From: Paludibacter sp.
GTDB taxonomy: Bacteria; Bacteroidota; Bacteroidia; Bacteroidales; Paludibacteraceae
Direction: 5' to 3'
Assembly (NCBI GenBank): GCA_024710005.1
Contig: JANJVQ010000024.1
Coordinates: 62,001 to 126,000, forward strand
DNA: 64,000 bases
Of the stretch, positions 1 to 64,000 are shown one piece after another. The stretch's first letter is position 1. Each line of letters opens with the position of its first letter. The position numbers were made by a program, and so were the translations under genes. The notes under the pieces were generated by a model. The model saw only the letters and a list, made by a program, of their open reading frames with translations. It had not been told where the DNA came from and did no database searches.

Positions 1-39
1 TTTGATTTCGTACTTTTGCTTGACTTTTACTGATTTTAG

Positions 40-143
40 TAGACACTTTTAAATTGGTTGTACTAAATAAATAGACACTTCTGGAATAGTTGTACTGAAA
101 ATATAGACACATCTAAGTTTTTCAACTAAAATTATAGACACTT
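40..143. repeat. Four tandem TAGACAC repeats, possible IS21-type element end
   Basis: The heptamer TAGACAC occurs at 40, 72, 104 and about 135 (the last as TAGACACTT again), that is about every 32 bp, with GTTGTACT interleaved near 57 and 89. Spaced direct repeats of this kind are found at the ends of IS21-family elements, where the transposase binds. No istA/istB gene is visible because the window starts here, so the family assignment is inference. Confidence 0.45.
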
Positions 144-251
144 TCACTGTTTAAATTCTTTGTATGCTACTGATTTAACCGACATGAACATTCTTAAGCT
201 GCTGTTTGTTATGAAAAAACGTAAATTGATTATAAATTAAAACACAACGCA

Positions 252-905
252 ATGAGAAAAAGCAAATTCAACATTATTTATCTGCATTTTATGTTAGTTA
301 TGTTTGTAGCATGTTCAGAAGACGGATTAGTTGACGAAAATGGTGATGGTTCGGGTAGTGTAGCACATGAATATACCTTGACTACTAACAATACTTACCA
401 ATTTATTGTTGGTGAAGATACAGTAGCAGGAGATCTACGTATGCTAAATAGTTTAAACAATAACTTGTATTTATCGCTGGATTTAGGGTTTGGTAGTGGG
501 GGCATTATTTTACCCAAAAAGACTGGAAACTTCAAAAGTGGTTACAATTTTGGTCCGGCAAATGGTACAGAAGGTAACAATGCTTACCTGAATGTTTTCC
601 TGACTTATAAAGGTGAAAAGTATTATGCATATTCATCACATGCTTATGGTTATCGGGAACAGGATTTGATACCTGACAGTGAATGCCGGATAACAATAAA
701 AAAATTCGAAGGCGATTATAAAATTGTTGAAATCTGGAGTTTCTCCGGATATGGGCAGTACACGCTTTTCATGGGAGATGTAGAAGTGTTATTTGAAGGA
801 ACCTTTAAAACGAAAGATGGGTCAAAAAGTATAGACGTGAAAAAAGGTCAAATCAAAGCATTCGATGAGCCTAACGGAACAACCGTCAGGTACCCGGAAA
901 ATTAG
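252..905 (+). CDS. Hypothetical lipoprotein
   Basis: A 217-residue protein with a lipoprotein-type signal peptide: basic start, hydrophobic stretch to about residue 20 and a lipobox ending FVAC, so Cys21 is the probable lipidated residue. An Asp/Glu-rich linker follows the Cys, as in surface-exposed Bacteroidota lipoproteins. The rest is rich in aromatic, Gly and beta-prone residues with no catalytic motif that I recognise. It stands alone, with element-end-like repeats on both sides (40-143 and 1016-1059), and may be cargo or a relic of a rearranged region. Function unknown. Confidence 0.75.
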   Translation: MRKSKFNIIYLHFMLVMFVACSEDGLVDENGDGSGSVAHEYTLTTNNTYQFIVGEDTVAGDLRMLNSLNNNLYLSLDLGFGSGGIILPKKTGNFKSGYNFGPANGTEGNNAYLNVFLTYKGEKYYAYSSHAYGYREQDLIPDSECRITIKKFEGDYKIVEIWSFSGYGQYTLFMGDVEVLFEGTFKTKDGSKSIDVKKGQIKAFDEPNGTTVRYPEN

Positions 906-959
906 TAGGGGATAGCAATCTTAATATTTTTGTATTAAACTTTAAAATTAGCGTTAATC

Positions 960-992
960 AAACCTGACAGGTTTTTAAAACCTGTCAGGTTT
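960..992. repeat. Perfect 16-bp inverted repeat (hairpin)
   Basis: AAACCTGACAGGTTTT at 960-975 and its exact reverse complement at 977-992, separated by a single T. It would form a very stable hairpin just after the lipoprotein gene. It could terminate transcription in either direction or be a dispersed palindromic repeat; the sequence alone does not separate these. Confidence 0.7.
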
Positions 993-1015
993 GTCTGTTT
1001 ATAACAAATTCAAAT

Positions 1016-1059
1016 GAAAGTAAGGAGGACATCGACTGAAAGTGGGGAGGATATCGACT
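1016..1059. repeat. 22-bp tandem duplication
   Basis: Two adjacent 22-bp units, 1016-1037 and 1038-1059, both starting GAAAGT and ending ATCGACT, differing at three positions (core GGAGGACATCGACT versus GGAGGATATCGACT). They resemble the multiple terminal repeats of IS21-like elements, but no transposase gene accompanies them. The rest of 906-1246 holds only the hairpin at 960 and the promoter-like box at 1162. Confidence 0.45.
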
Positions 1060-1161
1060 GTAGGATGAAATAGCTCCCTGAGATTGAAAGAAAGAGTGGG
1101 TGAAGTGTGCAAATTGTAAAGGAAATCATGCAAAAGGTAAAAAGTTTTAACTAAAAATCTG

Positions 1162-1169
1162 TATATTTG
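1162..1169 (+). promoter_or_regulatory. Candidate -7 box for hsdRMS
   Basis: TATATTTG matches the Bacteroidota -7 consensus TAnnTTTG and lies 78 bp before the hsdR start codon. No clear -33 TTTG is seen at the expected spacing, so this is a candidate only. Confidence 0.4.
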
Positions 1170-1246
1170 TGCTTTTCAAAAAGATAGAGAAATATTACCC
1201 CGTTAACCGGATCTGTAATTCAACATAACAACTAATTACCAAGTCC

Positions 1247-4200
1247 ATGCACTTTAACGAAGATGCCCGTGTGAAGATACCCGCCTTGTTACATTTGGTG
1301 CGTTTGGGATATTCCTATATTCCCCGCGATGAACATGAAAATCGCAATGAAGACAATAATATATTTCCGGAAATTTTCAAAGCAAGTGTGGCCCGACTGA
1401 ATCCCGGGATCTCTGAAATTGAATTAGATAACCTTTACAGTGACCTCCATTTGAAGTTGGACTTTGATGATTTGGGAAGGGATTTCTATGAGACTTTGTC
1501 GGCTGGCACTGGATGGAAATTGTTCGATTTTCAGCATCCTGAGAAAAATAGCTATCATGTTACCACTGAACTAAGCTGTAAGAATGGCGATGAAGAATTC
1601 CGACCGGACATCACCCTGTTGATTAACGGGATGCCGCTGGTGTTTATCGAGGTGAAGAAACCCAACAATAAAGAAGGGATTCTGGCAGAGCGGAAGCGAA
1701 TGAACGAACGTTTTGCCAATAAGAGATTTAAACGCTTTGCCAATATCACACAGCTGATGATTTTTTCCAATAATATGGAATACGAAGATGGTGTGATAGA
1801 ACCTGTGCAGGGTGCATATTATGCTACATCGGCCTACTCTGATATACATTTCAATTATTTCAGAGAAGAAGAAAAACTGAATCTTACGGCTTTACTTGCT
1901 CCGGAAAATGAACAAACGGAAAATCTGATTCTGAAAGACAATAACATTGTCAGCATCAAGTATTCCGACGAGTTTAAAACCAATAAAGACTACAACAAAC
2001 CCACCAACCGGCTTATTACCTCACTACTCAGTAAAGAACGACTGGCTTTTATGCTGAAATATGCCATTGCTTATGTGGAAGAAGAGGAAAATAAAGTAAA
2101 AGTTTTACATAAGCATGTAATGCGTTATCCTCAGATATTTGCTACTAAGGCCATTGAACGAAAGCTGGAGGAAGGTCTGCGAAAGGGGATTATCTGGCAT
2201 ACGCAGGGTAGCGGAAAAACAGCGCTGGCATACTACAACGTACGGTTTCTGACGGATTATTTCCAGAAGAAAAATATTATACCCAAGTTTTATTTTATTG
2301 TTGACCGTATTGATTTGGCCGATCAGGCGACAACCGAATTTAGCAAACGCGGTTTGATAGTCAAGAAGGTAAGTTCCCGCACCGAATTTCTGCAGGATAT
2401 AAAAACGATTGCACCGATACACAACAACCACGGAAAGCCGGAAATATCGGTCATCAACATACAGAAGTTTACGGAAGAATCAGTAGTTCGCAACGATATT
2501 GATTATGACATAAAAGTACAACGCGTTTACTTTCTGGATGAGGCTCACCGAAGTTATAACCCGAAAGGCAACTACTTAGCCAATCTGGTAAATTCTGATA
2601 AAAGCGCCATTCAGATTGCGTTGACAGGTACGCCCTTGCTGCGCGATGTGGTCAAAGATTTTGATTCCAAAGCCTTGTTTGGTGACTATATCCACAAGTA
2701 TTATTACAATATGTCCATTGCCGACGGTTATACCCGCCGGTTGATTCGTGAAGCTATTGACACGAATTATAAAATGCAAATGGAGGACATTATCAAGCAG
2801 ATAATGGTTGTGAAAGGCGATATTTCGACCAGTGAGATATTTGCACATAAACAGTTTGCGTACCCCATGCTGGATTATATCCTGAACGATTTGCAGCAAT
2901 TCAGACATACTGAACGGGACAATTCGCTGGCAGGAATGGTGGTTTGCGACAGTTCGAAACAAGCCAAAGCGCTGTTTAACCGATTCGAGGAAATCTATGG
3001 TAAGCAGGAAGAGGAATTATACATGGTTGCTGAACCGGAGCCGGAATACGGCATTCCGAAAAAGAAACTCAGGGCTGCACTGATTCTGCACGATATAAAC
3101 GACAAGCAATACCGGAAAGACCGGATTGAGGAGTTTAAAGCCGGCAAGATTGACATTCTCTTTGTGTTTAATATGTTGCTGACAGGTTTTGATGCCAAGC
3201 GTTTGAAAAAACTCTATCTGGCACGTGTGGTGAACGACCATAACCTGTTGCAAACACTCACGCGTGTCAACCGCCCGTATAAAAAGTACATGTACGGTTA
3301 TGTGGTGGATTTTGCCGATATTACTTCGGCTTTCGAGAAAGCCAACTACAATTACCTGAAAGAATTGCAGGGCGAACTGGGCGACGAAATGGAAAGTTAC
3401 AGCAATCTGTTTAAAAGCGAAGAAGAAATTGCTACCGAAATTGAAGAAATAAAAGATACATTGTTCAGGTTTGATACGAAGAATGCAGAACTGTTCAGTT
3501 CACAGGTATCGGATATCAAAGACCGCAGGACAATGCTCGACCTGATAAAAGCGCTGCAAAATGCCAAAGAGCTGAAAAACCTGATTCGTTTTCAGGGCTT
3601 GGATGACCTGCTGAAACAGCTTGATTTCAATAAAATGGGTCAATTACTGTTGGCAGCACAGGCGCAGTTGGATAAACTGAATCTGATTGATGCCATTCAG
3701 AACGAAGCCGACATTACCAATCTGCTGAACGAAGCCTTGGAAGAAGTGATTTTTACTTTTACCAAGATTTCAGAAAAGGAACTGATTATTGCCGATGCCC
3801 TGCGCGACCAACTAAAACGCACCCGCGAAGCCATGCTGGATAACTTTGACACCAAAGACCCACAGTTTGTAACGCTGAAAGAAGAACTGGAAAGGCTGTT
3901 CAAAAAACGGAATTTAGACGAGATATCGCAGGAAGAAATGAGCGAGAATATCCATTTATTGCAGGATATTTACAACGAGGTAAGCCGCCTGAACCGCGAA
4001 AACAATCTGTTAAAGGCCAAGTATGAGCATGATGAAAAATATGTGCGGGTACATAAACGCCTGATGGAAAGTAAAAAGTTTAGCGAGACAGAGCGCAAAC
4101 TGCACGAAGCATTGATAGAAGTAAAACATATAACAGACGAACGATTATTGAGGGATAAAAATGTATTGAGAAACGAAGCGTATTTTAAAAACGAACTGAT

Positions 4201-4324
4201 GACCTATGTCATACAGCAATTTATTGACAAGAGCCGGATAGCGCTCGATGTAAAAACAACAGACCAAATCAATCACCTGATAGTGAATGAGTATTACAAC
4301 GATTACAGAGGAATAAGATTATGA
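1247..4324 (+). CDS. hsdR: Type I restriction enzyme R subunit (HsdR)
   Basis: The motor and nuclease subunit of a type I restriction-modification complex; with HsdM and HsdS it translocates DNA by ATP hydrolysis and cuts unmodified DNA. The 1025-residue protein has the N-terminal PD-(D/E)XK nuclease (Asp121, then Glu135-Val-Lys137 in the segment around FIEVKK), the helicase Walker A TQGSGKT at about 319-325, a DEAH box at about 431-434, motif III LTGTPL near 459 and a motif VI-like LTRVNRP further on. A long helical C-terminal region, presumably the HsdM/S docking part, follows. Length is normal for the family. It overlaps hsdM by 4 bp (ATGA), so the two are co-translated. All nuclease and helicase motifs look intact. 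Confidence 0.95.
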   Translation: MHFNEDARVKIPALLHLVRLGYSYIPRDEHENRNEDNNIFPEIFKASVARLNPGISEIELDNLYSDLHLKLDFDDLGRDFYETLSAGTGWKLFDFQHPEKNSYHVTTELSCKNGDEEFRPDITLLINGMPLVFIEVKKPNNKEGILAERKRMNERFANKRFKRFANITQLMIFSNNMEYEDGVIEPVQGAYYATSAYSDIHFNYFREEEKLNLTALLAPENEQTENLILKDNNIVSIKYSDEFKTNKDYNKPTNRLITSLLSKERLAFMLKYAIAYVEEEENKVKVLHKHVMRYPQIFATKAIERKLEEGLRKGIIWHTQGSGKTALAYYNVRFLTDYFQKKNIIPKFYFIVDRIDLADQATTEFSKRGLIVKKVSSRTEFLQDIKTIAPIHNNHGKPEISVINIQKFTEESVVRNDIDYDIKVQRVYFLDEAHRSYNPKGNYLANLVNSDKSAIQIALTGTPLLRDVVKDFDSKALFGDYIHKYYYNMSIADGYTRRLIREAIDTNYKMQMEDIIKQIMVVKGDISTSEIFAHKQFAYPMLDYILNDLQQFRHTERDNSLAGMVVCDSSKQAKALFNRFEEIYGKQEEELYMVAEPEPEYGIPKKKLRAALILHDINDKQYRKDRIEEFKAGKIDILFVFNMLLTGFDAKRLKKLYLARVVNDHNLLQTLTRVNRPYKKYMYGYVVDFADITSAFEKANYNYLKELQGELGDEMESYSNLFKSEEEIATEIEEIKDTLFRFDTKNAELFSSQVSDIKDRRTMLDLIKALQNAKELKNLIRFQGLDDLLKQLDFNKMGQLLLAAQAQLDKLNLIDAIQNEADITNLLNEALEEVIFTFTKISEKELIIADALRDQLKRTREAMLDNFDTKDPQFVTLKEELERLFKKRNLDEISQEEMSENIHLLQDIYNEVSRLNRENNLLKAKYEHDEKYVRVHKRLMESKKFSETERKLHEALIEVKHITDERLLRDKNVLRNEAYFKNELMTYVIQQFIDKSRIALDVKTTDQINHLIVNEYYNDYRGIRL

Positions 4325-5940
4325 CAGATATACTTTTTATAAATAAAACCAAAGAGCTCATCGACAACCTGAAAAGCGTATGTGCCAATTACGGGTTGGG
4401 AAATGACGGTAATGAATTTAAAATCATTACGCAGGTTTTTCTTTATAAATACATCAACGATAAATTCAGACACGAAGCCAAAAAGCACGAAAAGAAATTA
4501 AAGCAAGCCGATAATTTTCAGGAAGCGTTAGAAAGTCTTACAGATGAAGAATACGGATTTATGGTACGGCGTATTGGTAACAGTTCGCCCCGGTTGCAAC
4601 CTGAACAAACTATTGATTATTTGTTTGGGAAACTGAATGTCGACAATTTTGCCGCCGTTTATTTCGATCCTACCTTGCGCGCCATAAGCGAAGAAAACAG
4701 CGTGTTGTTCTCGATTAAATCTACTTCGGGCGCTAAAGACCTTATGTTCGATCAACTGAGCCAGTTTATATCCGACCCTTCGCAACGTGATGCTTTTTGC
4801 CGGGCGTTGGTGAGCAAATTAGTGGAATTCAGTTTTGAAGATATGTTTAAGCAGAAATACGATTTCTTTGCCACCATATTCGAATACCTGATTAAAGATT
4901 ATAACAGCGACAGTGGCGGAAAATATGCCGAGTACTACACCCCTCATGCTGTGGCACGTATTATGGCGGCTATTTTGGTAAACACCGAAGAGGAATTGCA
5001 CAATGTAAAATGTTACGACCCCAGCGCGGGTTCGGGTACACTGTTAATGAACCTGGCACATGCTATCGGGGAACAGAATTGCAGCATTTTTTCGGAAGAT
5101 ATCTCGCAAAAGTCATCGAATATGCTTCGGTTGAACCTGATATTGAATAACCTGTCGCAATCCATACCCAATGTAATTAAGGGAAATACCATACTGGAAT
5201 CGAAATATCTCAACGAGAAATTTCAGTATATCGTCTCCAATCCTCCCTTTAAATTAGATTTCTCGGAATACAGGGATACAGTAGAAAAAGACAAAGAGCG
5301 TTTCTTCGCGGGTGTACCCAAAGTACCCAACAAGGATAAGGACAAAATGTCGATTTACCTGCTCTTTATCCAACACATAATGTATTGCTTAGACGAGAAA
5401 AAAGGTAAAGCAGCCATAGTAGTACCCACCGGTTTTATCACAGCTCAGAGCGGAATAGAAAAGAAAATACGCGAAGCCATGATAAAACGCCATATTCTGC
5501 GCGGTGTGGTAGGTATGCCGAGCAATATCTTTGCCAGTACGGGTACCAATGTGAGTGTGTTGTTTTTAGACGCCAAAGCCGACAGCAAACAAGTGGTATT
5601 TGTAGATGCCTCCAAACTGGGCACTACCGTGAAAGATGGCAAAAACCAACGCACGTTATTATCGCCAACCGAAGAAGGACGGATTATTTCGGCAATGAAC
5701 AACAAACAAGCGGAAGAAGACTTCTCGGTAGTGGTATCGTACGACCAAATCAAAGAAAAAAACTACTCGTTTAGTGCCGGGCAATATTTCGAAGTGAAAA
5801 TAGAATATGTGGATATTACCGCTGAGGAGTTTGCGGCTAAAATGGAGGTGTTTAAAAGTAATTTAAATAGTCTTTTTGCGGAATCGAGAGCGTTGGAAAA
5901 GGAGATTCAGAAGCAGTTGGGAGGGTTGAAGTATGAGTAA
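4321..5940 (+). CDS. hsdM: Type I DNA methyltransferase M subunit (HsdM)
   Basis: Adenine N6-methyltransferase subunit of the type I system, acting together with HsdS. The 539-residue protein has an N-terminal helical HsdM_N region (about 1-130), SAM-binding motif I DPSAGSGT at 233-240 and catalytic motif IV NPPF at 307-310, the N-x-x-F form typical of N6-adenine enzymes. Start ATG overlaps the hsdR stop; its end overlaps the hsdS start by 8 bp, so the three genes form one translationally coupled operon. Length and motifs are normal, so modification activity is expected. Confidence 0.95.
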   Translation: MTDILFINKTKELIDNLKSVCANYGLGNDGNEFKIITQVFLYKYINDKFRHEAKKHEKKLKQADNFQEALESLTDEEYGFMVRRIGNSSPRLQPEQTIDYLFGKLNVDNFAAVYFDPTLRAISEENSVLFSIKSTSGAKDLMFDQLSQFISDPSQRDAFCRALVSKLVEFSFEDMFKQKYDFFATIFEYLIKDYNSDSGGKYAEYYTPHAVARIMAAILVNTEEELHNVKCYDPSAGSGTLLMNLAHAIGEQNCSIFSEDISQKSSNMLRLNLILNNLSQSIPNVIKGNTILESKYLNEKFQYIVSNPPFKLDFSEYRDTVEKDKERFFAGVPKVPNKDKDKMSIYLLFIQHIMYCLDEKKGKAAIVVPTGFITAQSGIEKKIREAMIKRHILRGVVGMPSNIFASTGTNVSVLFLDAKADSKQVVFVDASKLGTTVKDGKNQRTLLSPTEEGRIISAMNNKQAEEDFSVVVSYDQIKEKNYSFSAGQYFEVKIEYVDITAEEFAAKMEVFKSNLNSLFAESRALEKEIQKQLGGLKYE

Positions 5941-7249
5941 AGTTATCACAGATATTGCTACTGTAATTGATAGTTTACATTCAACGCCTGAATATTCTGA
6001 AGCAGGTTTTCCGATGGTAAGAGTTGTAGATGTAAATAACGAATTCATCAAGTTAGATAAATGCCTAAAGGTAGATGAAGTCACATTTAATAAACACAAT
6101 AAAAATCATATACCACAAAAAGGAGACATTATAATTACAAGAGTTGGATCTTTTGGTATGTTGGGTTATGTAGAAACTGATGAAAAATTCTGTTTAGGTC
6201 AAAATATAGCAATTATACACCCATATTCAAAAAGTAAATATCTATACTATTATCTTTCGTCTCCGTTCTTGAAGAAAAAATTATATAGTAAAATTGGAGG
6301 ATCTGCATATAAATGTATTGGATTGGATGATATTAGAAGGTTACCATATTATGATTCTGGTTTAGATACAGAAAATATTGGTAATATATTATTTAACTTA
6401 GACTACAAAATTGTCTTGAATAACCGCATCAATGCCGAATTAGAAGCGATGGCGAAGACGGTGTATGATTATTGGTTTGTGCAGTTTGATTTTCCCTTCG
6501 ACTTCGCTCAGGGTAAACCAAGTACCGAAGGGAAACCGTATAAGAGTAGCGGTGGTAAAATGGTTTGGAGTGAGGAGTTGAAGAGAAAGGTGCCGGAGGG
6601 GTGGAAAATAAAAAACTTAGAAAGTTTAGGAAACTTCAAAAATGGAGTTAATTATGACCCATCAAACCCAGGCGATGTTGCTTGTCCAATAATTAATGTA
6701 AGAAACATTAGTGCTAGCAGTTATTTCCTAAAAAATGAAGATTTAGATGTAGTCTATCTTAAGGCTTCCGATGTAAGAAAATATGCTGTTCACGAAGGAA
6801 GTATAATAATTGCAAGAAGTGGAATCCCAGGTGCCACCAGATTGATATCAGATATTGCTATAAACACTTTGTATTGTGGTTTTGCAATTCATTACGAATT
6901 AATAGATTTGAGTTTAAAAATACCCATTTTTTTCTTTTTAAAATCAATAGAGCAGCAGATTCAAAATGGTTCTGGAGGAACTATAATGAAAAATGTAAAC
7001 CAAGGAACCTTAAATGCACTTCAGATCGCATTACCAACTAATAATGAAACTATTACAGAATTTAATAAAATTATTGATCCAATATTTGGTAAAATAAACT
7101 TAATACAACAAGAAAACAAACAACTCTCGTCACTACGTGATTGGTTGTTGCCAATGCTGATGAATGGGCAGGTGAAGGTGGGTTTGGGTTATGAAGGAGA
7201 AGTGGAAAGTTTGATGGCGGCGGAGGCGGGGGAAAAGTATGGTAAATAA
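5933..7249 (+). CDS. hsdS: Type I specificity subunit (HsdS)
   Basis: DNA-recognition subunit that sets the target sequence for both methylation and cleavage. The 438-residue protein shows the usual two halves: TRD1 (about 1-150), conserved helical region 1 containing NRINAELEAMAKTVYDYW, TRD2 (about 220-375) and conserved region 2 with SLRDWLLPMLMNGQV. The TRDs are visibly more AT-rich than the conserved regions, a pattern expected if TRDs are exchanged between alleles. A REP-like hairpin (6494-6532) has been read into the linker after conserved region 1. Reading frame is intact, so the subunit should be functional. Confidence 0.93.
   Translation: MSKVITDIATVIDSLHSTPEYSEAGFPMVRVVDVNNEFIKLDKCLKVDEVTFNKHNKNHIPQKGDIIITRVGSFGMLGYVETDEKFCLGQNIAIIHPYSKSKYLYYYLSSPFLKKKLYSKIGGSAYKCIGLDDIRRLPYYDSGLDTENIGNILFNLDYKIVLNNRINAELEAMAKTVYDYWFVQFDFPFDFAQGKPSTEGKPYKSSGGKMVWSEELKRKVPEGWKIKNLESLGNFKNGVNYDPSNPGDVACPIINVRNISASSYFLKNEDLDVVYLKASDVRKYAVHEGSIIIARSGIPGATRLISDIAINTLYCGFAIHYELIDLSLKIPIFFFLKSIEQQIQNGSGGTIMKNVNQGTLNALQIALPTNNETITEFNKIIDPIFGKINLIQQENKQLSSLRDWLLPMLMNGQVKVGLGYEGEVESLMAAEAGEKYGK
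6494..6532. repeat. REP-like palindrome inside hsdS
   Basis: CCCTTCG at 6494-6500 and CGAAGGG at 6526-6532 flank a core starting ACTTCGCTCAGGG. Repeats with the TTCGACTTCGCTCAG core are dispersed mostly between genes in many bacteria. Here the 39-bp unit is an in-frame 13-codon stretch in the linker between the HsdS domains. Confidence 0.5.
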
Positions 7250-7271
7250 TTAAAGAAAATAATATCATTTC

Positions 7272-8192
7272 ATGAAACTATATTCGATTAACAATTCTAA
7301 ATTAAAGAGTTTAGCGATAGATTCCTTTAAACTGGAAAAGGAAATACAAACACTTGTCGAAAACAATCTTGAAGTTCTGTTTAACCTTCAATTCGTAAAA
7401 AGTGAATTCTCCATCAAGAACTTCAGAGTTGACACATTGGCATTCGATACAGAAAACAAGTCGTTTGTGGTTGTTGAATATAAAAAAGGATCAAATTTTT
7501 CAGTTATTGATCAGGGATATACGTATATGTCGTTGATGCTGAACAATAAAGCGGATTTCATTTTGGAGTATAACGAAAAGAATACTACTCAATTGAAAAA
7601 GGATGATGTTGACTGGTCGCAATCAAAAGTTGTTTTTATTTCAACACAATTTACTGAATTTCAAAAACATTCTGTCAATTTTAAAGACGTACCATTTGAA
7701 TTGTGGGAGATTAAGCGATACGAGAATAATCTGGTGGGTATGGTTCAACACAAGAGTAATTCAAATGAAAGTATCTCGATTGTGACAGATAGTCCCGAAA
7801 ATATTGTTTCAAAAGTATCGAAACAGGTAAAGGTATATGATGAAGAATATCATTTAAACTCATCAAAGAATAGACTTGCATGGGTTAATGAATTGTATTT
7901 TGTAATGAAAGAACGAATTTTGAGTTTAGGGGATGTTGAAGTGAAGTATACAGCACAATACGTCAGTTTCAGAACAAAATCGCCCTTTGTTGATTTAATT
8001 TTGTACAACAAAGGAGTTTATACTGTTATAAATATGAAAAGCGGCAGTCTTAACGACCCTGATAATAAGACAAATACCTACGATGGCAAAGGACACTGGG
8101 GTAATGGAGATTATTATGTGATAATTGATGATAAAACAGATATAGATTATGTGATGTTTCTCATTAAGCAATCTTATATCTACCATAGATAA
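7272..8192 (+). CDS. PD-(D/E)XK nuclease-like protein (DUF5655-type)
   Basis: A 306-residue protein. The first 120 residues contain VDTLAFD, then VVVEYKKG, which fit the D...(D/E)-X-K active site of restriction-endonuclease-like folds; the spacing resembles the NucS/DUF91 and DUF5655-associated group. The C-terminal 110 residues (from about RLAWVNELY) fit a DUF5655-type domain with VSFRTKSPFVDLILYNK. It starts 22 bp after hsdS on the same strand and is probably part of the same transcript or defense island. It may be an accessory nuclease; the domain call is from memory of the families and the substrate is unknown. Confidence 0.7.
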   Translation: MKLYSINNSKLKSLAIDSFKLEKEIQTLVENNLEVLFNLQFVKSEFSIKNFRVDTLAFDTENKSFVVVEYKKGSNFSVIDQGYTYMSLMLNNKADFILEYNEKNTTQLKKDDVDWSQSKVVFISTQFTEFQKHSVNFKDVPFELWEIKRYENNLVGMVQHKSNSNESISIVTDSPENIVSKVSKQVKVYDEEYHLNSSKNRLAWVNELYFVMKERILSLGDVEVKYTAQYVSFRTKSPFVDLILYNKGVYTVINMKSGSLNDPDNKTNTYDGKGHWGNGDYYVIIDDKTDIDYVMFLIKQSYIYHR

Positions 8193-8249
8193 ACGTTGTA
8201 AGTTCTTGTAATTTAGTTTGCTACAATAGCCCAATAAACTCATTTTTAT

Positions 8250-9374
8250 ATGCCAAAAACCACATTCACCAGAAAACAATTCTATGATCTTGTTTGGTCT
8301 GAATCGTTGGCAGCAATTTCAAGAAAATACAATATTTCCTATACTTGTCTGCGTGAAGTCTGTACAGAGATGGAAATTCCTATTCCGCCAAATGGATATT
8401 GGTCTAAATTAAAATTCGGGAAACCGGTTGAGGTATACAATTTCAATGAAACGTCAAATGGAAAACAAGAAATCTCATTATGGTTGAAAAGCGACGAGGA
8501 TAGTGAAGAGTATTACTTCACGGATGTCGCTCAAAAAATGAAGAATAAGTCAGAAATCTCAAAAAAAGTCAAATCTTTAGATTTCAAGGCAACAAATTTT
8601 ATATCAGACCCATTAGTTGTAAGAACCAGAGAATATCTTAGTCAAAAAAATGATTATCGAAATTGGATTTATGACTTAAGGAAGAATACGCTTGATATTT
8701 CTGTATCTATAGATATACTACCGAGGGCTCTCGAAGTTATGAGCAAATTTATTCACATGATGAAAGCTTGTGGATATGCTGTAGTTGTGAAAGACAATCA
8801 AACCTATGCTGTCATTAATAATGAAGAATTAGAAATATCACTACGAGAAAAGTCAACACGAATAACTGTAATCGGTCAATCTTGGAACCATACCGACTTA
8901 AAACCTAACGGCAAACTTGTTTTGAAATACCAAAAAAGTTATTATGGAAAAGAATGGGTCGACAACAGTGTTTTAATTGAAGATCGTTTATTAGATATAA
9001 TCAGTACTCTCGAATTAATTGCCCTTAAAAAGAAAAATGAAAGAGAAGAGCTTGAAAAGTATAGGGCAGAGCAAAGACGACTTGAAGCAATAATAAAAGA
9101 ATTACAAGCAAGAAAAGAGAATGAACTAAAAAACTTCAAAGATACATTTCTACTTGCTAATCGTTATCAGAAAGCCAATGATTTACGGAACTACATTCAT
9201 GTCTTTGAGCAAAATGCAATAAAAAATAATTCATTAACTGATGAAAAACAAAGCTGGATTGAATGGGCACGTAAAAAAGCTGATTGGTATGACCCATTTA
9301 TAAATGCAAAAGACGAATTATTGGAAGATGTTGATAAAGATAGTCTTACATTTAAAAGTCAAAATCGTTGGTAA
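8250..9374 (+). CDS. HTH/coiled-coil protein of unknown function
   Basis: A 374-residue protein with no signal peptide. Residues 1-60 look like a helix-turn-helix: VWSESLAAISRKYNIS then TCLREVC, followed by IPIPPNGYWSKLKFGKP, a PP-x-GYW-x-K motif seen in a family of uncharacterised bacterial proteins. The middle (about 110-240) is mixed alpha/beta and ends with an SYYGKEWVDN segment. Residues about 265-305 are highly charged and form a likely coiled coil rich in E, K and R. It follows the DUF5655-type gene by 57 bp. DNA binding is inferred from the HTH. I cannot assign a function; its place in a defense island suggests a defense or regulatory role. Confidence 0.7.
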   Translation: MPKTTFTRKQFYDLVWSESLAAISRKYNISYTCLREVCTEMEIPIPPNGYWSKLKFGKPVEVYNFNETSNGKQEISLWLKSDEDSEEYYFTDVAQKMKNKSEISKKVKSLDFKATNFISDPLVVRTREYLSQKNDYRNWIYDLRKNTLDISVSIDILPRALEVMSKFIHMMKACGYAVVVKDNQTYAVINNEELEISLREKSTRITVIGQSWNHTDLKPNGKLVLKYQKSYYGKEWVDNSVLIEDRLLDIISTLELIALKKKNEREELEKYRAEQRRLEAIIKELQARKENELKNFKDTFLLANRYQKANDLRNYIHVFEQNAIKNNSLTDEKQSWIEWARKKADWYDPFINAKDELLEDVDKDSLTFKSQNRW

Positions 9375-9545
9375 ATTTGAAATGAACAGTTACAAATTAG
9401 CATTTCATAAAATGTAATGTATCCCCCCCATTTTAACTAAAAGAAACGTTACCATTTGATAAAATGATTGAAAAGCTGAATTCAATTATTGTTCTTCAAG
9501 AATATTTTCATAGCTTTGGAAAAAATATTACCTTTGCGTCCGTTT

Positions 9546-9959
9546 ATGAGAAGTTTACAAAGTAAAGCAGAGATAAACCTTGATTCTGCTGAAGTTTTAC
9601 ATACAAAAGGATATTATCCATCGGTAGCTCATTGCTCTTATTATAGTTGTTTTCAGTTGGTAAGGCATATTTGGCTCAACTCTTTAGGTAAAACCGAAAG
9701 CGAATTGAAGCAATTAATTGCATCATTCAAAGACAACAAAGCTGTGGAAAAAGGCAGCCACGATGATTTGATAAATCAAATAGCAACACACATAAAGTTG
9801 AACAATGAAGGTGATTTTCGTGTTTTTAATAATAACATTGGGCAACTAAAAAGATTAAGACATTCTGCAGATTATGACGATGTGGGCTTTTCATTTCAGG
9901 AAAGCGAAAAATCAATATACTTGTCAAAATTAATCAGACCTGTTTTAAAAAGATACTAA
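9546..9959 (+). CDS. HEPN domain protein (UPF0332-like)
   Basis: About 137 residues, all-helical. SAEVLHTKGYYPSVAHCSYY and the C-terminal LKRLRHSADYDDVGF match the HEPN fold, particularly the UPF0332-like group with its R-x-x-ADY motif. HEPN proteins are often RNase toxins or nucleotide-binding partners of MNT antitoxins. An in-frame TTG at 9489 would add 19 residues, but ATG 9546 gives a start at the family's usual first helix. TACCTTTG at 9529-9536 looks like a -7 promoter box, which would leave an almost leaderless message from 9546. Only 1 bp separates it from the next gene. First gene of the HEPN-unknown-SecB-Panacea-toxin cassette. Confidence 0.75.
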   Translation: MRSLQSKAEINLDSAEVLHTKGYYPSVAHCSYYSCFQLVRHIWLNSLGKTESELKQLIASFKDNKAVEKGSHDDLINQIATHIKLNNEGDFRVFNNNIGQLKRLRHSADYDDVGFSFQESEKSIYLSKLIRPVLKRY

Positions 9960-9960
9960 G

Positions 9961-10437
9961 ATGACTCCCAAAGAATATATCGTTATTGAACTGAAATCAT
10001 TTATTAATGATTTTCCGCAGACCCGTGTCCGTTACGAACATGATCTTTCTTCTGAGACACATTTTGTCGAAGTTATTCCAAATCAAATTTATCACTTGGA
10101 TGCTGATTATGTAAAATGGGAATGTAATTTCTTTGACAATTTTATAAATTTGTTCCCTTCAGAAAATGTATGTTTTATTTCTGATGATGCGATTGTAGGT
10201 TTGCAAAATATCGATTTTGAAATCTATGGAAAAGAATTTGTTTCACCATTTACAGTTAATTCAGGAGTAATGTCATTGCTCGATGATTGGATACATGCAA
10301 GCTCTTTTGTAAAAGGAGCTGATCTACACAATGTCAGTTTCTGTTTTGAATCAAAATCTGAAGTAATTAATACGCTCTCTAATGGAACTCATGCAGATCG
10401 TGTTAGTTGTAATGATGGTTTACCCTTAGCCGCATAA
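9961..10437 (+). CDS. Unknown 158-residue protein in HEPN/SecB cassette
   Basis: A 158-residue acidic protein with no signal peptide, no membrane segment and no catalytic motif that I recognise. It is rich in Phe, Asp and Asn in its central part (WECNFFDNFINLF). It sits 1 bp after the HEPN gene and 1 bp before the SecB-like gene, so it is surely translated with them. By position it could be an antitoxin to the HEPN protein or a client that the SecB-like chaperone holds; that is inference from context only. Confidence 0.65.
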   Translation: MTPKEYIVIELKSFINDFPQTRVRYEHDLSSETHFVEVIPNQIYHLDADYVKWECNFFDNFINLFPSENVCFISDDAIVGLQNIDFEIYGKEFVSPFTVNSGVMSLLDDWIHASSFVKGADLHNVSFCFESKSEVINTLSNGTHADRVSCNDGLPLAA

Positions 10438-10438
10438 T

Positions 10439-10837
10439 ATGGAAGAAAAAAAAGAATTAGAGTCAGGTTTCCGTATTCAGAATATTCTGTTAATCGAGAG
10501 TTCGTTTTCTCGAATTCTTACAGTTATATTCGACAATCCTGACATTAAACAGGAAGCGAATGTTGAAGTAAATGTTTCGATTAATGAAAATATTGTTTCT
10601 GTTACGGTAAATTTATTATACAAGCAGGTGCTCAATGAAATTGAGCAGGTTTCGGCTAAGATTAGCATGATTGGTGTCTTTGAAAAATTTGGTGATTCGC
10701 CGCTTAATTTAGAACAATTTGGGAAGGTAAATGGTGCTGCAATGATTTATCCATATATCAGAGAGCACTTTACAAATCTTGCTGTAAAAGCTGGTATTGG
10801 TCTTATTTTCTTGCCGCCGGTAAATTTGACAAAATAA
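10439..10837 (+). CDS. SecB-like chaperone of a toxin-antitoxin module
   Basis: A 132-residue protein with the SecB fold pattern: four beta-strand blocks, then IYPYIREHFTNLAVKAGI followed by LPPVNL, which corresponds to the SecB segment with FPYAR...LPPVNF. True SecB is about 150 residues and mostly proteobacterial; short SecB-like proteins in other phyla are typical partners of toxin-antitoxin-chaperone (TAC) systems, where they protect an unstable antitoxin, as Rv1957 does for HigA1 in Mycobacterium tuberculosis. It lies 22 bp upstream of a Panacea antitoxin gene. Assigned as a TAC chaperone and not as a general export chaperone because of this context. Confidence 0.8.
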   Translation: MEEKKELESGFRIQNILLIESSFSRILTVIFDNPDIKQEANVEVNVSINENIVSVTVNLLYKQVLNEIEQVSAKISMIGVFEKFGDSPLNLEQFGKVNGAAMIYPYIREHFTNLAVKAGIGLIFLPPVNLTK

Positions 10838-10859
10838 AGTAAAACTAAATTATGTTGTT

Positions 10860-11426
10860 ATGGATTTAGGGATGACTGCAAATAAAGATCTTATTGGCAA
10901 TCTGATTATCTATATTGCTGATAAATGCAAGCCTTTGTATCACACGAAACTTCTTAAAATTTTGTATTTTATTGATGAAGTTGCAGTACAAGAGAAAGGT
11001 TCTCCAATTACCTGGTTAGAATACAGTGTATGGGGGAAAGGTCCTGTATCTAAGGAAATTTATTTTTCAAAAGTGGATAATTGCAACCCCTTTGATTCTT
11101 ACTTCACCATTTCGAAGAAAAATAATAATGCATATCAAATAATACCTAAACAGGTTTTTGACAAATCAGAGTTCAGTAAAAAAGACATCGAAATTATTGA
11201 TCATGTAATTGATCTGTACGGAAAAAAAACATCTGATGAGTTAATAGAATTGACCCATGCCAAAGGTTCATTATGGAGCAATATTGTTGAAACAAAAAAC
11301 ATCAAATTTTCAAAAGAAAATACCACGAGTGTTTACTCAATTAATTTTGCAGACCTGATAAAAGATGATACTATGAAGTCTTTGTCATATTTTATAGCCA
11401 GAGAAGATCTTGCTTGTAAAGTATGA
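10860..11426 (+). CDS. Panacea (DUF4065) domain antitoxin
   Basis: A 188-residue protein of the DUF4065/SocA-like Panacea family, the versatile antitoxin domain that neutralises many unrelated toxins. Family marks are LYHTKLLKILYFIDEVAVQ and, about 25 residues on, WLEYSVWGKGPVSKEIY, which matches the typical 'Y..W..GPV...IY' motif. The C-terminal part (YGKKTSDELIELTHAKGSLW) matches the family's 'T.....PW'-like end. It is followed by a gene overlapping by 4 bp (ATGA), the normal antitoxin-then-toxin order, and preceded by a SecB-like chaperone gene. Start ATG 10860 chosen; Met at residue 4 is also possible. Confidence 0.87.
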   Translation: MDLGMTANKDLIGNLIIYIADKCKPLYHTKLLKILYFIDEVAVQEKGSPITWLEYSVWGKGPVSKEIYFSKVDNCNPFDSYFTISKKNNNAYQIIPKQVFDKSEFSKKDIEIIDHVIDLYGKKTSDELIELTHAKGSLWSNIVETKNIKFSKENTTSVYSINFADLIKDDTMKSLSYFIAREDLACKV

Positions 11427-11896
11427 TATATCCTCGGGGTTCAATTATCAAAATAAAAGAATTTCCTTTACCACAGGGACCGAAGGACAAGTATTTTATT
11501 GTAATTGATTGCATAGATGATAAATTGTATAGCTTATTGGCTATGACAACCACCAATAAGTCAGGATTTTATTTTGATTTGTCCGCAATTAACCTCAAAT
11601 ATGGTTCTTTAGCTTACTTGAACGAATCTAATTTCATGTTTTGTTTTCCTGCAGATTTTATTATAGGTATAAATGGTTTTAGTTTTTGGGAAGACACATT
11701 CTTGTTGTCAAACACATGCTTTAGAGATTATGAATGTGATCGATTAGAAAAATTGAATCCGAATTTACTTGATACGCTAAAAACTAATGTGCTGAATGAT
11801 CTCGTTTATTGTTTGTATAAATCTGATTTGACGAAATATAAATATAAATCCATACTCGAAAATGTTTTGGTTGAGTTGAATCCGGCAAAAATGTAG
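11423..11896 (+). CDS. Probable toxin paired with the Panacea antitoxin
   Basis: A 157-residue protein translationally coupled to the Panacea gene by an ATGA overlap. The N-terminus RGSIIKIKEFPLPQGPKDKYFIVID recalls the SH3-like barrel of PemK/MazF toxins, where a GDI-like strand precedes a K-x-(R/Y)-x-x-x-V strand, but the catalytic pattern of MazF is not clear. The second half is not recognisable. Genes directly after Panacea antitoxins are usually the toxins. Toxin role is inferred from position and size; the molecular target is unknown. Confidence 0.65.
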   Translation: MIYPRGSIIKIKEFPLPQGPKDKYFIVIDCIDDKLYSLLAMTTTNKSGFYFDLSAINLKYGSLAYLNESNFMFCFPADFIIGINGFSFWEDTFLLSNTCFRDYECDRLEKLNPNLLDTLKTNVLNDLVYCLYKSDLTKYKYKSILENVLVELNPAKM

Positions 11897-11902
11897 TCCT
11901 CC

Positions 11903-12718
11903 ATGCACTTCCACATCCTCCAACCATCCCCATTCCTCCGAAACTACATCCGGCATTATTGCTTTATGGAAGCGGGTGCTGCGGAAGGCAACATCATGGA
12001 AAGGGTTATCCCGACTGAGAACGTGCAGTTGATGTTTCACTATGGAAATCCTTTTGAGGTACATAAACCGGACCTGACAGTCATCCGGCAACCCCGTTCT
12101 ATTATCAGCGGACTATCGAATAACTACGCCGATGTTACAACGATGGGGGAGGCAGGAGTCGTGTTTGTCAGTTTTTATCCGGCAGGAGCCTGTCATTTCT
12201 TCCCGTTTCCGCTGTCTGAAATTGAAAATATGGATGTTGATTTGTCTGATATTTTTAATGCTGAAATCAGGGAGGTGGAGGAAAAGCTTTTTCAGACAAG
12301 TTCAATGGAAGAAAAGAAGGTTGTAATAGAAAGTTTTCTCATAGGCAGGTTTAAGCCGGTTTTTTCTTACGATAGTTTGTTGATTCACAAGGGTGTTGAA
12401 ATCATCAAACAGAGCAGGGGACAGATATCTGCTCATTTACTTTCTGAGAGATTGGCTGTCACCCCGAAGAGTCTGGAAAGAAAATTCGCGGACAGAATCG
12501 GTAAAACACCCAAGCAATTCATCAAATTGATTCGTTTTCAGGAAACGTTGAAGGATTTCAGTATGAATAAACACATCAACCTGACGGAATATGCTTACCG
12601 GAACGGGTATTTCGACCAGTCGCATTTTATCCGTGATTTTAAATCTTTCTCCGGATACACTCCGAAAGAATTTTTCGCGAAATATCCGGAATTCAATATT
12701 CAGGCGGATTGCGTGTAG
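11903..12718 (+). CDS. AraC-family transcriptional regulator
   Basis: A 271-residue regulator. The N-terminal 150 residues match the DUF6597-type sensor domain (LRNYIRHYCFMEA, then VIPTENVQLMFHYG, and SFYPAGACHFF). The C-terminal 100 residues carry the two AraC HTHs: LSERLAVTPKSLERKFADRIG and YAYRNGYFDQSHFIRDFKSFSGYTPKEF compressed in the usual spacing. It starts 6 bp after the toxin gene but is an ordinary regulator more likely tied to the following uvrA-like gene or to itself. The start ATG at 11903 gives the standard length. Confidence 0.88.
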   Translation: MHFHILQPSPFLRNYIRHYCFMEAGAAEGNIMERVIPTENVQLMFHYGNPFEVHKPDLTVIRQPRSIISGLSNNYADVTTMGEAGVVFVSFYPAGACHFFPFPLSEIENMDVDLSDIFNAEIREVEEKLFQTSSMEEKKVVIESFLIGRFKPVFSYDSLLIHKGVEIIKQSRGQISAHLLSERLAVTPKSLERKFADRIGKTPKQFIKLIRFQETLKDFSMNKHINLTEYAYRNGYFDQSHFIRDFKSFSGYTPKEFFAKYPEFNIQADCV

Positions 12719-12772
12719 TTTCTGTTGGTTGTTTTGTCTTTTTTTATACAATTTTGCAAGCCGGACTGTTGC

Positions 12773-12780
12773 TAATTTTG
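12773..12780 (+). promoter_or_regulatory. Candidate -7 box before the uvrA-like gene
   Basis: TAATTTTG fits TAnnTTTG, 30 bp before the ATG at 12810. A TTTTG at 12752-12756 lies 16 bp upstream as a possible -33 box. Confidence 0.45.
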
Positions 12781-12809
12781 CAGGCTATTCACAAATCAAA
12801 CCAACCAAC

Positions 12810-14780
12810 ATGGACAGAGAACAGATTATCGTTAAAAATGCCCACGCGAACAACCTCAAAAACATCGACATCGAAATTCCCAAACACAAATTGGTGGTTT
12901 TCACGGGTGTGTCGGGTTCGGGGAAGTCATCCCTCCTTTTTGACACGGTTTATGTCGAAGCGCAACGTCAGTTAATCGAGACTTTTTCCACTTTTGCCCG
13001 TACCCAGATGCCCAAACTTTCCCGTCCGGATGTGGATGATATCCTGAACTTATCGACGGCCATCGTGATAGATCAGAAGCGTATGGGCAATAACCTGCGC
13101 AGTACGGTCGGCACAGCTACCGAGATTAACACTTACCTGCGATTGCTCTATTCCCGCGTGGGAAAACCGTTTGTCGGCCCGTCTTTTTATTTTTCATTTA
13201 ATCATCCCGAAGGCATGTGTCCGCATTGCAACGGACTCGGAAAGCAAATCAAAATCGATTTGGATTTGTTTTTAGACCGGGAGAAATCGATACGTGAAGG
13301 TGCCATTACCCATCCGCATTACAAACCCGGTGGTTTTTTATGGAAGGAGTTGGTGCATTTGGGCATCGTGGATGCGGAAAAACCTTTGAAAGATTTCAGT
13401 CCGGAAGAATTGGACTTGCTCTTGTATTCGGAGCCTTTTCAAATAAAAAATGCCAAAGAGAAACTGTCTTACAACCGGACTTTCGAGGGTATTGCCCGGA
13501 AGTTGGAGAAAGCGGTTACCACCCGTGCCGATGATGAATCAGCCGAAGAAGAGAAGAATGCCTATACCCGGTATTTCAGTTATCAGCTATGTGAACATTG
13601 CGAAGGCACCCGCCTGAACGAGCGGGCAAGGAGCGTGACCATCAAAGGATTGAATATCGCGGAAGTTTGCAGCTTAGAGTTGGTTGATGTGTTTGATTTC
13701 CTGCAGGATGTTGATGATGAAATATCCAGGCCGGTGCTGCGGAAAGCCCGTTTCCTGTTGCAGCAACTCATCGAAATCGGAGTCGGTTATTTATCGCTCG
13801 AACGTGCAGTGGGTACGCTTTCGGGTGGTGAATCGCAACGGGTCAAGATGTCGAAACAGATGGATTGCAACTTGGTGGACATGCTGTATGTGCTCGATGA
13901 ACCCTCAATTGGACTGCATCCACGGGATACCGATAACCTGCTGAAAATCCTTTTCCGGCTGAAAGAAAAAGGTAATTCGGTATTCGTGGTGGAGCATGAC
14001 CCCGACATCATCCGCGCAGCGGAATGGATTGTGGATATGGGGCCGAAAGCCGGGAAACTGGGTGGTCAGGTTGTGTATAACGGAGAACCGGCTACTTTCA
14101 TCGGCGTATTCGATTTGATACGAAAAGAATTTGCAGCGGCGACCCAATCGGAGGCTTCCCTGTTCAGTTTTAATTCCAAAGGCGCTTGTCCGAAATGCAA
14201 CGGGCAGGGCGTGCTGACCTTCGAACTACACTTCTTAGACTCAGTAAAAACCGTCTGCGACGAATGCGATGGAAAGAGATATCATGCCGAAGTGTTGGAG
14301 CTGAAGTTCCAGGGAAAAAGCATCGCCGATGTGCTGGATATGACCATCAATCAGGCAGCGGAATTCTTCAAATCAGCCAATATTAAAAAGCATTTGCATA
14401 TTTTGCAGGAGGTGGGTTTGGGTTACCTGAAACTCGGGCAATCGCTCAGTACTTTGTCGGGCGGAGAATCGCAACGCCTGAAAATAGCCAATGAGTTGAA
14501 AAAAGAAGGCAATATCTACATCATGGATGAACCAACCACCGGACTGCACATGTCCAACATCGACAATTTCTACCGCATCATCCGCTCCCTGGTCGATAAC
14601 CACAACACGGTAGTCATCATTGAGCATAACCTCGACATCATCCGCTATGCCGACTGGATTATCGACATGGGACCCGAAGGTGGCAAGAACGGGGGCGAAC
14701 TAATTTTTCAGGGCACACCTGAGGAACTGGTGAAATGCGAGCGATCGATTACGGGGGAGTATTTGGGGAGGGTGATTTGA
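12810..14780 (+). CDS. UvrA-like ABC ATPase lacking its second Walker A region
   Basis: A UvrA-class protein of about 656 residues (class II UvrA-like proteins run near 750). First NBD: Walker A GVSGSGKS at 33-40, CPHC...CEHC zinc site, signature LSGGESQR at 337-344. Second NBD: CPKC...CDEC zinc site and signature LSGGESQR at 549-556, with a DEPTTGLH Walker B. What should lie between them, the NNLK...GVSGSGKS segment of the second NBD, is absent: the first NBD tail VVYNGEP (about 422-427) runs straight into [14 protein letters not shown]. The frame is open, so the shortened protein can be made but should bind nucleotide at only one Walker A. The ATG at 12810 matches the family start; the frame extends further upstream through the araC end. 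Family roles are DNA damage recognition or drug resistance. Confidence 0.88.
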
Positions 14781-14853
14781 TTAAGAATGGGTGTTGTATC
14801 AAACCTTTCCCCCTCCAATTTGTTATAAGCATCAAAACAAAAATCAACTGCTT

Positions 14854-15414
14854 ATGACAAAAAAACAATTACCACCCGAAACAAGCAAGGAACTGCTCCG
14901 TACCCTGCAAATCCGTTTTGAAAAGAACATATCACGCCACAAAGACATAGCATGGGTGCAGGTGCAGGCGAAATTAGAAGCAAACCCTTCGAAGTTATGG
15001 TCGCTGAGCGAGATGGAAGCAACCGGTGGAGAGCCGGATGTGGTTGGTTACGATGCCCAAACTGGAGAGTTTATTTTCTATGACTGTTCGCCCGAGACGC
15101 CCAAAGGTCGCCGGAGCATTTGCTTCGATCCCGAGGCCCTGGAGTCGAGGAAAGAGTATAAACCGGCTCACAGCGCAATCGGCATGGCCAACGAGATGGG
15201 GATAGAACTCTTATCCGAAGAAGAATATCGCAATTTGCAGCAGTTGGGAAAATTTGACACCAAGACATCCAGCTGGGTAAAAACTCCAGCAGCAATCAGA
15301 AAATTAGGCGGAGCGCTGTTTTGTGACCGGCGATACGACCATGTTTTCGTGTATCACAATGGCGCTGAATCGTATTATGCCGTGCGGGGATTTCGGGGGA
15401 AATTGAGCGTTTGA
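14854..15414 (+). CDS. DUF4256 domain protein
   Basis: About 186 residues, cytoplasmic. The family pattern is clear: an N-terminal helix with LLRTLQIRFEKN, WSLSEMEATGGEPDVV, then YDCSPETPKGRRSICFD and the C-terminal RYDHVFVYHNGAESYYAVRG. The family has no established function; members are often annotated only as DUF4256. ATG at 14854 is preferred over an in-frame ATG/alternative start at 14791 because the conserved region begins just after it. It follows the uvrA-like gene by 73 bp on the same strand. Confidence 0.85.
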   Translation: MTKKQLPPETSKELLRTLQIRFEKNISRHKDIAWVQVQAKLEANPSKLWSLSEMEATGGEPDVVGYDAQTGEFIFYDCSPETPKGRRSICFDPEALESRKEYKPAHSAIGMANEMGIELLSEEEYRNLQQLGKFDTKTSSWVKTPAAIRKLGGALFCDRRYDHVFVYHNGAESYYAVRGFRGKLSV

Positions 15415-15458
15415 AAATGTTCGTTTCGAAAATATTTTTCAATCCCGTGATAATTCAA

Positions 15459-15466
15459 TACATTTG
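15459..15466 (+). promoter_or_regulatory. Candidate -7 box for bcp-ppa
   Basis: TACATTTG fits TAnnTTTG and lies 27 bp before the bcp start codon at 15493. Confidence 0.4.
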
Positions 15467-15492
15467 TATAAAAATTTACAAAACCTATCATT

Positions 15493-15945
15493 ATGGCATT
15501 ACAAGTGGGAGACAAAGCCCCCGAAATACTGGGCGTCAATCAGGATGGCAAAGAACTGAAATTATCAGACTTTGCCGGGAAGAAAATCGTATTATACTTT
15601 TATCCGAAAGACAATACTTCCGGGTGTACGGCTCAGGCCTGTAACCTGCGCGATAATTACAGCGAGCTACGCAAAGCCGGATACGAAATCATTGGCGTGA
15701 GCGCCGACAGTGAGAAATCGCATCAGGGATTTATCGCCAAACAAAATCTGCCTTTTAATTTAATTGCTGATACGGAAAAAACCTTATCTACGCTGTTTGG
15801 TACCTGGGGCGAAAAATCCATGTACGGCAGAAAATACATGGGCATGTTCCGGACAACCTTCATTATCGATGAAAAAGGTTTGATAGAAAGGATTATCAGT
15901 CCGAAAGAAGTGAAAACCAGTAACCACGCCGCGCAAATCTTATGA
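15493..15945 (+). CDS. bcp: Thioredoxin-dependent thiol peroxidase (Bcp/PrxQ)
   Basis: A 150-residue peroxiredoxin of the Bcp/PrxQ group that reduces hydrogen and organic peroxides using thioredoxin. Peroxidatic Cys45 and resolving Cys50 are in the typical [14 protein letters not shown] context, five residues apart, as in two-Cys PrxQ enzymes. Upstream DKAPEI and YFYPKD complete the family signature. Cytoplasmic, no signal peptide. Its last codons overlap the ATG of the pyrophosphatase gene by 4 bp. Confidence 0.93.
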
Positions 15946-16505
15946 GAAGTAATTTCAACCCCTGGCATCAGGTAGTGCCACAGACAAGTAACAATGAAGT
16001 GGTAAAAGGCATCATTGAAATCCCCAAAGGCAGTCGTGCGAAGTATGAATTAGACAAAGAAAGCGGTTTGCTGCGCTTAGACCGGGTATTATATACATCC
16101 GTTTATTATCCGCATAACTACGGGTTTATTCCTCAAACCTATTGCGAAGACAATGACCCGCTCGATATCATGATTTTATCGCGTATCGAAGTGGTACCCT
16201 TGTGTATCGTGGAGGCAAAAGTGATTGGTGTGATGCGCATGCTTGATAACGGGGAAGCCGATGATAAAATCATCGCGGTGGCTGCCGGCGACCCGAGTGT
16301 AAATCATTTCAACGATGTGTCCGATCTTCCTCCACACATGATGCAGGAGACCATGAGTTTTTTTGAAGATTATACCAAACTGGAAAATAAAACCGTAGTC
16401 GTGGAAAAGTTTTTTAATAAAGAAACCGCGCTCAAAATCATTGATGATGCGTATAAAATGTATCAGGAGAACTACGGGGAATTGCATAAGTGGATTTTTG
16501 GGTGA
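15942..16505 (+). CDS. ppa: Family I inorganic pyrophosphatase
   Basis: Hydrolyses pyrophosphate to phosphate, pulling biosynthetic reactions forward. The 187-residue protein has the family I marks [25 protein letters not shown] and the metal-binding signature DNDPLDIM. It lacks none of the visible acidic residues. Coupled to bcp by an ATGA overlap. A strong hairpin follows at 16556-16593. Confidence 0.94.
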
Positions 16506-16555
16506 TTGATCCCAATTGATTCGGCAAATCCTTAATTTTTTCTCAACACAAAAGA

Positions 16556-16593
16556 AAAATCCCCTTGTAAATATCTCATTACAAGGGGATTTT
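16556..16593. terminator. Bidirectional rho-independent-type terminator
   Basis: AAAATCCCCTTGTAA (16556-16570) and its exact reverse complement (16579-16593) with an 8-base loop. It lies between the pyrophosphatase gene and the oppositely oriented tRNA-Leu and could stop both transcripts. Confidence 0.75.
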
Positions 16594-16603
16594 CTTTGGA
16601 AAG

Positions 16604-16687
16604 TACCCAGAGCCGGGATCGAACCGGCATGGAAGTGAATCCACTGGTGTTTGAGACCAGCGCGTCTACCAATTCCGCCATCTGGGC
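16604..16687 (-). tRNA. tRNA-Leu (anticodon CAA)
   Basis: Read on the minus strand: acceptor GCCCAGA pairs with UCUGGGU (G1 opposite U72), discriminator A, D-arm GGAAUUGGUAGACGC, anticodon stem CUGGU/ACCAG with loop CUCAAAC giving CAA, a long variable arm and T-arm with GUUCGAUCC. The 84-nt length and long variable arm mark it as a class II leucine tRNA reading UUG. CCA is not encoded. The remainder of 16506-16823 holds only the terminator at 16556. Confidence 0.95.
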
Positions 16688-16823
16688 GTTATAGCGGGTG
16701 CAAAGGTAATAGTTTTTTTTAATTTTTCAAGGTTTTGATTGAAATTCTTTGCTGCAAATTTAAAATATCTGAGACCGGAGCCCCGGTTAATTAAATTTCA
16801 GAAGAAAATGTAGCTGTATGTCA

Positions 16824-19961
<3,138 letters not shown>

Positions 19962-19971
19962 GCTATAGATT

Positions 19972-21642
19972 TTATTTTATGATTTCACTAATTTTTATTT
20001 TCTGAAATACCATGTCAGCCTGACTACTCTCGTATAAAACCCCGATTGTTTCCTCATCAACTGATGTGATACAGGAGTACCCCCTTCCACTCAGTTCATC
20101 GAGCAGTATCCATTTGTTTTCGGGCCAGGTTGCACCATCATCGAAACTGGCTTTCAGTGTAATGTTGTTTCTTTTTGAAATGGAATTGGGATTGCAAAAC
20201 AAAAGTACTTGTTTTTTTTCATTTTTAGAAATGTATGCATGTTTATATAAGCTGGCCATGCAGGTAGGTTCAATCAATGCTTTTCGTGAACTTGGGTGCT
20301 CTGTCCAGGTTTCACCCATGTCATTTGTTGTACATATTACCCGTCCGTTTATTTCAGTATTATTTCTGTTTCTTCCGTCTCGCATGTTCAGCATGATACT
20401 GCCATCGGTAAGCTGTACTGCCATACATTCGTTCACGCCGCTGTAGGCCGGATTGCTCGACTGCCATGTTTTGCCTCTGTCTAAACTATAGATGATGTTC
20501 GAAAAAGGTTCTCCTTTTTCATCCCGTCCTTGTGTTGGCATAACTAATGTGCCGTCATTCAACGTGATGCCACTTCCTGGTGCAGGACAGAAAAGCCACC
20601 ACTCCTCTTTTTTTACCTGTCGGGTGATGTTTTCCGGTTCGCTCCAGGTGGTGCCGTCATCTATACTTCGTGTAATCAAAAACTGAGAGGTCTCTTTTAC
20701 GTCAAAACCAGGCTGTGATCCCTTTTTATTCCATTGATGGAGCCATAGCTGACTGTCATCTGTCAGTCCTTCAATGAATTTTCCTGATTCAGCATCAAGA
20801 AGACCATGCATCCACAGTCCGGCAATGATAATCTCTCCAGTTACGTCATCTACCAGGATACAGGCATCACTCACTCCGTTGAATTTTTCAGGCAAACCGC
20901 CCCATTTTTTCATATCGAGTACAGTCTGTAGTGGTTCCCAGGTCTTACCTCTGTCGAAACTCCGGTTGATGGCAATGTTGATATCTCCCTGTAAATCACG
21001 GGCTGAATTATGCCGGGCGTCGTACACCGCAATTAATGTCCCCTTTTTAGTTGTGGCTAAGCCGGGAATTCTGTAAGTGTGTATCCCGTCATCTTTGTGC
21101 TGGCGCAATGCAATTCCCAATCTCAAATCAGGAGCTGCTTTTGTTGCATGAACCTGTAAATATCCCTGACTGGTTTTTATTTCCGTACAGCTGATATGAA
21201 TGGTGTTGGTCAGTTCAACTTCGCTTTTTAATTTGATGCTAACCCAAAAAAACTGTTCCGGCTTTTCAATTATAAGCTTTGATTTGAATGTCAATTTTTC
21301 TGCAGGTTTTAAAGATTGCCCATACTGTTTTCGGGAGTCTAACCTGCCTTTTTCATCTGCATGAAATACAGAAACACTTTCGATGTCTTTGAGGGCAGAA
21401 GTTCCTTTCAGTGATAATGTAATATCATACAATGAGACTGGTTTGCCGGATAGATTAGTCAGCCTGATTTTCATTACTGCATTGTGTTCAACCCGTGTTA
21501 CAACCGGAATGATTTGATGTGTTACCGATGCTGAAATCTGATCAGTAATCGTGTCTTTGCGACAAGAAACATGCTGTGTTGCTGAAGTATCCGAAATATA
21601 AAGTAAGATTGAAAAAAATAAAATTACCCTGATTGGTTTCAT
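19972..21642 (-). CDS. Exo-alpha-sialidase (GH33) with N-terminal accessory domain
   Basis: Releases terminal sialic acids from glycoconjugates outside the inner membrane. The 556-residue protein has a signal peptide (about 1-22), an Ig-like N-terminal sialidase accessory domain (about 30-170) and a six-bladed propeller. The Arg of the YRIPG motif is Arg191, and five Asp boxes are visible: SFDRGKTW 228, SIDDGTTW 326, SLDRGKTW 386, TNDMGETW 439 and SFDDGATW 499. A second triad Arg is likely in NMRDGRN (about 421); Glu405 in SGVNE and Tyr522 fit the nucleophile pair. Closely resembles the Bacteroides/Tannerella NanH type. It is 14 bp after the other sialidase gene. Confidence 0.93.
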   Translation of the reverse strand: MKPIRVILFFSILLYISDTSATQHVSCRKDTITDQISASVTHQIIPVVTRVEHNAVMKIRLTNLSGKPVSLYDITLSLKGTSALKDIESVSVFHADEKGRLDSRKQYGQSLKPAEKLTFKSKLIIEKPEQFFWVSIKLKSEVELTNTIHISCTEIKTSQGYLQVHATKAAPDLRLGIALRQHKDDGIHTYRIPGLATTKKGTLIAVYDARHNSARDLQGDINIAINRSFDRGKTWEPLQTVLDMKKWGGLPEKFNGVSDACILVDDVTGEIIIAGLWMHGLLDAESGKFIEGLTDDSQLWLHQWNKKGSQPGFDVKETSQFLITRSIDDGTTWSEPENITRQVKKEEWWLFCPAPGSGITLNDGTLVMPTQGRDEKGEPFSNIIYSLDRGKTWQSSNPAYSGVNECMAVQLTDGSIMLNMRDGRNRNNTEINGRVICTTNDMGETWTEHPSSRKALIEPTCMASLYKHAYISKNEKKQVLLFCNPNSISKRNNITLKASFDDGATWPENKWILLDELSGRGYSCITSVDEETIGVLYESSQADMVFQKIKISEIIK

Positions 21643-21656
21643 CTTTATAATAAGAA

Positions 21657-23054
21657 TTATCTGATTAACTTGTATGTTTCATTACCCACATGAACCAAAA
21701 ATATACCGGTCTCTAAATGCCTGATATTTACCGAATCTTTATCTGAAGAAGCGACTTGCATCCCCGAAGCATTAAATATACGGATATTGGTCATAAATGG
21801 TTCTTTCATTTTCAGCATGTCACCCTCAATGGTATATCCAATATCTTCTTTGTTTTCTTTTACAGCACTTGCAGTTCCAAATAATTCGCTGTATTTTACG
21901 ATTCTAAACCAGATGCCTCTGGAGTATTTAAATCCTTTTTCGTACAAAACCGCGATATCACCATTACTCATTACGGCCATGTCGGAATAGCCTGTGTACC
22001 AGTTGTTGTCGTCGATATTATCGGCATACATGAATGATTTGGACCAGGTTTTACCATCATCAATACTGAGTTTGAGTGTTCCGTTTTTACGGCTGGTACC
22101 GTGATTGGGATTAGAAAAAATGATGTTGGCTTTGCCGGTGGTTGCGTTTATGGAGTGACGTAATAAGGCACCCTGACAACCGGCTCCCGGTTCAATCAGA
22201 CCGTAATCAAAATTATATTCAGGAAAGGTTTTTCCTCCATCCTTGCTGATGGAAACAACCCTGTAATGATTTGAATTGGTGTCTGAATTGCGCATGTTCA
22301 GCATCAGGTCACCGTTACTTAATTCAGCAACAGTACTTTCGTTGCCTTTTTCGTAGGGAACGATACCTCCCAGCGACCAGTTTTCACCATTATCATCAGA
22401 ATAAATGATATGAGAATATCCATTGCTGCCGAGGCCGTGATTCGCGGGTATGATGATTCGCCCTTTATTGGGTGCTTGTTCTTTGATGATGCCGTGTACG
22501 GGTCCGGTTGCATACCATCCCCAACCTGCAGGTTTCACTGTCGAAGTGATGTTTTTTCCTTTCGACCAGGTTAATCCGTCATCATCGGAGTAAGTGACAA
22601 ATACCGATCTGGCCCCTGTAGCTCCGGGATTCCAGCAATATACCAGCAGAATTCGTCCTGAGGGTAGGATAACGGGACATTGATTTTGACAGCGGTTGAT
22701 GCCATCGTCGATGATTGTGATATTTCTGCTCCAGGTTTTACCGCCATCTGCAGAACGCTTCAGTACAATGTCGATATCGCCCTGATCTTCACAACTATTG
22801 CGTCGACCTTCAATAAAGGCGAGTAAGGTACCTTGTTTGGAAATGGCAAGTGTTGGAATGCGATAGCAGACATATCCTTCAGTTCCACAGATAAAAGGAT
22901 TTTCTGAAGTGGAATAATTGGTTGTGTCCTGAACCAAAGGAGGTATGTCAGGTTTTTCATATCCGTTGATATCCGAATCAACGGGATCTTTACATGATAC
23001 TACCGGAGTTAAAAGCATCAGCAGGCATAACAGGAAAATATTTTTTGGCTTCAT
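21657..23054 (-). CDS. Second GH33 sialidase with T9SS-type C-terminal domain
   Basis: A 465-residue sialidase (ATG at 23054; an upstream in-frame start at 23141 would put 29 residues before the signal peptide and is rejected). Signal peptide with a possible lipobox VVSC, Cys21. Propeller: RIP Arg65 in CYRIPTL; Asp boxes SADGGKTW 101, SDDDGLTW 156, SDDNGENW 219, SKDGGKTF 270 and SIDDGKTW 330; NMRNSD (about 254) supplies another Arg. Residues about 402-465 (IRIFNASGMQV, then GIFLVHVG, ending YKLIR) are a type A T9SS sorting domain. Having both a lipobox and a T9SS tail is odd; only one route can be used. It shares little N-terminal architecture with the neighbouring sialidase, so the pair is probably complementary and not a recent duplication. 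Confidence 0.92.
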   Translation of the reverse strand: MKPKNIFLLCLLMLLTPVVSCKDPVDSDINGYEKPDIPPLVQDTTNYSTSENPFICGTEGYVCYRIPTLAISKQGTLLAFIEGRRNSCEDQGDIDIVLKRSADGGKTWSRNITIIDDGINRCQNQCPVILPSGRILLVYCWNPGATGARSVFVTYSDDDGLTWSKGKNITSTVKPAGWGWYATGPVHGIIKEQAPNKGRIIIPANHGLGSNGYSHIIYSDDNGENWSLGGIVPYEKGNESTVAELSNGDLMLNMRNSDTNSNHYRVVSISKDGGKTFPEYNFDYGLIEPGAGCQGALLRHSINATTGKANIIFSNPNHGTSRKNGTLKLSIDDGKTWSKSFMYADNIDDNNWYTGYSDMAVMSNGDIAVLYEKGFKYSRGIWFRIVKYSELFGTASAVKENKEDIGYTIEGDMLKMKEPFMTNIRIFNASGMQVASSDKDSVNIRHLETGIFLVHVGNETYKLIR

Positions 23055-23084
23055 AAAGTCATTGAGTTTAATTCGTAATAGAAA

Positions 23085-23136
23085 ACCCGCATGTAAATGC
23101 TTGCATATTTCTGAAAACTGATATTTACATGCGGGT
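23085..23136 (-). terminator. Intercistronic hairpin between susD and sialidase genes
   Basis: Arms ACCCGCATGTAAAT (23085-23098) and its exact reverse complement (23123-23136), 24 bases apart, located in the 114-bp gap after susD and before the sialidase. On the transcribed strand it is followed by TTTTC. Hairpins after susD are common in polysaccharide loci and lower downstream expression; this one may attenuate or protect mRNA. Confidence 0.6.
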
Positions 23137-23168
23137 AACATTTCAAAACAACGTTTTTTGATTAGACA

Positions 23169-24623
23169 TTAGTTGTATCCTTCAGTTTGCGTTAGATTCG
23201 GGTTGTCGTCCATCATCGCACGCTGAATCGGGAAGAAGAGAGGGCAACTATCTTCATTCTTACCGAACATGTTAGGTACCAGATCATAAACATTGATTGT
23301 GCCCGAGAAATGCGCCCGGAGTAAATCCGGCCACCGTTTAAGTTCAAAACATAACTCCCGGCCACGTTCGTCCAGAATTTCCTTTGCAAGTGCCGTTTGA
23401 GATACTTCACCTGTATACGGACCAATTCCGGCACGGGTACGTGTTCTTTCGAGTTGTGTAACAGCCTCGGGCAGCCTGTTGCGAAGCGTTAACAGTTCAG
23501 CTCTTAGTAATATTAGGTCAGCCAGTCGGTATATGATGATGTTGTTGTCGAAGTGACGATCACCATCAGGATATATTGTACCTCTGTATTTGTTCTGGGT
23601 TGTCAGGATTACCCTGCCGTTTGACCTTTTGGCCTCAATATATGCAATGGAAGCTCTGTTGTCATTTGTCGCGTACAGTTTCTTAAGCTTTGCTGACGGC
23701 GCAAAGTTGTGTACCGCGATCCCGGATTTTGTGTAGGGTATGTCTTCTTTGTTCACTGCAACCGAAATGTATGTCTGTGCTGTAGTAAGCTTGGAAGCAA
23801 ACATACCATCTTTTTCATTGATACCAAAGAAAACAGAGAAAATAACCTCCGGACTGTTTTTGTCTGAAAAGACTGAGGCATAACTTCCGGGAGCGCCAAT
23901 GCTTGTGTTACTAATGGTTTCGGCTGTTTCAAGGGCTGTAATTGCTTCGTCAATGTCATCGGTAGTGCCGCTTTTAAGTACCTGATATTTCCAGGCAATT
24001 GCTTCCGCCTTCAGTGCTAATGCTGCTGCCTTTGAAGACCTGAAGCGACTTACGATGCCGTTTTCCGGATATAACGAAAGGGCCATTTCGGCGTCGGCAA
24101 TAACCTGATTGATTACTTCAATGGCCGGACTTCTCGATGGGCGTTCCTGACTGCTACTTTCTGTTGGAACCAATACAATCGGCACATCACCAAAGGACTG
24201 GGTAAGTATCAGGTAAGTGTACGCACGTTGGAAATAAGTTTCGGCCAATACCCTGTTTTTGTCTTCAATTTTGTTGAATTCGATGGGTGTTCCGTATTTG
24301 ATCAATAGATTACAATGATGGATGTGGGTGTAGAACTTAATCCAGTTCGGAGCCACGGTTTCACTCATGGTATTGGCCCAGGCATTGGAGGTTGTTCCAA
24401 CAATCCCGTTGTCCAGTGCGTCACCACGATCTTCTTTGTAATATGTTTCGTTGACCATGTCTCTGAAGTTCGCATACATACCTGTCAGATATCCCTTGAC
24501 ATCACCTTCCTTGTTCCAGTAACTTGAGCGAGTAATTTCCGATACAGGTTTTACTTCAATCCATGACTCGCAGCTTGTAAATACAAGTACAGTCATCATC
24601 AGTATCCCAATATATTTTTTCAT
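23169..24623 (-). CDS. SusD-like surface glycan-binding lipoprotein
   Basis: Outer-membrane lipoprotein that caps the SusC transporter and binds its glycan. The 484-residue protein has a signal peptide with lipobox VFTSC (Cys18), a typical SusD N-terminus (WIEVKPVSEITRSSYW), the TPR-like helical region (YFQRAYTYLILTQSFGDVPIV) and the C-terminal LDERGRELCFELKRWPDLLR motif. It is 28 bp after the susC gene. In this setting it corresponds to the NanU role (sialic acid or sialoglycan binding) known from Tannerella and Bacteroides. Confidence 0.93.
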   Translation of the reverse strand: MKKYIGILMMTVLVFTSCESWIEVKPVSEITRSSYWNKEGDVKGYLTGMYANFRDMVNETYYKEDRGDALDNGIVGTTSNAWANTMSETVAPNWIKFYTHIHHCNLLIKYGTPIEFNKIEDKNRVLAETYFQRAYTYLILTQSFGDVPIVLVPTESSSQERPSRSPAIEVINQVIADAEMALSLYPENGIVSRFRSSKAAALALKAEAIAWKYQVLKSGTTDDIDEAITALETAETISNTSIGAPGSYASVFSDKNSPEVIFSVFFGINEKDGMFASKLTTAQTYISVAVNKEDIPYTKSGIAVHNFAPSAKLKKLYATNDNRASIAYIEAKRSNGRVILTTQNKYRGTIYPDGDRHFDNNIIIYRLADLILLRAELLTLRNRLPEAVTQLERTRTRAGIGPYTGEVSQTALAKEILDERGRELCFELKRWPDLLRAHFSGTINVYDLVPNMFGKNEDSCPLFFPIQRAMMDDNPNLTQTEGYN

Positions 24624-24651
24624 TTTCTTATATTTTTCGATTAAACAGAGG

Positions 24652-27600
24652 TTAGAAACTTAAATTGGCTGTAAAAATAACGGAACGCGGGCGCGGGAAT
24701 TTCCCTGCATCGGCGCCTATGACCTCAGGAGTCAGTCCGTCGTAGCCGGTGAGGTAGCCAAGGTTGAAAACCGATAATGATAAATCAATTCCGCTCATTT
24801 TGAAATCATCCAGCCAGCTGCCACGAAGGGAGTAAGAGAGTGATACCTCTCTGAAGGCCAGATAATCTCCTTTTTTGATGTACAGGGTGTTGGCTGAACC
24901 TCCATTGAACCCTATGGTGGGGGAATTCGGACGTGCATGATTGCGTTTCCCAAAGTCCCAATCGGATTCAACGTCGTAACGTGGGATGGTTGCAATATCA
25001 CCTTGTTTTTTCCAGATGTCCGGACCGATGATGTCGGTTGTGGGAGCAATATTGTTCCTTCCGCTTGAATTAGCGCCTGCACGGAACATGTTATCAATCA
25101 CATTTCCCATGGAGAAGTCAGTTACGACTCTCAATGTGAATTTTTTGTAAGTAAAAGTATTCGTGAAACCTCCCATTTTGTCGGGATGCAGATAGCCAAC
25201 GAAAACAAGGTCTTTGTAATTTATGGTGTCATTGCCATCCACATCGCGCCATCTGGTGTCGCCACCTACTTTAGGTAAACCTACTGAGCTGGCTGCAACC
25301 AGTTCGTCGTACGGTGCATCTGCAGCTTCTTCGTCGGTCGCATAAACGCCTAAAGATTCAAAGGCAAAACGTGCTCCTGGTCTTTCTCCTTCTGCAAAAC
25401 CGCCGGCATAAACATATTTTCCCTGTTTAGTGTCGTAAATCAATCCACCTCCTGTTCTGTTCTTCTCAGTGCCGTTGTCGGGAAGTTTACCGCAGACAAG
25501 TCTGTTGAAAGCAAAGTTAAATGAAGCATTCCACGAGAAGTCTTTTGTTTTAATCGGTGTTCCCGAGATTTCCACTTCAAAACCTTTTGAAATCATTTCC
25601 CCATAATTACTTTTGATGGAAGAGAATCCTGATTCAGCCCACATTCTTTGTGACATCAATCTGTCTTTGGTAATTTTTGAATAAACATCGAATAAAATAT
25701 TCAAGCGGTTATTGAACATCCCTAAGTCAAATCCAAGGTCAACAGAACTGGTTTTTTCCCAAAGCAGGTTGTTGTTGGCAAGTACAGTATTCAATAAGCC
25801 GGCTTCTCCGTTGTATAGATACCCCGGATTATATTTACCTTCCGTGTCTGCCAGAGCAAGCGTATTGTTACCGGTTTGTCCCCAACTCGAACGAAGTTTC
25901 AGGTTGTTGATTAAACGGGTTGCCGGTTGAAAGAAATCTTCGTTGTGCATGTTCCATCCAGCCGATACCCCGGGGAAAGTGCCAAAGCGATTGTTGGCAG
26001 CAAAGCGTGAGGAGCCGTCCCGTCTGATACTGGCTGAGAACAGGTATTTTTTGTCGAAATCGTAAGTGAAACGACCGAAAATACTGGTCATTTTATCTAC
26101 ATAATATGTAGTTGATACTTTTTGAGATTCTTGTGTGGTGGCATTCAAAGTTGGAATGTAGTCTGTCGGGGCGCCGTTACCTGATCCTGACATCGAATAG
26201 GAATGGTCATTTGTCTGGTTCAGACCGGCCATGGCTGAGAAGTTGTGCTTCTTGATTGTCTTTACATAGCTCAGGATGGCATCGTATTGGAAATGTAAAT
26301 CCATGTTGTGCGAAGCAGAAGCCCTCCGGTCGGCAAAAATCTCATTTGCTTTTTCAAAAGAGTTGCTTAATCCTTCGTTGTTGTAGAAAGAAAAAATCGG
26401 TTCAAACTTCAATCCCGGCAGGATTTCCCATTCCAGCCCCAAACTGATGTTGGTGCGACTTACATAATTATTGTTTGTTCTGTAATACAATTCATGATCC
26501 CTTGTGCGGAAGTCGTTCCGGATTTCACCAGGAGCAGGTCTGCCGTCTTCAAAATAATCACGTACTGTGCGTGGCATACGGGCTGCTCTCGACATAACAC
26601 TGTTTTCATTGTTCCCCAAATCAATATACTCCCGAAGCGAATAATTTAACGAAGAATTTACTTTCAGATTGTCTTTGATTTTGTAGGAGTTGTTGTACAA
26701 TAAACTCATGCGACTATAGCTTGTCCCTTTCACGATACCCGGTTGATCCAGGTAGCCGATGCTGGCAAAATAGGTGTTTTTATCGGTTCCTCCACTGAAA
26801 TCAACATTGATATCATGACCTGTTGCTGTTTGGAATAATCTATCCTGAAAATCAGTATCCTTAAATATAAGGGTTTTTCCTGTAACCGGATCTTCCATGG
26901 TTTCCCAGCCCTGATTAAATAGCAAGTCATCAACGTAATCCTGACCATAGTTGGTTACGTATTCATCCAGAAATGCAGTTGTGTTAAGCGAATTTCTGGG
27001 ATTGGAAGTGCTCATCGCGAAAGAGCCGGTGAGATAATTCTGGGGGTTGAGGGCATGAAGGGCAGATAAACGGGAAACATAAAGATAATCCCTGCCGGAT
27101 GCAAGTGAATAACGTTGTGGCTGGTTGTCGACATTGAGTCCATACCTTACGTTGATTTTGCCTTTGCCGGCCTTGCCTTTTTTGGTTGTGATGTTCACGA
27201 TGCCATTGTTGGCGCGTGCTCCGTAAATGGCTGTAGATGCAGCATCTTTCAATACCTCGATAGATTCGATGTCCTGCATATTCACGTCTTTCATTGAGCG
27301 GATAATTCCGTCAATGATGACCAGTGGGTTGTCTGACTCCGGGGATGTGGATGTCCCTCCACGCAAAATTAATTGCGGGTCGGAACCAGGCTGACCTGAA
27401 TTTACCCGAACTTCCAGGCCGGCTACTTTACCTTTTAATAAACTCAGCGGGTTACCGGCACTGGCAATAGGCAGGTCTTTTGCCTGAACTTTTGAAATGG
27501 CACTGGTGATAGTGGCCCTGGATTGTTTGCCATATCCAATGGCGACAACTTCGTTGAGTGAAATGGTGTTTTCTTTCAGTGTAATTCTCAGTTCAGCATT

Positions 27601-27912
27601 CTTTGAGATGGTAAACTGCTGATTTTCATAGCCAACAAAGGAAACTGTGACAGTTGATTTGTCAGGCACATTTAATTTGAATTTTCCATCCAGATCGGTA
27701 ATAGTTCCGATACTGGAATTAAATACTGTTACCGAAGCACCCGGTACGGGTTCTCCTTTTTCATCCAGTACGATCCCGGAAACCTGATGTCTGCTCTGTT
27801 GTGCATGCAATTGTGCCGGACTGATAAATCCGGAAAGCAAAAACAGTAATACAGAAAAAAACAATAAATGCCGGTAAGACATTTTTGAGTTAAGACTCTT
27901 TAAATACAACAT
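24652..27912 (-). CDS. SusC/RagA-family TonB-dependent transporter
   Basis: Outer-membrane barrel that imports the glycan or sialic acid bound by SusD, energised by TonB. About 1086 residues from ATG 27912; the frame extends 27 codons upstream without signal-peptide character. Order: signal peptide ending QLHAQQ, carboxypeptidase-like domain (VSGIVLDEKGEPVPGASV), a TonB box-like region, plug domain (VIGYGKQ, then IESIEVLKDAASTAIYGARANNG split over the plug) and a long barrel ending in ANLSF with terminal Phe. It is the NanO counterpart here. The 105-bp gap between nanM and this gene shows no clear -7 box. Confidence 0.93.
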   Translation of the reverse strand: MLYLKSLNSKMSYRHLLFFSVLLFLLSGFISPAQLHAQQSRHQVSGIVLDEKGEPVPGASVTVFNSSIGTITDLDGKFKLNVPDKSTVTVSFVGYENQQFTISKNAELRITLKENTISLNEVVAIGYGKQSRATITSAISKVQAKDLPIASAGNPLSLLKGKVAGLEVRVNSGQPGSDPQLILRGGTSTSPESDNPLVIIDGIIRSMKDVNMQDIESIEVLKDAASTAIYGARANNGIVNITTKKGKAGKGKINVRYGLNVDNQPQRYSLASGRDYLYVSRLSALHALNPQNYLTGSFAMSTSNPRNSLNTTAFLDEYVTNYGQDYVDDLLFNQGWETMEDPVTGKTLIFKDTDFQDRLFQTATGHDINVDFSGGTDKNTYFASIGYLDQPGIVKGTSYSRMSLLYNNSYKIKDNLKVNSSLNYSLREYIDLGNNENSVMSRAARMPRTVRDYFEDGRPAPGEIRNDFRTRDHELYYRTNNNYVSRTNISLGLEWEILPGLKFEPIFSFYNNEGLSNSFEKANEIFADRRASASHNMDLHFQYDAILSYVKTIKKHNFSAMAGLNQTNDHSYSMSGSGNGAPTDYIPTLNATTQESQKVSTTYYVDKMTSIFGRFTYDFDKKYLFSASIRRDGSSRFAANNRFGTFPGVSAGWNMHNEDFFQPATRLINNLKLRSSWGQTGNNTLALADTEGKYNPGYLYNGEAGLLNTVLANNNLLWEKTSSVDLGFDLGMFNNRLNILFDVYSKITKDRLMSQRMWAESGFSSIKSNYGEMISKGFEVEISGTPIKTKDFSWNASFNFAFNRLVCGKLPDNGTEKNRTGGGLIYDTKQGKYVYAGGFAEGERPGARFAFESLGVYATDEEAADAPYDELVAASSVGLPKVGGDTRWRDVDGNDTINYKDLVFVGYLHPDKMGGFTNTFTYKKFTLRVVTDFSMGNVIDNMFRAGANSSGRNNIAPTTDIIGPDIWKKQGDIATIPRYDVESDWDFGKRNHARPNSPTIGFNGGSANTLYIKKGDYLAFREVSLSYSLRGSWLDDFKMSGIDLSLSVFNLGYLTGYDGLTPEVIGADAGKFPRPRSVIFTANLSF

Positions 27913-28017
27913 AATGCATTTGATTTTAGGGGTTAACACTAATTTGTTACTCGATAATTTTTGTAAATAACAGGCAGGGAAAATCAGAATCAAGAAATAG
28001 GGTTAAAAGAGCAGGTT

Positions 28018-29163
28018 TTATTTATTGAGATCGATTTCTAAAATATTATTTGATCGAATGCCCGGTTTAAGTTCACCGGCAGGAAGTATGATTTTGTTTC
28101 TCCACCAGATGGCAGTTGTTGCAACTGGTAAATTTCTAATGTTAGTTTTGCCAACTTCTTTCCAGGAATTCAGATTGGTGTTGTAGCAAATGATTGTATT
28201 TGAAAATCCGGAGTGTTTTACGTATAGACGTCGTAACTTTTTTATGTACTTTTCTTTATGTTTTCCGTGGCTTTTCGTAATTCGTTTTTCCAGTTCAAAC
28301 CTTCTTTTAAGTCGAATTCCCTCATCTCCTCCAAAGAAGTATATTTCGCCATTTGTAGATGTTATTGCAGGAGCAGCCATCATGATAAGCGGTTTTAATT
28401 TGGGAACACCCATTATGCCTTCGTGATTCCATCGCTGTTTATCAAAGGAATAGCTCCAGAAATCGTTGTAAATGATTAACTTGTTGTCATCAATATGTCT
28501 TCCTCCAAAAATGTAAATTTTGGAAGAATCTCCCATTTCATATTGTATGGTCGTTAATGCGTCACTCCTGATGCCTCCTGGCAAACCAATATTTTTACTC
28601 CAACAGCCAGTTGCGGGGTTAAATATGTAAAGTACATTCTCCGTGGCAGCATGTCCGGTAATATACAGTAATTGATTATGGATGGCTCCTCCTGTTGGTG
28701 TGAAAAGGTCAGGAAGAGTTGAAAAAGTTTCTGTAATCAACGAGTCACTGTTGTTGAAATATAGTTTGAAAACTTTTTTATTAGTTTCTGCATCATTCAA
28801 TCCGCCTAGTATGTAAAGTGTTTTGCCGTCGCCGATCGCAATGGAGTTGCTTATTCTCACAGGAAATTGATAAGGTTGTTTTAACCAGACTATTGAATCA
28901 TCGTTTGTTTTTTCAGCAATGAGCATGTCGTTCAGAAAGACCTTTCTTCCGCCATCCCAGGGATAAGCTTCGGAAAAGTTTGATCCTCCGATCAGGATTA
29001 ATTTATCATTGAGTATGCCAACACCGGCACTTGAAATTCCATAACCCCTATTGTTTTCCGTTTCAGGAATAGATTCATAAATATTACAGGCAATAGTTTT
29101 GCTGCTTTTGCCCTGTATTTGTACGGAAACAATAATGAGTATGATGGAAATCAGGTGTTTCAT
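28018..29163 (-). CDS. nanM: NanM-like mutarotase / cyclically permuted kelch protein
   Basis: Likely converts the alpha-anomer of sialic acid released by sialidases into the beta-anomer in the periplasm. The 381-residue protein has a signal peptide (about 1-19) and kelch-type blades: KLILIGGSN, KTLYILGGLND, KIYIFGGRH, EIYFFGGDEG and a final IILPAGELKPGIRSNNILEI, the usual family ending. A Lys/Arg-rich insert (around ELEKRITKSHGKHKEKYIKK) lies between blades. Its start overlaps the end of the GntR gene by 4 bp, so it is the second gene of the leftward operon. Confidence 0.87.
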   Translation of the reverse strand: MKHLISIILIIVSVQIQGKSSKTIACNIYESIPETENNRGYGISSAGVGILNDKLILIGGSNFSEAYPWDGGRKVFLNDMLIAEKTNDDSIVWLKQPYQFPVRISNSIAIGDGKTLYILGGLNDAETNKKVFKLYFNNSDSLITETFSTLPDLFTPTGGAIHNQLLYITGHAATENVLYIFNPATGCWSKNIGLPGGIRSDALTTIQYEMGDSSKIYIFGGRHIDDNKLIIYNDFWSYSFDKQRWNHEGIMGVPKLKPLIMMAAPAITSTNGEIYFFGGDEGIRLKRRFELEKRITKSHGKHKEKYIKKLRRLYVKHSGFSNTIICYNTNLNSWKEVGKTNIRNLPVATTAIWWRNKIILPAGELKPGIRSNNILEIDLNK

Positions 29164-29891
29164 GTGTTAGCTTTTGCTTTTCCGTTCGTATCTGTTCTGT
29201 CTAATATCTTTTCCATATTCTCGAACTGGGTGTTCAGGTGTAAACGCATGGCAATTCTGAAAGAATCGGGAGAGCCGAATCGCAATACCTCAACCAAACC
29301 AGCGTGTGAAATCACTTGTTTCACTTTGTAGTCTTTGGTGCGTGGTGCATACATGGCGAAGAGTTTTTCCAGTAAAAAATGAAAATCAGAAAGACTGGCG
29401 TTCTTTGTCATAGAATAAAGATAGCTGTGAAACTGAATATCTAATGCGATAGATTCTTCTGTTGTTTTAGCTGTTTCTTCTTTCTCAATAATCTCTTGCA
29501 GCGCTTCAATATCTTTTTCTGTTTTCTGTCTGAAAATAAAATCAGCCATCCCAATTTCCAACATCAGCCTTAGTTCATATAAATCACGTAAACTGTCTCT
29601 TTCGAGTAGACCCGATTCAATAATTGGTTTTAAAGAACCAAAAATGCGAGGACTAACCAATACAGTCCCTTTCTTTCTTTTGGTTTCGAGAACGCCAATT
29701 GCCCGCAGTCTGCTCAGAGCCTCTCTTACAACCACACGGCTAACACCAAGAATTTCGGCCATCTCATTTTCTTTGGGCATATGTGAGTTGTCGTTTGATT
29801 TTTGATTGGCAATGTAAGTCAGAAGGTCTTTTTGGGTTTGTTCTACTAATGAACGATCCTTCCGATAGTCTGTGGTGTGTATTGTTTTCAT
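29160..29891 (-). CDS. GntR-family (FadR/FCD) regulator of the sialic-acid locus
   Basis: A 243-residue regulator: N-terminal winged HTH (MAEILGVSRVVVREALSRLR, about residues 43-62) and a C-terminal FCD ligand domain with the metal-binding Asp and His residues visible in ALDIQFHSYLY, ISHAGLVEVL and RLHLNTQFE. FCD regulators of sialic-acid genes (NanR type) respond to sialic acid. It is the first gene of the leftward operon, so it controls its own expression, and it faces the aldolase gene across a control region with two matching palindromes (29949-29961 and 30263-30275). Those fit the GT-N3-AC core bound by FadR-type proteins. Confidence 0.9.
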   Translation of the reverse strand: MKTIHTTDYRKDRSLVEQTQKDLLTYIANQKSNDNSHMPKENEMAEILGVSRVVVREALSRLRAIGVLETKRKKGTVLVSPRIFGSLKPIIESGLLERDSLRDLYELRLMLEIGMADFIFRQKTEKDIEALQEIIEKEETAKTTEESIALDIQFHSYLYSMTKNASLSDFHFLLEKLFAMYAPRTKDYKVKQVISHAGLVEVLRFGSPDSFRIAMRLHLNTQFENMEKILDRTDTNGKAKANT

Positions 29892-29927
29892 TTTTTTTGC
29901 TTTGATTCAATGATATATTAGATGGTG

Positions 29928-29961
29928 CAAATATACATATATTTTTAATATGTATTACATA
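29928..29961 (-). promoter_or_regulatory. Leftward promoter with palindromic operator
   Basis: On the minus strand a TATATTTG -7 box (29928-29935) precedes the gntR start by 37 bp. Thirteen bp upstream of that box is the perfect palindrome TATGTATTACATA (29949-29961), whose GTATTAC centre fits a FadR/FCD operator and would cover the -33 region. The same layout occurs on the opposite strand at 30263-30296. The rest of 29892-30330 is AT-rich with a degraded TATGTATTA half-site near 30038 and no gene. Confidence 0.65.
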
Positions 29962-30262
29962 ACAGCTAAATTTTTATGTTAAAATGCGGATTGTTATTGT
30001 TGAGTGTTTTTAAAGCTCTGATAAACATTGATATAATATGTATTATGTGTGTATTTGTATGATAAAAAAGCCTTTTATCGAGGTGTGGTGGCGTATAAGT
30101 GTTAAAGCTTATATTTGTCATAATTGTCATTAGTTGTTTTTTAAGTATCAGTAATATAGTAATATACGTTTATTGTCAGATGTGGTTCTGAATGTTTTCT
30201 GATGTGAAATATCGTCTAATACATATGCGACTTAAGTGTTAAATAAAATTAAATGCGGATAT

Positions 30263-30296
30263 TATGTAGTACATAAAAATATTTTCTATATATTTG
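30263..30296 (+). promoter_or_regulatory. Rightward promoter with palindromic operator
   Basis: TATGTAGTACATA (30263-30275; TT...AA extends it to 15 bp) lies 13 bp before a TATATTTG -7 box (30289-30296), which is 34 bp before the aldolase ATG. The operator would overlap the -33 region, consistent with repression by the GntR protein. Confidence 0.65.
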
Positions 30297-30330
30297 CAGC
30301 CAGATTATTTAAAATTTTATTTAAGATACA

Positions 30331-31245
30331 ATGAAAAACATAGAAAAGATTAAAGGCCTTATTGCTGCACCATTTACAGCGTTTGACAAAAACAATGAAA
30401 TTAACCTCGAAATGGTAACAGAACAGCAGGCCATGTACAAAAGGAATGGTTTGAGTGGGGTTTTTATTTGTGGAACTACAGGAGAAAGTTCAGCTTTGAC
30501 AATGGCTGAAAAGAAGCAACTTTTTAAGAAATGGTCTGAGTACAAAACTCCGGAGTTTAAAGTAATTGCTTTTTTGGGTGGTACGTGTGTGAAAGAGTGC
30601 AGGGAATTGGCCCAATATGCTCAGGAATGTAATTTAGATGCTGTTTCTATCACAGCACCATATTATTTTAAACCCGCTAATGTGAATGCTCTTGCTCTTT
30701 TTTGCCAGGAAGTAGCCTCTGCTGTACCTGATATGCCCTTTTATTATTATCATATTCCCATTTTTACTGGTGTAAACTTTCCGATGATAAACTTCCTGGA
30801 AATTGCAGATGAGTTGATCCCCAATTTTGCAGGGATTAAATATACCTATGAGAATATGATGGATTATCAGCTTTGTCTGAATTTCAAAAACAAGAAATAC
30901 AATATCTTGTGGGGCAGAGATGAAATGTTGTTACCGGCGTTGTCGATCGGTGCGGTTAGTGCGGTTGGAAGTACCTATGGGTATATGACTCCGGTTTATC
31001 TGAAAGTGATAGCTCTTTTTAAGGAAAATAAACTTGAAGAGTCTGCTCAAATGCAATTACAGGCGATTCGTTTTATACAGTTGCTTGATAAATTCGGTGG
31101 TGGATGTGGTAAGGCATTTATGAAAAGTATTGGTTTTGATTTGGGAAAACATCGTTTGCCGGTAATGAATCTAACCAATGACCAATATGCCGAACTTACT
31201 CAATTGTTGGAAAAGATGGACTTCAATCAGTATTGCAACAAGTAA
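30331..31245 (+). CDS. nanA: N-acetylneuraminate lyase (sialic acid aldolase)
   Basis: Cleaves N-acetylneuraminate to N-acetylmannosamine and pyruvate. The 304-residue TIM-barrel protein has GTTGES (48-53), Tyr140 in YYYHIP and the Schiff-base Lys170 in FAGIKYTYENM, matching the NanA subgroup of the DHDPS superfamily more than DapA. First gene of the rightward arm. Regulated with the leftward operon by the shared palindromes. The aldolase product would next need an epimerase and a kinase, which are not in this window. Confidence 0.9.
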   Translation: MKNIEKIKGLIAAPFTAFDKNNEINLEMVTEQQAMYKRNGLSGVFICGTTGESSALTMAEKKQLFKKWSEYKTPEFKVIAFLGGTCVKECRELAQYAQECNLDAVSITAPYYFKPANVNALALFCQEVASAVPDMPFYYYHIPIFTGVNFPMINFLEIADELIPNFAGIKYTYENMMDYQLCLNFKNKKYNILWGRDEMLLPALSIGAVSAVGSTYGYMTPVYLKVIALFKENKLEESAQMQLQAIRFIQLLDKFGGGCGKAFMKSIGFDLGKHRLPVMNLTNDQYAELTQLLEKMDFNQYCNK

Positions 31246-31298
31246 AATCTAATAAACAACTTTAAATTTCTAGTATTAACGTAAAAATTTACAAGATC

Positions 31299-33158
31299 AT
31301 GAGAAAAAATTTCCATTTTTTTGGTATCAGCATGAGAATTTCATGTATTGTGTTATTGGCAACTGCCTTTTCTGTAAAAGTGAATGCTCAAAATCTTTTA
31401 TGGGGTAAGGCAATCAAAAGTGACAAAGCGTTAGCAGTTGTGGGTATAACGACTGATAATCTCGGGAATACCTATGTAATAGGTGATTTTACCGGAAGAG
31501 TTGAATTTGGGAACAACTGGCCCGGTTCTACGATGCCGATAGAATTGTTGGGGGCTGACGACAATGACAGAGATGCTTTTATTGCTAAGTTTAACGTGTC
31601 AGGCGAATGTGTATTTGCAACTCAATTGGGAAATCCAACCACATTATCAGGTGCAGCCAGACTTGATAATGCGAGAGCAATAGCGGTGAGTGGCGATGGT
31701 AAATCAATTTATGTATCGGTCACAATTGCTGCTGATGCGGTCGGAGAGGTATTAACAGTTCCCGGTTTAAGGGATACTCAGCTGACGGGCGGAAAAGGTT
31801 CGGACATTGTCATCGTTCGTTATGATCAGGATCCTTCGGACGAGTTCTGGTATGAACCTATGAAGGCTTTTAATATCGGGACCGACGGGTCGGCTGATAA
31901 TGCATTTTCCATCGCTGTTGATGCGGCAGGTGATGTTTATATTTGTGGTGGACACAGGGGACGGTTGAATTACAACCCCAAAGGTCATCCTCAGTTGTGG
32001 GGAACCCGTCCTCCTTCAGGCTATAATTTTACCTGGTTTGCAAAATATGCCATGTCAACTACTAAAGAATGTATCTGGTTTTATGAAAGTCAGAATCTGA
32101 TGAATAATGCGGTAATTGAGGGGCGCAAGATAATACTGGCTGGAAATGATATTTACTATACAGGTATCATGAGAGGGCAGGTAGATTTTGGTGGCGGTCC
32201 AGTTGATGCGACAGCACCTGCAACTGCAGCTATGCGTGATATTTTCCTTGCCAAGTATAAGAACCTGGGTGATACCATCTCATTTGAATGGTCAAAGCTA
32301 ATTGGGAAAAGTGGTTGGGCCGACAATGAAGCAAAGGATTTGGCTGTTGATGCGCAAAGCAGACTTTACATCGCCGGAAATATAAATGGTTCTGCAAATC
32401 TCGATGGTCGTTCAGCAGCTGCACTGGATATCAATGGAAAAGATGCCTTCGTAGCCCGATATCTTGCAAATGGTGATTTCGATTATGTTAAAACTTTTGG
32501 AAGTCGACAGGATTCTGTAGTGTCACCACCTGTCTTTGGTAATTATGACGAAGTAAGAGGGATGCAAATAGATGCTTCGGGTAATATTTTTATGACAGGT
32601 TCATTCGAAGGTAAAAATGTGAATCTGGATCCTGCCGGAACACAACAAGCTGTATTTACCAGTACTATGCATGCTGATGAATCGGGTTATTCCCGTGATG
32701 CTTTTGTGGCAAAATACAATGCTGGAGGAGATCTTATCTGGGGAAATCACATCGCTGGGAACGGGAATATTTACAACGTAACGTGTGCGCTGACTCATGA
32801 AGGAAATGTGGTAACAGCTGGGCATTTTATTGAAAACTGTAAATTGAACGCTTCAGTCGAATTGACAAATACAAGTACAGTAAATAGTATTTACCTGGCC
32901 ATGTACGAAAGTGCCTCATTGCTGGATAATGTTTACAGTCCGGAATTCGAAAAAGTTAATATTTATACGGATGATACGAACTTGTACATAAAAAATGTGG
33001 ATAATGTACGGAAAATAGCCGTGTATGACATACAGGGTGCTTTGATGTTGAAATCTGACCTGAAAGAGAAAATTAATATCGAATCACTCAGTAAGGGAAT
33101 ATATCTCGTTAAGGTAAGTTCAGACAAAAACTCACATACAGTTAAAATAAGCAGGTAA
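31299..33158 (+). CDS. Secreted SBBP/beta-propeller protein with T9SS sorting domain
   Basis: A 619-residue secreted protein: signal peptide (about 1-31, ending KVNAQN), then repeated blocks of the SBBP/NHL type (ITTDNLGNTYVIGDF, VDAAGDVYICGG, VDAQSRLYIAGN, IDASGNIFMTGSF and DAFVAKYNAGGDL) that should fold into a propeller, then a type A T9SS domain from about 545 (IAVYDIQGALML, GIYLVKVSSD, HTVKISR). No catalytic residues recognised. Between the aldolase and the transporter it may bind the substrate at the cell surface; that is inference from position. Confidence 0.8.
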   Translation: MRKNFHFFGISMRISCIVLLATAFSVKVNAQNLLWGKAIKSDKALAVVGITTDNLGNTYVIGDFTGRVEFGNNWPGSTMPIELLGADDNDRDAFIAKFNVSGECVFATQLGNPTTLSGAARLDNARAIAVSGDGKSIYVSVTIAADAVGEVLTVPGLRDTQLTGGKGSDIVIVRYDQDPSDEFWYEPMKAFNIGTDGSADNAFSIAVDAAGDVYICGGHRGRLNYNPKGHPQLWGTRPPSGYNFTWFAKYAMSTTKECIWFYESQNLMNNAVIEGRKIILAGNDIYYTGIMRGQVDFGGGPVDATAPATAAMRDIFLAKYKNLGDTISFEWSKLIGKSGWADNEAKDLAVDAQSRLYIAGNINGSANLDGRSAAALDINGKDAFVARYLANGDFDYVKTFGSRQDSVVSPPVFGNYDEVRGMQIDASGNIFMTGSFEGKNVNLDPAGTQQAVFTSTMHADESGYSRDAFVAKYNAGGDLIWGNHIAGNGNIYNVTCALTHEGNVVTAGHFIENCKLNASVELTNTSTVNSIYLAMYESASLLDNVYSPEFEKVNIYTDDTNLYIKNVDNVRKIAVYDIQGALMLKSDLKEKINIESLSKGIYLVKVSSDKNSHTVKISR

Positions 33159-33166
33159 CCACTGTT

Positions 33167-33202
33167 AAACAGCTTAGTTGCGAAGAGGTGACTAAGCTGT
33201 TT
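33167..33202 (+). terminator. Hairpin between propeller and transporter genes
   Basis: AAACAGCTTAGT (33167-33178) and its exact reverse complement (33191-33202) followed by GTGTTTTAAT. It may partly terminate the transcript before the MFS gene. Confidence 0.55.
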
Positions 33203-33235
33203 GTGTTTTAATAAATCTATTGTATTTTTACATTT

Positions 33236-34468
33236 ATGAATAAAAAGAATATCTATCCCTGGGTTGTCGTTGCCTTGCTGTGGGTTGTTGCCTTGTTAAA
33301 TTATATGGACAGACAAATGTTGTCCACCATGAAATCAGCCATGATGATCGATATTGCGGAACTGCAGTCGGCTGTGAACTTTGGTCGTTTGATGGCAATT
33401 TTTCTTTGGATATACGGACTGATGAGTCCTTTTGCAGGAGCTATTGCTGACAGGATAAGCCGCAAATGGCTGATTGTTGGTAGTTTGTTTGTTTGGTCAG
33501 GTGTCACTTACGCCATGGGATATGCCACAACCTTCGAGCAGGTTTATTGGTTAAGGGCATTGATGGGGGTAAGTGAAGCGATGTATATTCCGGCGGGTCT
33601 TTCGCTTATCGCGGATTATCATACCGGAAAATCACGTTCGCTGGCAGTTGGTATACACATGACCGGACTTTATATGGGACAGGCAATCGGTGGATTTGGA
33701 GCTACAATCGCGGATAAATTCACATGGCATACAACTTTCCACTGGTTTGGAATCATAGGGATAGTATATTCTTTTTTATTGGTTTTCTTCCTTCGTGAAA
33801 AAAAAGACAGGATGAAGATGGAAGTTATGGGTGGTGCACCTGAAGGGAAAAGGAACTTTTTTAAGGTCCTCGGGTTGTTGTTCGGGACTGTTTATTTCTG
33901 GATTATTCTGCTTTACTTTGCCGCACCGAGTATCCCGGGTTGGGCAACGAAAAACTGGCTCCCGACACTTTTCTCCGAAAGTTTAAACATGCCGATGGCT
34001 GAAGCGGGACCGCTTTCTACCATTACCATTGCGGTTTCATCATTTGTTGGGGTTTTAATAGGAGGTATTTTATCGGATAAATGGGTGCAACGGAACATCA
34101 AGGGTAGGGTTTATACCGGCGCAATTGGATTGTCACTCACCATCCCGTCACTGTTATTACTTGGTTTTGGGAATGGTTTTATTAGTGTTATTGGAGCTGC
34201 TTTACTTTTTGGAGTTGGTTTTGGCATGTTCGATGCGAATAATATGCCTATTCTGTGCCAGTTTGTTTCAGCAAAATACCGTGCAACTGCTTATGGTTTA
34301 ATGAATATGACCGGTGTGTTTGCGGGTGCCATGGTAACTTCGCTGCTTGGGAAGTCAACGGATGATGGTCATTTAGGCCGCGATTTTGCCTTGCTGGCCA
34401 TCCTGGTTTTTGTCGCATTGGTAATGCAGTTGTATTTCCTGCGCCCCAAAACTGATAATATGGAATAA
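33236..34468 (+). CDS. MFS transporter, probable sialic acid importer (NanT-type)
   Basis: Inner-membrane major facilitator protein of 410 residues with about twelve hydrophobic helices. It shows the MFS marks NYMDRQMLS in helix 1, DRISRKWLIVGS (loop 2-3 motif A) and ALMGVSEAMYIPAGL. Gene order next to the aldolase and YhcH, as in Tannerella and Bacteroides sialic-acid loci, points to sialic acid as the substrate. The sugar cannot be proven from sequence. Confidence 0.87.
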   Translation: MNKKNIYPWVVVALLWVVALLNYMDRQMLSTMKSAMMIDIAELQSAVNFGRLMAIFLWIYGLMSPFAGAIADRISRKWLIVGSLFVWSGVTYAMGYATTFEQVYWLRALMGVSEAMYIPAGLSLIADYHTGKSRSLAVGIHMTGLYMGQAIGGFGATIADKFTWHTTFHWFGIIGIVYSFLLVFFLREKKDRMKMEVMGGAPEGKRNFFKVLGLLFGTVYFWIILLYFAAPSIPGWATKNWLPTLFSESLNMPMAEAGPLSTITIAVSSFVGVLIGGILSDKWVQRNIKGRVYTGAIGLSLTIPSLLLLGFGNGFISVIGAALLFGVGFGMFDANNMPILCQFVSAKYRATAYGLMNMTGVFAGAMVTSLLGKSTDDGHLGRDFALLAILVFVALVMQLYFLRPKTDNME

Positions 34469-34524
34469 CCGGAATGTGGAAATTTGTTTGTTAAACGTCA
34501 TTATTCAGCAATCTATTATATTTT

Positions 34525-34974
34525 ATGATCATATCTTCATTAGAAAACAGTCATACCATTGAGTCGCTACATCCCGGGTTCAAGGTTTTATTCGACTATG
34601 TTAAAAATAGCAATTTATTACAGATGGAAACAGGTAAAATTGAAATCGATGGAAAAAATTTGTTTATCAATAATGTTCATGTATCTTTGAAAAAGAAAGA
34701 TGAACAGGTGCTCGAATCGCATGAGCAATACATTGATGTGCACATTCCGTTGGATCGAAATGAAATAATCGGATGGAAACCGACAGCGACTTGCTTGGGT
34801 GTTAAGTCAGCGTATAATGCGGAAGAAGATTATGCATTATTTAATGATATTCCATCGTCTTATTTCACCATTGAGCCGGGAACTTTCCTGATTGCATTCC
34901 CGGAAGATGCACATGCCCCGCTCATCGGGGAAGGTGAAATCAGGAAATTAGTCGCTAAAATAAAAATTGAATAA
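34525..34974 (+). CDS. YhcH/YjgK/YiaL-family protein (NanQ-like anomerase)
   Basis: A 149-residue cytoplasmic cupin-like protein of the DUF386 family. Family marks are LESHEQYIDVHIPLDRNE, then FLIAFPEDAHAPLI near the end, which supply the metal-binding His and Glu residues. E. coli YhcH (NanQ) accelerates anomer conversion of N-acetylneuraminate, helping NanA. It lies between the transporter and the esterase-like gene (3 bp gap to the latter). A lipoprotein relative is encoded at 58916. Confidence 0.88.
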   Translation: MIISSLENSHTIESLHPGFKVLFDYVKNSNLLQMETGKIEIDGKNLFINNVHVSLKKKDEQVLESHEQYIDVHIPLDRNEIIGWKPTATCLGVKSAYNAEEDYALFNDIPSSYFTIEPGTFLIAFPEDAHAPLIGEGEIRKLVAKIKIE

Positions 34975-34977
34975 ATC

Positions 34978-36663
34978 ATGATGAAACGTATCTCTTCTTT
35001 CGTAGTATTTGCAGTATTTGGCTTTCTCACCCTCGTTTCAACCCCGCTCAGTGCGCAGGAAGTAGTTCGCATCCTGGCCATTGGCAATAGTTTTTCACAG
35101 GATGCTGCCGAGTCGTACCTCGATGATTTGGCTAAGGCTGATGGAGTCCGGCTCATTGTAGGAAATATGTATATCGGGGGATGTTCGCTTGAAACGCACT
35201 GGAATAATGCACTGGGCAATTTAGCCGCCTATTCGTACCGTAAAATCACGGAAGGAGATACAGTCGTCCTGGCCAGCCAGACTTTAAAAACTGCCATTGC
35301 CGACGAAGATTGGGATATTATTACCTTTCAACAGGTTAGTCATAGCTCGGGACAGCTAAGCACTTATTTCCCTTACCTGACCAACCTGCTTCAACAGGTA
35401 AAAAGTCTTGCCACCAATCCCAATGTGAAATTTGCCATGCATCAGACCTGGGCGTATGCTTCCAACTCTACGCATTCGGGATTTGCAAATTACAACCAGA
35501 ATCAGGAACAAATGTACCGGGCCATCGTTGAGACGGTAAATAATGCTGCTGCACAGGTGGGTATTGATATTGTTATCCCGGCAGGGACTGCCATTCAAAA
35601 TGCAAGAAGCAGTTATGTCGGCGATAATTTTTGTCGCGATGGTTACCACCTGAGTTATGGTATCGGACGATATACCGCTGCCTGTACCTGGTATGAAAAA
35701 CTCCTCAACAGGTCGGTGGTGGGGAATAGCTACAAACCCGTGGGCATGTCGGATGTGGAAGTTGAGATTGCGCAGTATGCCGCTCATTATGCGGTGATTA
35801 AGCCCAATGATACTACCTCGCTGGCTCACATCGAGCCGCCTGCTGCGGTTGATTTAAACTATCCGGTGAACATCGATTTTGGTTCCACAGCAACTCCTTC
35901 GCCCTGGAATAATCTTTCGGCAACCCTTGAAGGAACATCATTAACCGGGTTGACAGACATGGAAGGCAACGTGACCTCTGTATCTATTACAATCAATGAT
36001 AGTTTTGGCGGAATCAATTCTAATGGTCCCACATCCACCACAACATCTTTGTCCCTGCCGGGCAATGCAACCCGCGATAGTTTCTGGGGAAATGCTGCCG
36101 GTGTATTTTCAAACAAATCGGAAAGAACCGGCGGGTTCCTGATTAGTGGGTTGAAATCGTCACAGACTTACGATTTTCACCTGTTTGCTTCCAGAACAGG
36201 GTCGAGTGATAACCGGGAAACTTATTTTACTGTAACCGGTAAAACGGCAGAAACCCTGCTGCTGAATGCCTCGAATAATACGAATACGGTGGCTTCATTC
36301 AGCAATATTTTGCCTGCCGATGATGGAACCGTGACAATTAAAATGGGTGCAGGGGCAAATAATAATAATGAGTACAAGTTTTTTTATATCAATTCGATGA
36401 CCATTGCTCCTTCAGCTGCTTCTGGACTGAAAAAGGTGAATGATGTTACTTTCAGGATATATCCAAATCCGGTTACAGACAGGATGGTGATTGAATCGGA
36501 GCAATCCTTCGACAAGATTGAAATTTTTGATGTGAGTGGAAAAATGGTATTAAAAGAAGATTATCCGGCTGCATTCAGCAAAGAACTTGACGTGTCGAAC
36601 CTGAAAAAAGGGTATTATATCGTCAAAGTTCAGCATCAGTGTTATTCCCTGATAAAACAATAA
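34978..36663 (+). CDS. Secreted DUF4886 (SGNH-like) protein with T9SS sorting domain
   Basis: A 561-residue secreted protein. After a signal peptide (ending PLSAQ) comes a DUF4886 domain, related to SGNH hydrolases: block I ILAIGNSFSQDAAESY, then MYIGGCSLETHW and a C-terminal block RDGYHLSYGIGRY with Asp and His. The middle part (about 300-480) looks like a beta-sandwich binding module (FDHLFASR-like YDFHLFASRTG, IKMGAGANNNNEYKFFYINSMTI). The tail (FRIYPNPVTDRM to the end) is a type A T9SS domain. In a sialic-acid locus it could be a sialate O-acetyl esterase of NanS role; this is inference. Start ATG 34978 or 34981. Confidence 0.8.
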   Translation: MMKRISSFVVFAVFGFLTLVSTPLSAQEVVRILAIGNSFSQDAAESYLDDLAKADGVRLIVGNMYIGGCSLETHWNNALGNLAAYSYRKITEGDTVVLASQTLKTAIADEDWDIITFQQVSHSSGQLSTYFPYLTNLLQQVKSLATNPNVKFAMHQTWAYASNSTHSGFANYNQNQEQMYRAIVETVNNAAAQVGIDIVIPAGTAIQNARSSYVGDNFCRDGYHLSYGIGRYTAACTWYEKLLNRSVVGNSYKPVGMSDVEVEIAQYAAHYAVIKPNDTTSLAHIEPPAAVDLNYPVNIDFGSTATPSPWNNLSATLEGTSLTGLTDMEGNVTSVSITINDSFGGINSNGPTSTTTSLSLPGNATRDSFWGNAAGVFSNKSERTGGFLISGLKSSQTYDFHLFASRTGSSDNRETYFTVTGKTAETLLLNASNNTNTVASFSNILPADDGTVTIKMGAGANNNNEYKFFYINSMTIAPSAASGLKKVNDVTFRIYPNPVTDRMVIESEQSFDKIEIFDVSGKMVLKEDYPAAFSKELDVSNLKKGYYIVKVQHQCYSLIKQ

Positions 36664-36686
36664 GGGTAATTTTGTTTGCTGCTTAT

Positions 36687-37841
36687 TCAGGATTTCGATA
36701 AAAACTCTTTTCGTTTTCCGGCAAAAATATCGTAACGGTTGAACTGACAGTCCAACGCACCGTTCAGCAGTCGAATCTTTCTGGAAGGTTTCAGCCCGAT
36801 TTGGTCGAGCAGACTTTCCTGCGAGCTAATCACCCAGGCTGATGTCCCCGGAAAACGGTGTTTCAGTACAGAACCCAGTGCGCTGTACACTTCGACAATG
36901 TCGTCCGGGTTGAGGCGTTCGCCGTAGGGCGGGTTGGTGACGATCAGATTTTCCCCTTCCGGAGCTTCTAATTCGCTCACCGGTTTTGCCTGTAGCTGAA
37001 TGTATTTGTTCAGTCCGGCGCTTTTTACATTTTCTTCGGCAATTTGTAAGGCCCTGCGGGAGATGTCCGAGCCGTATATCTTATAGCTGAATTCACGCTC
37101 TCCGCTGTCGTCCTGATAAATCTCATCGAATAAATCCTGATCGAAATCCTTCCATTTTTCGAAGCCGAAAGACGGACGATAAAGTCCCGGCGGAATATTC
37201 AGGGCAATCAAAGCAGCTTCTATCAAAAACGTACCTGAGCCGCAGAAAGGGTCGATGAAGTTGCATTGCCCGTTCCACCCGGCAATGAGCAGCATGCCGG
37301 CAGCCAGCACTTCGCTGATGGGCGCCTCGGTCTGGTTGGCGCGGTAGCCACGTTTGTGCAGCGATTCGCCCGAGCTGTCGAGCAGGATGGTGCAGTTGTT
37401 ATGCGACAGATGCACGTTGAAGCGTAGTTGCGGGTTGTCTAATTTCACCGATGGACGTTTGTCGTATTTTTCCCTAAACCAGTCCACGATGCCGTCTTTT
37501 ACCCGGTATGCCACGAACTTCGAATGTGTAATTTCTTCAGAATAAACCGTGGAGTCGATGGCGAAAGTGGTGTTGAGATCCATGTGTTCTTCCCAGTTGA
37601 TTTTCTTAACTTCCGCGTAAATCTCATCGGGTTTACCGGCATTGAAAGACGCGATGGGTTTCAGGATACGCAAGGCCGTGCGTACATGCAGGTTGGCTTT
37701 GTACAACAAAGCTTTGTTGCCCGTAAATGCCACGGCACGGCGTTGTATTTCGACATTATCAGCCCCCAGTGCAATCAGTTCGGTTGCCAGGATTTCTTCC
37801 AGACCTTTGAGGGTTTTGGCGATGTATTGTTGTTGGTTCAT
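36687..37841 (-). CDS. THUMP-domain class I SAM-dependent RNA methyltransferase (RlmL/YpsC-type)
   Basis: A 384-residue enzyme: N-terminal THUMP domain (about 60-150), then a Rossmann methyltransferase with DPFCGSGTFLIEAALIA (motif I) and TNPPYGERL (motif IV), the N-P-P-Y signature of N2-guanine/RNA methyltransferases. Family members modify 23S rRNA G2445. Its start overlaps the end of the serine acetyltransferase gene by 4 bp, so it is the last of a three-gene leftward operon. Confidence 0.9.
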   Translation of the reverse strand: MNQQQYIAKTLKGLEEILATELIALGADNVEIQRRAVAFTGNKALLYKANLHVRTALRILKPIASFNAGKPDEIYAEVKKINWEEHMDLNTTFAIDSTVYSEEITHSKFVAYRVKDGIVDWFREKYDKRPSVKLDNPQLRFNVHLSHNNCTILLDSSGESLHKRGYRANQTEAPISEVLAAGMLLIAGWNGQCNFIDPFCGSGTFLIEAALIALNIPPGLYRPSFGFEKWKDFDQDLFDEIYQDDSGEREFSYKIYGSDISRRALQIAEENVKSAGLNKYIQLQAKPVSELEAPEGENLIVTNPPYGERLNPDDIVEVYSALGSVLKHRFPGTSAWVISSQESLLDQIGLKPSRKIRLLNGALDCQFNRYDIFAGKRKEFLSKS

Positions 37842-38713
37842 TTCTTCTGTACCAATTTAGCCCCGGGTTTCACATCCTGATCCACCCAGATATTACCACC
37901 AATTACGGCGCCATCGCCCACGGTGATGTTACCCAGGATGGTTGAGTTGGAATAGATAATGACATTATCTCCAATCTTAGGGTGACGATCGATGCCCTTG
38001 ATGGGATTGCCTTGTTCATCCAACGGGAAACTTCTGGCGCCGAGGGTTACTCCCTGATACATTTTCACGTTTTTCCCGATTCTGGAAGTCTCGCCAATTA
38101 CCACGCCGGTACCATGGTCAATGGTGAAATACTCACCAATGGTAGCCCCGGGATGAATGTCGATACCCGTTTCCGAATGCGCCATCTCGCTGATGATGCG
38201 GGGGATGAGCGGCACCTCTAAATGCAACAGGGCATTGGCAATGCGGTAACTGCTGATGGCCCGGATGCCGGGATAACAGAAAATCACTTCGCCAAAGCTT
38301 TTGGCGGCCGGATCGCCGTTGTAGGCTGCAATAATGTCGGTATAGAGCCTTTCGCGGATTTCAGGTAATTGAGAGATGAATGCAATCGTTTTTTCTTCGG
38401 CGATGCGTTCGATTTCGGCACAGATCTGTTCTTCCGATCTGGATTCGAAGCACAAACCTGCCTTGATTTGCATCTGTAGTAAAAGCTGTAACTTGTCGAT
38501 GTTGACACCGATGTGGTACAGCATCGTTTTGGAGTTAACCCCGGCATCGCCGAAATAGCCCGGAAAAAGAACCGAACGGATTAACATGACGATCTCTTTC
38601 AGCACTTCGACTGAAGGCATGGGATTGTTGTGTGTCTGTTTGTGGCAAACCTCTTGTATGTTGCCGGTATCAGCCAGTTTCTTGATGGCTTCGAGTGTTT
38701 TTTTTGAGTTCAT
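37838..38713 (-). CDS. cysE: Serine O-acetyltransferase (CysE/EpsC-type)
   Basis: Makes O-acetylserine, the substrate for cysteine synthesis. The 291-residue protein has an N-terminal helical part and the C-terminal left-handed beta helix with hexapeptide repeats; the catalytic motif IDHGTGVVIGETSRIGKNV with the conserved His is present, followed by GVTLGARSF and DNVIIYSNSTILGN. Length and a long N-terminal region fit the Bacteroidota EpsC form. It starts 12 bp after the NadR-like gene. Confidence 0.92.
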   Translation of the reverse strand: MNSKKTLEAIKKLADTGNIQEVCHKQTHNNPMPSVEVLKEIVMLIRSVLFPGYFGDAGVNSKTMLYHIGVNIDKLQLLLQMQIKAGLCFESRSEEQICAEIERIAEEKTIAFISQLPEIRERLYTDIIAAYNGDPAAKSFGEVIFCYPGIRAISSYRIANALLHLEVPLIPRIISEMAHSETGIDIHPGATIGEYFTIDHGTGVVIGETSRIGKNVKMYQGVTLGARSFPLDEQGNPIKGIDRHPKIGDNVIIYSNSTILGNITVGDGAVIGGNIWVDQDVKPGAKLVQKK

Positions 38714-38725
38714 AATGTCATCAGG

Positions 38726-39259
38726 TTATTTGCCTGTTATTGTCTTGTTTATGAAATTATCTATTTTGTCAATTGCCTGCCGGATACGGTCTTCACCGGT
38801 TCCGTTGATAAGTACAAATGGTTTTCCCAGTTTCTCTATTTCTGTTTTATACCAATCGAAAAAGAATCCGCGATCATGACCGTGTTCTCGCACCGGGTCA
38901 GGTTCCCAGGGCAGATCGGGTTCGCACAGCAAATATAAATCAAAGAAACCGGTTTTCAATCTGTCTTCCACAAAAGATGGAACCTGCTGGTAGCAGTATG
39001 CAAACCAGACTTTCGTAATAATCAGATCTGTATCAAAAAACACAAAAGGAGCCGGATTGTTTCCCTCGAAGGAGATTTCCTGCTCAATTTGCTGTTGGGC
39101 GATGTGACAAATGTCCTCAAAATGATAAGGTCGCGTTAGTTGCTCGATGTAAGCCCGGGCATATTCCGGTACCCAGGGAGAACCGTAATGTAGGGCTAAT
39201 TTTGCTGACAAAACAGACTTTCCCGTTGATTCCGGTCCGACTACCGCTATTTTATACAT
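38726..39259 (-). CDS. NadR-like ATPase (ribosylnicotinamide kinase-type)
   Basis: About 177 residues from ATG 39259; an in-frame ATG at 39277 adds six residues. P-loop GPESTGKSVLS at the start, then WVPEYARAYIE, DTDLIITKVWF and LLCEPDLPWEPDPVREHG, all typical of the C-terminal kinase domain of NadR (AAA_28), which phosphorylates nicotinamide riboside. Only this domain is present, as in other Bacteroidota. First gene of the leftward nadR-cysE-rlmL-type operon. Confidence 0.87.
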   Translation of the reverse strand: MYKIAVVGPESTGKSVLSAKLALHYGSPWVPEYARAYIEQLTRPYHFEDICHIAQQQIEQEISFEGNNPAPFVFFDTDLIITKVWFAYCYQQVPSFVEDRLKTGFFDLYLLCEPDLPWEPDPVREHGHDRGFFFDWYKTEIEKLGKPFVLINGTGEDRIRQAIDKIDNFINKTITGK

Positions 39260-39265
39260 TTTTAT

Positions 39266-39273
39266 TACTTTTG
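39266..39273 (+). promoter_or_regulatory. Candidate -7 box for the PAP2 gene
   Basis: TACTTTTG fits TAnnTTTG and lies 17 bp before the ATG at 39290, inside the 30-bp gap to the divergent NadR-like gene. Confidence 0.35.
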
Positions 39274-39289
39274 TCACAAATCAAATACA

Positions 39290-39919
39290 ATGCGCAAATT
39301 TACGATAATTATTCTGCTTTTGAGCAATTTTTTTGTTTTCAGCTCTGTCGTGCCGGCACAAAATGCTGATATCGATTTGCTAAAAAGGGTACACTATGCT
39401 GCGCCTGGTTTGAAGCCGGTATCCGTTTTCCTGTCCGAAACAGCTGTGCCGATTAACCTCGCCGTGCCTGTCGCCATCGGAAGTTACGGGTTGATTAATC
39501 AGGATAAAGATTTGATTAAAGACGCGATTTTCGTTGCCATGGCTTCGGGGATAAACCTGGGTATGACAGAAATACTGAAACGAAGTATTCAACGGGAACG
39601 ACCCGGATATACCTATCCGAATGATATCACCATGTATAAACTCAAAACCGATTACGCGATGCCCTCCGGTCATACTTCCGGCTGTTTTGCCACCGCCACC
39701 GCCCTGAGTCTGAAATATCCCGAATGGTATGTGGTGGTTCCGGCTTATGTTTGGGCGACATCCGTCGGTCTTTCGCGCATGCATCTTGGTATGCATTATC
39801 CTACGGATGTATTGGCCGGTGCAGCGCTGGGTGCCGGAAGTGCTTTTCTGAGCTACAAACTCAATGAATGGATTTGGAATAATTACGACATCAAAGGTTT
39901 TAAAATTATTCGGAAATAA
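39290..39919 (+). CDS. PAP2-family membrane phosphatase
   Basis: A 209-residue protein with a signal peptide ending VPAQN and three to four hydrophobic segments. The phosphatidic-acid phosphatase motifs are present: KRSIQRERP (motif 1), PSGHTSG (motif 2) and SRMHLGMHYPTDVLAGAALG (motif 3, with catalytic His). Likely acts on lipid or undecaprenyl phosphates at the periplasmic face. Convergent with no neighbour; followed by a 13-bp palindrome. Confidence 0.9.
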   Translation: MRKFTIIILLLSNFFVFSSVVPAQNADIDLLKRVHYAAPGLKPVSVFLSETAVPINLAVPVAIGSYGLINQDKDLIKDAIFVAMASGINLGMTEILKRSIQRERPGYTYPNDITMYKLKTDYAMPSGHTSGCFATATALSLKYPEWYVVVPAYVWATSVGLSRMHLGMHYPTDVLAGAALGAGSAFLSYKLNEWIWNNYDIKGFKIIRK

Positions 39920-39933
39920 TAGATCGACTATAT

Positions 39934-39946
39934 GCCCTTACAGGGC
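39934..39946. repeat. Dispersed palindrome GCCCTTACAGGGC
   Basis: A 13-mer near-palindrome whose exact reverse complement is found at 43104-43116, so it is a dispersed short repeat. It lies 14 bp after the PAP2 stop and could also act as a terminator stem. Confidence 0.5.
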
Positions 39947-40085
39947 AGGCATTAACGTAATTTAACCCGCCAAATAAAAATAATGTTGTAAAACATACAT
40001 TTACCAATTTAAATTTCAGGTAGATTTCATACATTGCCGCTCCTAAAAACAGACTTAAATATTAATCTTCTTAATTTTAGTATGT

Positions 40086-42245
40086 ATGAAAGTATATCAA
40101 TCAAATGCTATTAAGAACATCTCAATCCTGGGAAGTTCCGGCACTGGGAAAACCACTCTTGTAGAAGCGATGCTTTACGAGAGTGGTGTTATAAAACGCA
40201 GGGGTTCTGTAGACGCACAGAACACAGTTTCCGATTATTTTCCTGTTGAAAAGGACTACGGTTATTCCGTTTTTTCTACGATTGCTCAAACGGAATGGCT
40301 TGAAAAAAAATTAAACTTCATCGATTGCCCGGGTTCGGATGACTTTATCGGTGGAGTAGTTACCTCCCTCAACGTGACCGACACCGCGCTGATATTGCTC
40401 AATGCTCAGTACGGAGTTGAAGTCGGCACCAACAACCACTTCCGTTATACGGATAAATTTCACAAACCGGTTATTTTTGTTGTAAATCAGTTGGATCAGG
40501 AGAAAGCTGATTTCGACCGTACCCTGGAACAATTGAAGGAAAACTACGGCAATAAAGTAGTTCCAATTCAATATCCGGTGAATGTAGGACCACAGTTCAA
40601 CGCCCTTGTTGATGTCCTGAAGATGAAATTATACAAATGGAAACCCGAAGGGGGTGTTCCTGAAATTTTAGATATTCCTGCCGAAGAAATGGATAAAGCG
40701 CAGGAATTACACAATGCCCTGGTAGAAGCTGCCGCTGAACATGATGAAGCGTTGATGGAAAAGTTCTTCGATCAGGGATCATTGGATGAAGAAGAAATGC
40801 GTGTAGGTATCCGTGCCGGATTATTGCATCGCGACATGTTCCCGGTATTCTGCGTATGTGCCCAGAAAGATATGGCCATTCGCCGTTTGATGGAATTCCT
40901 CGGGAACGTGGTGCCCAATGTAAATGTAACTGTGAAACCGCAGACTAAAAGTGGTGAAGAGGTTACTGCTGATCCGGCTGCACCGACCAGTATATATATC
41001 TTTAAAACAAGCGTAGAACCACATATCGGTGAAGTTTCCTATTTCAAGGTAATGAGTGGTACACTGAAAGCTGGTGATGATTTGTTAAATATAAGCCGTG
41101 GTTCTAAAGAACGGTTGAGTCAGCTGTTCGCAGTTGCCGGACAGATTCGTACGAATGTCGATATGCTGGTTGCCGGTGATATTGGCGCTACGGTGAAACT
41201 GAAAGATACCCGTACCGGTAATACCCTGAATGCCAAAGGCTGCGAATACGAATTTAAAGACATTGATTTTCCTGCTCCCAAGTATCGCCGTGCCATCAGG
41301 GCTGTGTCTGAATCGGATGAAGAAAAACTGAGTGAAATCCTGACCCGTATGCGTGAAGAAGATCCGACCTGGATTGTAGAGCAATCGAAAGAGCTCAAGC
41401 AAACCATCGTGCACGGACAGGGAGAATTCCACCTGCGTACGCTGAAATGGCGAATCGAAAATAATGATAAATTGGCTATTGAGTTCAAAGAACCCAAAAT
41501 ACCATACAGGGAAACGATTACCAAAATGGCCCGCGCCGATTATCGCCACAAGAAGCAATCGGGTGGCGCCGGTCAGTTCGGTGAAGTACACATGATTATT
41601 GAACCGTATTTTGAAGGTGTAGCGCCACAGGAAATCTATCGTTTCGGTGGACAGGAATACAAAATATCGGTTCGCGACACCCAGGAAATTAAATTAGAGT
41701 GGGGTGGAAAAGTGGTCATTATCAATTCTATCGTGGGTGGCGCTATTGATACACGCTTCCTGCCGGCCATCCAAAAAGGAATTATGGACCGCATGGAGCA
41801 GGGACCGCTGACCGGTTCGTATGCCCGCGATGTACGTGTAATCGTGTACGATGGTAAGATGCACCCGGTGGATTCAAATGAAATTTCGTTCCGCCTGGCA
41901 GGTAGAAATGCTTTTGCCCAGGCCTTTAAAGAAGCGGGTCCGAAATTGTTGGAGCCGATATATGATGTGGTGGTTCATGTTCCTTCCGACAGGTTGGGCG
42001 ATGTGATGAGCGACATGCAAGGTCGTCGTGGTGTAATCATGGGTATGGAAAGTGAGAAAGGATTTGAAAAACTTTCGGCCAAAGTACCTTTGAAAGAATT
42101 GAGTAGTTATTCTACTTCTTTGAGTTCATTATCCGGTGGTCGTGCTTCGTTCAGCATGAAATTTGCCAGCTATGAACTCGTTCCGATGGATATTCAGGAT
42201 AAGTTGCTGAAAGAATACGAAGCATCGAAGAAAGAGGAAGAATAG
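40086..42245 (+). CDS. EF-G2-like elongation factor paralog
   Basis: A 719-residue EF-G homolog with all five domains. Its G domain departs from the GTPase norm: G1 is GSSGTGKTT (16-24), switch I has YGYSV (58-62) where EF-G has RGITI, G3 is DCPGSDDF (80-87) with Ser84 in place of the catalytic His, and G4 is NQLD (134-137) in place of NKxD. Domains IV-V, including KKQSGGAGQFGEVH and GGAIDTRFLPAIQKGI, are conserved. This matches the Bacteroides EF-G2 described as supporting translation without GTP hydrolysis under starvation. It stands as a single gene. Confidence 0.88.
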   Translation: MKVYQSNAIKNISILGSSGTGKTTLVEAMLYESGVIKRRGSVDAQNTVSDYFPVEKDYGYSVFSTIAQTEWLEKKLNFIDCPGSDDFIGGVVTSLNVTDTALILLNAQYGVEVGTNNHFRYTDKFHKPVIFVVNQLDQEKADFDRTLEQLKENYGNKVVPIQYPVNVGPQFNALVDVLKMKLYKWKPEGGVPEILDIPAEEMDKAQELHNALVEAAAEHDEALMEKFFDQGSLDEEEMRVGIRAGLLHRDMFPVFCVCAQKDMAIRRLMEFLGNVVPNVNVTVKPQTKSGEEVTADPAAPTSIYIFKTSVEPHIGEVSYFKVMSGTLKAGDDLLNISRGSKERLSQLFAVAGQIRTNVDMLVAGDIGATVKLKDTRTGNTLNAKGCEYEFKDIDFPAPKYRRAIRAVSESDEEKLSEILTRMREEDPTWIVEQSKELKQTIVHGQGEFHLRTLKWRIENNDKLAIEFKEPKIPYRETITKMARADYRHKKQSGGAGQFGEVHMIIEPYFEGVAPQEIYRFGGQEYKISVRDTQEIKLEWGGKVVIINSIVGGAIDTRFLPAIQKGIMDRMEQGPLTGSYARDVRVIVYDGKMHPVDSNEISFRLAGRNAFAQAFKEAGPKLLEPIYDVVVHVPSDRLGDVMSDMQGRRGVIMGMESEKGFEKLSAKVPLKELSSYSTSLSSLSGGRASFSMKFASYELVPMDIQDKLLKEYEASKKEEE

Positions 42246-42275
42246 ACTTGTTATTTTGTGGTTCAGAATCAAAAG

Positions 42276-42307
42276 AAAACAGGTTGCCGTTGATGGTAAC
42301 CTGTTTT
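42276..42307. terminator. Terminator hairpin between convergent genes
   Basis: AAAACAGGTTGCC (42276-42288) pairs with GGTAACCTGTTTT (42295-42307) with one mismatch, then TGTTTTAT. It lies between the convergent EF-G2-like and methyltransferase genes and can serve both. Confidence 0.7.
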
Positions 42308-42310
42308 GTT

Positions 42311-42916
42311 TTATGCTTTCTGCGCAATCAATATAAATTGCTCATAAGCTGATATTTTTCCTTCAATTCTTTCTCTTTCAAGGGTGTCGTAGATGTAGGC
42401 ATTCTTCACCTCGAATCCGGCAGCTTTAAATTTTCCGGATAATGCTTTCAAATCGAAACCTTTGTGTGGAATTGGTTCGAAACGGTGAAAAGAACCATCT
42501 TCTTCAATCAAATCTCCGATAACAACATAAGCATTCTTTTTTGTGACAGATGCCAGATGTGACAGGGCTTTGTCCAAATCAGGTATGTGATGAAAAGCCA
42601 TGCAGGAAAACACGAGGTCGATGTCCTGTTGCCGGTATTCGAAGATTTCGCCCTGCACTAATTCAACCGGTTCATCTCTCTTTAACTTTGATTTCAGCAC
42701 TTCGAGCATGGCCGGAGAAGTGTCCTCGAAAACCACAGCCTTAAGCGATGGAAGCAGTTTAAGCCCGACAAGTCCGGTGCCTGCGCCAATCTCCATCGCT
42801 TTCCAGTCAGGTTTGAGTTCCAGATTAAGTAGCAGTTCTTCAACAAACTTATCCGTCATTTTTATTTTTGAAGGCTGATCCCAGTCGGCCGCCCGGTGTG
42901 CAAAGTGGTCTGTCAT
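42311..42916 (-). CDS. Class I SAM-dependent methyltransferase
   Basis: A 201-residue cytoplasmic protein with the SAM-binding motif I MEIGAGTGLVGL, the acidic residue of motif II in VFEDTSPAMLEVLK and FSCMAFHHI as motif IV/V, as in the UbiE/Methyltransf_11 family. The substrate is unknown. Ends 65 bp from the EF-G2-like gene in convergent orientation. Confidence 0.86.
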   Translation of the reverse strand: MTDHFAHRAADWDQPSKIKMTDKFVEELLLNLELKPDWKAMEIGAGTGLVGLKLLPSLKAVVFEDTSPAMLEVLKSKLKRDEPVELVQGEIFEYRQQDIDLVFSCMAFHHIPDLDKALSHLASVTKKNAYVVIGDLIEEDGSFHRFEPIPHKGFDLKALSGKFKAAGFEVKNAYIYDTLERERIEGKISAYEQFILIAQKA

Positions 42917-42970
42917 AATATTATTTTATTTTCGAAGCAAAGATAATTATACATCTCTTAAAACGCAAAA

Positions 42971-43333
42971 TAGCGAATAAGTAATAGCGATAATCCATTT
43001 AAACTTTTATTGTTTTCTAAGCCGCGCAGCGGCAAGATGATTCATAACCGTATGCAAGGCGTCAGCCGCAGCTTACGGCATTAGATACAATCCTGAATCT
43101 AAAGCCCTGTAAGGGCGAGATGATAATATGCTTACAATTAATAATCGAGCCCCTGCGGGGCTACATAGCTTTTCTATATCCTTTATTCCGTAGGTTACGC
43201 TTCGCTAAACCTACGGTTATGAATCATCTCGCCGCTGCGCGGCTTAGCAGAAAAATGCAACTTTGAACAAAAATTAACTCCTGTATCACTTTCCGCTTTC
43301 CGCTATTAGTTATTCGCTATTAGTTATTCGCTA
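42971..43333. repeat. Nested inverted-repeat cluster (REP/MITE-like)
   Basis: An outer pair of 19-bp arms (TAGCGAATAAGTAATAGCG at 42971-42989; partner CGCTATTAGTTATTCGCTA at 43301-43319, repeated at 43315-43333; one mismatch) encloses a 36-bp pair (43017-43052 and 43212-43247, one mismatch, core CCGCGCAGCGGC). Inside are smaller hairpins: GCCCTGTAAGGGC (43104-43116), AGCCCCTGCGGGGCT near 43150 and CCGTAGGTT...AACCTACGG near 43188-43215. No gene lies in this stretch. It looks like piled-up palindromic repeats that could be mobilised by a Y1 (RAYT) transposase. Confidence 0.7.
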
Positions 43334-43382
43334 TTCACTGCTTTGTGACAAATGTGATATATGTTTTTCTGCGGAAATTCAT

Positions 43383-43390
43383 TACATTTG
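43383..43390 (+). promoter_or_regulatory. Candidate -7 box for the S9 peptidase gene
   Basis: TACATTTG fits TAnnTTTG and lies 27 bp before the ATG at 43417, which also supports that start. Confidence 0.4.
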
Positions 43391-43416
43391 CGTTTAAATT
43401 TTCAAACTCCTGTTTT

Positions 43417-45495
43417 ATGAATCGTTTTTTAATCATTTCTATTATGGCTGCAACCCTTCTTGCATCATCGTGTGACTCTTCCAAAAAATCAGATATCATC
43501 GGTAAACAGCAACCAAAGATTGAAAATGGCATCCTGACTCCTGAGGTTTTGTGGGCTTTTGGTCGTATCGGAGGTGTGAATCTTTCTCCCGATAAATCAA
43601 AATTGCTTTATACTGTTACTTATTATAATGTTGAGGAAAATAAAGGCAATACCGAGATATTTGTCATGCATGTTGATGGGTCGGACAAAAAACAACTGAC
43701 ACAAACCGCTTCCCGCGAAACTGCTGCCAAATGGATGAACGATGGCAAGCACATCGCTTATCTTTCCAATGAGAGTGGCAGTTCGCAGCTATGGATCATG
43801 CGTGAAGATGGCAAAAAGCGCAGGCAGATTACCGATAGGGAAGGAGGGATCAGTGATTTCATGTTTGCTCCCGATGAAAAGAACATTCTTTTTGTTGCTG
43901 ATGTGAAAACGAAAACTACTGTGGTCGATATGCATCCTGATTTGCCTCAGGCGACGGGTATCATTGCCAATGATTTGATGTACAAGCATTGGGATGAATG
44001 GGTAAGCTCAGCTCCTCATCCTTTTGTGGCCGATTTCGACGGAGAGAAAATCTCCGGTGAGAAAGATTTGCTCGAAGGAGAACCTTATGAGAGTCCGGTT
44101 AAACCCATGGGCGGTATCGAACAATTAGCCTGGAGTCCCGATGGGAAAACAATTGCTTATACTTCCCGTAAGAAAACAGGTAAGGCGTACTCGGTTTCAA
44201 CCAATTCCGATATTTATTTTTATGATGTTGACAAAGGAACAACCATCAATGTAACTGAAGGGATGTTGGGTTATGATATGAACCCGGTGTTTTCTCCCGA
44301 TGGAAAGTGGCTGGCCTGGGAAAGTCAGGAGCGCGATGGATACGAAGCAGATAAACACCGCTTGTTCCTGATGAATATCGCCACCGGCGAAAAGAAAGAT
44401 TTGTCGGTGAGCTTAGATCAAAACGTGGAGTCGCTGGCCTGGTCCGAGAACAGTAAGTCGATTTATTTCGTAAGCGTATGGCATGCTGTCTCTCAAATTT
44501 ACCGTGCCGATGTCGAGAGCGGAGAAATCAAACAACTGACATCGGGAATGCACGATTATAAATCCGTATATCCTGCTAATGATGTGCTGATAGGAATCAA
44601 ATGCTCCATGAGTAAACCGCATGAAATTTATGCAGTCAACAAAGAAACCGGTTCAGAACAGGAACTTTCATTCGAAAACAAAGAAATACTGGATAAGCTG
44701 GAGATGGGCAGGGTAGAACAACGCTGGGTAACTACAACCGATAACAAACAAATGCATGTTTGGGTGGTATATCCGCCTCAATTTGATCCTGCGAAGAAAT
44801 ATCCGGCTATATTGTATTGTCAGGGCGGACCGCAATCGCCGGTGAGTCAGTTTTGGTCGTACCGCTGGAATTTGCAGACCATGGCAGCAAACGGGTATAT
44901 CATCGTGGCTCCGAACCGGCGAGGGTTGCCGGGTTTTGGTCAGGAATGGCTGGAACAGATCAGTGGCGATTATGGCGGACAAAACATGCAGGATTATCTT
45001 TCAGCCATAGACTCTGTGGCAAAAGAACCCTATGTGGATGAAGCCCGCTTAGGTTGTGTGGGAGCCAGTTACGGTGGTTTTTCCGTCTTCTGGTTGGCCG
45101 GCCATCATGAAAAGCGTTTCAAAGCATTCATCTCCCATGCGGGTATATTCAATATGGAACAGCAATACCTTGAAACCGAAGAGATGTGGTTTGCCAACTG
45201 GGATATGGGCGGTCCGTACTGGGACAAAGAAAATGCGGTGGCGCAGCGTACTTATGCCAATTCTCCGCATTTGTTTGTCGATAAATGGGATACCCCGATT
45301 TTAGTTACACACGGAGAAAAAGATTATCGCATCCTGGCATCGCAGGGCATGGCAGCTTTCAATGCCGCGGTACTGAGAGGCGTACCTGCGCAGTTGCTCG
45401 TGTATCCCGACGAAAACCACTGGATCATGAAGCCGCAAAATGGTATTTTGTGGCAAAGAACCTTTGCCGCCTGGCTCGATAAGTGGCTGAAATAA
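43417..45495 (+). CDS. S9-family prolyl oligopeptidase-type lipoprotein
   Basis: A 692-residue peptidase from ATG 43417; the longer frame from 43345 would put 24 extra residues before the signal peptide and overlap the promoter box. Lipobox LASSC near residue 19 suggests outer- or inner-membrane anchoring facing the periplasm. A WD40/PD40-like propeller (residues about 60-420 with NLSPDKSKL, MFAPDEKNI, AWSPDGKTI, VFSPDGKWL blades) precedes the alpha/beta-hydrolase domain with Ser551 in GASYGGFS, Asp636 in GEKDYRI and His668 in DENHWI. Cleaves short peptides, as dipeptidyl or acyl-peptidases of family S9 do. Confidence 0.92.
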   Translation: MNRFLIISIMAATLLASSCDSSKKSDIIGKQQPKIENGILTPEVLWAFGRIGGVNLSPDKSKLLYTVTYYNVEENKGNTEIFVMHVDGSDKKQLTQTASRETAAKWMNDGKHIAYLSNESGSSQLWIMREDGKKRRQITDREGGISDFMFAPDEKNILFVADVKTKTTVVDMHPDLPQATGIIANDLMYKHWDEWVSSAPHPFVADFDGEKISGEKDLLEGEPYESPVKPMGGIEQLAWSPDGKTIAYTSRKKTGKAYSVSTNSDIYFYDVDKGTTINVTEGMLGYDMNPVFSPDGKWLAWESQERDGYEADKHRLFLMNIATGEKKDLSVSLDQNVESLAWSENSKSIYFVSVWHAVSQIYRADVESGEIKQLTSGMHDYKSVYPANDVLIGIKCSMSKPHEIYAVNKETGSEQELSFENKEILDKLEMGRVEQRWVTTTDNKQMHVWVVYPPQFDPAKKYPAILYCQGGPQSPVSQFWSYRWNLQTMAANGYIIVAPNRRGLPGFGQEWLEQISGDYGGQNMQDYLSAIDSVAKEPYVDEARLGCVGASYGGFSVFWLAGHHEKRFKAFISHAGIFNMEQQYLETEEMWFANWDMGGPYWDKENAVAQRTYANSPHLFVDKWDTPILVTHGEKDYRILASQGMAAFNAAVLRGVPAQLLVYPDENHWIMKPQNGILWQRTFAAWLDKWLK

Positions 45496-45561
45496 TCCGC
45501 TTAATATTCTTTTTTCTAATCAATTGCAACATTTTACACCGTTTAATCATCTTTAGGGTAA

Positions 45562-46131
45562 ATGTCTGATAACCGCTTCGAAGAGGAACTACAGATCATA
45601 GCAGCAGCGAAGAAGGGAGACGCGAGGGCTCAGCGTAAAATTTACGAGACCTATGCATCGTCCATGATGAGCGTCTGCTGGCGATATGCAGGTGACTCGG
45701 AGACGGCTAAAGACTTGTTGCAGGATGGTTTTGTGAAGTTGTTTACCAAACTCGACATGTATGCAGGAACGGGTGCTTTTGCCGGATGGGTGCGGAGGGT
45801 TTTTGTAACGACCTGTTTAGAATATCTCCGACAGAAGACCGCGTTGAGACTGAGTAATCCGATTGACGATTCGGAATACAACCTGCCTGAAAGTGATGTC
45901 AGCGTGATTGATAAAATATCGGCTGATGAACTGATGGCGCTGATCGCGGAGTTACCGGATGTTTCCCGCATGGTTTTTAACATGTTCGCACTGGAAGGCT
46001 ATACACATGCTGAAATTGCAGAAATACTGGATATTACGGAGGTTAATTCAAGAACCTTGTTTTTGAGGGCCAGAAAAACGCTGCAACATGCAATACAATT
46101 ATTGAGTCAAAATGGAAGAAGTAAAACATAA
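45562..46131 (+). CDS. ECF-type RNA polymerase sigma factor
   Basis: A 189-residue sigma-70 family protein with region 2 (IYETYASSMMSVCWRYAG, then TAKDLLQDGFVKLF) and region 4 (RMVFNMFALEGYTHAEIAEILDI). It overlaps the following membrane-protein gene by 20 bp, the usual coupling of an ECF sigma factor with its partner or regulator. Its target promoter is unknown. Confidence 0.92.
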   Translation: MSDNRFEEELQIIAAAKKGDARAQRKIYETYASSMMSVCWRYAGDSETAKDLLQDGFVKLFTKLDMYAGTGAFAGWVRRVFVTTCLEYLRQKTALRLSNPIDDSEYNLPESDVSVIDKISADELMALIAELPDVSRMVFNMFALEGYTHAEIAEILDITEVNSRTLFLRARKTLQHAIQLLSQNGRSKT

Positions 46132-47407
46132 TCAGGATCCCGACTTATTCTCTGAAAAAATCAGACAGAAACTGGAAAATCATGCGATGCCGGTAGATGC
46201 TGATGTTTGGAAGGGAATTGAGAAACGTATGGCTGCACCGAAACGCATTGTTCCGGCGTGGTTGTATGTGTCTGTGGCGGTAGCGGCCGGACTGGCCCTG
46301 CTGTTCTCAGTGGGCAATTTTATTTACCTGCGGGATGATTTGATTCCTGTATCGGAGGAAATCGCGCAACACAGGAAAGAAACACAGCAGTTTGTCGTAA
46401 CTCCGGAGCAACCGGTTCAGAAAAGGTCTGTTGACGAGCAACCCGACGTAGTGACTCCGAAACAAAGTACGGCGCGTGTTCAGCAATCAGTTGCTAAAAG
46501 TGCGCCGGTGTCAGAACCGGTTCAAATCGCTGTTGCCGATAAACAACAACCAGTTTCGACAGAAGAAGTGCCGGATAATAGCACGGTTGCTTCAGTAACT
46601 CCACAAGAAGCAATTGTTGAGAGAAAAGCAGAAGTAACGGAAGTTGTACCAGACCCGGCAGCCGGTACTGAAACAGGGCAAAGGAAGCCTGTCAGAACCC
46701 TTACCCTGCCTGAAGAAAAGCATGCCGACTGGACAACATCAGCAATGAAGAAGAAAAAGAAATCAGTTTCACTGGCACTGGAACTCGGTTCTGGCGTTGC
46801 CAGCTCATCCGTGTCAGTACCGGGCAGATCCCGAGCCTATCGTTCCGAAAGTCTGGTGAGTTTGCCTACCGGTGCAGCTAATGTGCTTACCCCTAATCAT
46901 TTTAGGAATAAAGACTATTTGCCTCCGTTTACGGCCGGCTTGAGTGCACAGATACCGCTGAGTGAGGATGTCGCGGTTAAATCGGGGATGATGTATACAA
47001 ATCTGATGACCCGTTTGTCGGGCAGCAACGCGGGGGATTACCGGGCCGAAGTGAACCTGCATTATTTAGGCATTCCGACAGATTTGGTTTGGTCGTTTTT
47101 CAAACAGAGTAAGTGGGAACTGTATGTGTCCGGTGGCGGAATGTTAGAAAAAGGTATCCGGACTGAATTTAAACAATATCAGAATTGGGATGATGTGGAG
47201 ATGAATACCTCGGCTAATACCGATGTGGATGGGGTTCAGTGGTCGTTGAACGGGACATTGGGCATCGGGTATATGTTGCAAAAAAATATCGCGTTGTTTT
47301 TCGACCCGAAAGTATCGTATTATTTTGAGAATGATCAACCTTATAGTATCCGGAAAGAGTTACCTGTGCTGGTTAGTTTGAATACAGGTTTAAGGATGTC
47401 ATTTTAA
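46112..47407 (+). CDS. Single-pass protein with beta-barrel-like C-terminus, ECF partner
   Basis: A 431-residue protein translated with the upstream sigma factor (20-bp overlap). Residues 1-45 are charged and carry KIRQKLENHAMPVDADVWKGIEKRM, a motif common in this group of Bacteroidota proteins. One hydrophobic segment lies at about 50-75 (AWLYVSVAVAAGLALLF). A Gln/Pro/Val-rich low-complexity linker (about 85-200) follows, and the C-terminal 220 residues are Gly- and aromatic-rich and look like a porin-family beta-barrel (PPFTAGLSAQIPLSEDVAVK, ending MSF). It may act as anti-sigma and envelope sensor in one; this is inference. Confidence 0.8.
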   Translation: MEEVKHNQDPDLFSEKIRQKLENHAMPVDADVWKGIEKRMAAPKRIVPAWLYVSVAVAAGLALLFSVGNFIYLRDDLIPVSEEIAQHRKETQQFVVTPEQPVQKRSVDEQPDVVTPKQSTARVQQSVAKSAPVSEPVQIAVADKQQPVSTEEVPDNSTVASVTPQEAIVERKAEVTEVVPDPAAGTETGQRKPVRTLTLPEEKHADWTTSAMKKKKKSVSLALELGSGVASSSVSVPGRSRAYRSESLVSLPTGAANVLTPNHFRNKDYLPPFTAGLSAQIPLSEDVAVKSGMMYTNLMTRLSGSNAGDYRAEVNLHYLGIPTDLVWSFFKQSKWELYVSGGGMLEKGIRTEFKQYQNWDDVEMNTSANTDVDGVQWSLNGTLGIGYMLQKNIALFFDPKVSYYFENDQPYSIRKELPVLVSLNTGLRMSF

Positions 47408-47442
47408 TCATGGGAGAACCCGGGAGAATTAAATATAAACAG

Positions 47443-48729
47443 ATGAAAAGGCTGCATTTTTATGTCATAATGTTGTTGGCTGTGCTGACTTCCTGCGAGG
47501 AACGGCTTTCCCAGACAGTTACTTTCTGGGTGAATGAGCCGGTTTTTATGGATGTTGCTGAATTCAGAAATTCTGTGAAAGTCAGTCAGGTTGGCCACGA
47601 AATTACCGGTTATGGCAAAATCAGTTTCTACAATGGTTATCTGTATATGTCGGAGCCGGGAAAAGGGATTCACATCATCAATAACCAGGACCCCTCAAAA
47701 CCTGTGATAGTTGGCTATATCGAACTGATGGGAAATGCCGATTTATCAATACGGGATCATGTGCTCTATGCCGATTCCTATATTGATTTGGTTTGGTTCG
47801 ATGTAAGCAATCCGGCCAAACCTGTGTTTAGTGGTCGCTTGGAAAATGTTTTTCCGGAGGCTGTTCCCTTGGTGGATAATGAGTTCGGCATCGATTACGA
47901 AATGACTTATACCTACAGAGATAAGGATAAAGTTGTGGTTGGCTGGAATAAAGTACAAAGGACAGAAGATGTGGGTGATTCTGATAAGGGATGGTTCTGG
48001 AGGTGGTTGAAGGGAGACGTGTATGCAACACCTGAAACAAATATTGATGTAAACACGGGAGGAAACAGCATCAATGGTTCGATGTCGAGATTTGCATTGT
48101 ATCTGGATAATTTATATGTGGTTATCAACAACCAAATGCAGGTTTTTAAATTATCAGGATTGTTGCCGGAACGGGTGGTCGAGAATTTGCCTGTCGGATT
48201 CAATGTGGAGACCATTTTCAGTTACGGCAATCATTTATTTTTAGGCACCCCAACGGGTATGCTAATCTATTCGGTGGAAGATCCGGTTTCACCGGTTTGG
48301 AAATCAACGATTACGCATGCCTATGGTTGTGACCCGGTGGTGGTGGCCGACGATATTGCCTATGTTACAGTTCGTTCGGGGAATTTGTGTGGACAAAATA
48401 CGAATGAACTCATAGTGATAGATGTGAGTGATAAAGTAGAGCCGAAAATGATAAAATCGTATAATATGACCAGTCCCAAAGGACTCGGGATCGACAAAAA
48501 GACCTTGTTTGTCTGTGATAATGGCTTGAAAGTATATGATGTGACCGATGTAACGAAAATTGACGAGCATCTGATAAAGCATTTCAGCAATGGATTTGAT
48601 GGTTATGATGTTATCCCATATAATAATGTCCTGATGATGATAGCGGATGATGGGATTCATCAGTATGATTATTCGGATTTGACAGATATCAAAGAAATTG
48701 TAGGTGGTTATATCTCTGTAAATCAATAG
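47443..48729 (+). CDS. LVIVD-repeat lipoprotein
   Basis: About 428 residues from ATG 47443 (an ATG at 47410 adds 11 polar residues before the signal peptide). Lipobox VLTSC near residue 18. Repeated propeller blades of the LVIVD type are visible: GYLYMSEPGKGIHIINNQDPSKP, VLYADSYIDLVWFDVSNPAKPV, LIVIDVSDKVEPKMI and LKVYDVTDVTKI, each shortened here in the mature fold. Function unknown; such proteins are surface or periplasmic scaffolds. It follows the ECF pair on the same strand and may be part of its operon. Confidence 0.8.
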   Translation: MKRLHFYVIMLLAVLTSCEERLSQTVTFWVNEPVFMDVAEFRNSVKVSQVGHEITGYGKISFYNGYLYMSEPGKGIHIINNQDPSKPVIVGYIELMGNADLSIRDHVLYADSYIDLVWFDVSNPAKPVFSGRLENVFPEAVPLVDNEFGIDYEMTYTYRDKDKVVVGWNKVQRTEDVGDSDKGWFWRWLKGDVYATPETNIDVNTGGNSINGSMSRFALYLDNLYVVINNQMQVFKLSGLLPERVVENLPVGFNVETIFSYGNHLFLGTPTGMLIYSVEDPVSPVWKSTITHAYGCDPVVVADDIAYVTVRSGNLCGQNTNELIVIDVSDKVEPKMIKSYNMTSPKGLGIDKKTLFVCDNGLKVYDVTDVTKIDEHLIKHFSNGFDGYDVIPYNNVLMMIADDGIHQYDYSDLTDIKEIVGGYISVNQ

Positions 48730-48769
48730 ATATGCGTTTTATTACGTTACAATTAATCCAACCTCACCA

Positions 48770-48861
48770 TCAAAACCTTATTTCTAACCTTATTTTCTTA
48801 CAAAAAACAACCTTAGTAGCCGATATTCAAGCCCATCAGCCCTAACCTTATTACCTTATTT
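48770..48861. repeat. Left 92-bp inverted repeat of Y1 transposase element
   Basis: Matches the reverse complement of 49344-49435 at all 92 positions. Each arm contains shorter internal repeats such as AACCTTAT. The stop codon of the transposase gene (48856-48858) lies within this arm. Confidence 0.85.
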
Positions 48862-49302
48862 TGATTTCACATCAATTGTTTGTTGATAGAATTTAACAAA
48901 CACATCTCGTTCATCCTGATAGCTATGTTGTTGGTGATGTGTTTTTTGATTTAGAATATATTTACAAACCTTGTCAACATCACCTTTTGAAACAGAAAAT
49001 GCCGCACATGAATCTTGCCACAGAAACATACCTACACATTGTTTATTGTCGTTAATGAAACGTTCAGAACTATCGGCAATGATTGTTGCCAAACTTTCTT
49101 CGTCCAAATCAGGTGAACGCGAAACAAGCAAATGAATATGCTCCGGATTAGCATAAATTGCGTATAATTTGCAGTGATTATTATTCACAATGCCGGTAAT
49201 ATACTTTTCAATCCTCAACCTGAATTTTTCTAGAATGACTGGTTGCCGGTTTAGAGTAGTAAATACAAAATGGGTATACAGATTGTTGTATTCAATTTTC
49301 AT
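48856..49302 (-). CDS. Y1 (HUH) transposase, RAYT/IS200-like
   Basis: About 148 residues from ATG 49302; an ATG at 49326 would add eight residues. The HUH metal site is in NPEHIHLLVS (His-x-His), and the C-terminal helix with KVCKYILNQKTHHQQ carries the candidate catalytic Tyr of the Y1_Tnp family and the YI-NQ-HH pattern common in REP-associated tyrosine transposases. It cuts single-stranded DNA at hairpins. The motifs look intact. Confidence 0.88.
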   Translation of the reverse strand: MKIEYNNLYTHFVFTTLNRQPVILEKFRLRIEKYITGIVNNNHCKLYAIYANPEHIHLLVSRSPDLDEESLATIIADSSERFINDNKQCVGMFLWQDSCAAFSVSKGDVDKVCKYILNQKTHHQQHSYQDERDVFVKFYQQTIDVKSK

Positions 49303-49343
49303 AGTTATAATTTTTATTCGTTGCAAAATTAATATAAAAATCT

Positions 49344-49435
49344 AAATAAGGTAATAAGGTTAGGGCTGATGGGCTTGAATATCGGCTACTAAGGTTGTTT
49401 TTTGTAAGAAAATAAGGTTAGAAATAAGGTTTTGA
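49344..49435. repeat. Right 92-bp inverted repeat of Y1 transposase element
   Basis: Exact reverse complement of 48770-48861. It lies 42 bp upstream of the transposase start codon. Perfect arms of this length mean recent insertion, gene conversion or selection to keep them identical. Confidence 0.85.
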
Positions 49436-49546
49436 ACATACTATAGTCAGATTATAGTGAGGTGTTTTATTTTAACTCACTATTTACAAAAACAATAAAA
49501 ACAATTGATGCATTAGAACCCAAATCATTCTCTCAGTTTTTTTTTG

Positions 49547-49554
49547 TACTTTTG
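49547..49554 (+). promoter_or_regulatory. Candidate -7 box for aroQ
   Basis: TACTTTTG fits TAnnTTTG, 25 bp before ATG 49579; this spacing supports the shorter protein start. Confidence 0.5.
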
Positions 49555-49578
49555 CGCCCAAATACTCAATCAAAAAAT

Positions 49579-49995
49579 ATGAAGCGCATTCAGATCATCA
49601 ATGGCCCGAACCTCAACCTGTTGGGCAAAAGAGAGCCTTCTGTTTATGGCAATCAGACTTTCGAATCCTATTTGGAAGAGTTGAAAGTAAAATTCCCGGA
49701 ACTAACTTTAACATATTTTCAGTCGAATGTAGAAGGTGAGTTGGTAAATAAACTCCAGGAAGTTGGGTTTGATGTGGATGGCATCATCCTCAACGCGGGC
49801 GCCTATACACATACCTCTATTGCCATTGCCGATGCCATCCGTTCGATTACCAGTCCGGTTATCGAAGTTCATATTTCCAATGTGTATCAACGGGAGTCTT
49901 TCCGGCATCATTCCTATCTTTCGGGAGTATGTAAGGGGTGTATAGTTGGTTTCGGACTCGATTCCTACCGTTTGGCTATTGAATCATTTATATAA
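49579..49995 (+). CDS. aroQ: Type II 3-dehydroquinate dehydratase
   Basis: Shikimate pathway enzyme turning 3-dehydroquinate into 3-dehydroshikimate. 138 residues from ATG 49579, the normal length for the dodecameric type II enzymes; the frame extends to 49462 but the extra 39 residues overlap the promoter. The family marks are all present: NGPNLNLLGKREPSVYG with the catalytic Tyr, ILNAGAYTHTSIA, VIEVHISNVYQRE with the catalytic His, and SVC/GFG at the end (YLSGVCKGCIVGFG). It is 12 bp before pyruvate kinase. Confidence 0.94.
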   Translation: MKRIQIINGPNLNLLGKREPSVYGNQTFESYLEELKVKFPELTLTYFQSNVEGELVNKLQEVGFDVDGIILNAGAYTHTSIAIADAIRSITSPVIEVHISNVYQRESFRHHSYLSGVCKGCIVGFGLDSYRLAIESFI

Positions 49996-50007
49996 TTTTA
50001 TTTTTTT

Positions 50008-51453
50008 ATGTCGAAAGCAACAAAAATTGTAGCCACCATCAGCGACAAGCGCTGTGATGTGGATTTTATACGTGAACTGTATATCGAGGGAATGAATGTC
50101 GTGCGCATGAATTCGGCACACCTTAATCGCGAGGGTTTCCTGAAAATCATCCACAATGTACGTGCCGTGAGCAATCACATCGCTATTTTGATGGATACCA
50201 AAGGACCGGAAGTCCGCACAACCATCGCCGAAAACGACAACATCGAAATTACAGCCGGTGATATCATCAAAGTAAAAGGCGACCCCGATAAGGTATCCGG
50301 AAAAGGAGAGATTTATGTCAACTATCCACATTTTGTGCGGGATCTGAAGGTGGGAGATGATATCCTCATCGATGACGGAGAAATAGATTTAAAAGTAGAA
50401 GCGAAGGCAGATGGCTTTTTGCAGTGTAAAGCGATGAACGATGGTTCGCTGGGAAGCCGGAAAAGTGTCAATGTTCCGGGAGTTCGCATCAATTTACCAT
50501 CGTTGACAGCCCGGGATAAAGAAAATATCTTATTTGCCATCGAGTTGGATATTGATTTTATTGCCCATTCATTTGTACGCAACAAGCAGGATTTGATGGA
50601 TATCCAGCAAATCCTGGATGAACATAAGAGCCCGATTAAAATTATTTCGAAAATCGAAAACCAGGAGGGTGTAGATAATATTGATGAAATTCTGGAGCAT
50701 ACCTATGGGGTGATGATAGCCCGGGGAGATCTGGGTATTGAAGTTGCACAGGAAAAGATACCGGGAATCCAGCGCAAACTGATTCGTAAATGTGTGCAGG
50801 CCCGTAAACCGGTAATCGTTGCCACACAGATGCTTCATTCAATGATCAAGAATCCAAGGCCAACGCGTGCCGAAGTGACCGATATTGCCAATGCCATTTA
50901 TTATCGTACCGATGCCCTCATGCTCAGTGGGGAAACGGCTTACGGTAAATATCCGGTTGAAGCAGTAAGGACCATGGCTACCATCGCCAAGGAGGCAGAG
51001 AAAACGAAAATGGCTGAAAATGATATTCCTATTAAAATTAGTACACACGACCTGACTTCCTTCCTGAGTAATGCAGCCGTCGAAACAAGTACCAAGCTGG
51101 GAACCAAAGCCATCATCACGGACACATACAGTGGTCGTACCGCCCGTTTCTTAGCTGCTTACCGCGGCACGGTTCCGGTGTTGGCAATCTGTTATCACGA
51201 TCGATCTACCCGCGAACTGGCTTTGTCGTACGGTGTTGTGCCTATTTATCAGGAAGGTAAAGGGAATACACAACAGTATTTCATTGAAGCTTTACAGCAT
51301 CTGTTAGAATGGGGCTGGATTGAAAGCGATAGTTTGGTATGTTACCTCAGCGGTAGTTTCGGAGAAGGCTTCGGGACTACTTTCTTAGAAGTCAATAATG
51401 TAAATAAGATCCTGGAATCGAGGGATAAGTATTTGCTGCCGAACTTCGAATAA
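50008..51453 (+). CDS. pyk: Pyruvate kinase
   Basis: Makes pyruvate and ATP from phosphoenolpyruvate and ADP. The 481-residue protein has VRMNSAH (substrate Arg), MDTKGPEVRT, KIENQEGVDNIDEI with the catalytic Lys, VMIARGDLGIEV and KPVIVATQMLHSM with the metal and phosphate sites, then the C-terminal alpha/beta domain (IITDTYSGRTARFLAAYRG). It lacks the extra C-terminal PEP-utiliser domain found in Bacillus. It starts 12 bp after aroQ, so they are probably co-transcribed. Confidence 0.95.
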   Translation: MSKATKIVATISDKRCDVDFIRELYIEGMNVVRMNSAHLNREGFLKIIHNVRAVSNHIAILMDTKGPEVRTTIAENDNIEITAGDIIKVKGDPDKVSGKGEIYVNYPHFVRDLKVGDDILIDDGEIDLKVEAKADGFLQCKAMNDGSLGSRKSVNVPGVRINLPSLTARDKENILFAIELDIDFIAHSFVRNKQDLMDIQQILDEHKSPIKIISKIENQEGVDNIDEILEHTYGVMIARGDLGIEVAQEKIPGIQRKLIRKCVQARKPVIVATQMLHSMIKNPRPTRAEVTDIANAIYYRTDALMLSGETAYGKYPVEAVRTMATIAKEAEKTKMAENDIPIKISTHDLTSFLSNAAVETSTKLGTKAIITDTYSGRTARFLAAYRGTVPVLAICYHDRSTRELALSYGVVPIYQEGKGNTQQYFIEALQHLLEWGWIESDSLVCYLSGSFGEGFGTTFLEVNNVNKILESRDKYLLPNFE

Positions 51454-51462
51454 TGATTAATT

Positions 51463-51603
51463 TAAACCATATAAGTCATATAAGGAACATATAAGATTTG
51501 TTTTTATTAATATTCTAAATGCGAGTTAATTAACTCCTGATTCGCATTAATTGTAAATAATTACATTAATCTTATATGTACCTTATATGACTTATATGGT
51601 TTA
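51463..51603. repeat. 36-bp inverted repeat with inner palindrome
   Basis: Arms 51463-51498 and 51568-51603 (TAAACCATATAAGTCATATA... and its reverse complement) match at 35 of 36 positions. Inside, AATGCGA/TTCGCATT flanks the palindrome GAGTTAATTAACTC. It fills most of 51454-51702 after pyruvate kinase. It may be a MITE or REP-like unit and could also end transcription; no gene is present. Confidence 0.7.
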
Positions 51604-51702
51604 TTTTTATTCTACATTCTTAACGGATTTTAGCCTTTAAGGTTTAAACTTTTCGCGTGCGGATTTGTCTATCTATCCGTATGCACTTTTTTTATTATTA
51701 TC

Positions 51703-54171
51703 ATGAATAGAATATTATTTTCCATTTTACTCGCTTTTTTTGTAGTTCCGGTATTTGCGTTGCAAACGATACGTGGCCGTATTGTGGATGGCAAAACAAG
51801 TCAACCGCTTGACTTTGTAAATGTTGCTCTACTGAGGGATGCAGATGCTACACCAACAACCGGAGTTATTTCCGACGAAAAAGGTCATTTTGAACTACCA
51901 CGGGTACCGAACGGGAAATATACCTTGCGCATCAGTTTTGTGGGTTATAACACCATCGAACTACCTTTGAAAGTGAGTGATAAAGAACTGGATATGGGCA
52001 TGATTAAGTTGGAAGAAGACAGTAAAAGGCTTTCAGAAGTAGAGGTAGTGGGTCAGGGAACCCAGATGCGTTTTGAGATTGATAAGAAGGTTTTCTCCGT
52101 AGACCAGAATATAGCTTCTGCCGGAGGTTCAGCAACGGAAGTGTTGCAGAATATTCCTTCGGTCGATGTGGATAACGAAGGAAATGTGTCATTACGCAAT
52201 AATTCCAATGTCGAAGTCTGGATTAACGGAAAACCCTCCGGTTTGACAGTTGAGAACAGGGCGCAGATTTTACAGCAAATGCCGGCCGAGAGTATCGAGT
52301 CGATAGAAATCATGACTAATCCATCCGCGAAATTTAATCCTGAAGGTACTTCCGGAATTATCAATCTGGTAATGAAGAAAAACCGCAAAGGTGGATATTA
52401 CGGAAGCGCATCGCTCGGAACAATGTGGTCGCAGGGTGCTAATCCGGGTGTTAGTGCCGGTGTCAATTATAACTACAGCAGTGGCAGATACGATGCCTAT
52501 ATCAACATGGGCTACCGCGCGATGAACTTTGCCGGTGGAGGTTGGTCGGATCGTTATTCGCTGAATAATAACAGGGATACCTTAAGTCTGCTTCATCAGG
52601 ATAATAGTCGCATGTTCGGTTACAGCGGATTGTTTACCCGGGCAGGAATTGATTACCGTCTCAATGATAAACATTCGGTGGGAATATCCGGATTCGGCAT
52701 GTTGGGTACCGGTGGTGGCTGGAATGATATTAATTACAGACTGACAGATTATCAGCAAAACACAGTGCTCCGGGATTACAACCGGTATAACCTCAGTGAT
52801 GGGGGCCGTCCGGGTATGAATATCAACCTCGATTACAAATGGGAGATTGATTCCAAAGGTTCCAATCTGATGTCGACGCTTTCTTATTCCACGCACAAAA
52901 GATATAGTGATGAAACGTACCAGCAACGAGAGAATGCCGGTGCTGATACCACATCATTCCTGATGCAACAAAATCAGGGACAAAACAAGGAATGGGAACT
53001 GAAAATTGATTATACGCAGAAGTTTTCGGAAAGCGATCGATTAGAAGCTGGGTTGTATACCTCATTAGAAGATCGTTATGGTCCTAATTCGGCAATTGAC
53101 TTGTTGACAAATCAACCTCTTGATGCTTATTACAATGAATTTGAACACCAAGAGCAGGTACATGCTGCTTATGTTACCTACGGAAACCGATTCAATAACC
53201 TGAGTTTGCAAGGAGGGTTGCGAGGGGAGTATTACTGGAGACATCCTTTCAATACAACCATTATTGATGGTGTTTTGACTAAAAGTGATTATGGCGACAA
53301 AGGAGAACTTCAGTTGTTCCCAAGCTTCTTTGCATCCTATTCACTTCCAAAAAATAATGAAATCCAGTTTAATGCCAGTCGCCGGGTAAGTCGCCCGCGG
53401 GGCAGTCAGCTTAATCCTTTCCGCGATTATTCCGACTCTACCAACATTTCTTATGGAAATCTGGAGTTATCACCCGAGTATTCAGCAGCAATGGAATTTA
53501 ATTATCTGAAAACCTGGGATAATCACTCTTTGTCTTCTACGATATATCATCGTTTTACCGATGATGTAATTCAACGCGTGAGTTTCATGAACAACGACGG
53601 TGTACTGGAAAGTACTTATATGAATGTGACCAAGTCGGCCAATACCGGATTTGAGTTGGTGGTAAAAAACAACCTGTTCAAGATTCTGAACCTGACTTCT
53701 TCTGTTAATTTGTATCACAGCAGGTTATATGCGTCAACTTACACCAGTCCCTATAATCAGGCTGTTGTAAAAACAATACCCGAACAGGAAAACTTCAGCT
53801 GGAGTAGTAGAATCATCGGGAATGTTATTTTAGGAAAAAATACTTTCGGACAAATTACCGGAGAGTATTCGGCACCGCGTTTGATTGCCCAGGGAAAAGA
53901 AACAGCCAGTTACTCGGTTGATCTGGGTTTACGTCAATCTTTGTTCGATCGCAAACTGAGTTTAAATTTCATGGTACGCGACCTCTTCAATACCCGCCGC
54001 AGAAGTTCAGTAACCTGGGGTGATGGTTTCTACCAGCGCTCCGAGAGCTATTTTTCCGGCCGGATGATTGGTCTGACAGCCACGTATAATTTCGGAAATA
54101 TGAAGCCGAAGAAAACCACGCAGCAACGGGATAATAACGGTGGTGGAGAAATGGGATTCGGGGAGGAATGA
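51703..54171 (+). CDS. TonB-dependent receptor, outer-membrane beta-barrel family
   Basis: An 822-residue outer-membrane protein: signal peptide (1-19, ending VFAL), carboxypeptidase-like regulatory domain (TIRGRIVDGKTSQPLDFVNV to about 110), plug (SATEVLQNIPSVDVDNEG, VEVWINGKPSG, IESIEIMTNPSAKFNPEGTSGIINL) and a beta-barrel of the OMP_b-brl_3 type. It is not a SusC: the SusC plug motif and SusD partner are missing. The substrate is unknown. A Gly-rich, charged tail ends in MGFGEE. Confidence 0.9.
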   Translation: MNRILFSILLAFFVVPVFALQTIRGRIVDGKTSQPLDFVNVALLRDADATPTTGVISDEKGHFELPRVPNGKYTLRISFVGYNTIELPLKVSDKELDMGMIKLEEDSKRLSEVEVVGQGTQMRFEIDKKVFSVDQNIASAGGSATEVLQNIPSVDVDNEGNVSLRNNSNVEVWINGKPSGLTVENRAQILQQMPAESIESIEIMTNPSAKFNPEGTSGIINLVMKKNRKGGYYGSASLGTMWSQGANPGVSAGVNYNYSSGRYDAYINMGYRAMNFAGGGWSDRYSLNNNRDTLSLLHQDNSRMFGYSGLFTRAGIDYRLNDKHSVGISGFGMLGTGGGWNDINYRLTDYQQNTVLRDYNRYNLSDGGRPGMNINLDYKWEIDSKGSNLMSTLSYSTHKRYSDETYQQRENAGADTTSFLMQQNQGQNKEWELKIDYTQKFSESDRLEAGLYTSLEDRYGPNSAIDLLTNQPLDAYYNEFEHQEQVHAAYVTYGNRFNNLSLQGGLRGEYYWRHPFNTTIIDGVLTKSDYGDKGELQLFPSFFASYSLPKNNEIQFNASRRVSRPRGSQLNPFRDYSDSTNISYGNLELSPEYSAAMEFNYLKTWDNHSLSSTIYHRFTDDVIQRVSFMNNDGVLESTYMNVTKSANTGFELVVKNNLFKILNLTSSVNLYHSRLYASTYTSPYNQAVVKTIPEQENFSWSSRIIGNVILGKNTFGQITGEYSAPRLIAQGKETASYSVDLGLRQSLFDRKLSLNFMVRDLFNTRRRSSVTWGDGFYQRSESYFSGRMIGLTATYNFGNMKPKKTTQQRDNNGGGEMGFGEE

Positions 54172-54260
54172 TTCTTAAACCTCATTAGGAGGACATGAGG
54201 AAACATTAGTTCTTTAAAATCAGTTCCACACCCGGAAGTCGAATTCGTAATATAAAGAGG

Positions 54261-54617
54261 GTGGCGAATATAAGCAAACAATCCGCAATTGCTTATTCTC
54301 CTGAAATCTATCAAGTGATAGATTCGGTGACAGATGAAATAAACAGCTGTGTAAGTTCAGGCAACCTGACCACAATTAAAGGCAGGCAATTGAAATTTGA
54401 TAAGCACAATCAGAGTCAGGGTATATTCTTCATCTCAGATACAAATCCTAAATTGGAATTACGGGCTTCAGTGTATTCCGGCATCAAACCTTCGGAGGTG
54501 CATTTTGTAGTTCCGGTGTTGTCAAAGGGGACTTACAAGCTTGTTTTTAAAAGTAATTCCCCGGTTTCAGGGAAGAAAGTCACGGCATTACTCGAGGATC
54601 ATATAACAGTTTATTAG
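54261..54617 (+). CDS. Short DUF4469-like (Ig-fold) protein, possibly a fragment
   Basis: 118 codons from a GTG start; a TAG lies 17 codons upstream and there is no ATG. The second half (LRASVYSGIKPSEVHFVVPVLSKGTYKLVF) resembles the Ig-like C-terminal DUF4469 domain of Bacteroidota HU-like DNA-binding proteins, which usually carry an HU domain in front. That N-terminal domain is missing here, so this may be a truncated relic. The role is unknown; weak start and isolated position lower confidence. Confidence 0.4.
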   Translation: MANISKQSAIAYSPEIYQVIDSVTDEINSCVSSGNLTTIKGRQLKFDKHNQSQGIFFISDTNPKLELRASVYSGIKPSEVHFVVPVLSKGTYKLVFKSNSPVSGKKVTALLEDHITVY

Positions 54618-54644
54618 TTTCTGCAGGACATAAATGTAAATCAG

Positions 54645-54744
54645 CCTATAGGGTAAATTCAATTTAGCCTATAGGCTGATTTTATTTTACCCTATAGGTA
54701 GAATTGTCGTTAGCCTATAGGCTGAATTGAATTTACCCTATAGG
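54645..54744. repeat. Five CCTATAGG palindromes with exact 23-bp period
   Basis: CCTATAGG begins at 54645, 54668, 54691, 54714 and 54737, each 23 bp after the last. The flanks alternate between AG-CCTATAGG-CTGA and AC-CCTATAGG-GAGA types with AT-rich spacers. Every unit can also pair with the others. This is a small ordered array after the DUF4469-like gene and 262 bp before the LacI regulator. The rest of 54618-55005 holds only the LacI operator/promoter at 54962. Confidence 0.8.
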
Positions 54745-54961
54745 GAGAATTGTTTTTATGATTGGCATGTGAGAGGTTTATGTAGTATAGGACAGATGGA
54801 TATGTCAGAGTCATTCCGCTTCATTATGAAGTTTGTGTAAAATTAATCCGAAATGCAGCTCCAGAATTTTATTAATAATTTGCAGACACTTAGACTCGCT
54901 ATATGACATAAACACTTCGGTAAAAGTTAAACTACGTTAAATAATAGGCGCTAAAACATTG

Positions 54962-54986
54962 CTAAACCGATTTAGTTATATATTTG
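54962..54986 (+). promoter_or_regulatory. LacI promoter with candidate operator
   Basis: CTAAACCGATTTAG (54962-54975) is an inverted repeat, CTAAA then TTTAG, with a CCGA centre; LacI-family operators commonly have AAACCGGTTT-like centres. A TATATTTG -7 box follows at 54979-54986, 20 bp before the ATG at 55006. The operator would sit over the spacer between the -33 and -7 boxes, so the regulator probably represses its own transcription. Confidence 0.55.
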
Positions 54987-55005
54987 TCCCACGAAATAGT
55001 GAAAA

Positions 55006-56034
55006 ATGGCAAAAGAAAAGCGGGTATTACTTAAAGATGTTGCTGATGCAGTGGGAGTTTCGACCACTTTGGTCTCCATTGTACTGAATGGCAAAGCAAA
55101 ACAATACCGCATTGCTGACGAGATGGTCGAAAAGGTAATCAAGGCAGCAATGGAGATGAATTATTCTCCAAATTTAATCGCGAGAAACCTCAGAGGAGGT
55201 AAAACGCAGTTAATCGGGCTGATTGTAACGGATATCTCGAACCCTTTTTATTCAGCGATTGCCAGAATTGTGGAAAACAGAGCAAACGAGTTGGGCTATA
55301 CGGTGGTATTTAGTAGCTCGGATGAAGATCTGGATAATACGAAAAGGTTGATTGATGTGTTGATGAACAAAGGTGTTGATGGCTTAATCGTTGTTCCATG
55401 TGACGGGTCAGAAGATTTAATCAAGTCAATTCATGAGAACAATACACCCTTGGTATTGATTGACCGGAATTTCCCGGAGACAGACATCAGTTTTTCCTGT
55501 TTGAATAATTTCCGGGCGACTGAGTTGACTACCCGGCATTTGATTGAGCAGGGATATGAAAATATCGCTTTGGTTGGATATAAAACTGGCATGAACCACA
55601 TCCTGGATCGTATCCGGGGTTATGAAGAAACCATGCAGGCGGCAGGATTAGGCAAATACATTCAGGTGAAGAAAGTGAATTTGATGAATACGAAAGTGGA
55701 GATGAATAATGTACTGGATGTACTGGTAAATAGAAGGAAGGTGGAGGCCGTTATTTTTCTGACAAATATGCTGGCGGTGACGGGATTGTATTGTTTGAAA
55801 GATATGCAGGTTCGTATTCCGGAAGATATTGCGATGGTTGGGTTTAACCGGAATGATGTGTTTAATCTATATCCATCGACAATTACCCACATCAGGCAGC
55901 CGTTGGAATTGATCGCAACACAGGCAGTGAATATCCTGGTAGATAAAATCAATCACAGCGAACTGGAGATTAAATCGATGTCTTTTTCAGAACCACAGTT
56001 AATCGTGGGGGCATCGACACCTAAAAAGGAGTAG
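55006..56034 (+). CDS. LacI-family transcriptional regulator
   Basis: A 342-residue regulator: N-terminal HTH (LKDVADAVGVSTTLVSIVLNG) with the hinge helix (MNYSPNLIARNLRGGKTQLIGLIV) and a periplasmic-binding-protein-like sugar domain (DISNPFYSAIARIVENRANELGY, GYENIALVGYKT, FNRNDVFNLYPSTITHIRQP). First gene of a seven-gene locus that ends in SusC/SusD, so it probably responds to the sugar of this locus. Confidence 0.93.
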   Translation: MAKEKRVLLKDVADAVGVSTTLVSIVLNGKAKQYRIADEMVEKVIKAAMEMNYSPNLIARNLRGGKTQLIGLIVTDISNPFYSAIARIVENRANELGYTVVFSSSDEDLDNTKRLIDVLMNKGVDGLIVVPCDGSEDLIKSIHENNTPLVLIDRNFPETDISFSCLNNFRATELTTRHLIEQGYENIALVGYKTGMNHILDRIRGYEETMQAAGLGKYIQVKKVNLMNTKVEMNNVLDVLVNRRKVEAVIFLTNMLAVTGLYCLKDMQVRIPEDIAMVGFNRNDVFNLYPSTITHIRQPLELIATQAVNILVDKINHSELEIKSMSFSEPQLIVGASTPKKE

Positions 56035-56104
56035 ATTTGAAGTAAAAAGATTTTTTTTAAGTATTTAGCTAAAACGATAAAGCAAAAATAAGATATATAA
56101 CAGT

Positions 56105-57052
56105 ATGATAAAGAATAAGCTTGAAGGAATTGTACCGCCACTGGTAACACCGTTACTGAATGATAACACTTTAGATGTTGATGGACTCGAACGATTGATA
56201 GAGCATGTAATTGCCGGTGGGGTACATGGGATTTTTATATTGGGTACAACCGGGGAGGCTCAAAGTATTGGTTTTGACCTGCGGGTTGAAATGATCCGGC
56301 AGACAAGTCGTTTGTTGAAAAGGAGATTGCCTTTACTTGTTGGGGTTTCTGATACCTCATTATCAGATAGTTTACGTTTGAGTCAGAAAGCATACGAATT
56401 TGATGCTGACGCTGTTGTTTCTGCACCACCTTATTATTTTGCGCCGGGTCAACCTGAATTAGCCGAGTATTATGAAAAGCTTATTCCTCAGTTGGAGTTA
56501 CCCCTGTTTTTATATAATATGCCTGCTCACACCAAGGTTTCTTTTAGTGTTGAAACAATTAAAAGATTAGCTCAGAATCCGAAAGTAATCGGATTTAAAG
56601 ATAGTTCAGCCAATGGATCCTATTTTCAGTCGGTAATGTACGCCATGCGTGACCGCAGCGACTTCTCGATTTTTGTCGGTCCGGAAGAAATGACGGCAGA
56701 AGCAGTTATGATGGGTGCCAGTGGAGGCGTAAACGGAGGAGCTAATTTATTTCCGAAACTTTATGTTGATTTGTACCATGCCGCCAAAGCAATGGATCAG
56801 GATAAAGTAAGACAATTGCAACAGAAAGTGATGCAGGTTTGTGCAACAATCTATAGCAATGGGAAATACGGGTCAAGTTATTTAAAAGGGCTGAAATCGG
56901 CTTTATCGGTTGTAGGTATCTGTAGTGATGTGTTGGCAAGTCCGTATCGTGAGTTTGATGGGGAACATAAAGAAATAATCAAAAGAGCTATTGAAGAATT
57001 AGGATCGGAAGTAAATACATATAGTGTTGCATTGGAGAAAGCGGATAAATAA
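56105..57052 (+). CDS. DHDPS-family aldolase
   Basis: A 315-residue class I aldolase/dehydratase of the DapA/NanA/KDG-aldolase superfamily: GTTGE (47-51), Tyr137 in LYNMP, Schiff-base Lys165 in VIGFKDSSAN. The FKDSS context is the DapA/KDG-type and not the FAGIKYT context of the NanA at 30331. A substrate with a 2-keto-3-deoxy acid such as a sialic acid or 2-keto-3-deoxy sugar acid is likely. It is 70 bp after lacI and 45 bp before fucI. Confidence 0.88.
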   Translation: MIKNKLEGIVPPLVTPLLNDNTLDVDGLERLIEHVIAGGVHGIFILGTTGEAQSIGFDLRVEMIRQTSRLLKRRLPLLVGVSDTSLSDSLRLSQKAYEFDADAVVSAPPYYFAPGQPELAEYYEKLIPQLELPLFLYNMPAHTKVSFSVETIKRLAQNPKVIGFKDSSANGSYFQSVMYAMRDRSDFSIFVGPEEMTAEAVMMGASGGVNGGANLFPKLYVDLYHAAKAMDQDKVRQLQQKVMQVCATIYSNGKYGSSYLKGLKSALSVVGICSDVLASPYREFDGEHKEIIKRAIEELGSEVNTYSVALEKADK

Positions 57053-57097
57053 GTAAAATCCTGAAATCAACAATTTAAATTCTTAAAATCAAGATGC

Positions 57098-58876
57098 ATG
57101 AAAACCAATAATTATCCTAAAATAGGCATTCGCCCGATTATAGATGGTCGTCGTGGCGGCATCAGAGAATCATTGGAAGATACAACCATGAATCTGGCAA
57201 AATCGGTCGCAAAACTGTATGAATCGGAGTTGCGATATCCGGATGGAAGTCCCGTGCAATGTGTTATAGCAGACACATGTATAGGTGGTGTGAAAGAAGC
57301 AGCCGATTGTGCTGTCAAATTCGAAAGAGAAAATGTTGGAGTGAGTTTATCTGTTACTCCATGCTGGTGTTACGGTTCTGAAACAATTGATATGAATCCG
57401 CTAATTCCCAAAGCAATCTGGGGCTTTAACGGAACTGAACGACCAGGAGCAGTTTATCTGGCAGCTGCGTTGGCAGCGCACAATCAGAAGGGGCTACCTG
57501 CATTTGGGATATATGGACATGATGTGCAGGAAGTAGGAACAACGGAAATACCAGCTGATGTAAAAGAAAAACTGCTGCAATTTGCAAAAGCCGGTCTTGC
57601 TGTAGCCATCATGCGTGGCAAATCCTATCTGGCAATTGGGTCCGTTTCAATGGGTATAGCAGGCTCAATCATCAATCCGGAGTTTTTGCAGGAATATCTT
57701 GGAATTCGTGCGGAATTTGTGGATACAGTCGAAATGTTGCGACGTATCGAAAAAGAAATTTACGATAAAGAAGAGTTTGAAAAAGCCATGCAGTGGACCA
57801 AAGCAAAATGCATGACGAACGAAGGCGATGATTATAATCCGACTCAACTGAAACGTACCCGTGAACAAAAAGAAAAAGACTGGGAGTTTGTTGTGAAAAT
57901 GACACTCATCATGCGGGATTTAATGATAGGGAATCCGAAGTTAGCGGCAATGGGTTATAAAGAAGAGGCTATGGGGCACAATGCGATAGCCGGTGGATTC
58001 CAGGGGCAGCGTCAGTGGACTGATTTCCTGCCCAATGGGGATTTCTCAGAAGCGATATTAAATTCTTCTTTCGACTGGAATGGTATTCGTACACCGTTTA
58101 CTTTTGCTACCGAAGACGACCACCTGAATGGTATCAGCATGTTGTTTGGTAACTTGCTGACAAATACGGCTCAGATTTTCGCGGATGTGCGTACGTACTG
58201 GAGTCCGGAAGCCATTGAGCGGGTAACAGGCTGGAAACCTACCGGTATGCTGGAAAATGGTGCAATACATTTAATCAATTCAGGTGCCTGTACCCTGGAC
58301 GGAACCGGACAGCAAACCGATAGTGAAGGTAATCCGGTGATGAAACCTTTCTGGCAAATCACAGATCTGGAAGTTGAGAAAATGTTGGACGCAACGACCT
58401 GGTATCCTGCATCTCTTGAATATTTCAGAGGAGGAGGTTATTCTTCTCAGTTCTTGACCCGTCCGGGTATGCCTTTGACCATGTGCAGGTTAAACCTCGT
58501 TAAAGGACTTGGACCTGTATTGCAAATAGCTGAAGGCTGGAGCGCTTGTTTCCCTGATGAGGTATTCGATGTCATCAATAAACGAACGGATAAGACCTGG
58601 CCATCGACTTTCTTTGTACCCCGCCTGACAGGTGAGGGCAGATTTACCGATGTTTACAGTGTTATGAATAATTGGGGAGCTAATCACGGCGCCATCAGTT
58701 TTGGACATATAGGTTCGGAGTTAATTACCCTGGCCTCCATGCTTTCTATTCCTGTCTGCATGCACAATGTGGATAACGCTAAAATTTTCCGTCCTGCTGT
58801 ATGGAGTGCATTTGGTTCGGATGCTGAAGGTTCGGATTACAGGGCTTGTGAAACGTATGGGGCGATGTATAAATAA
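57098..58876 (+). CDS. fucI: L-fucose isomerase
   Basis: Interconverts L-fucose and L-fuculose (also D-arabinose/D-ribulose). The 592-residue protein is full length and has the three metal and catalytic residues in family order: Glu339 in ATEDDHLNG, Asp363 in [18 protein letters not shown] (cut here) and His530 in [11 protein letters not shown]. They lie two residues after the E. coli positions 337, 361 and 528. Cytoplasmic. It sits in a locus with an aldolase of the DHDPS family and no FucK or FucA, so the true sugar may differ from fucose. Confidence 0.94.
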
Positions 58877-58915
58877 TGGTTAGTTGATAGTGGTCAGTGG
58901 TTTAAATCAATAAAA

Positions 58916-59518
58916 ATGAACAAAACAATTATATATATATTGTTGACACCCATGCTTATGGCTTGTAATACGAAAAATGACGTTTCTAAATGGACAGATG
59001 GTCAGATTAATGAATGGTTCAATCAATCGGAATGGGTTCAATTAACGATGAAACCTGATTCAAGTATCAATAAACGATTGTTCGTGGAACAAAACATATT
59101 GAATCCAGCCAGTTGGCAGGCTGCATTGAAGTTTATGAAGGAAAGCGATTTCAATTCAATGAAGCTGGGACGATACGAATTGGCTGATGATGGGACTTAT
59201 GCTAATATTGAAGAGTATTTGACAAAAGATACGGCACACTTTGAAGCACATAGAAAGTTTATAGATATTCAGTATTTGGCAAAGGGTAAAGAGTATATTT
59301 ATGTTACTCCTATCGATAACAAAAGAAACAGAGAAGTTACTCCTTATGATGATACGAAAGACATCACCTTTTTTGATGAGGATAACTATTCAAAGCATTT
59401 GTTGTCATCTGAGAATTTTTTGGTTTTATTTCCTTCGGATGGACATAAACCTTGCATGAAAGTAGATAGTAATGAGGTGGTTAGGAAGATTGTGGTGAAG
59501 ATACCTGTTTCAAAATAA
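58916..59518 (+). CDS. YhcH/YjgK/YiaL-family lipoprotein
   Basis: A 200-residue protein with a lipobox LMAC (Cys17), so it is exported, followed by about 40 linker residues and a DUF386 domain: KLGRYELADDGTYANIEEY, HFEAHRKFIDIQYLAKG and FLVLFPSDGHKPCM. The His and acidic residues of the family are present. Most family members, including NanQ and the one at 34525, are cytoplasmic; an exported form would act on sugar anomers in the periplasm. It is 39 bp after fucI. Confidence 0.87.
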   Translation: MNKTIIYILLTPMLMACNTKNDVSKWTDGQINEWFNQSEWVQLTMKPDSSINKRLFVEQNILNPASWQAALKFMKESDFNSMKLGRYELADDGTYANIEEYLTKDTAHFEAHRKFIDIQYLAKGKEYIYVTPIDNKRNREVTPYDDTKDITFFDEDNYSKHLLSSENFLVLFPSDGHKPCMKVDSNEVVRKIVVKIPVSK

Positions 59519-59534
59519 ATTATTCAGAATAATC

Positions 59535-60695
59535 ATGAAGTGCAAATTATTAATAGTGATTTTTGTGTTACTTCCACTGATTGAGGCAGTTTCACAAGAA
59601 AAATCTCCTCCGGGAGTGGTCATTAATCATATTCCTAAATCAGCTGAGAAATACATTGGATCACCATCCATATGCATTTTACCTAATGGAGATTATATCG
59701 CTTCACATGATGAGTTTGGGCCTAAGTCTACTGAATATAAATCAGCAATTACGAATATCTTTAAATCAAAAGACAAAGGGAACACGTGGGAAAGAATTGC
59801 AAGAATAAATGGTCAGTTTTGGTCGAATCTCTTTGTCCACAATGAAGTATTGTACATCATGGGAACTAATAAACATCATGGAAATCTGGTGATTAGAAAA
59901 TCATTGGATGGAGGAAAAACCTGGACTATTCCCTATGATAATAAAAATGGGTTATTACTTGAAGGAGAATACCACACCGCTCCGGTACCTGTCGTAATAC
60001 ATAAAGGTAGAATCTGGAGAGCAGTTGAATATGCAACAGCAAAAACGACTAAATGGGGTGAAAGGTACAGTGCTATGGTTGTATCAGCTCCGGTTAATGC
60101 TGATTTGCTTAATGCAAAGAGTTGGAGAGCTTCCAATAAGTTGTCATTTAATCCGGAATATCTCAACGGAGAATTTAGAGCATGGTTGGAAGGGAATGTT
60201 GTGGTAAGCAGAGATGGAAAATTGCTAAATATACTTAGAGTTCATACTCCGGATTTATATAAAGAATACTATGCGTCAATAGATTTAAGTAATAACGGAA
60301 AAAGAATAAAATTTGATAAAAATAATTTTTATCAAATGCCCGGAGCTTCAAAAAAGTTTACTATTCGATATGATAAAAGAACAGATAAATATTGGAGTAT
60401 AGTAAATTTTGTTGATGATGAGAATAAAGGCGCTATAACACTTGACAGAATACGAAATGAAGCAGTACTGATATCTTCAAAAGATTTAAAAAAGTGGAAT
60501 GTTGAGAAATCATTACTTTCTCACCCTGATTATATGAATCATGCATTTCAATACATTGATTGGGTATTTGATGGGGATAGTATTGTATTCGTGTCACGTA
60601 CGGCTTTTGATGACGAAGAAGGTGTAGCACATAGAGCTCATGATGCGAATTATATGACATTTCATTCTATGGAAGAATATTATAGAACAATTTGA
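59535..60695 (+). CDS. BNR/sialidase-like secreted protein
   Basis: A 386-residue protein with signal peptide (about 1-21, ending AVSQE) and a six-bladed propeller: Asp boxes SKDKGNTW (about residue 76) and SLDGGKTW (about 125) are clear. No RIP motif with the triad Arg near the N-terminus, so it is not a standard GH33 sialidase. It fits the broad 'exo-alpha-sialidase' BNR family that includes GH-like enzymes of other specificity. It is 16 bp after the YhcH lipoprotein gene. Its AT content looks higher than that of fucI. Confidence 0.8.
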   Translation: MKCKLLIVIFVLLPLIEAVSQEKSPPGVVINHIPKSAEKYIGSPSICILPNGDYIASHDEFGPKSTEYKSAITNIFKSKDKGNTWERIARINGQFWSNLFVHNEVLYIMGTNKHHGNLVIRKSLDGGKTWTIPYDNKNGLLLEGEYHTAPVPVVIHKGRIWRAVEYATAKTTKWGERYSAMVVSAPVNADLLNAKSWRASNKLSFNPEYLNGEFRAWLEGNVVVSRDGKLLNILRVHTPDLYKEYYASIDLSNNGKRIKFDKNNFYQMPGASKKFTIRYDKRTDKYWSIVNFVDDENKGAITLDRIRNEAVLISSKDLKKWNVEKSLLSHPDYMNHAFQYIDWVFDGDSIVFVSRTAFDDEEGVAHRAHDANYMTFHSMEEYYRTI

Positions 60696-60739
60696 TTATA
60701 CCTTTCCATATATTATTATAAAAAATTAAAACTAATAAA

Positions 60740-63700
60740 ATGAAAAGAAACAAAAGAACTATGTTACTGGTAATGTTTATTACTTTTTGTGTTGGAAATA
60801 TTCATTTGTTAATATCTCAGAATCTCACAAGACAGGCACCTTCAAGAATAATTACAGGACAGGTAACTGATATAAACGGTGAAGGGCTAATTGGAGTCAG
60901 TATATTAGAATTAAGTACGCAAAATGGTACTATGACTGATAATACAGGCAGATACAAAATTACACTCTCAGAAAGTCAGCCTATACTTAAATTTAGTTAT
61001 GTTGGATATACTGAAAAAGAGATTAAGTTAAAACCAAATGAGAATGTAATAAATGTTACTTTAGAAGAACAGACTGAATTGCTGGATGAGTTGGTTGTTG
61101 TTGGCTATGGGACAATGAAGAAAAGTGATTTAACAGGAGCTGTTGCTTCGATTGGTGGAACTGCGATAGAGGGTTCTCAGTCAACACAAGTATCACAAGC
61201 ATTGCAAGGAGCCATACCGGGTGTTATGGTGACGCGAAGTAGTAGTGCTCCGGGAGCGGCTTCAACAATTCGAATTCGAGGTATTACCACAATAGGTGAA
61301 AATGATCCTCTTGTAATTGTTGATGGAGTTCCTATTCTGGGCATTAATGATGTTAATCCAAATGATATTGAAAGTGTATCAGTGCTTAAAGATGCTGCTT
61401 CTGCATCCATTTACGGAGCTAGAGCAGCGGCGGGAGTTATATTGATTACCACTAAAAGAGCAAAGGCAGGTGGTGTTACGCTTCAATATAATGCGGAATT
61501 TGGATTTGAGAAACCGACAGTTCTGTCGGAATACGCAGGGGCACAAAGATATATGGAAATGGTCAATGAATTAAGGTGGAATGACAACAACAATACACCA
61601 GGGGCTGAATACTTTCTTTATGAACCAGAGCTAATCGAGAACTATGTGACACTTCATCAAGAAAATCCGGATCGTTATCCACTGACCAATTGGACTGATC
61701 TTATTCTTAAAAAATATGCTCCAAAACAAAGTCATAATATAAGTATAACTGCAGGAAACAAAAGCCTTCAAAGTAAAATATCATTGGCATATGATAACGT
61801 TGATGGATTATATGCAGGAAAATCATATGAAAGGATTACCACTCGCGTAAATAATGATATAACTATTAATAAGTACTTGTCTTCTTCTGTAGATTTTTTT
61901 GTAAAAAGGTCGATGTATGATGATCCCAGTATAAATCCGATGAGCGAGATGCGACTTTTTCCGGAAATATACGCAGCTGTATGGTCAAATGGTTTGATTG
62001 CAGAAGGAAAAGGATCACAAAATCCTTATGCCCGGTTAATGTATGGTGGTTACGATGAAACCACATATAACCAGTTTGGGGGTAAAGCATCATTGACTTT
62101 CACGCCGATAGAAGGATTGGATTTTTCTTTCATTGTCTCTTCATTACTTAATAATAATAAAGAAAAACAAGTGAGGAATAAGATTCAATATACGTTTTAT
62201 GATGATCCCAGTACATATATTGGCTATATAAGTAGTGCAACGAGTAATAGTCTTAAAGAATCCAGACCTGATAGCTATCGTTTAACAACACAGTTTTTAG
62301 CAAATTACAAAAAAACGATTGGACGTCATAGTCTGAATCTTATGTCAGGGTTTGAAGGTTATCAAGGTTACAGTGAGAGCATGTCTGCTTCAAGTAACCA
62401 AATGCAATTCTCAGCCTTTCCATATCTGAATCTGGCAAATACGAACTTTATTACTGTTTCTGGTGATGCATACGAGAATGCCTACAACTCCTACTTTGGT
62501 AGAGTTGTGTACAGTTACAATAATCGATATCTTTTACAGGGTAATGCAAGGTATGATGGTTCCTCCCGCTTTAATAGCGATTTTCGCTGGGGTTTTTTTC
62601 CGTCATTATCTGCCGGATGGGTTCTGTCAGAAGAGTCATTTATGAAAGACGTTCCATTGCTGTCATTTATGAAACTTAGAGTCTCCTGGGGGCAACTAGG
62701 TAATGAAAGGATAGGAAACTATCCTTATCAAACAAAAATTGAATTTGATAATGCTCTTTTTTATTCAGGAAATAATGTTATCTCATCACAAACAGCAAGG
62801 CAAAGAGCTTATGCAATAAGAGATATTTCCTGGGAAACGACTGAATCAGTGAATCTTGGACTTGATATGAGTTTTTTCGATAATAAATTACAATTATCTG
62901 GCGATATTTATGATAAGAATACCAAAAATATGTTGTTGGCATTGGAAATACCGGATTACATAGGATTTACAAATCCACAGCAAAATGCAGGTACTATGAA
63001 TACAAAAGGCTGGGAAATGGAATTTAAGTGGCACGATCAAATAGGTAAATTCAAATATTCAATATCTGCTAATTTATCCGATTTTAGATCGGTAATGGGA
63101 GATTTAGGTGGTATTGAATTTCTTGGGAGTCAGGTGAAATTGAAAGGGAGTGAATTTAACGAATGGTATGGATATAAAACAGATGGAATCTTCCAAACAC
63201 AGGAAGAGGTCGATAATTCACCAAAATTGAATGCCAATGTCAAACCGGGGGATATCAAACTTTTAGATATTAGTGGCCCGGATGGAATTCCAGATGGAAT
63301 TATTTCTGCAGATTATGATAGAACCTTACTTGGAGGATCATTGCCTCGATATCTATATGGTGGAAATATTAATCTGGAATATGAAAATTTCAATCTATCC
63401 TTGACAGTACAGGGAGTAGGAAAGGAAAATGCACGAAAAACAACCGTTATGGTTCAACCTCTTCGTTCTGATTATGGAAACTTTCCAGCATTTATTGATA
63501 ATAACTATTGGAGTGTTTATAATACAGCCGAAAAGAATATGGTTGTGGAATATCCCAGACTGTCTGCTACTAGCTCATCCAATAATTATTCAATGTCAGA
63601 TTTTTGGTTGTTTAATGGTGCTTATTTTCGCTTGAAAAATGTTACATTAGGATATAATTTACCAAATTCCTGGTTAGAAAGTATAGAGACAAAGGATATA

Positions 63701-63829
63701 AGACTATATATCACTGGAGTTGATCTTTTTTCATTTAATAATTATCCTAAAGGTTGGGACCCGGAAGTCTCTGATGCAGGTTATCCTATCACAGCTTCTT
63801 TTATTTTTGGTATTTCTGTAAAATTCTAA
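60740..63829 (+). CDS. SusC/RagA-family TonB-dependent transporter
   Basis: A 1029-residue outer-membrane transporter: signal peptide (1-28), carboxypeptidase-like domain (ITGQVTDINGEGLIGVSI), plug with VVGYGTMKKSDLTGAVASI and IESVSVLKDAASASIYGARA, and a long barrel ending in IFGISVKF with terminal Phe. It pairs with the SusD gene 4 bp downstream. The codon use is AT-rich. It is separate in sequence from the SusC at 24652, so the two loci import different or differently linked glycans. Confidence 0.93.
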   Translation: MKRNKRTMLLVMFITFCVGNIHLLISQNLTRQAPSRIITGQVTDINGEGLIGVSILELSTQNGTMTDNTGRYKITLSESQPILKFSYVGYTEKEIKLKPNENVINVTLEEQTELLDELVVVGYGTMKKSDLTGAVASIGGTAIEGSQSTQVSQALQGAIPGVMVTRSSSAPGAASTIRIRGITTIGENDPLVIVDGVPILGINDVNPNDIESVSVLKDAASASIYGARAAAGVILITTKRAKAGGVTLQYNAEFGFEKPTVLSEYAGAQRYMEMVNELRWNDNNNTPGAEYFLYEPELIENYVTLHQENPDRYPLTNWTDLILKKYAPKQSHNISITAGNKSLQSKISLAYDNVDGLYAGKSYERITTRVNNDITINKYLSSSVDFFVKRSMYDDPSINPMSEMRLFPEIYAAVWSNGLIAEGKGSQNPYARLMYGGYDETTYNQFGGKASLTFTPIEGLDFSFIVSSLLNNNKEKQVRNKIQYTFYDDPSTYIGYISSATSNSLKESRPDSYRLTTQFLANYKKTIGRHSLNLMSGFEGYQGYSESMSASSNQMQFSAFPYLNLANTNFITVSGDAYENAYNSYFGRVVYSYNNRYLLQGNARYDGSSRFNSDFRWGFFPSLSAGWVLSEESFMKDVPLLSFMKLRVSWGQLGNERIGNYPYQTKIEFDNALFYSGNNVISSQTARQRAYAIRDISWETTESVNLGLDMSFFDNKLQLSGDIYDKNTKNMLLALEIPDYIGFTNPQQNAGTMNTKGWEMEFKWHDQIGKFKYSISANLSDFRSVMGDLGGIEFLGSQVKLKGSEFNEWYGYKTDGIFQTQEEVDNSPKLNANVKPGDIKLLDISGPDGIPDGIISADYDRTLLGGSLPRYLYGGNINLEYENFNLSLTVQGVGKENARKTTVMVQPLRSDYGNFPAFIDNNYWSVYNTAEKNMVVEYPRLSATSSSNNYSMSDFWLFNGAYFRLKNVTLGYNLPNSWLESIETKDIRLYITGVDLFSFNNYPKGWDPEVSDAGYPITASFIFGISVKF

Positions 63830-63833
63830 AATT

Positions 63834-64000
63834 ATGAAAATCATGAAGAAAATAATATATATTATACTAGTTACAGGATTTATTTTTTCAACGGGATGTG
63901 CTGATCTTGATTTAAATCCTCTTTCCGAAGCGTCCAGCGAGAATTGGTATTCTGATGAAGAACAAATAGAGATGTCAGTCAAGAGTTTGTATTATATCAA
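63834..64000 (+). CDS. SusD-like lipoprotein, partial (window end)
   Basis: The first 55 codons of a SusD-family gene, cut by the window end. Start ATG 63834; signal peptide with lipobox STGC near residue 22; then LDLNPLSEASSENWYSDEEQ, the usual SusD N-terminus after the lipidated Cys. Directly follows the susC stop by 4 bp. Confidence 0.88.
   Translation, partial: MKIMKKIIYIILVTGFIFSTGCADLDLNPLSEASSENWYSDEEQIEMSVKSLYYI

Follow-up and report, generated by a model that had tools for sequence, protein, structure and literature searches.

Toxin-antitoxin-chaperone (TAC) systems are the described systems closest to the locus presented here. In the HigBA-SecB (Rv1955-1957), MqsRA and HicAB TACs, a C-terminal extension of the antitoxin leads to chaperone addiction, and two-component relatives are devoid of the extension (available parts of PMC5105189 and PMC8165232). 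In CmdTAC (PD-T4-9) from E. coli, a toxin, an antitoxin and a SecB-like chaperone are encoded in that order; the antitoxin has an LAA end and a disordered C-terminal part, it is protected by the chaperone, and ClpP clears CmdA (PMC11618068, PMC9519451, both in the sections available). Several endoribonuclease families are mentioned as TAC toxins in the accessible part of PMC11618068, which does not name HEPN, and no description of a HEPN-based TAC was found in the literature searched.

The locus analysed lies in a 64,000 nt stretch of a Paludibacter sp. contig, referred to as the window. Its features are as follows.

9489..9518, + strand: candidate Bacteroidota-type promoter (TTG-N19-TAGCTTTG) upstream of the trio, a weak regular-expression match
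9546..9959, + strand: HEPN-domain protein, proposed toxin, 137 aa from the ATG at 9546 (PF05168, E=6.6e-7)
9961..10437, + strand: proposed antitoxin of an undescribed family, 158 aa, found between HEPN and SecB in homologs
10237..10434, + strand: C-terminal extension of the proposed antitoxin, about residues 93-158 (start approximate), a proposed chaperone-addiction segment
10426..10434, + strand: terminal Leu-Ala-Ala codons of the proposed antitoxin, proposed ClpXP signal
10439..10837, + strand: SecB-like chaperone, 132 aa (PF02556, E=5.3e-7; PADLOC PD-T4-9_C, E=3.5e-7)
10860..11426, + strand: Panacea (DUF4065/SocA-like) antitoxin, 188 aa (SocA_Panacea PF13274, E=4e-22), separate neighbouring module
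11423..11896, + strand: 157-aa Panacea partner, proposed toxin, without a Pfam family, separate neighbouring module

The ORF coordinates agree exactly with the five same-direction genes and the gaps of 1, 1, 22 and -4 bp that were read earlier from the sequence alone. The neighbouring type I restriction system of that reading is also confirmed, at 1247-7249 of the window, and its HEPN, SecB-like and Panacea assignments are right, with all three Pfam matches above family cut-offs. TTG-N19-TAGCTTTG is a promoter consensus of Bacteroidota type; as the pattern occurs eight times on the window's + strand, the candidate before the trio is weak. It should be noted that the HEPN ORF has an alternative start, a TTG at 9489, which would lengthen the protein by 19 aa. 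The locus lies in a low-GC defence island beside the restriction system. The cassette is more than a chance arrangement: dozens of Bacteroidota loci contain the first three genes together, and the last two are found as a pair at other loci. The explanation that we consider probable is that HEPN, the 158-aa protein and the SecB-like chaperone form a toxin-antitoxin-chaperone module of HEPN type (HEPN-TAC), and that the Panacea toxin-antitoxin pair behind it is independent.

A HEPN trio and a separate Panacea pair

Two surveys were used to determine which genes travel together. The first was anchored on SecB and covered 393 same-order genomes with 41 SecB places. The 158-aa family is directly upstream of SecB in 17 of these, and the 158-aa gene is in turn preceded by HEPN in 15 of the 17, by a HEPN fragment in one (L065) and by a contig end in one (L075). 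The second survey was anchored on HEPN and comprised 66 loci, with 65 antitoxin genes that have room for a downstream SecB. In this set the 158-aa family accompanies HEPN in 66/66 loci and SecB is called after 55/65 antitoxin genes, while Panacea genes are present in 5/66. Two-gene units of HEPN and the middle protein, with neither SecB nor degron, also exist. Judged by gene order and sequence, the HEPN gene, the 158-aa gene and the SecB-like gene are one recurrent unit with TAC architecture, i.e., three adjoining genes in the same direction, the third of which encodes a SecB-family chaperone.

A profile of 17 SecB-like family members matches solved SecB with E=3.8e-8 and Rv1957 with E=7.2e-4. 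The gene is the only SecB-family match in its own 3.24 Mb genome, which would suit a cell export chaperone located beside the HEPN pair by chance. Such a role is scarcely credible, as any SecB match at E 0.001 is present in only 37/393 same-order genomes, and SecB accompanies the HEPN pair in 17/41 places and, in at least seven others, CmdT-like genes. When viral sequences were scanned with the SecB alignment, 12 loci were returned.

The last two genes behave differently. In the nine other loci of the 157-aa family, Panacea is directly upstream of the 157-aa homolog in seven, the remaining two being at contig ends, and homologs of SecB, HEPN and the 158-aa protein are found in none of the nine (within the stretch searched). 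Panacea occurs near SecB in one of the 41 SecB places, which is the window itself. Thus Panacea and the 157-aa gene are a separate pair, independent of the HEPN trio. The pair resembles PanAT in that a Panacea antitoxin adjoins a small gene whose product is the putative toxin (PMC8832971, accessible part). It differs from PanAT in that the 157-aa partner has no Pfam family, and similarity to MazF/PemK was not found in a weak test (hhalign against a PemK alignment made from 5 of 15 PemK proteins found). The 157-aa protein had no match in PHROGs or NCBIfam. Viral scans with the Panacea and 157-aa proteins gave no useful lead, nor did plasmid searches with the HEPN, 158-aa, SecB-like and 157-aa proteins of the window and the HEPN of one relative.

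The sequence-only reading had combined the SecB-like, Panacea and 157-aa genes into a TAC module and regarded HEPN and the 158-aa protein as a possible second toxin pair sharing the chaperone. A TAC-type module is indeed present, but the chaperone partners HEPN and the 158-aa protein (17/41) and not Panacea (1/41). The adjoining, same-direction genes of the window speak for the earlier grouping, as does the diversity of toxins that Panacea neutralises, according to the part of PMC8832971 available. However, besides the single SecB place with Panacea and the absence of SecB at all nine other 157-aa loci, the -AA tail is on the 158-aa protein and is absent from the window Panacea protein, which ends -CKV and shows no degron-like tail. 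A TAC of SecB with Panacea was therefore rejected as very improbable.

A true two-toxin cassette, in which one SecB-like chaperone governs both modules, should also be considered. The Panacea pair adjoins the trio above chance and in two gene orders. In the window the two modules are tightly adjacent; in two Flavobacterium genomes the order is reversed, with a Panacea and 157-like pair immediately upstream of HEPN-antitoxin-SecB (gaps of 9 and 12 bases in L104, and of 9 bases followed by an overlap in L103). The five HEPN loci with Panacea, or three after merging of near-identical pairs, compare with about 0.05 expected. Against this, 61/66 HEPN loci have no Panacea match within the flank, other Panacea and 157-aa pairs are without SecB, the window Panacea lacks a degron-like tail, and defence genes cluster without functional links. 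The shared chaperone is improbable on this balance. Because Panacea pairs occur without SecB (0/9), and because the -LAA tail is carried by the 158-aa protein and not by Panacea, the proposal of one chaperone common to two toxins is left unsupported.

The HEPN protein and its 158-aa partner

Fifteen aligned HEPN homologs display ten invariant residues, including H29, Y32, Y33, Q37, H72, R105, D109 and Y110. RxxxxH is the active-site motif of canonical HEPN ribonucleases. This motif is absent from the aligned sequences, which show a conserved RxxxDY instead, with H29 and H72 invariant, and because the canonical motif is missing an RNase activity is unsure. The window HEPN protein has no PADLOC match. 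Split HEPN genes occur in 7/66 loci and split middle genes in 0/66 (Fisher 0.013), although some of the split HEPN genes may represent assembly errors. That HEPN is broken more often than the middle gene fits HEPN as the harmful part, and we infer that HEPN is the toxin and the 158-aa protein its antitoxin.

The antitoxin family is not related to described families in the searches made. Neither the 158-aa nor the 157-aa protein has a Pfam family at E<=1 or a PADLOC match, and the 158-aa protein gave only chance-level matches in PHROGs and NCBIfam (E 0.062 and worse). In the Pfam matches listed for 63 homologs, each family is matched by at most four of them, and the best E is 0.0067. The predicted model has a domain of about 90 residues (residues 1-92) with elements in the order H-E-E-H-H-E-E. 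Model confidence is 93-98 over residues 1-90 but drops to 46-58 over residues 101-158, the latter section being nearly without secondary structure; a firm folded domain with a disordered tail is thus predicted. When the model was compared with the PDB by Foldseek, 467 matches reached E<=10 and none reached E<=0.001. As no match is significant, the fold is uninformative on function; the highest-ranked hits, at a non-significant E of 0.13-0.2, are KhpB/Jag-type RNA-binding proteins.

CmdTAC has the same gene order as the trio, and the window chaperone matches its PADLOC profile, but CmdT is an ADP-ribosyltransferase, and the CmdTAC antitoxin is a helix pair with a disordered part (in the published sections available), whereas the window antitoxin domain is predicted to be mixed helix-strand. 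Membership in CmdTAC/PD-T4-9 was ruled out, since the gene in the toxin position encodes HEPN, for which PADLOC gives no match. The HigBA-SecB, MqsRA and HicAB TACs likewise have a C-terminal antitoxin extension, but their toxin and antitoxin families differ from those of the trio. HEPN-MNT also places a small HEPN protein beside a presumed neutraliser; its defining feature is AMPylation by MNT. No nucleotidyltransferase family is present among 25 of the 30 weak Pfam matches listed for the 63 homologs, and the fold search retrieves MNT chains with E values no better than noise (6m6w, E 0.91; 7ae2, E 1.6). HEPN-MNT identity was rejected on these grounds.

The trio could also be real without HEPN being the toxin; HEPN would then be a partner that binds RNA or has a regulatory role, with the labile, chaperone-controlled protein as the effector. 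The missing RxxxxH and a middle family with no known relatives by sequence or fold, whose best fold matches, though not significant, are to RNA-binding proteins, are in keeping with this. The excess of broken HEPN genes speaks against it, as does the persistence of HEPN and middle-protein pairs without SecB or degron, which is what a plain toxin-antitoxin pair would show. We regard this alternative as unlikely and retain HEPN as the inferred toxin.

The antitoxin tail and host tmRNA tags

The conserved domain is followed by a tail of 33-100 residues in SecB-linked homologs and of 17-33 in SecB-less ones, apart from L150, whose tail has 74 (Mann-Whitney 1.5e-5, L150 included, the rows not being independent). 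The antitoxin thus has a C-terminal extension that chaperone-free relatives lack. The window antitoxin ends in LPLAA, a C-terminal signal that appears to be of ClpXP type. An -AA end is found in 50/55 SecB-linked antitoxin homologs, the exceptions being L093, L095, L097, L132 and L145, compared with 1/10 without a called SecB (Fisher 5.8e-7) and 0/525 other ORFs. The sole SecB-less copy with -AA is L150, where a weakly SecB-like protein comes next. On the tree the SecB-less state needs six changes (five without L150). In five independent pairs, -AA goes the same way as SecB in a mean of 4.4 (all rows) or 4.9 (without L150), a test that rests on just these five pairs, with median p 0.125 and 0.0625, respectively. 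ClpX and tmRNA are both found in the Paludibacter genome. We propose from these patterns that the tail is a chaperone-addiction segment ending in a ClpXP signal.

That TAC antitoxins carry a short LAA signal is already published (PMC11618068, available part). In the HEPN trio the similarity can extend to the complete tmRNA tag of the host, which is present at the antitoxin end in 8 of 50 cases with the host tag read, and these include unusual tags (GENNYAMAA, GERTYAMAA, GNTQYAMAA, GNDYNYALAA). The own-host suffix sum is 221, against a shuffled mean of 159 and maximum of 194, and 0/20,000 shuffles reach 221, with relatedness ignored. The sum is 212 (shuffled 151) when two rows in which no SecB was seen are left out, and 129 (shuffled 87) among hosts with tags other than GENNYALAA. 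The match is far from general: in 28/50 fewer than five terminal residues are common to antitoxin and host tag, the own host tag is the strictly best match for only 8/50 antitoxins, and the window antitoxin has only LAA in common with its host tag, GETNYALAA. Recent copying of the tag at the DNA level was ruled out, as the eight full-tag antitoxins differ from the host tag codons at 3-9 of 30-33 bases. Similar ends are carried by TAC antitoxins of at least one family unrelated to that of the trio: ADESYDYTLAA in L059 (host tag DESYDYALAA) and ENNYALAA in L080 (host tag GENNYALAA).

A tentative explanation, which we hold as possible though not the likelier case, is that the antitoxin is disguised as a ribosome-rescue product. 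Selection would hold the tail equal to the host tmRNA tag, the setting of the module would follow chaperone supply together with ssrA/ClpXP traffic, and the same mimicry would have arisen in the unrelated TAC antitoxins as well. Under this reading the tail sometimes includes the alanine supplied by tmRNA itself. No report of full tmRNA-tag mimicry was found in the literature searched. Phage repressors and integrases have genome-encoded -AA degrons akin to the tmRNA tag (PMC8092301, accessible part); there the tag is removed by integration, whereas that of the HEPN-trio antitoxin is proposed to be hidden by the chaperone and can equal the whole host tag.

Proposed mechanism and significance

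In the HEPN-TAC model, HEPN would block growth through RNA cleavage or binding, and the middle protein would neutralise it. The tail would make the antitoxin aggregation-prone and a substrate of ClpXP, and the SecB-like chaperone would bind the tail and probably hide the degron. By analogy with CmdTAC, a phage protein or other unfolded clients may draw the chaperone off, leaving the antitoxin exposed. It would then be destroyed through the signal that also marks ribosome-rescue products, and HEPN would stop the cell.

The locus would thus extend the chaperone-addicted systems to a toxin of HEPN type and to an antitoxin family that is as yet undescribed. Among its relatives, chaperone and degron are gained or lost together, which provides a natural experiment. 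Host-matched tmRNA tags lead to the testable idea that such switches make use of the degradation pathway of ribosome rescue. A small protein encoded before a SecB-like gene and ending in the host's own tag may serve as a sequence handle for chaperone-controlled antitoxins from unknown families.

The five genes and their surroundings

The five genes are found where the sequence-only reading had placed them, with spacing of 1, 1, 22 and -4 bp, and its HEPN, SecB and Panacea assignments are confirmed, all above Pfam cut-offs. Pfam, PADLOC, PHROGs and NCBIfam gave only chance-level matches for the 158- and 157-residue proteins. The type I restriction system alongside is also present, and a candidate defence gene lies between it and the cassette.

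1247-7249, type I restriction system with restriction, methylation and specificity genes
7272-8192, PDC-S18, candidate defence gene by PADLOC (E=5.8e-117), partly HSDR_N_2-like
9546-9959, + strand, HEPN gene (proposed toxin)
9961-10437, + strand, 158-residue protein (proposed antitoxin)
10439-10837, + strand, SecB-like chaperone
10860-11426, + strand, Panacea protein
11423-11896, + strand, 157-residue protein

The six 1-kb bins covering window positions 6001-12000 have a GC content of 31-33%, and the remaining bins of the first 20 kb one of 39-48%, with the exception of the first bin (33.5%). Because of this difference from most flanking bins, the base composition suggests that the low-GC stretch is an acquired island. 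The SecB of the window is the sole SecB in this genome, which also encodes ClpX. The same genome has another Panacea protein on contig C20, a longer one with a 336-residue open frame (loci L002 / L021; L-numbers denote homologous loci).

Gene partnerships in three surveys

All SecB-family matches in 393 same-order genomes gave 41 places in 37 genomes, window included; the other 40 were taken with flanks as contigs allowed, and profiles built on the five window proteins were run against them. The 158-residue family is immediately upstream of SecB at 17 of the 41 places (the window, L014, L053, L054, L056, L057, L058, L061, L065, L066, L067, L073, L075, L076, L077, L081 and L083). HEPN lies upstream of the 158-residue gene in 15 of these 17, L065 having a HEPN fragment and L075 a contig edge, and 16 of the 17 middle proteins end in Ala-Ala (-AA), a ClpXP-type signal, with L076 ending in -LTV. 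Panacea is found at one SecB place, that of the window.

Many of the other 24 SecB places display an ADP-ribosyltransferase-like gene and a short protein, an arrangement with antitoxin and SecB that a passage of a 2020 paper already mentions (PMC7159879). Ten toxin-side proteins from these places were run through PADLOC; seven match PD-T4-9_A, the model for the CmdT-type toxin of the E. coli toxin-antitoxin-chaperone (TAC) system CmdTAC, at E 0.01 or better, and those of L055, L084 and L087 show no such match. A third kind of upstream pair precedes SecB in L084, L087 and L088, with first genes that start VKRKC or VEREC; the two tested had no PADLOC match, and the pair is possibly another undescribed TAC family. 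In L069, L078, L082 and L090, CmdT-like operons have the order short protein, SecB-like, ADP-ribosyltransferase-like (L078's alone was PADLOC-tested), and only one of the four short proteins ends in -AA. In L052, apparently a fusion, the SecB domain belongs to a reading frame of 363 residues.

The HEPN-anchored set consists of 61 loci from Bacteroidota contigs and 5 from viral contigs; it shares several contigs with the SecB-anchored set, and the counts are not additive. The 158-residue family is present in 66/66 loci, including L107, where the HEPN and 158-residue profiles match a single frame cut off by the contig end. The HEPN nearest to that of the window is from a Paludibacter MAG (L091, 74% identity). 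The five IMG/VR viral contigs (L152-L156) carry the HEPN, antitoxin and SecB trio, and all five antitoxins end in -AA. Chitinophaga silvatica (L108) has three tandem pairs of HEPN and 158-family genes without SecB, the third HEPN being split.

The 157-residue family was searched in 295 same-order genomes, with 7 loci beyond the window's, and as a profile in 198 genomes of the phylum, with a further 2. Panacea is immediately upstream in 7 of these 9 loci, the exceptions, L007 and L013, lying at contig ends. None of the nine showed SecB, HEPN or the 158-residue family in the 1.8-3.4 kb searched or, for six, in stretches of 3.4-18 kb also searched.

By these surveys, the cassette is a trio (HEPN, 158-residue protein, SecB) plus a separate pair (Panacea, 157-residue protein). 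The proposal that SecB, Panacea and the last gene form the TAC is thus not upheld, with Panacea near SecB at the window alone and SecB found in none of the nine other 157-family loci. From the idea of a two-toxin cassette around one SecB, the HEPN-158-SecB association is retained, and sharing by the Panacea pair is unlikely. HEPN and the 158-residue gene are mostly accompanied by SecB, which is called with 55 of the 65 antitoxin genes in the HEPN-anchored set that leave room for it.

Panacea is found in five HEPN-anchored loci, L100, L102, L103, L104 and L114, or three if near-identical pairs are merged (Poisson 1.6e-5). About 0.05 is expected in the 454,794 bases of the HEPN-anchored set. This estimate takes the 74 Panacea matches counted across 198 same-order genomes, 2 of them in the window's own genome, and a rough mean of 3.7 Mb per genome; it uses a Pfam profile for the genome rate, and the profile applied to the HEPN loci was derived from the window protein. 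In Flavobacterium L103 and L104, Panacea, a 157-like protein, HEPN, antitoxin and SecB are all on one strand; the 157-like proteins are remote from the window's (19-21% identity, 28% in a three-row alignment). Clustering in defence islands explains the adjacency of Panacea and the trio, and a functional link between the two is possible.

The proposed antitoxin's tail, SecB and the host tmRNA tag

The 158-residue protein of the window ends LPLAA. Among 65 antitoxin genes of the HEPN-anchored set with room for a next gene (L094, L107 and L138, at contig ends, excluded), 50/55 with SecB end in -AA vs 1/10 without a called SecB (10 copies, 8 loci; Fisher 5.8e-7). The SecB-linked exceptions are L093 and L097 (-KAS), L095 (-LTV), L132 (-AAS) and L145 (-CGV). 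L076 / L095 is Seramator thermalis, whose SecB-linked antitoxin has -LTV in place of -LAA. The sole -AA antitoxin without a called SecB, L150, is followed by a weakly SecB-like protein (8.2 bits against the SecB profile); leaving it out gives 50/55 vs 0/9. The same loci contain 525 further ORFs of 90 codons or more (all frames, many not genes), and none ends in -AA. Past the conserved domain, the tail runs to 33-100 residues where SecB is present vs 17-33 where it is not, apart from L150 (74).

On a tree of 75 conserved domains, with few columns and many weak forks, the SecB-less state requires 6 changes, or 5 without L150. In five independent pairs, too few to reach p=0.05, -AA tracks SecB in 4.4 on average with all rows and in 4.9 without L150; the opposite direction averages 0.0, although a few of the 200 all-row pairings contain one opposite pair.

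The AlphaFold2 model of the window protein (63 homologs; mean pLDDT 79, pTM 0.63) places a confident domain, in the order helix, two strands, two helices, two strands, at roughly residues 1-92, with block means of 93-98 as far as residue 90. The tail starts near residue 93 and shows almost no secondary structure, its block means being 46-58 past residue 100. Foldseek against the PDB gave nothing at E 0.001 or better; the top, non-significant matches were 3gku, a probable RNA-binding protein (E 0.13), and KhpB/EloR 9lrg (E 0.19), with MNT antitoxin chains only at E 0.91 and 1.6. The protein is thus predicted to be a folded domain with a disordered extension. The same pattern is published for TAC systems, where, in a passage of PMC5105189, a C-terminal antitoxin extension confers chaperone dependence. 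The CmdTAC antitoxin, CmdA, is likewise described, in part of PMC11618068, as having an unstructured C-terminal part that ends in LAA, a ClpXP signal. Three antitoxins of four CmdTAC-like operons (three plasmids and one phage, gammaproteobacteria) end in -AA and one in -KVA.

The antitoxin ends were compared with the tag peptide encoded by the host's own tmRNA. In 30, 29 and 29 host genomes searched (that of L134 outside these sets) there were 27, 22 and 24 confident tmRNA matches; ARAGORN read a tag from 72 of 73 loci, the miss being G488, and three assemblies are present twice. Fifty antitoxins counted as SecB-linked, including L150 and L138 where SecB was not seen, have a host tag. At least five terminal residues are common to antitoxin and tag in 22/50, and the whole tag is present in 8/50: GENNYALAA in L014, L056, L111 and L113, GENNYAMAA in L115, GNTQYAMAA in L133, GERTYAMAA in L143 and GNDYNYALAA in L075. 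The alanine ahead of the tag peptide is supplied by the tmRNA itself, and seven of these eight antitoxins (all except L113) have it too.

In 20,000 shuffles of tags among hosts, which do not model relatedness of rows, the observed suffix sum of 221 was never reached (mean 159, maximum 194). Without L138 and L150 (48 rows), 21 share at least five residues and 8 the whole tag (sum 212 vs mean 151, maximum 185); 34 rows with tags other than GENNYALAA give 129 vs mean 87, maximum 117. The full-tag state takes 8 changes on the tree for 8 carriers, and thus appears scattered and not inherited once. In the eight cases, 3-9 of 30-33 bases differ between the antitoxin codons and the tmRNA gene, which places the match at the protein level. 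There is counter-evidence, however: 28/50 antitoxins have fewer than five residues in common with the host tag, the host's own tag is the top match, ties included, in 38/50 but strictly best in only 8/50, and the window antitoxin matches GETNYALAA, the tag of its host, in LAA only. The five SecB-less rows for which a host tag was read, from four genomes, each have 0 residues in common with it. At the 14 of 24 other SecB places with a tag read, the protein just before SecB ends in -AA in 10, and two are close to the host tag (L059, ADESYDYTLAA vs DESYDYALAA; L080, ENNYALAA vs GENNYALAA).

Toxin assignment and proposed mechanism

HEPN frames are split in 7/66 HEPN-anchored loci (L102, one of three copies in L108, L114, L133, L146, L147 and L149; a partial match in L101, away from its intact gene, is excluded), against 0/66 with a broken or incomplete 158-residue gene (Fisher 0.013). 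SecB is partial in 2/56 loci: L146, where the partial gene belongs to the trio, and L094, where a weak match precedes the trio. A toxin can be lost without harm and an antitoxin cannot, so that this difference favours HEPN as the toxin, although some breaks may be assembly errors. The RxxxxH motif is absent from HEPN across 15 aligned homologs, which share ten invariant residues including H29, H72, R105, D109 and Y110; the family profile matches the solved HEPN entries 9xbd (E=8e-9) and 9xbc (E=8.5e-8). In the titles, abstract starts and some passages of the open-licence literature, no paper was found on a HEPN-based TAC or on antitoxins with the host's complete tmRNA tag.

CmdTAC offers a model for the trigger, as its chaperone is described in part of PMC11618068 as drawn off by the T4 capsid protein, and a similar diversion may operate here. 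Beyond the sequence facts, we infer every step. In the resting cell, HEPN would most likely be held by the antitoxin, with the antitoxin tail lodged in the SecB-like chaperone. Diversion of the chaperone would then most likely make the -AA tail accessible to ClpXP, the antitoxin would be degraded, and HEPN would halt the cell.
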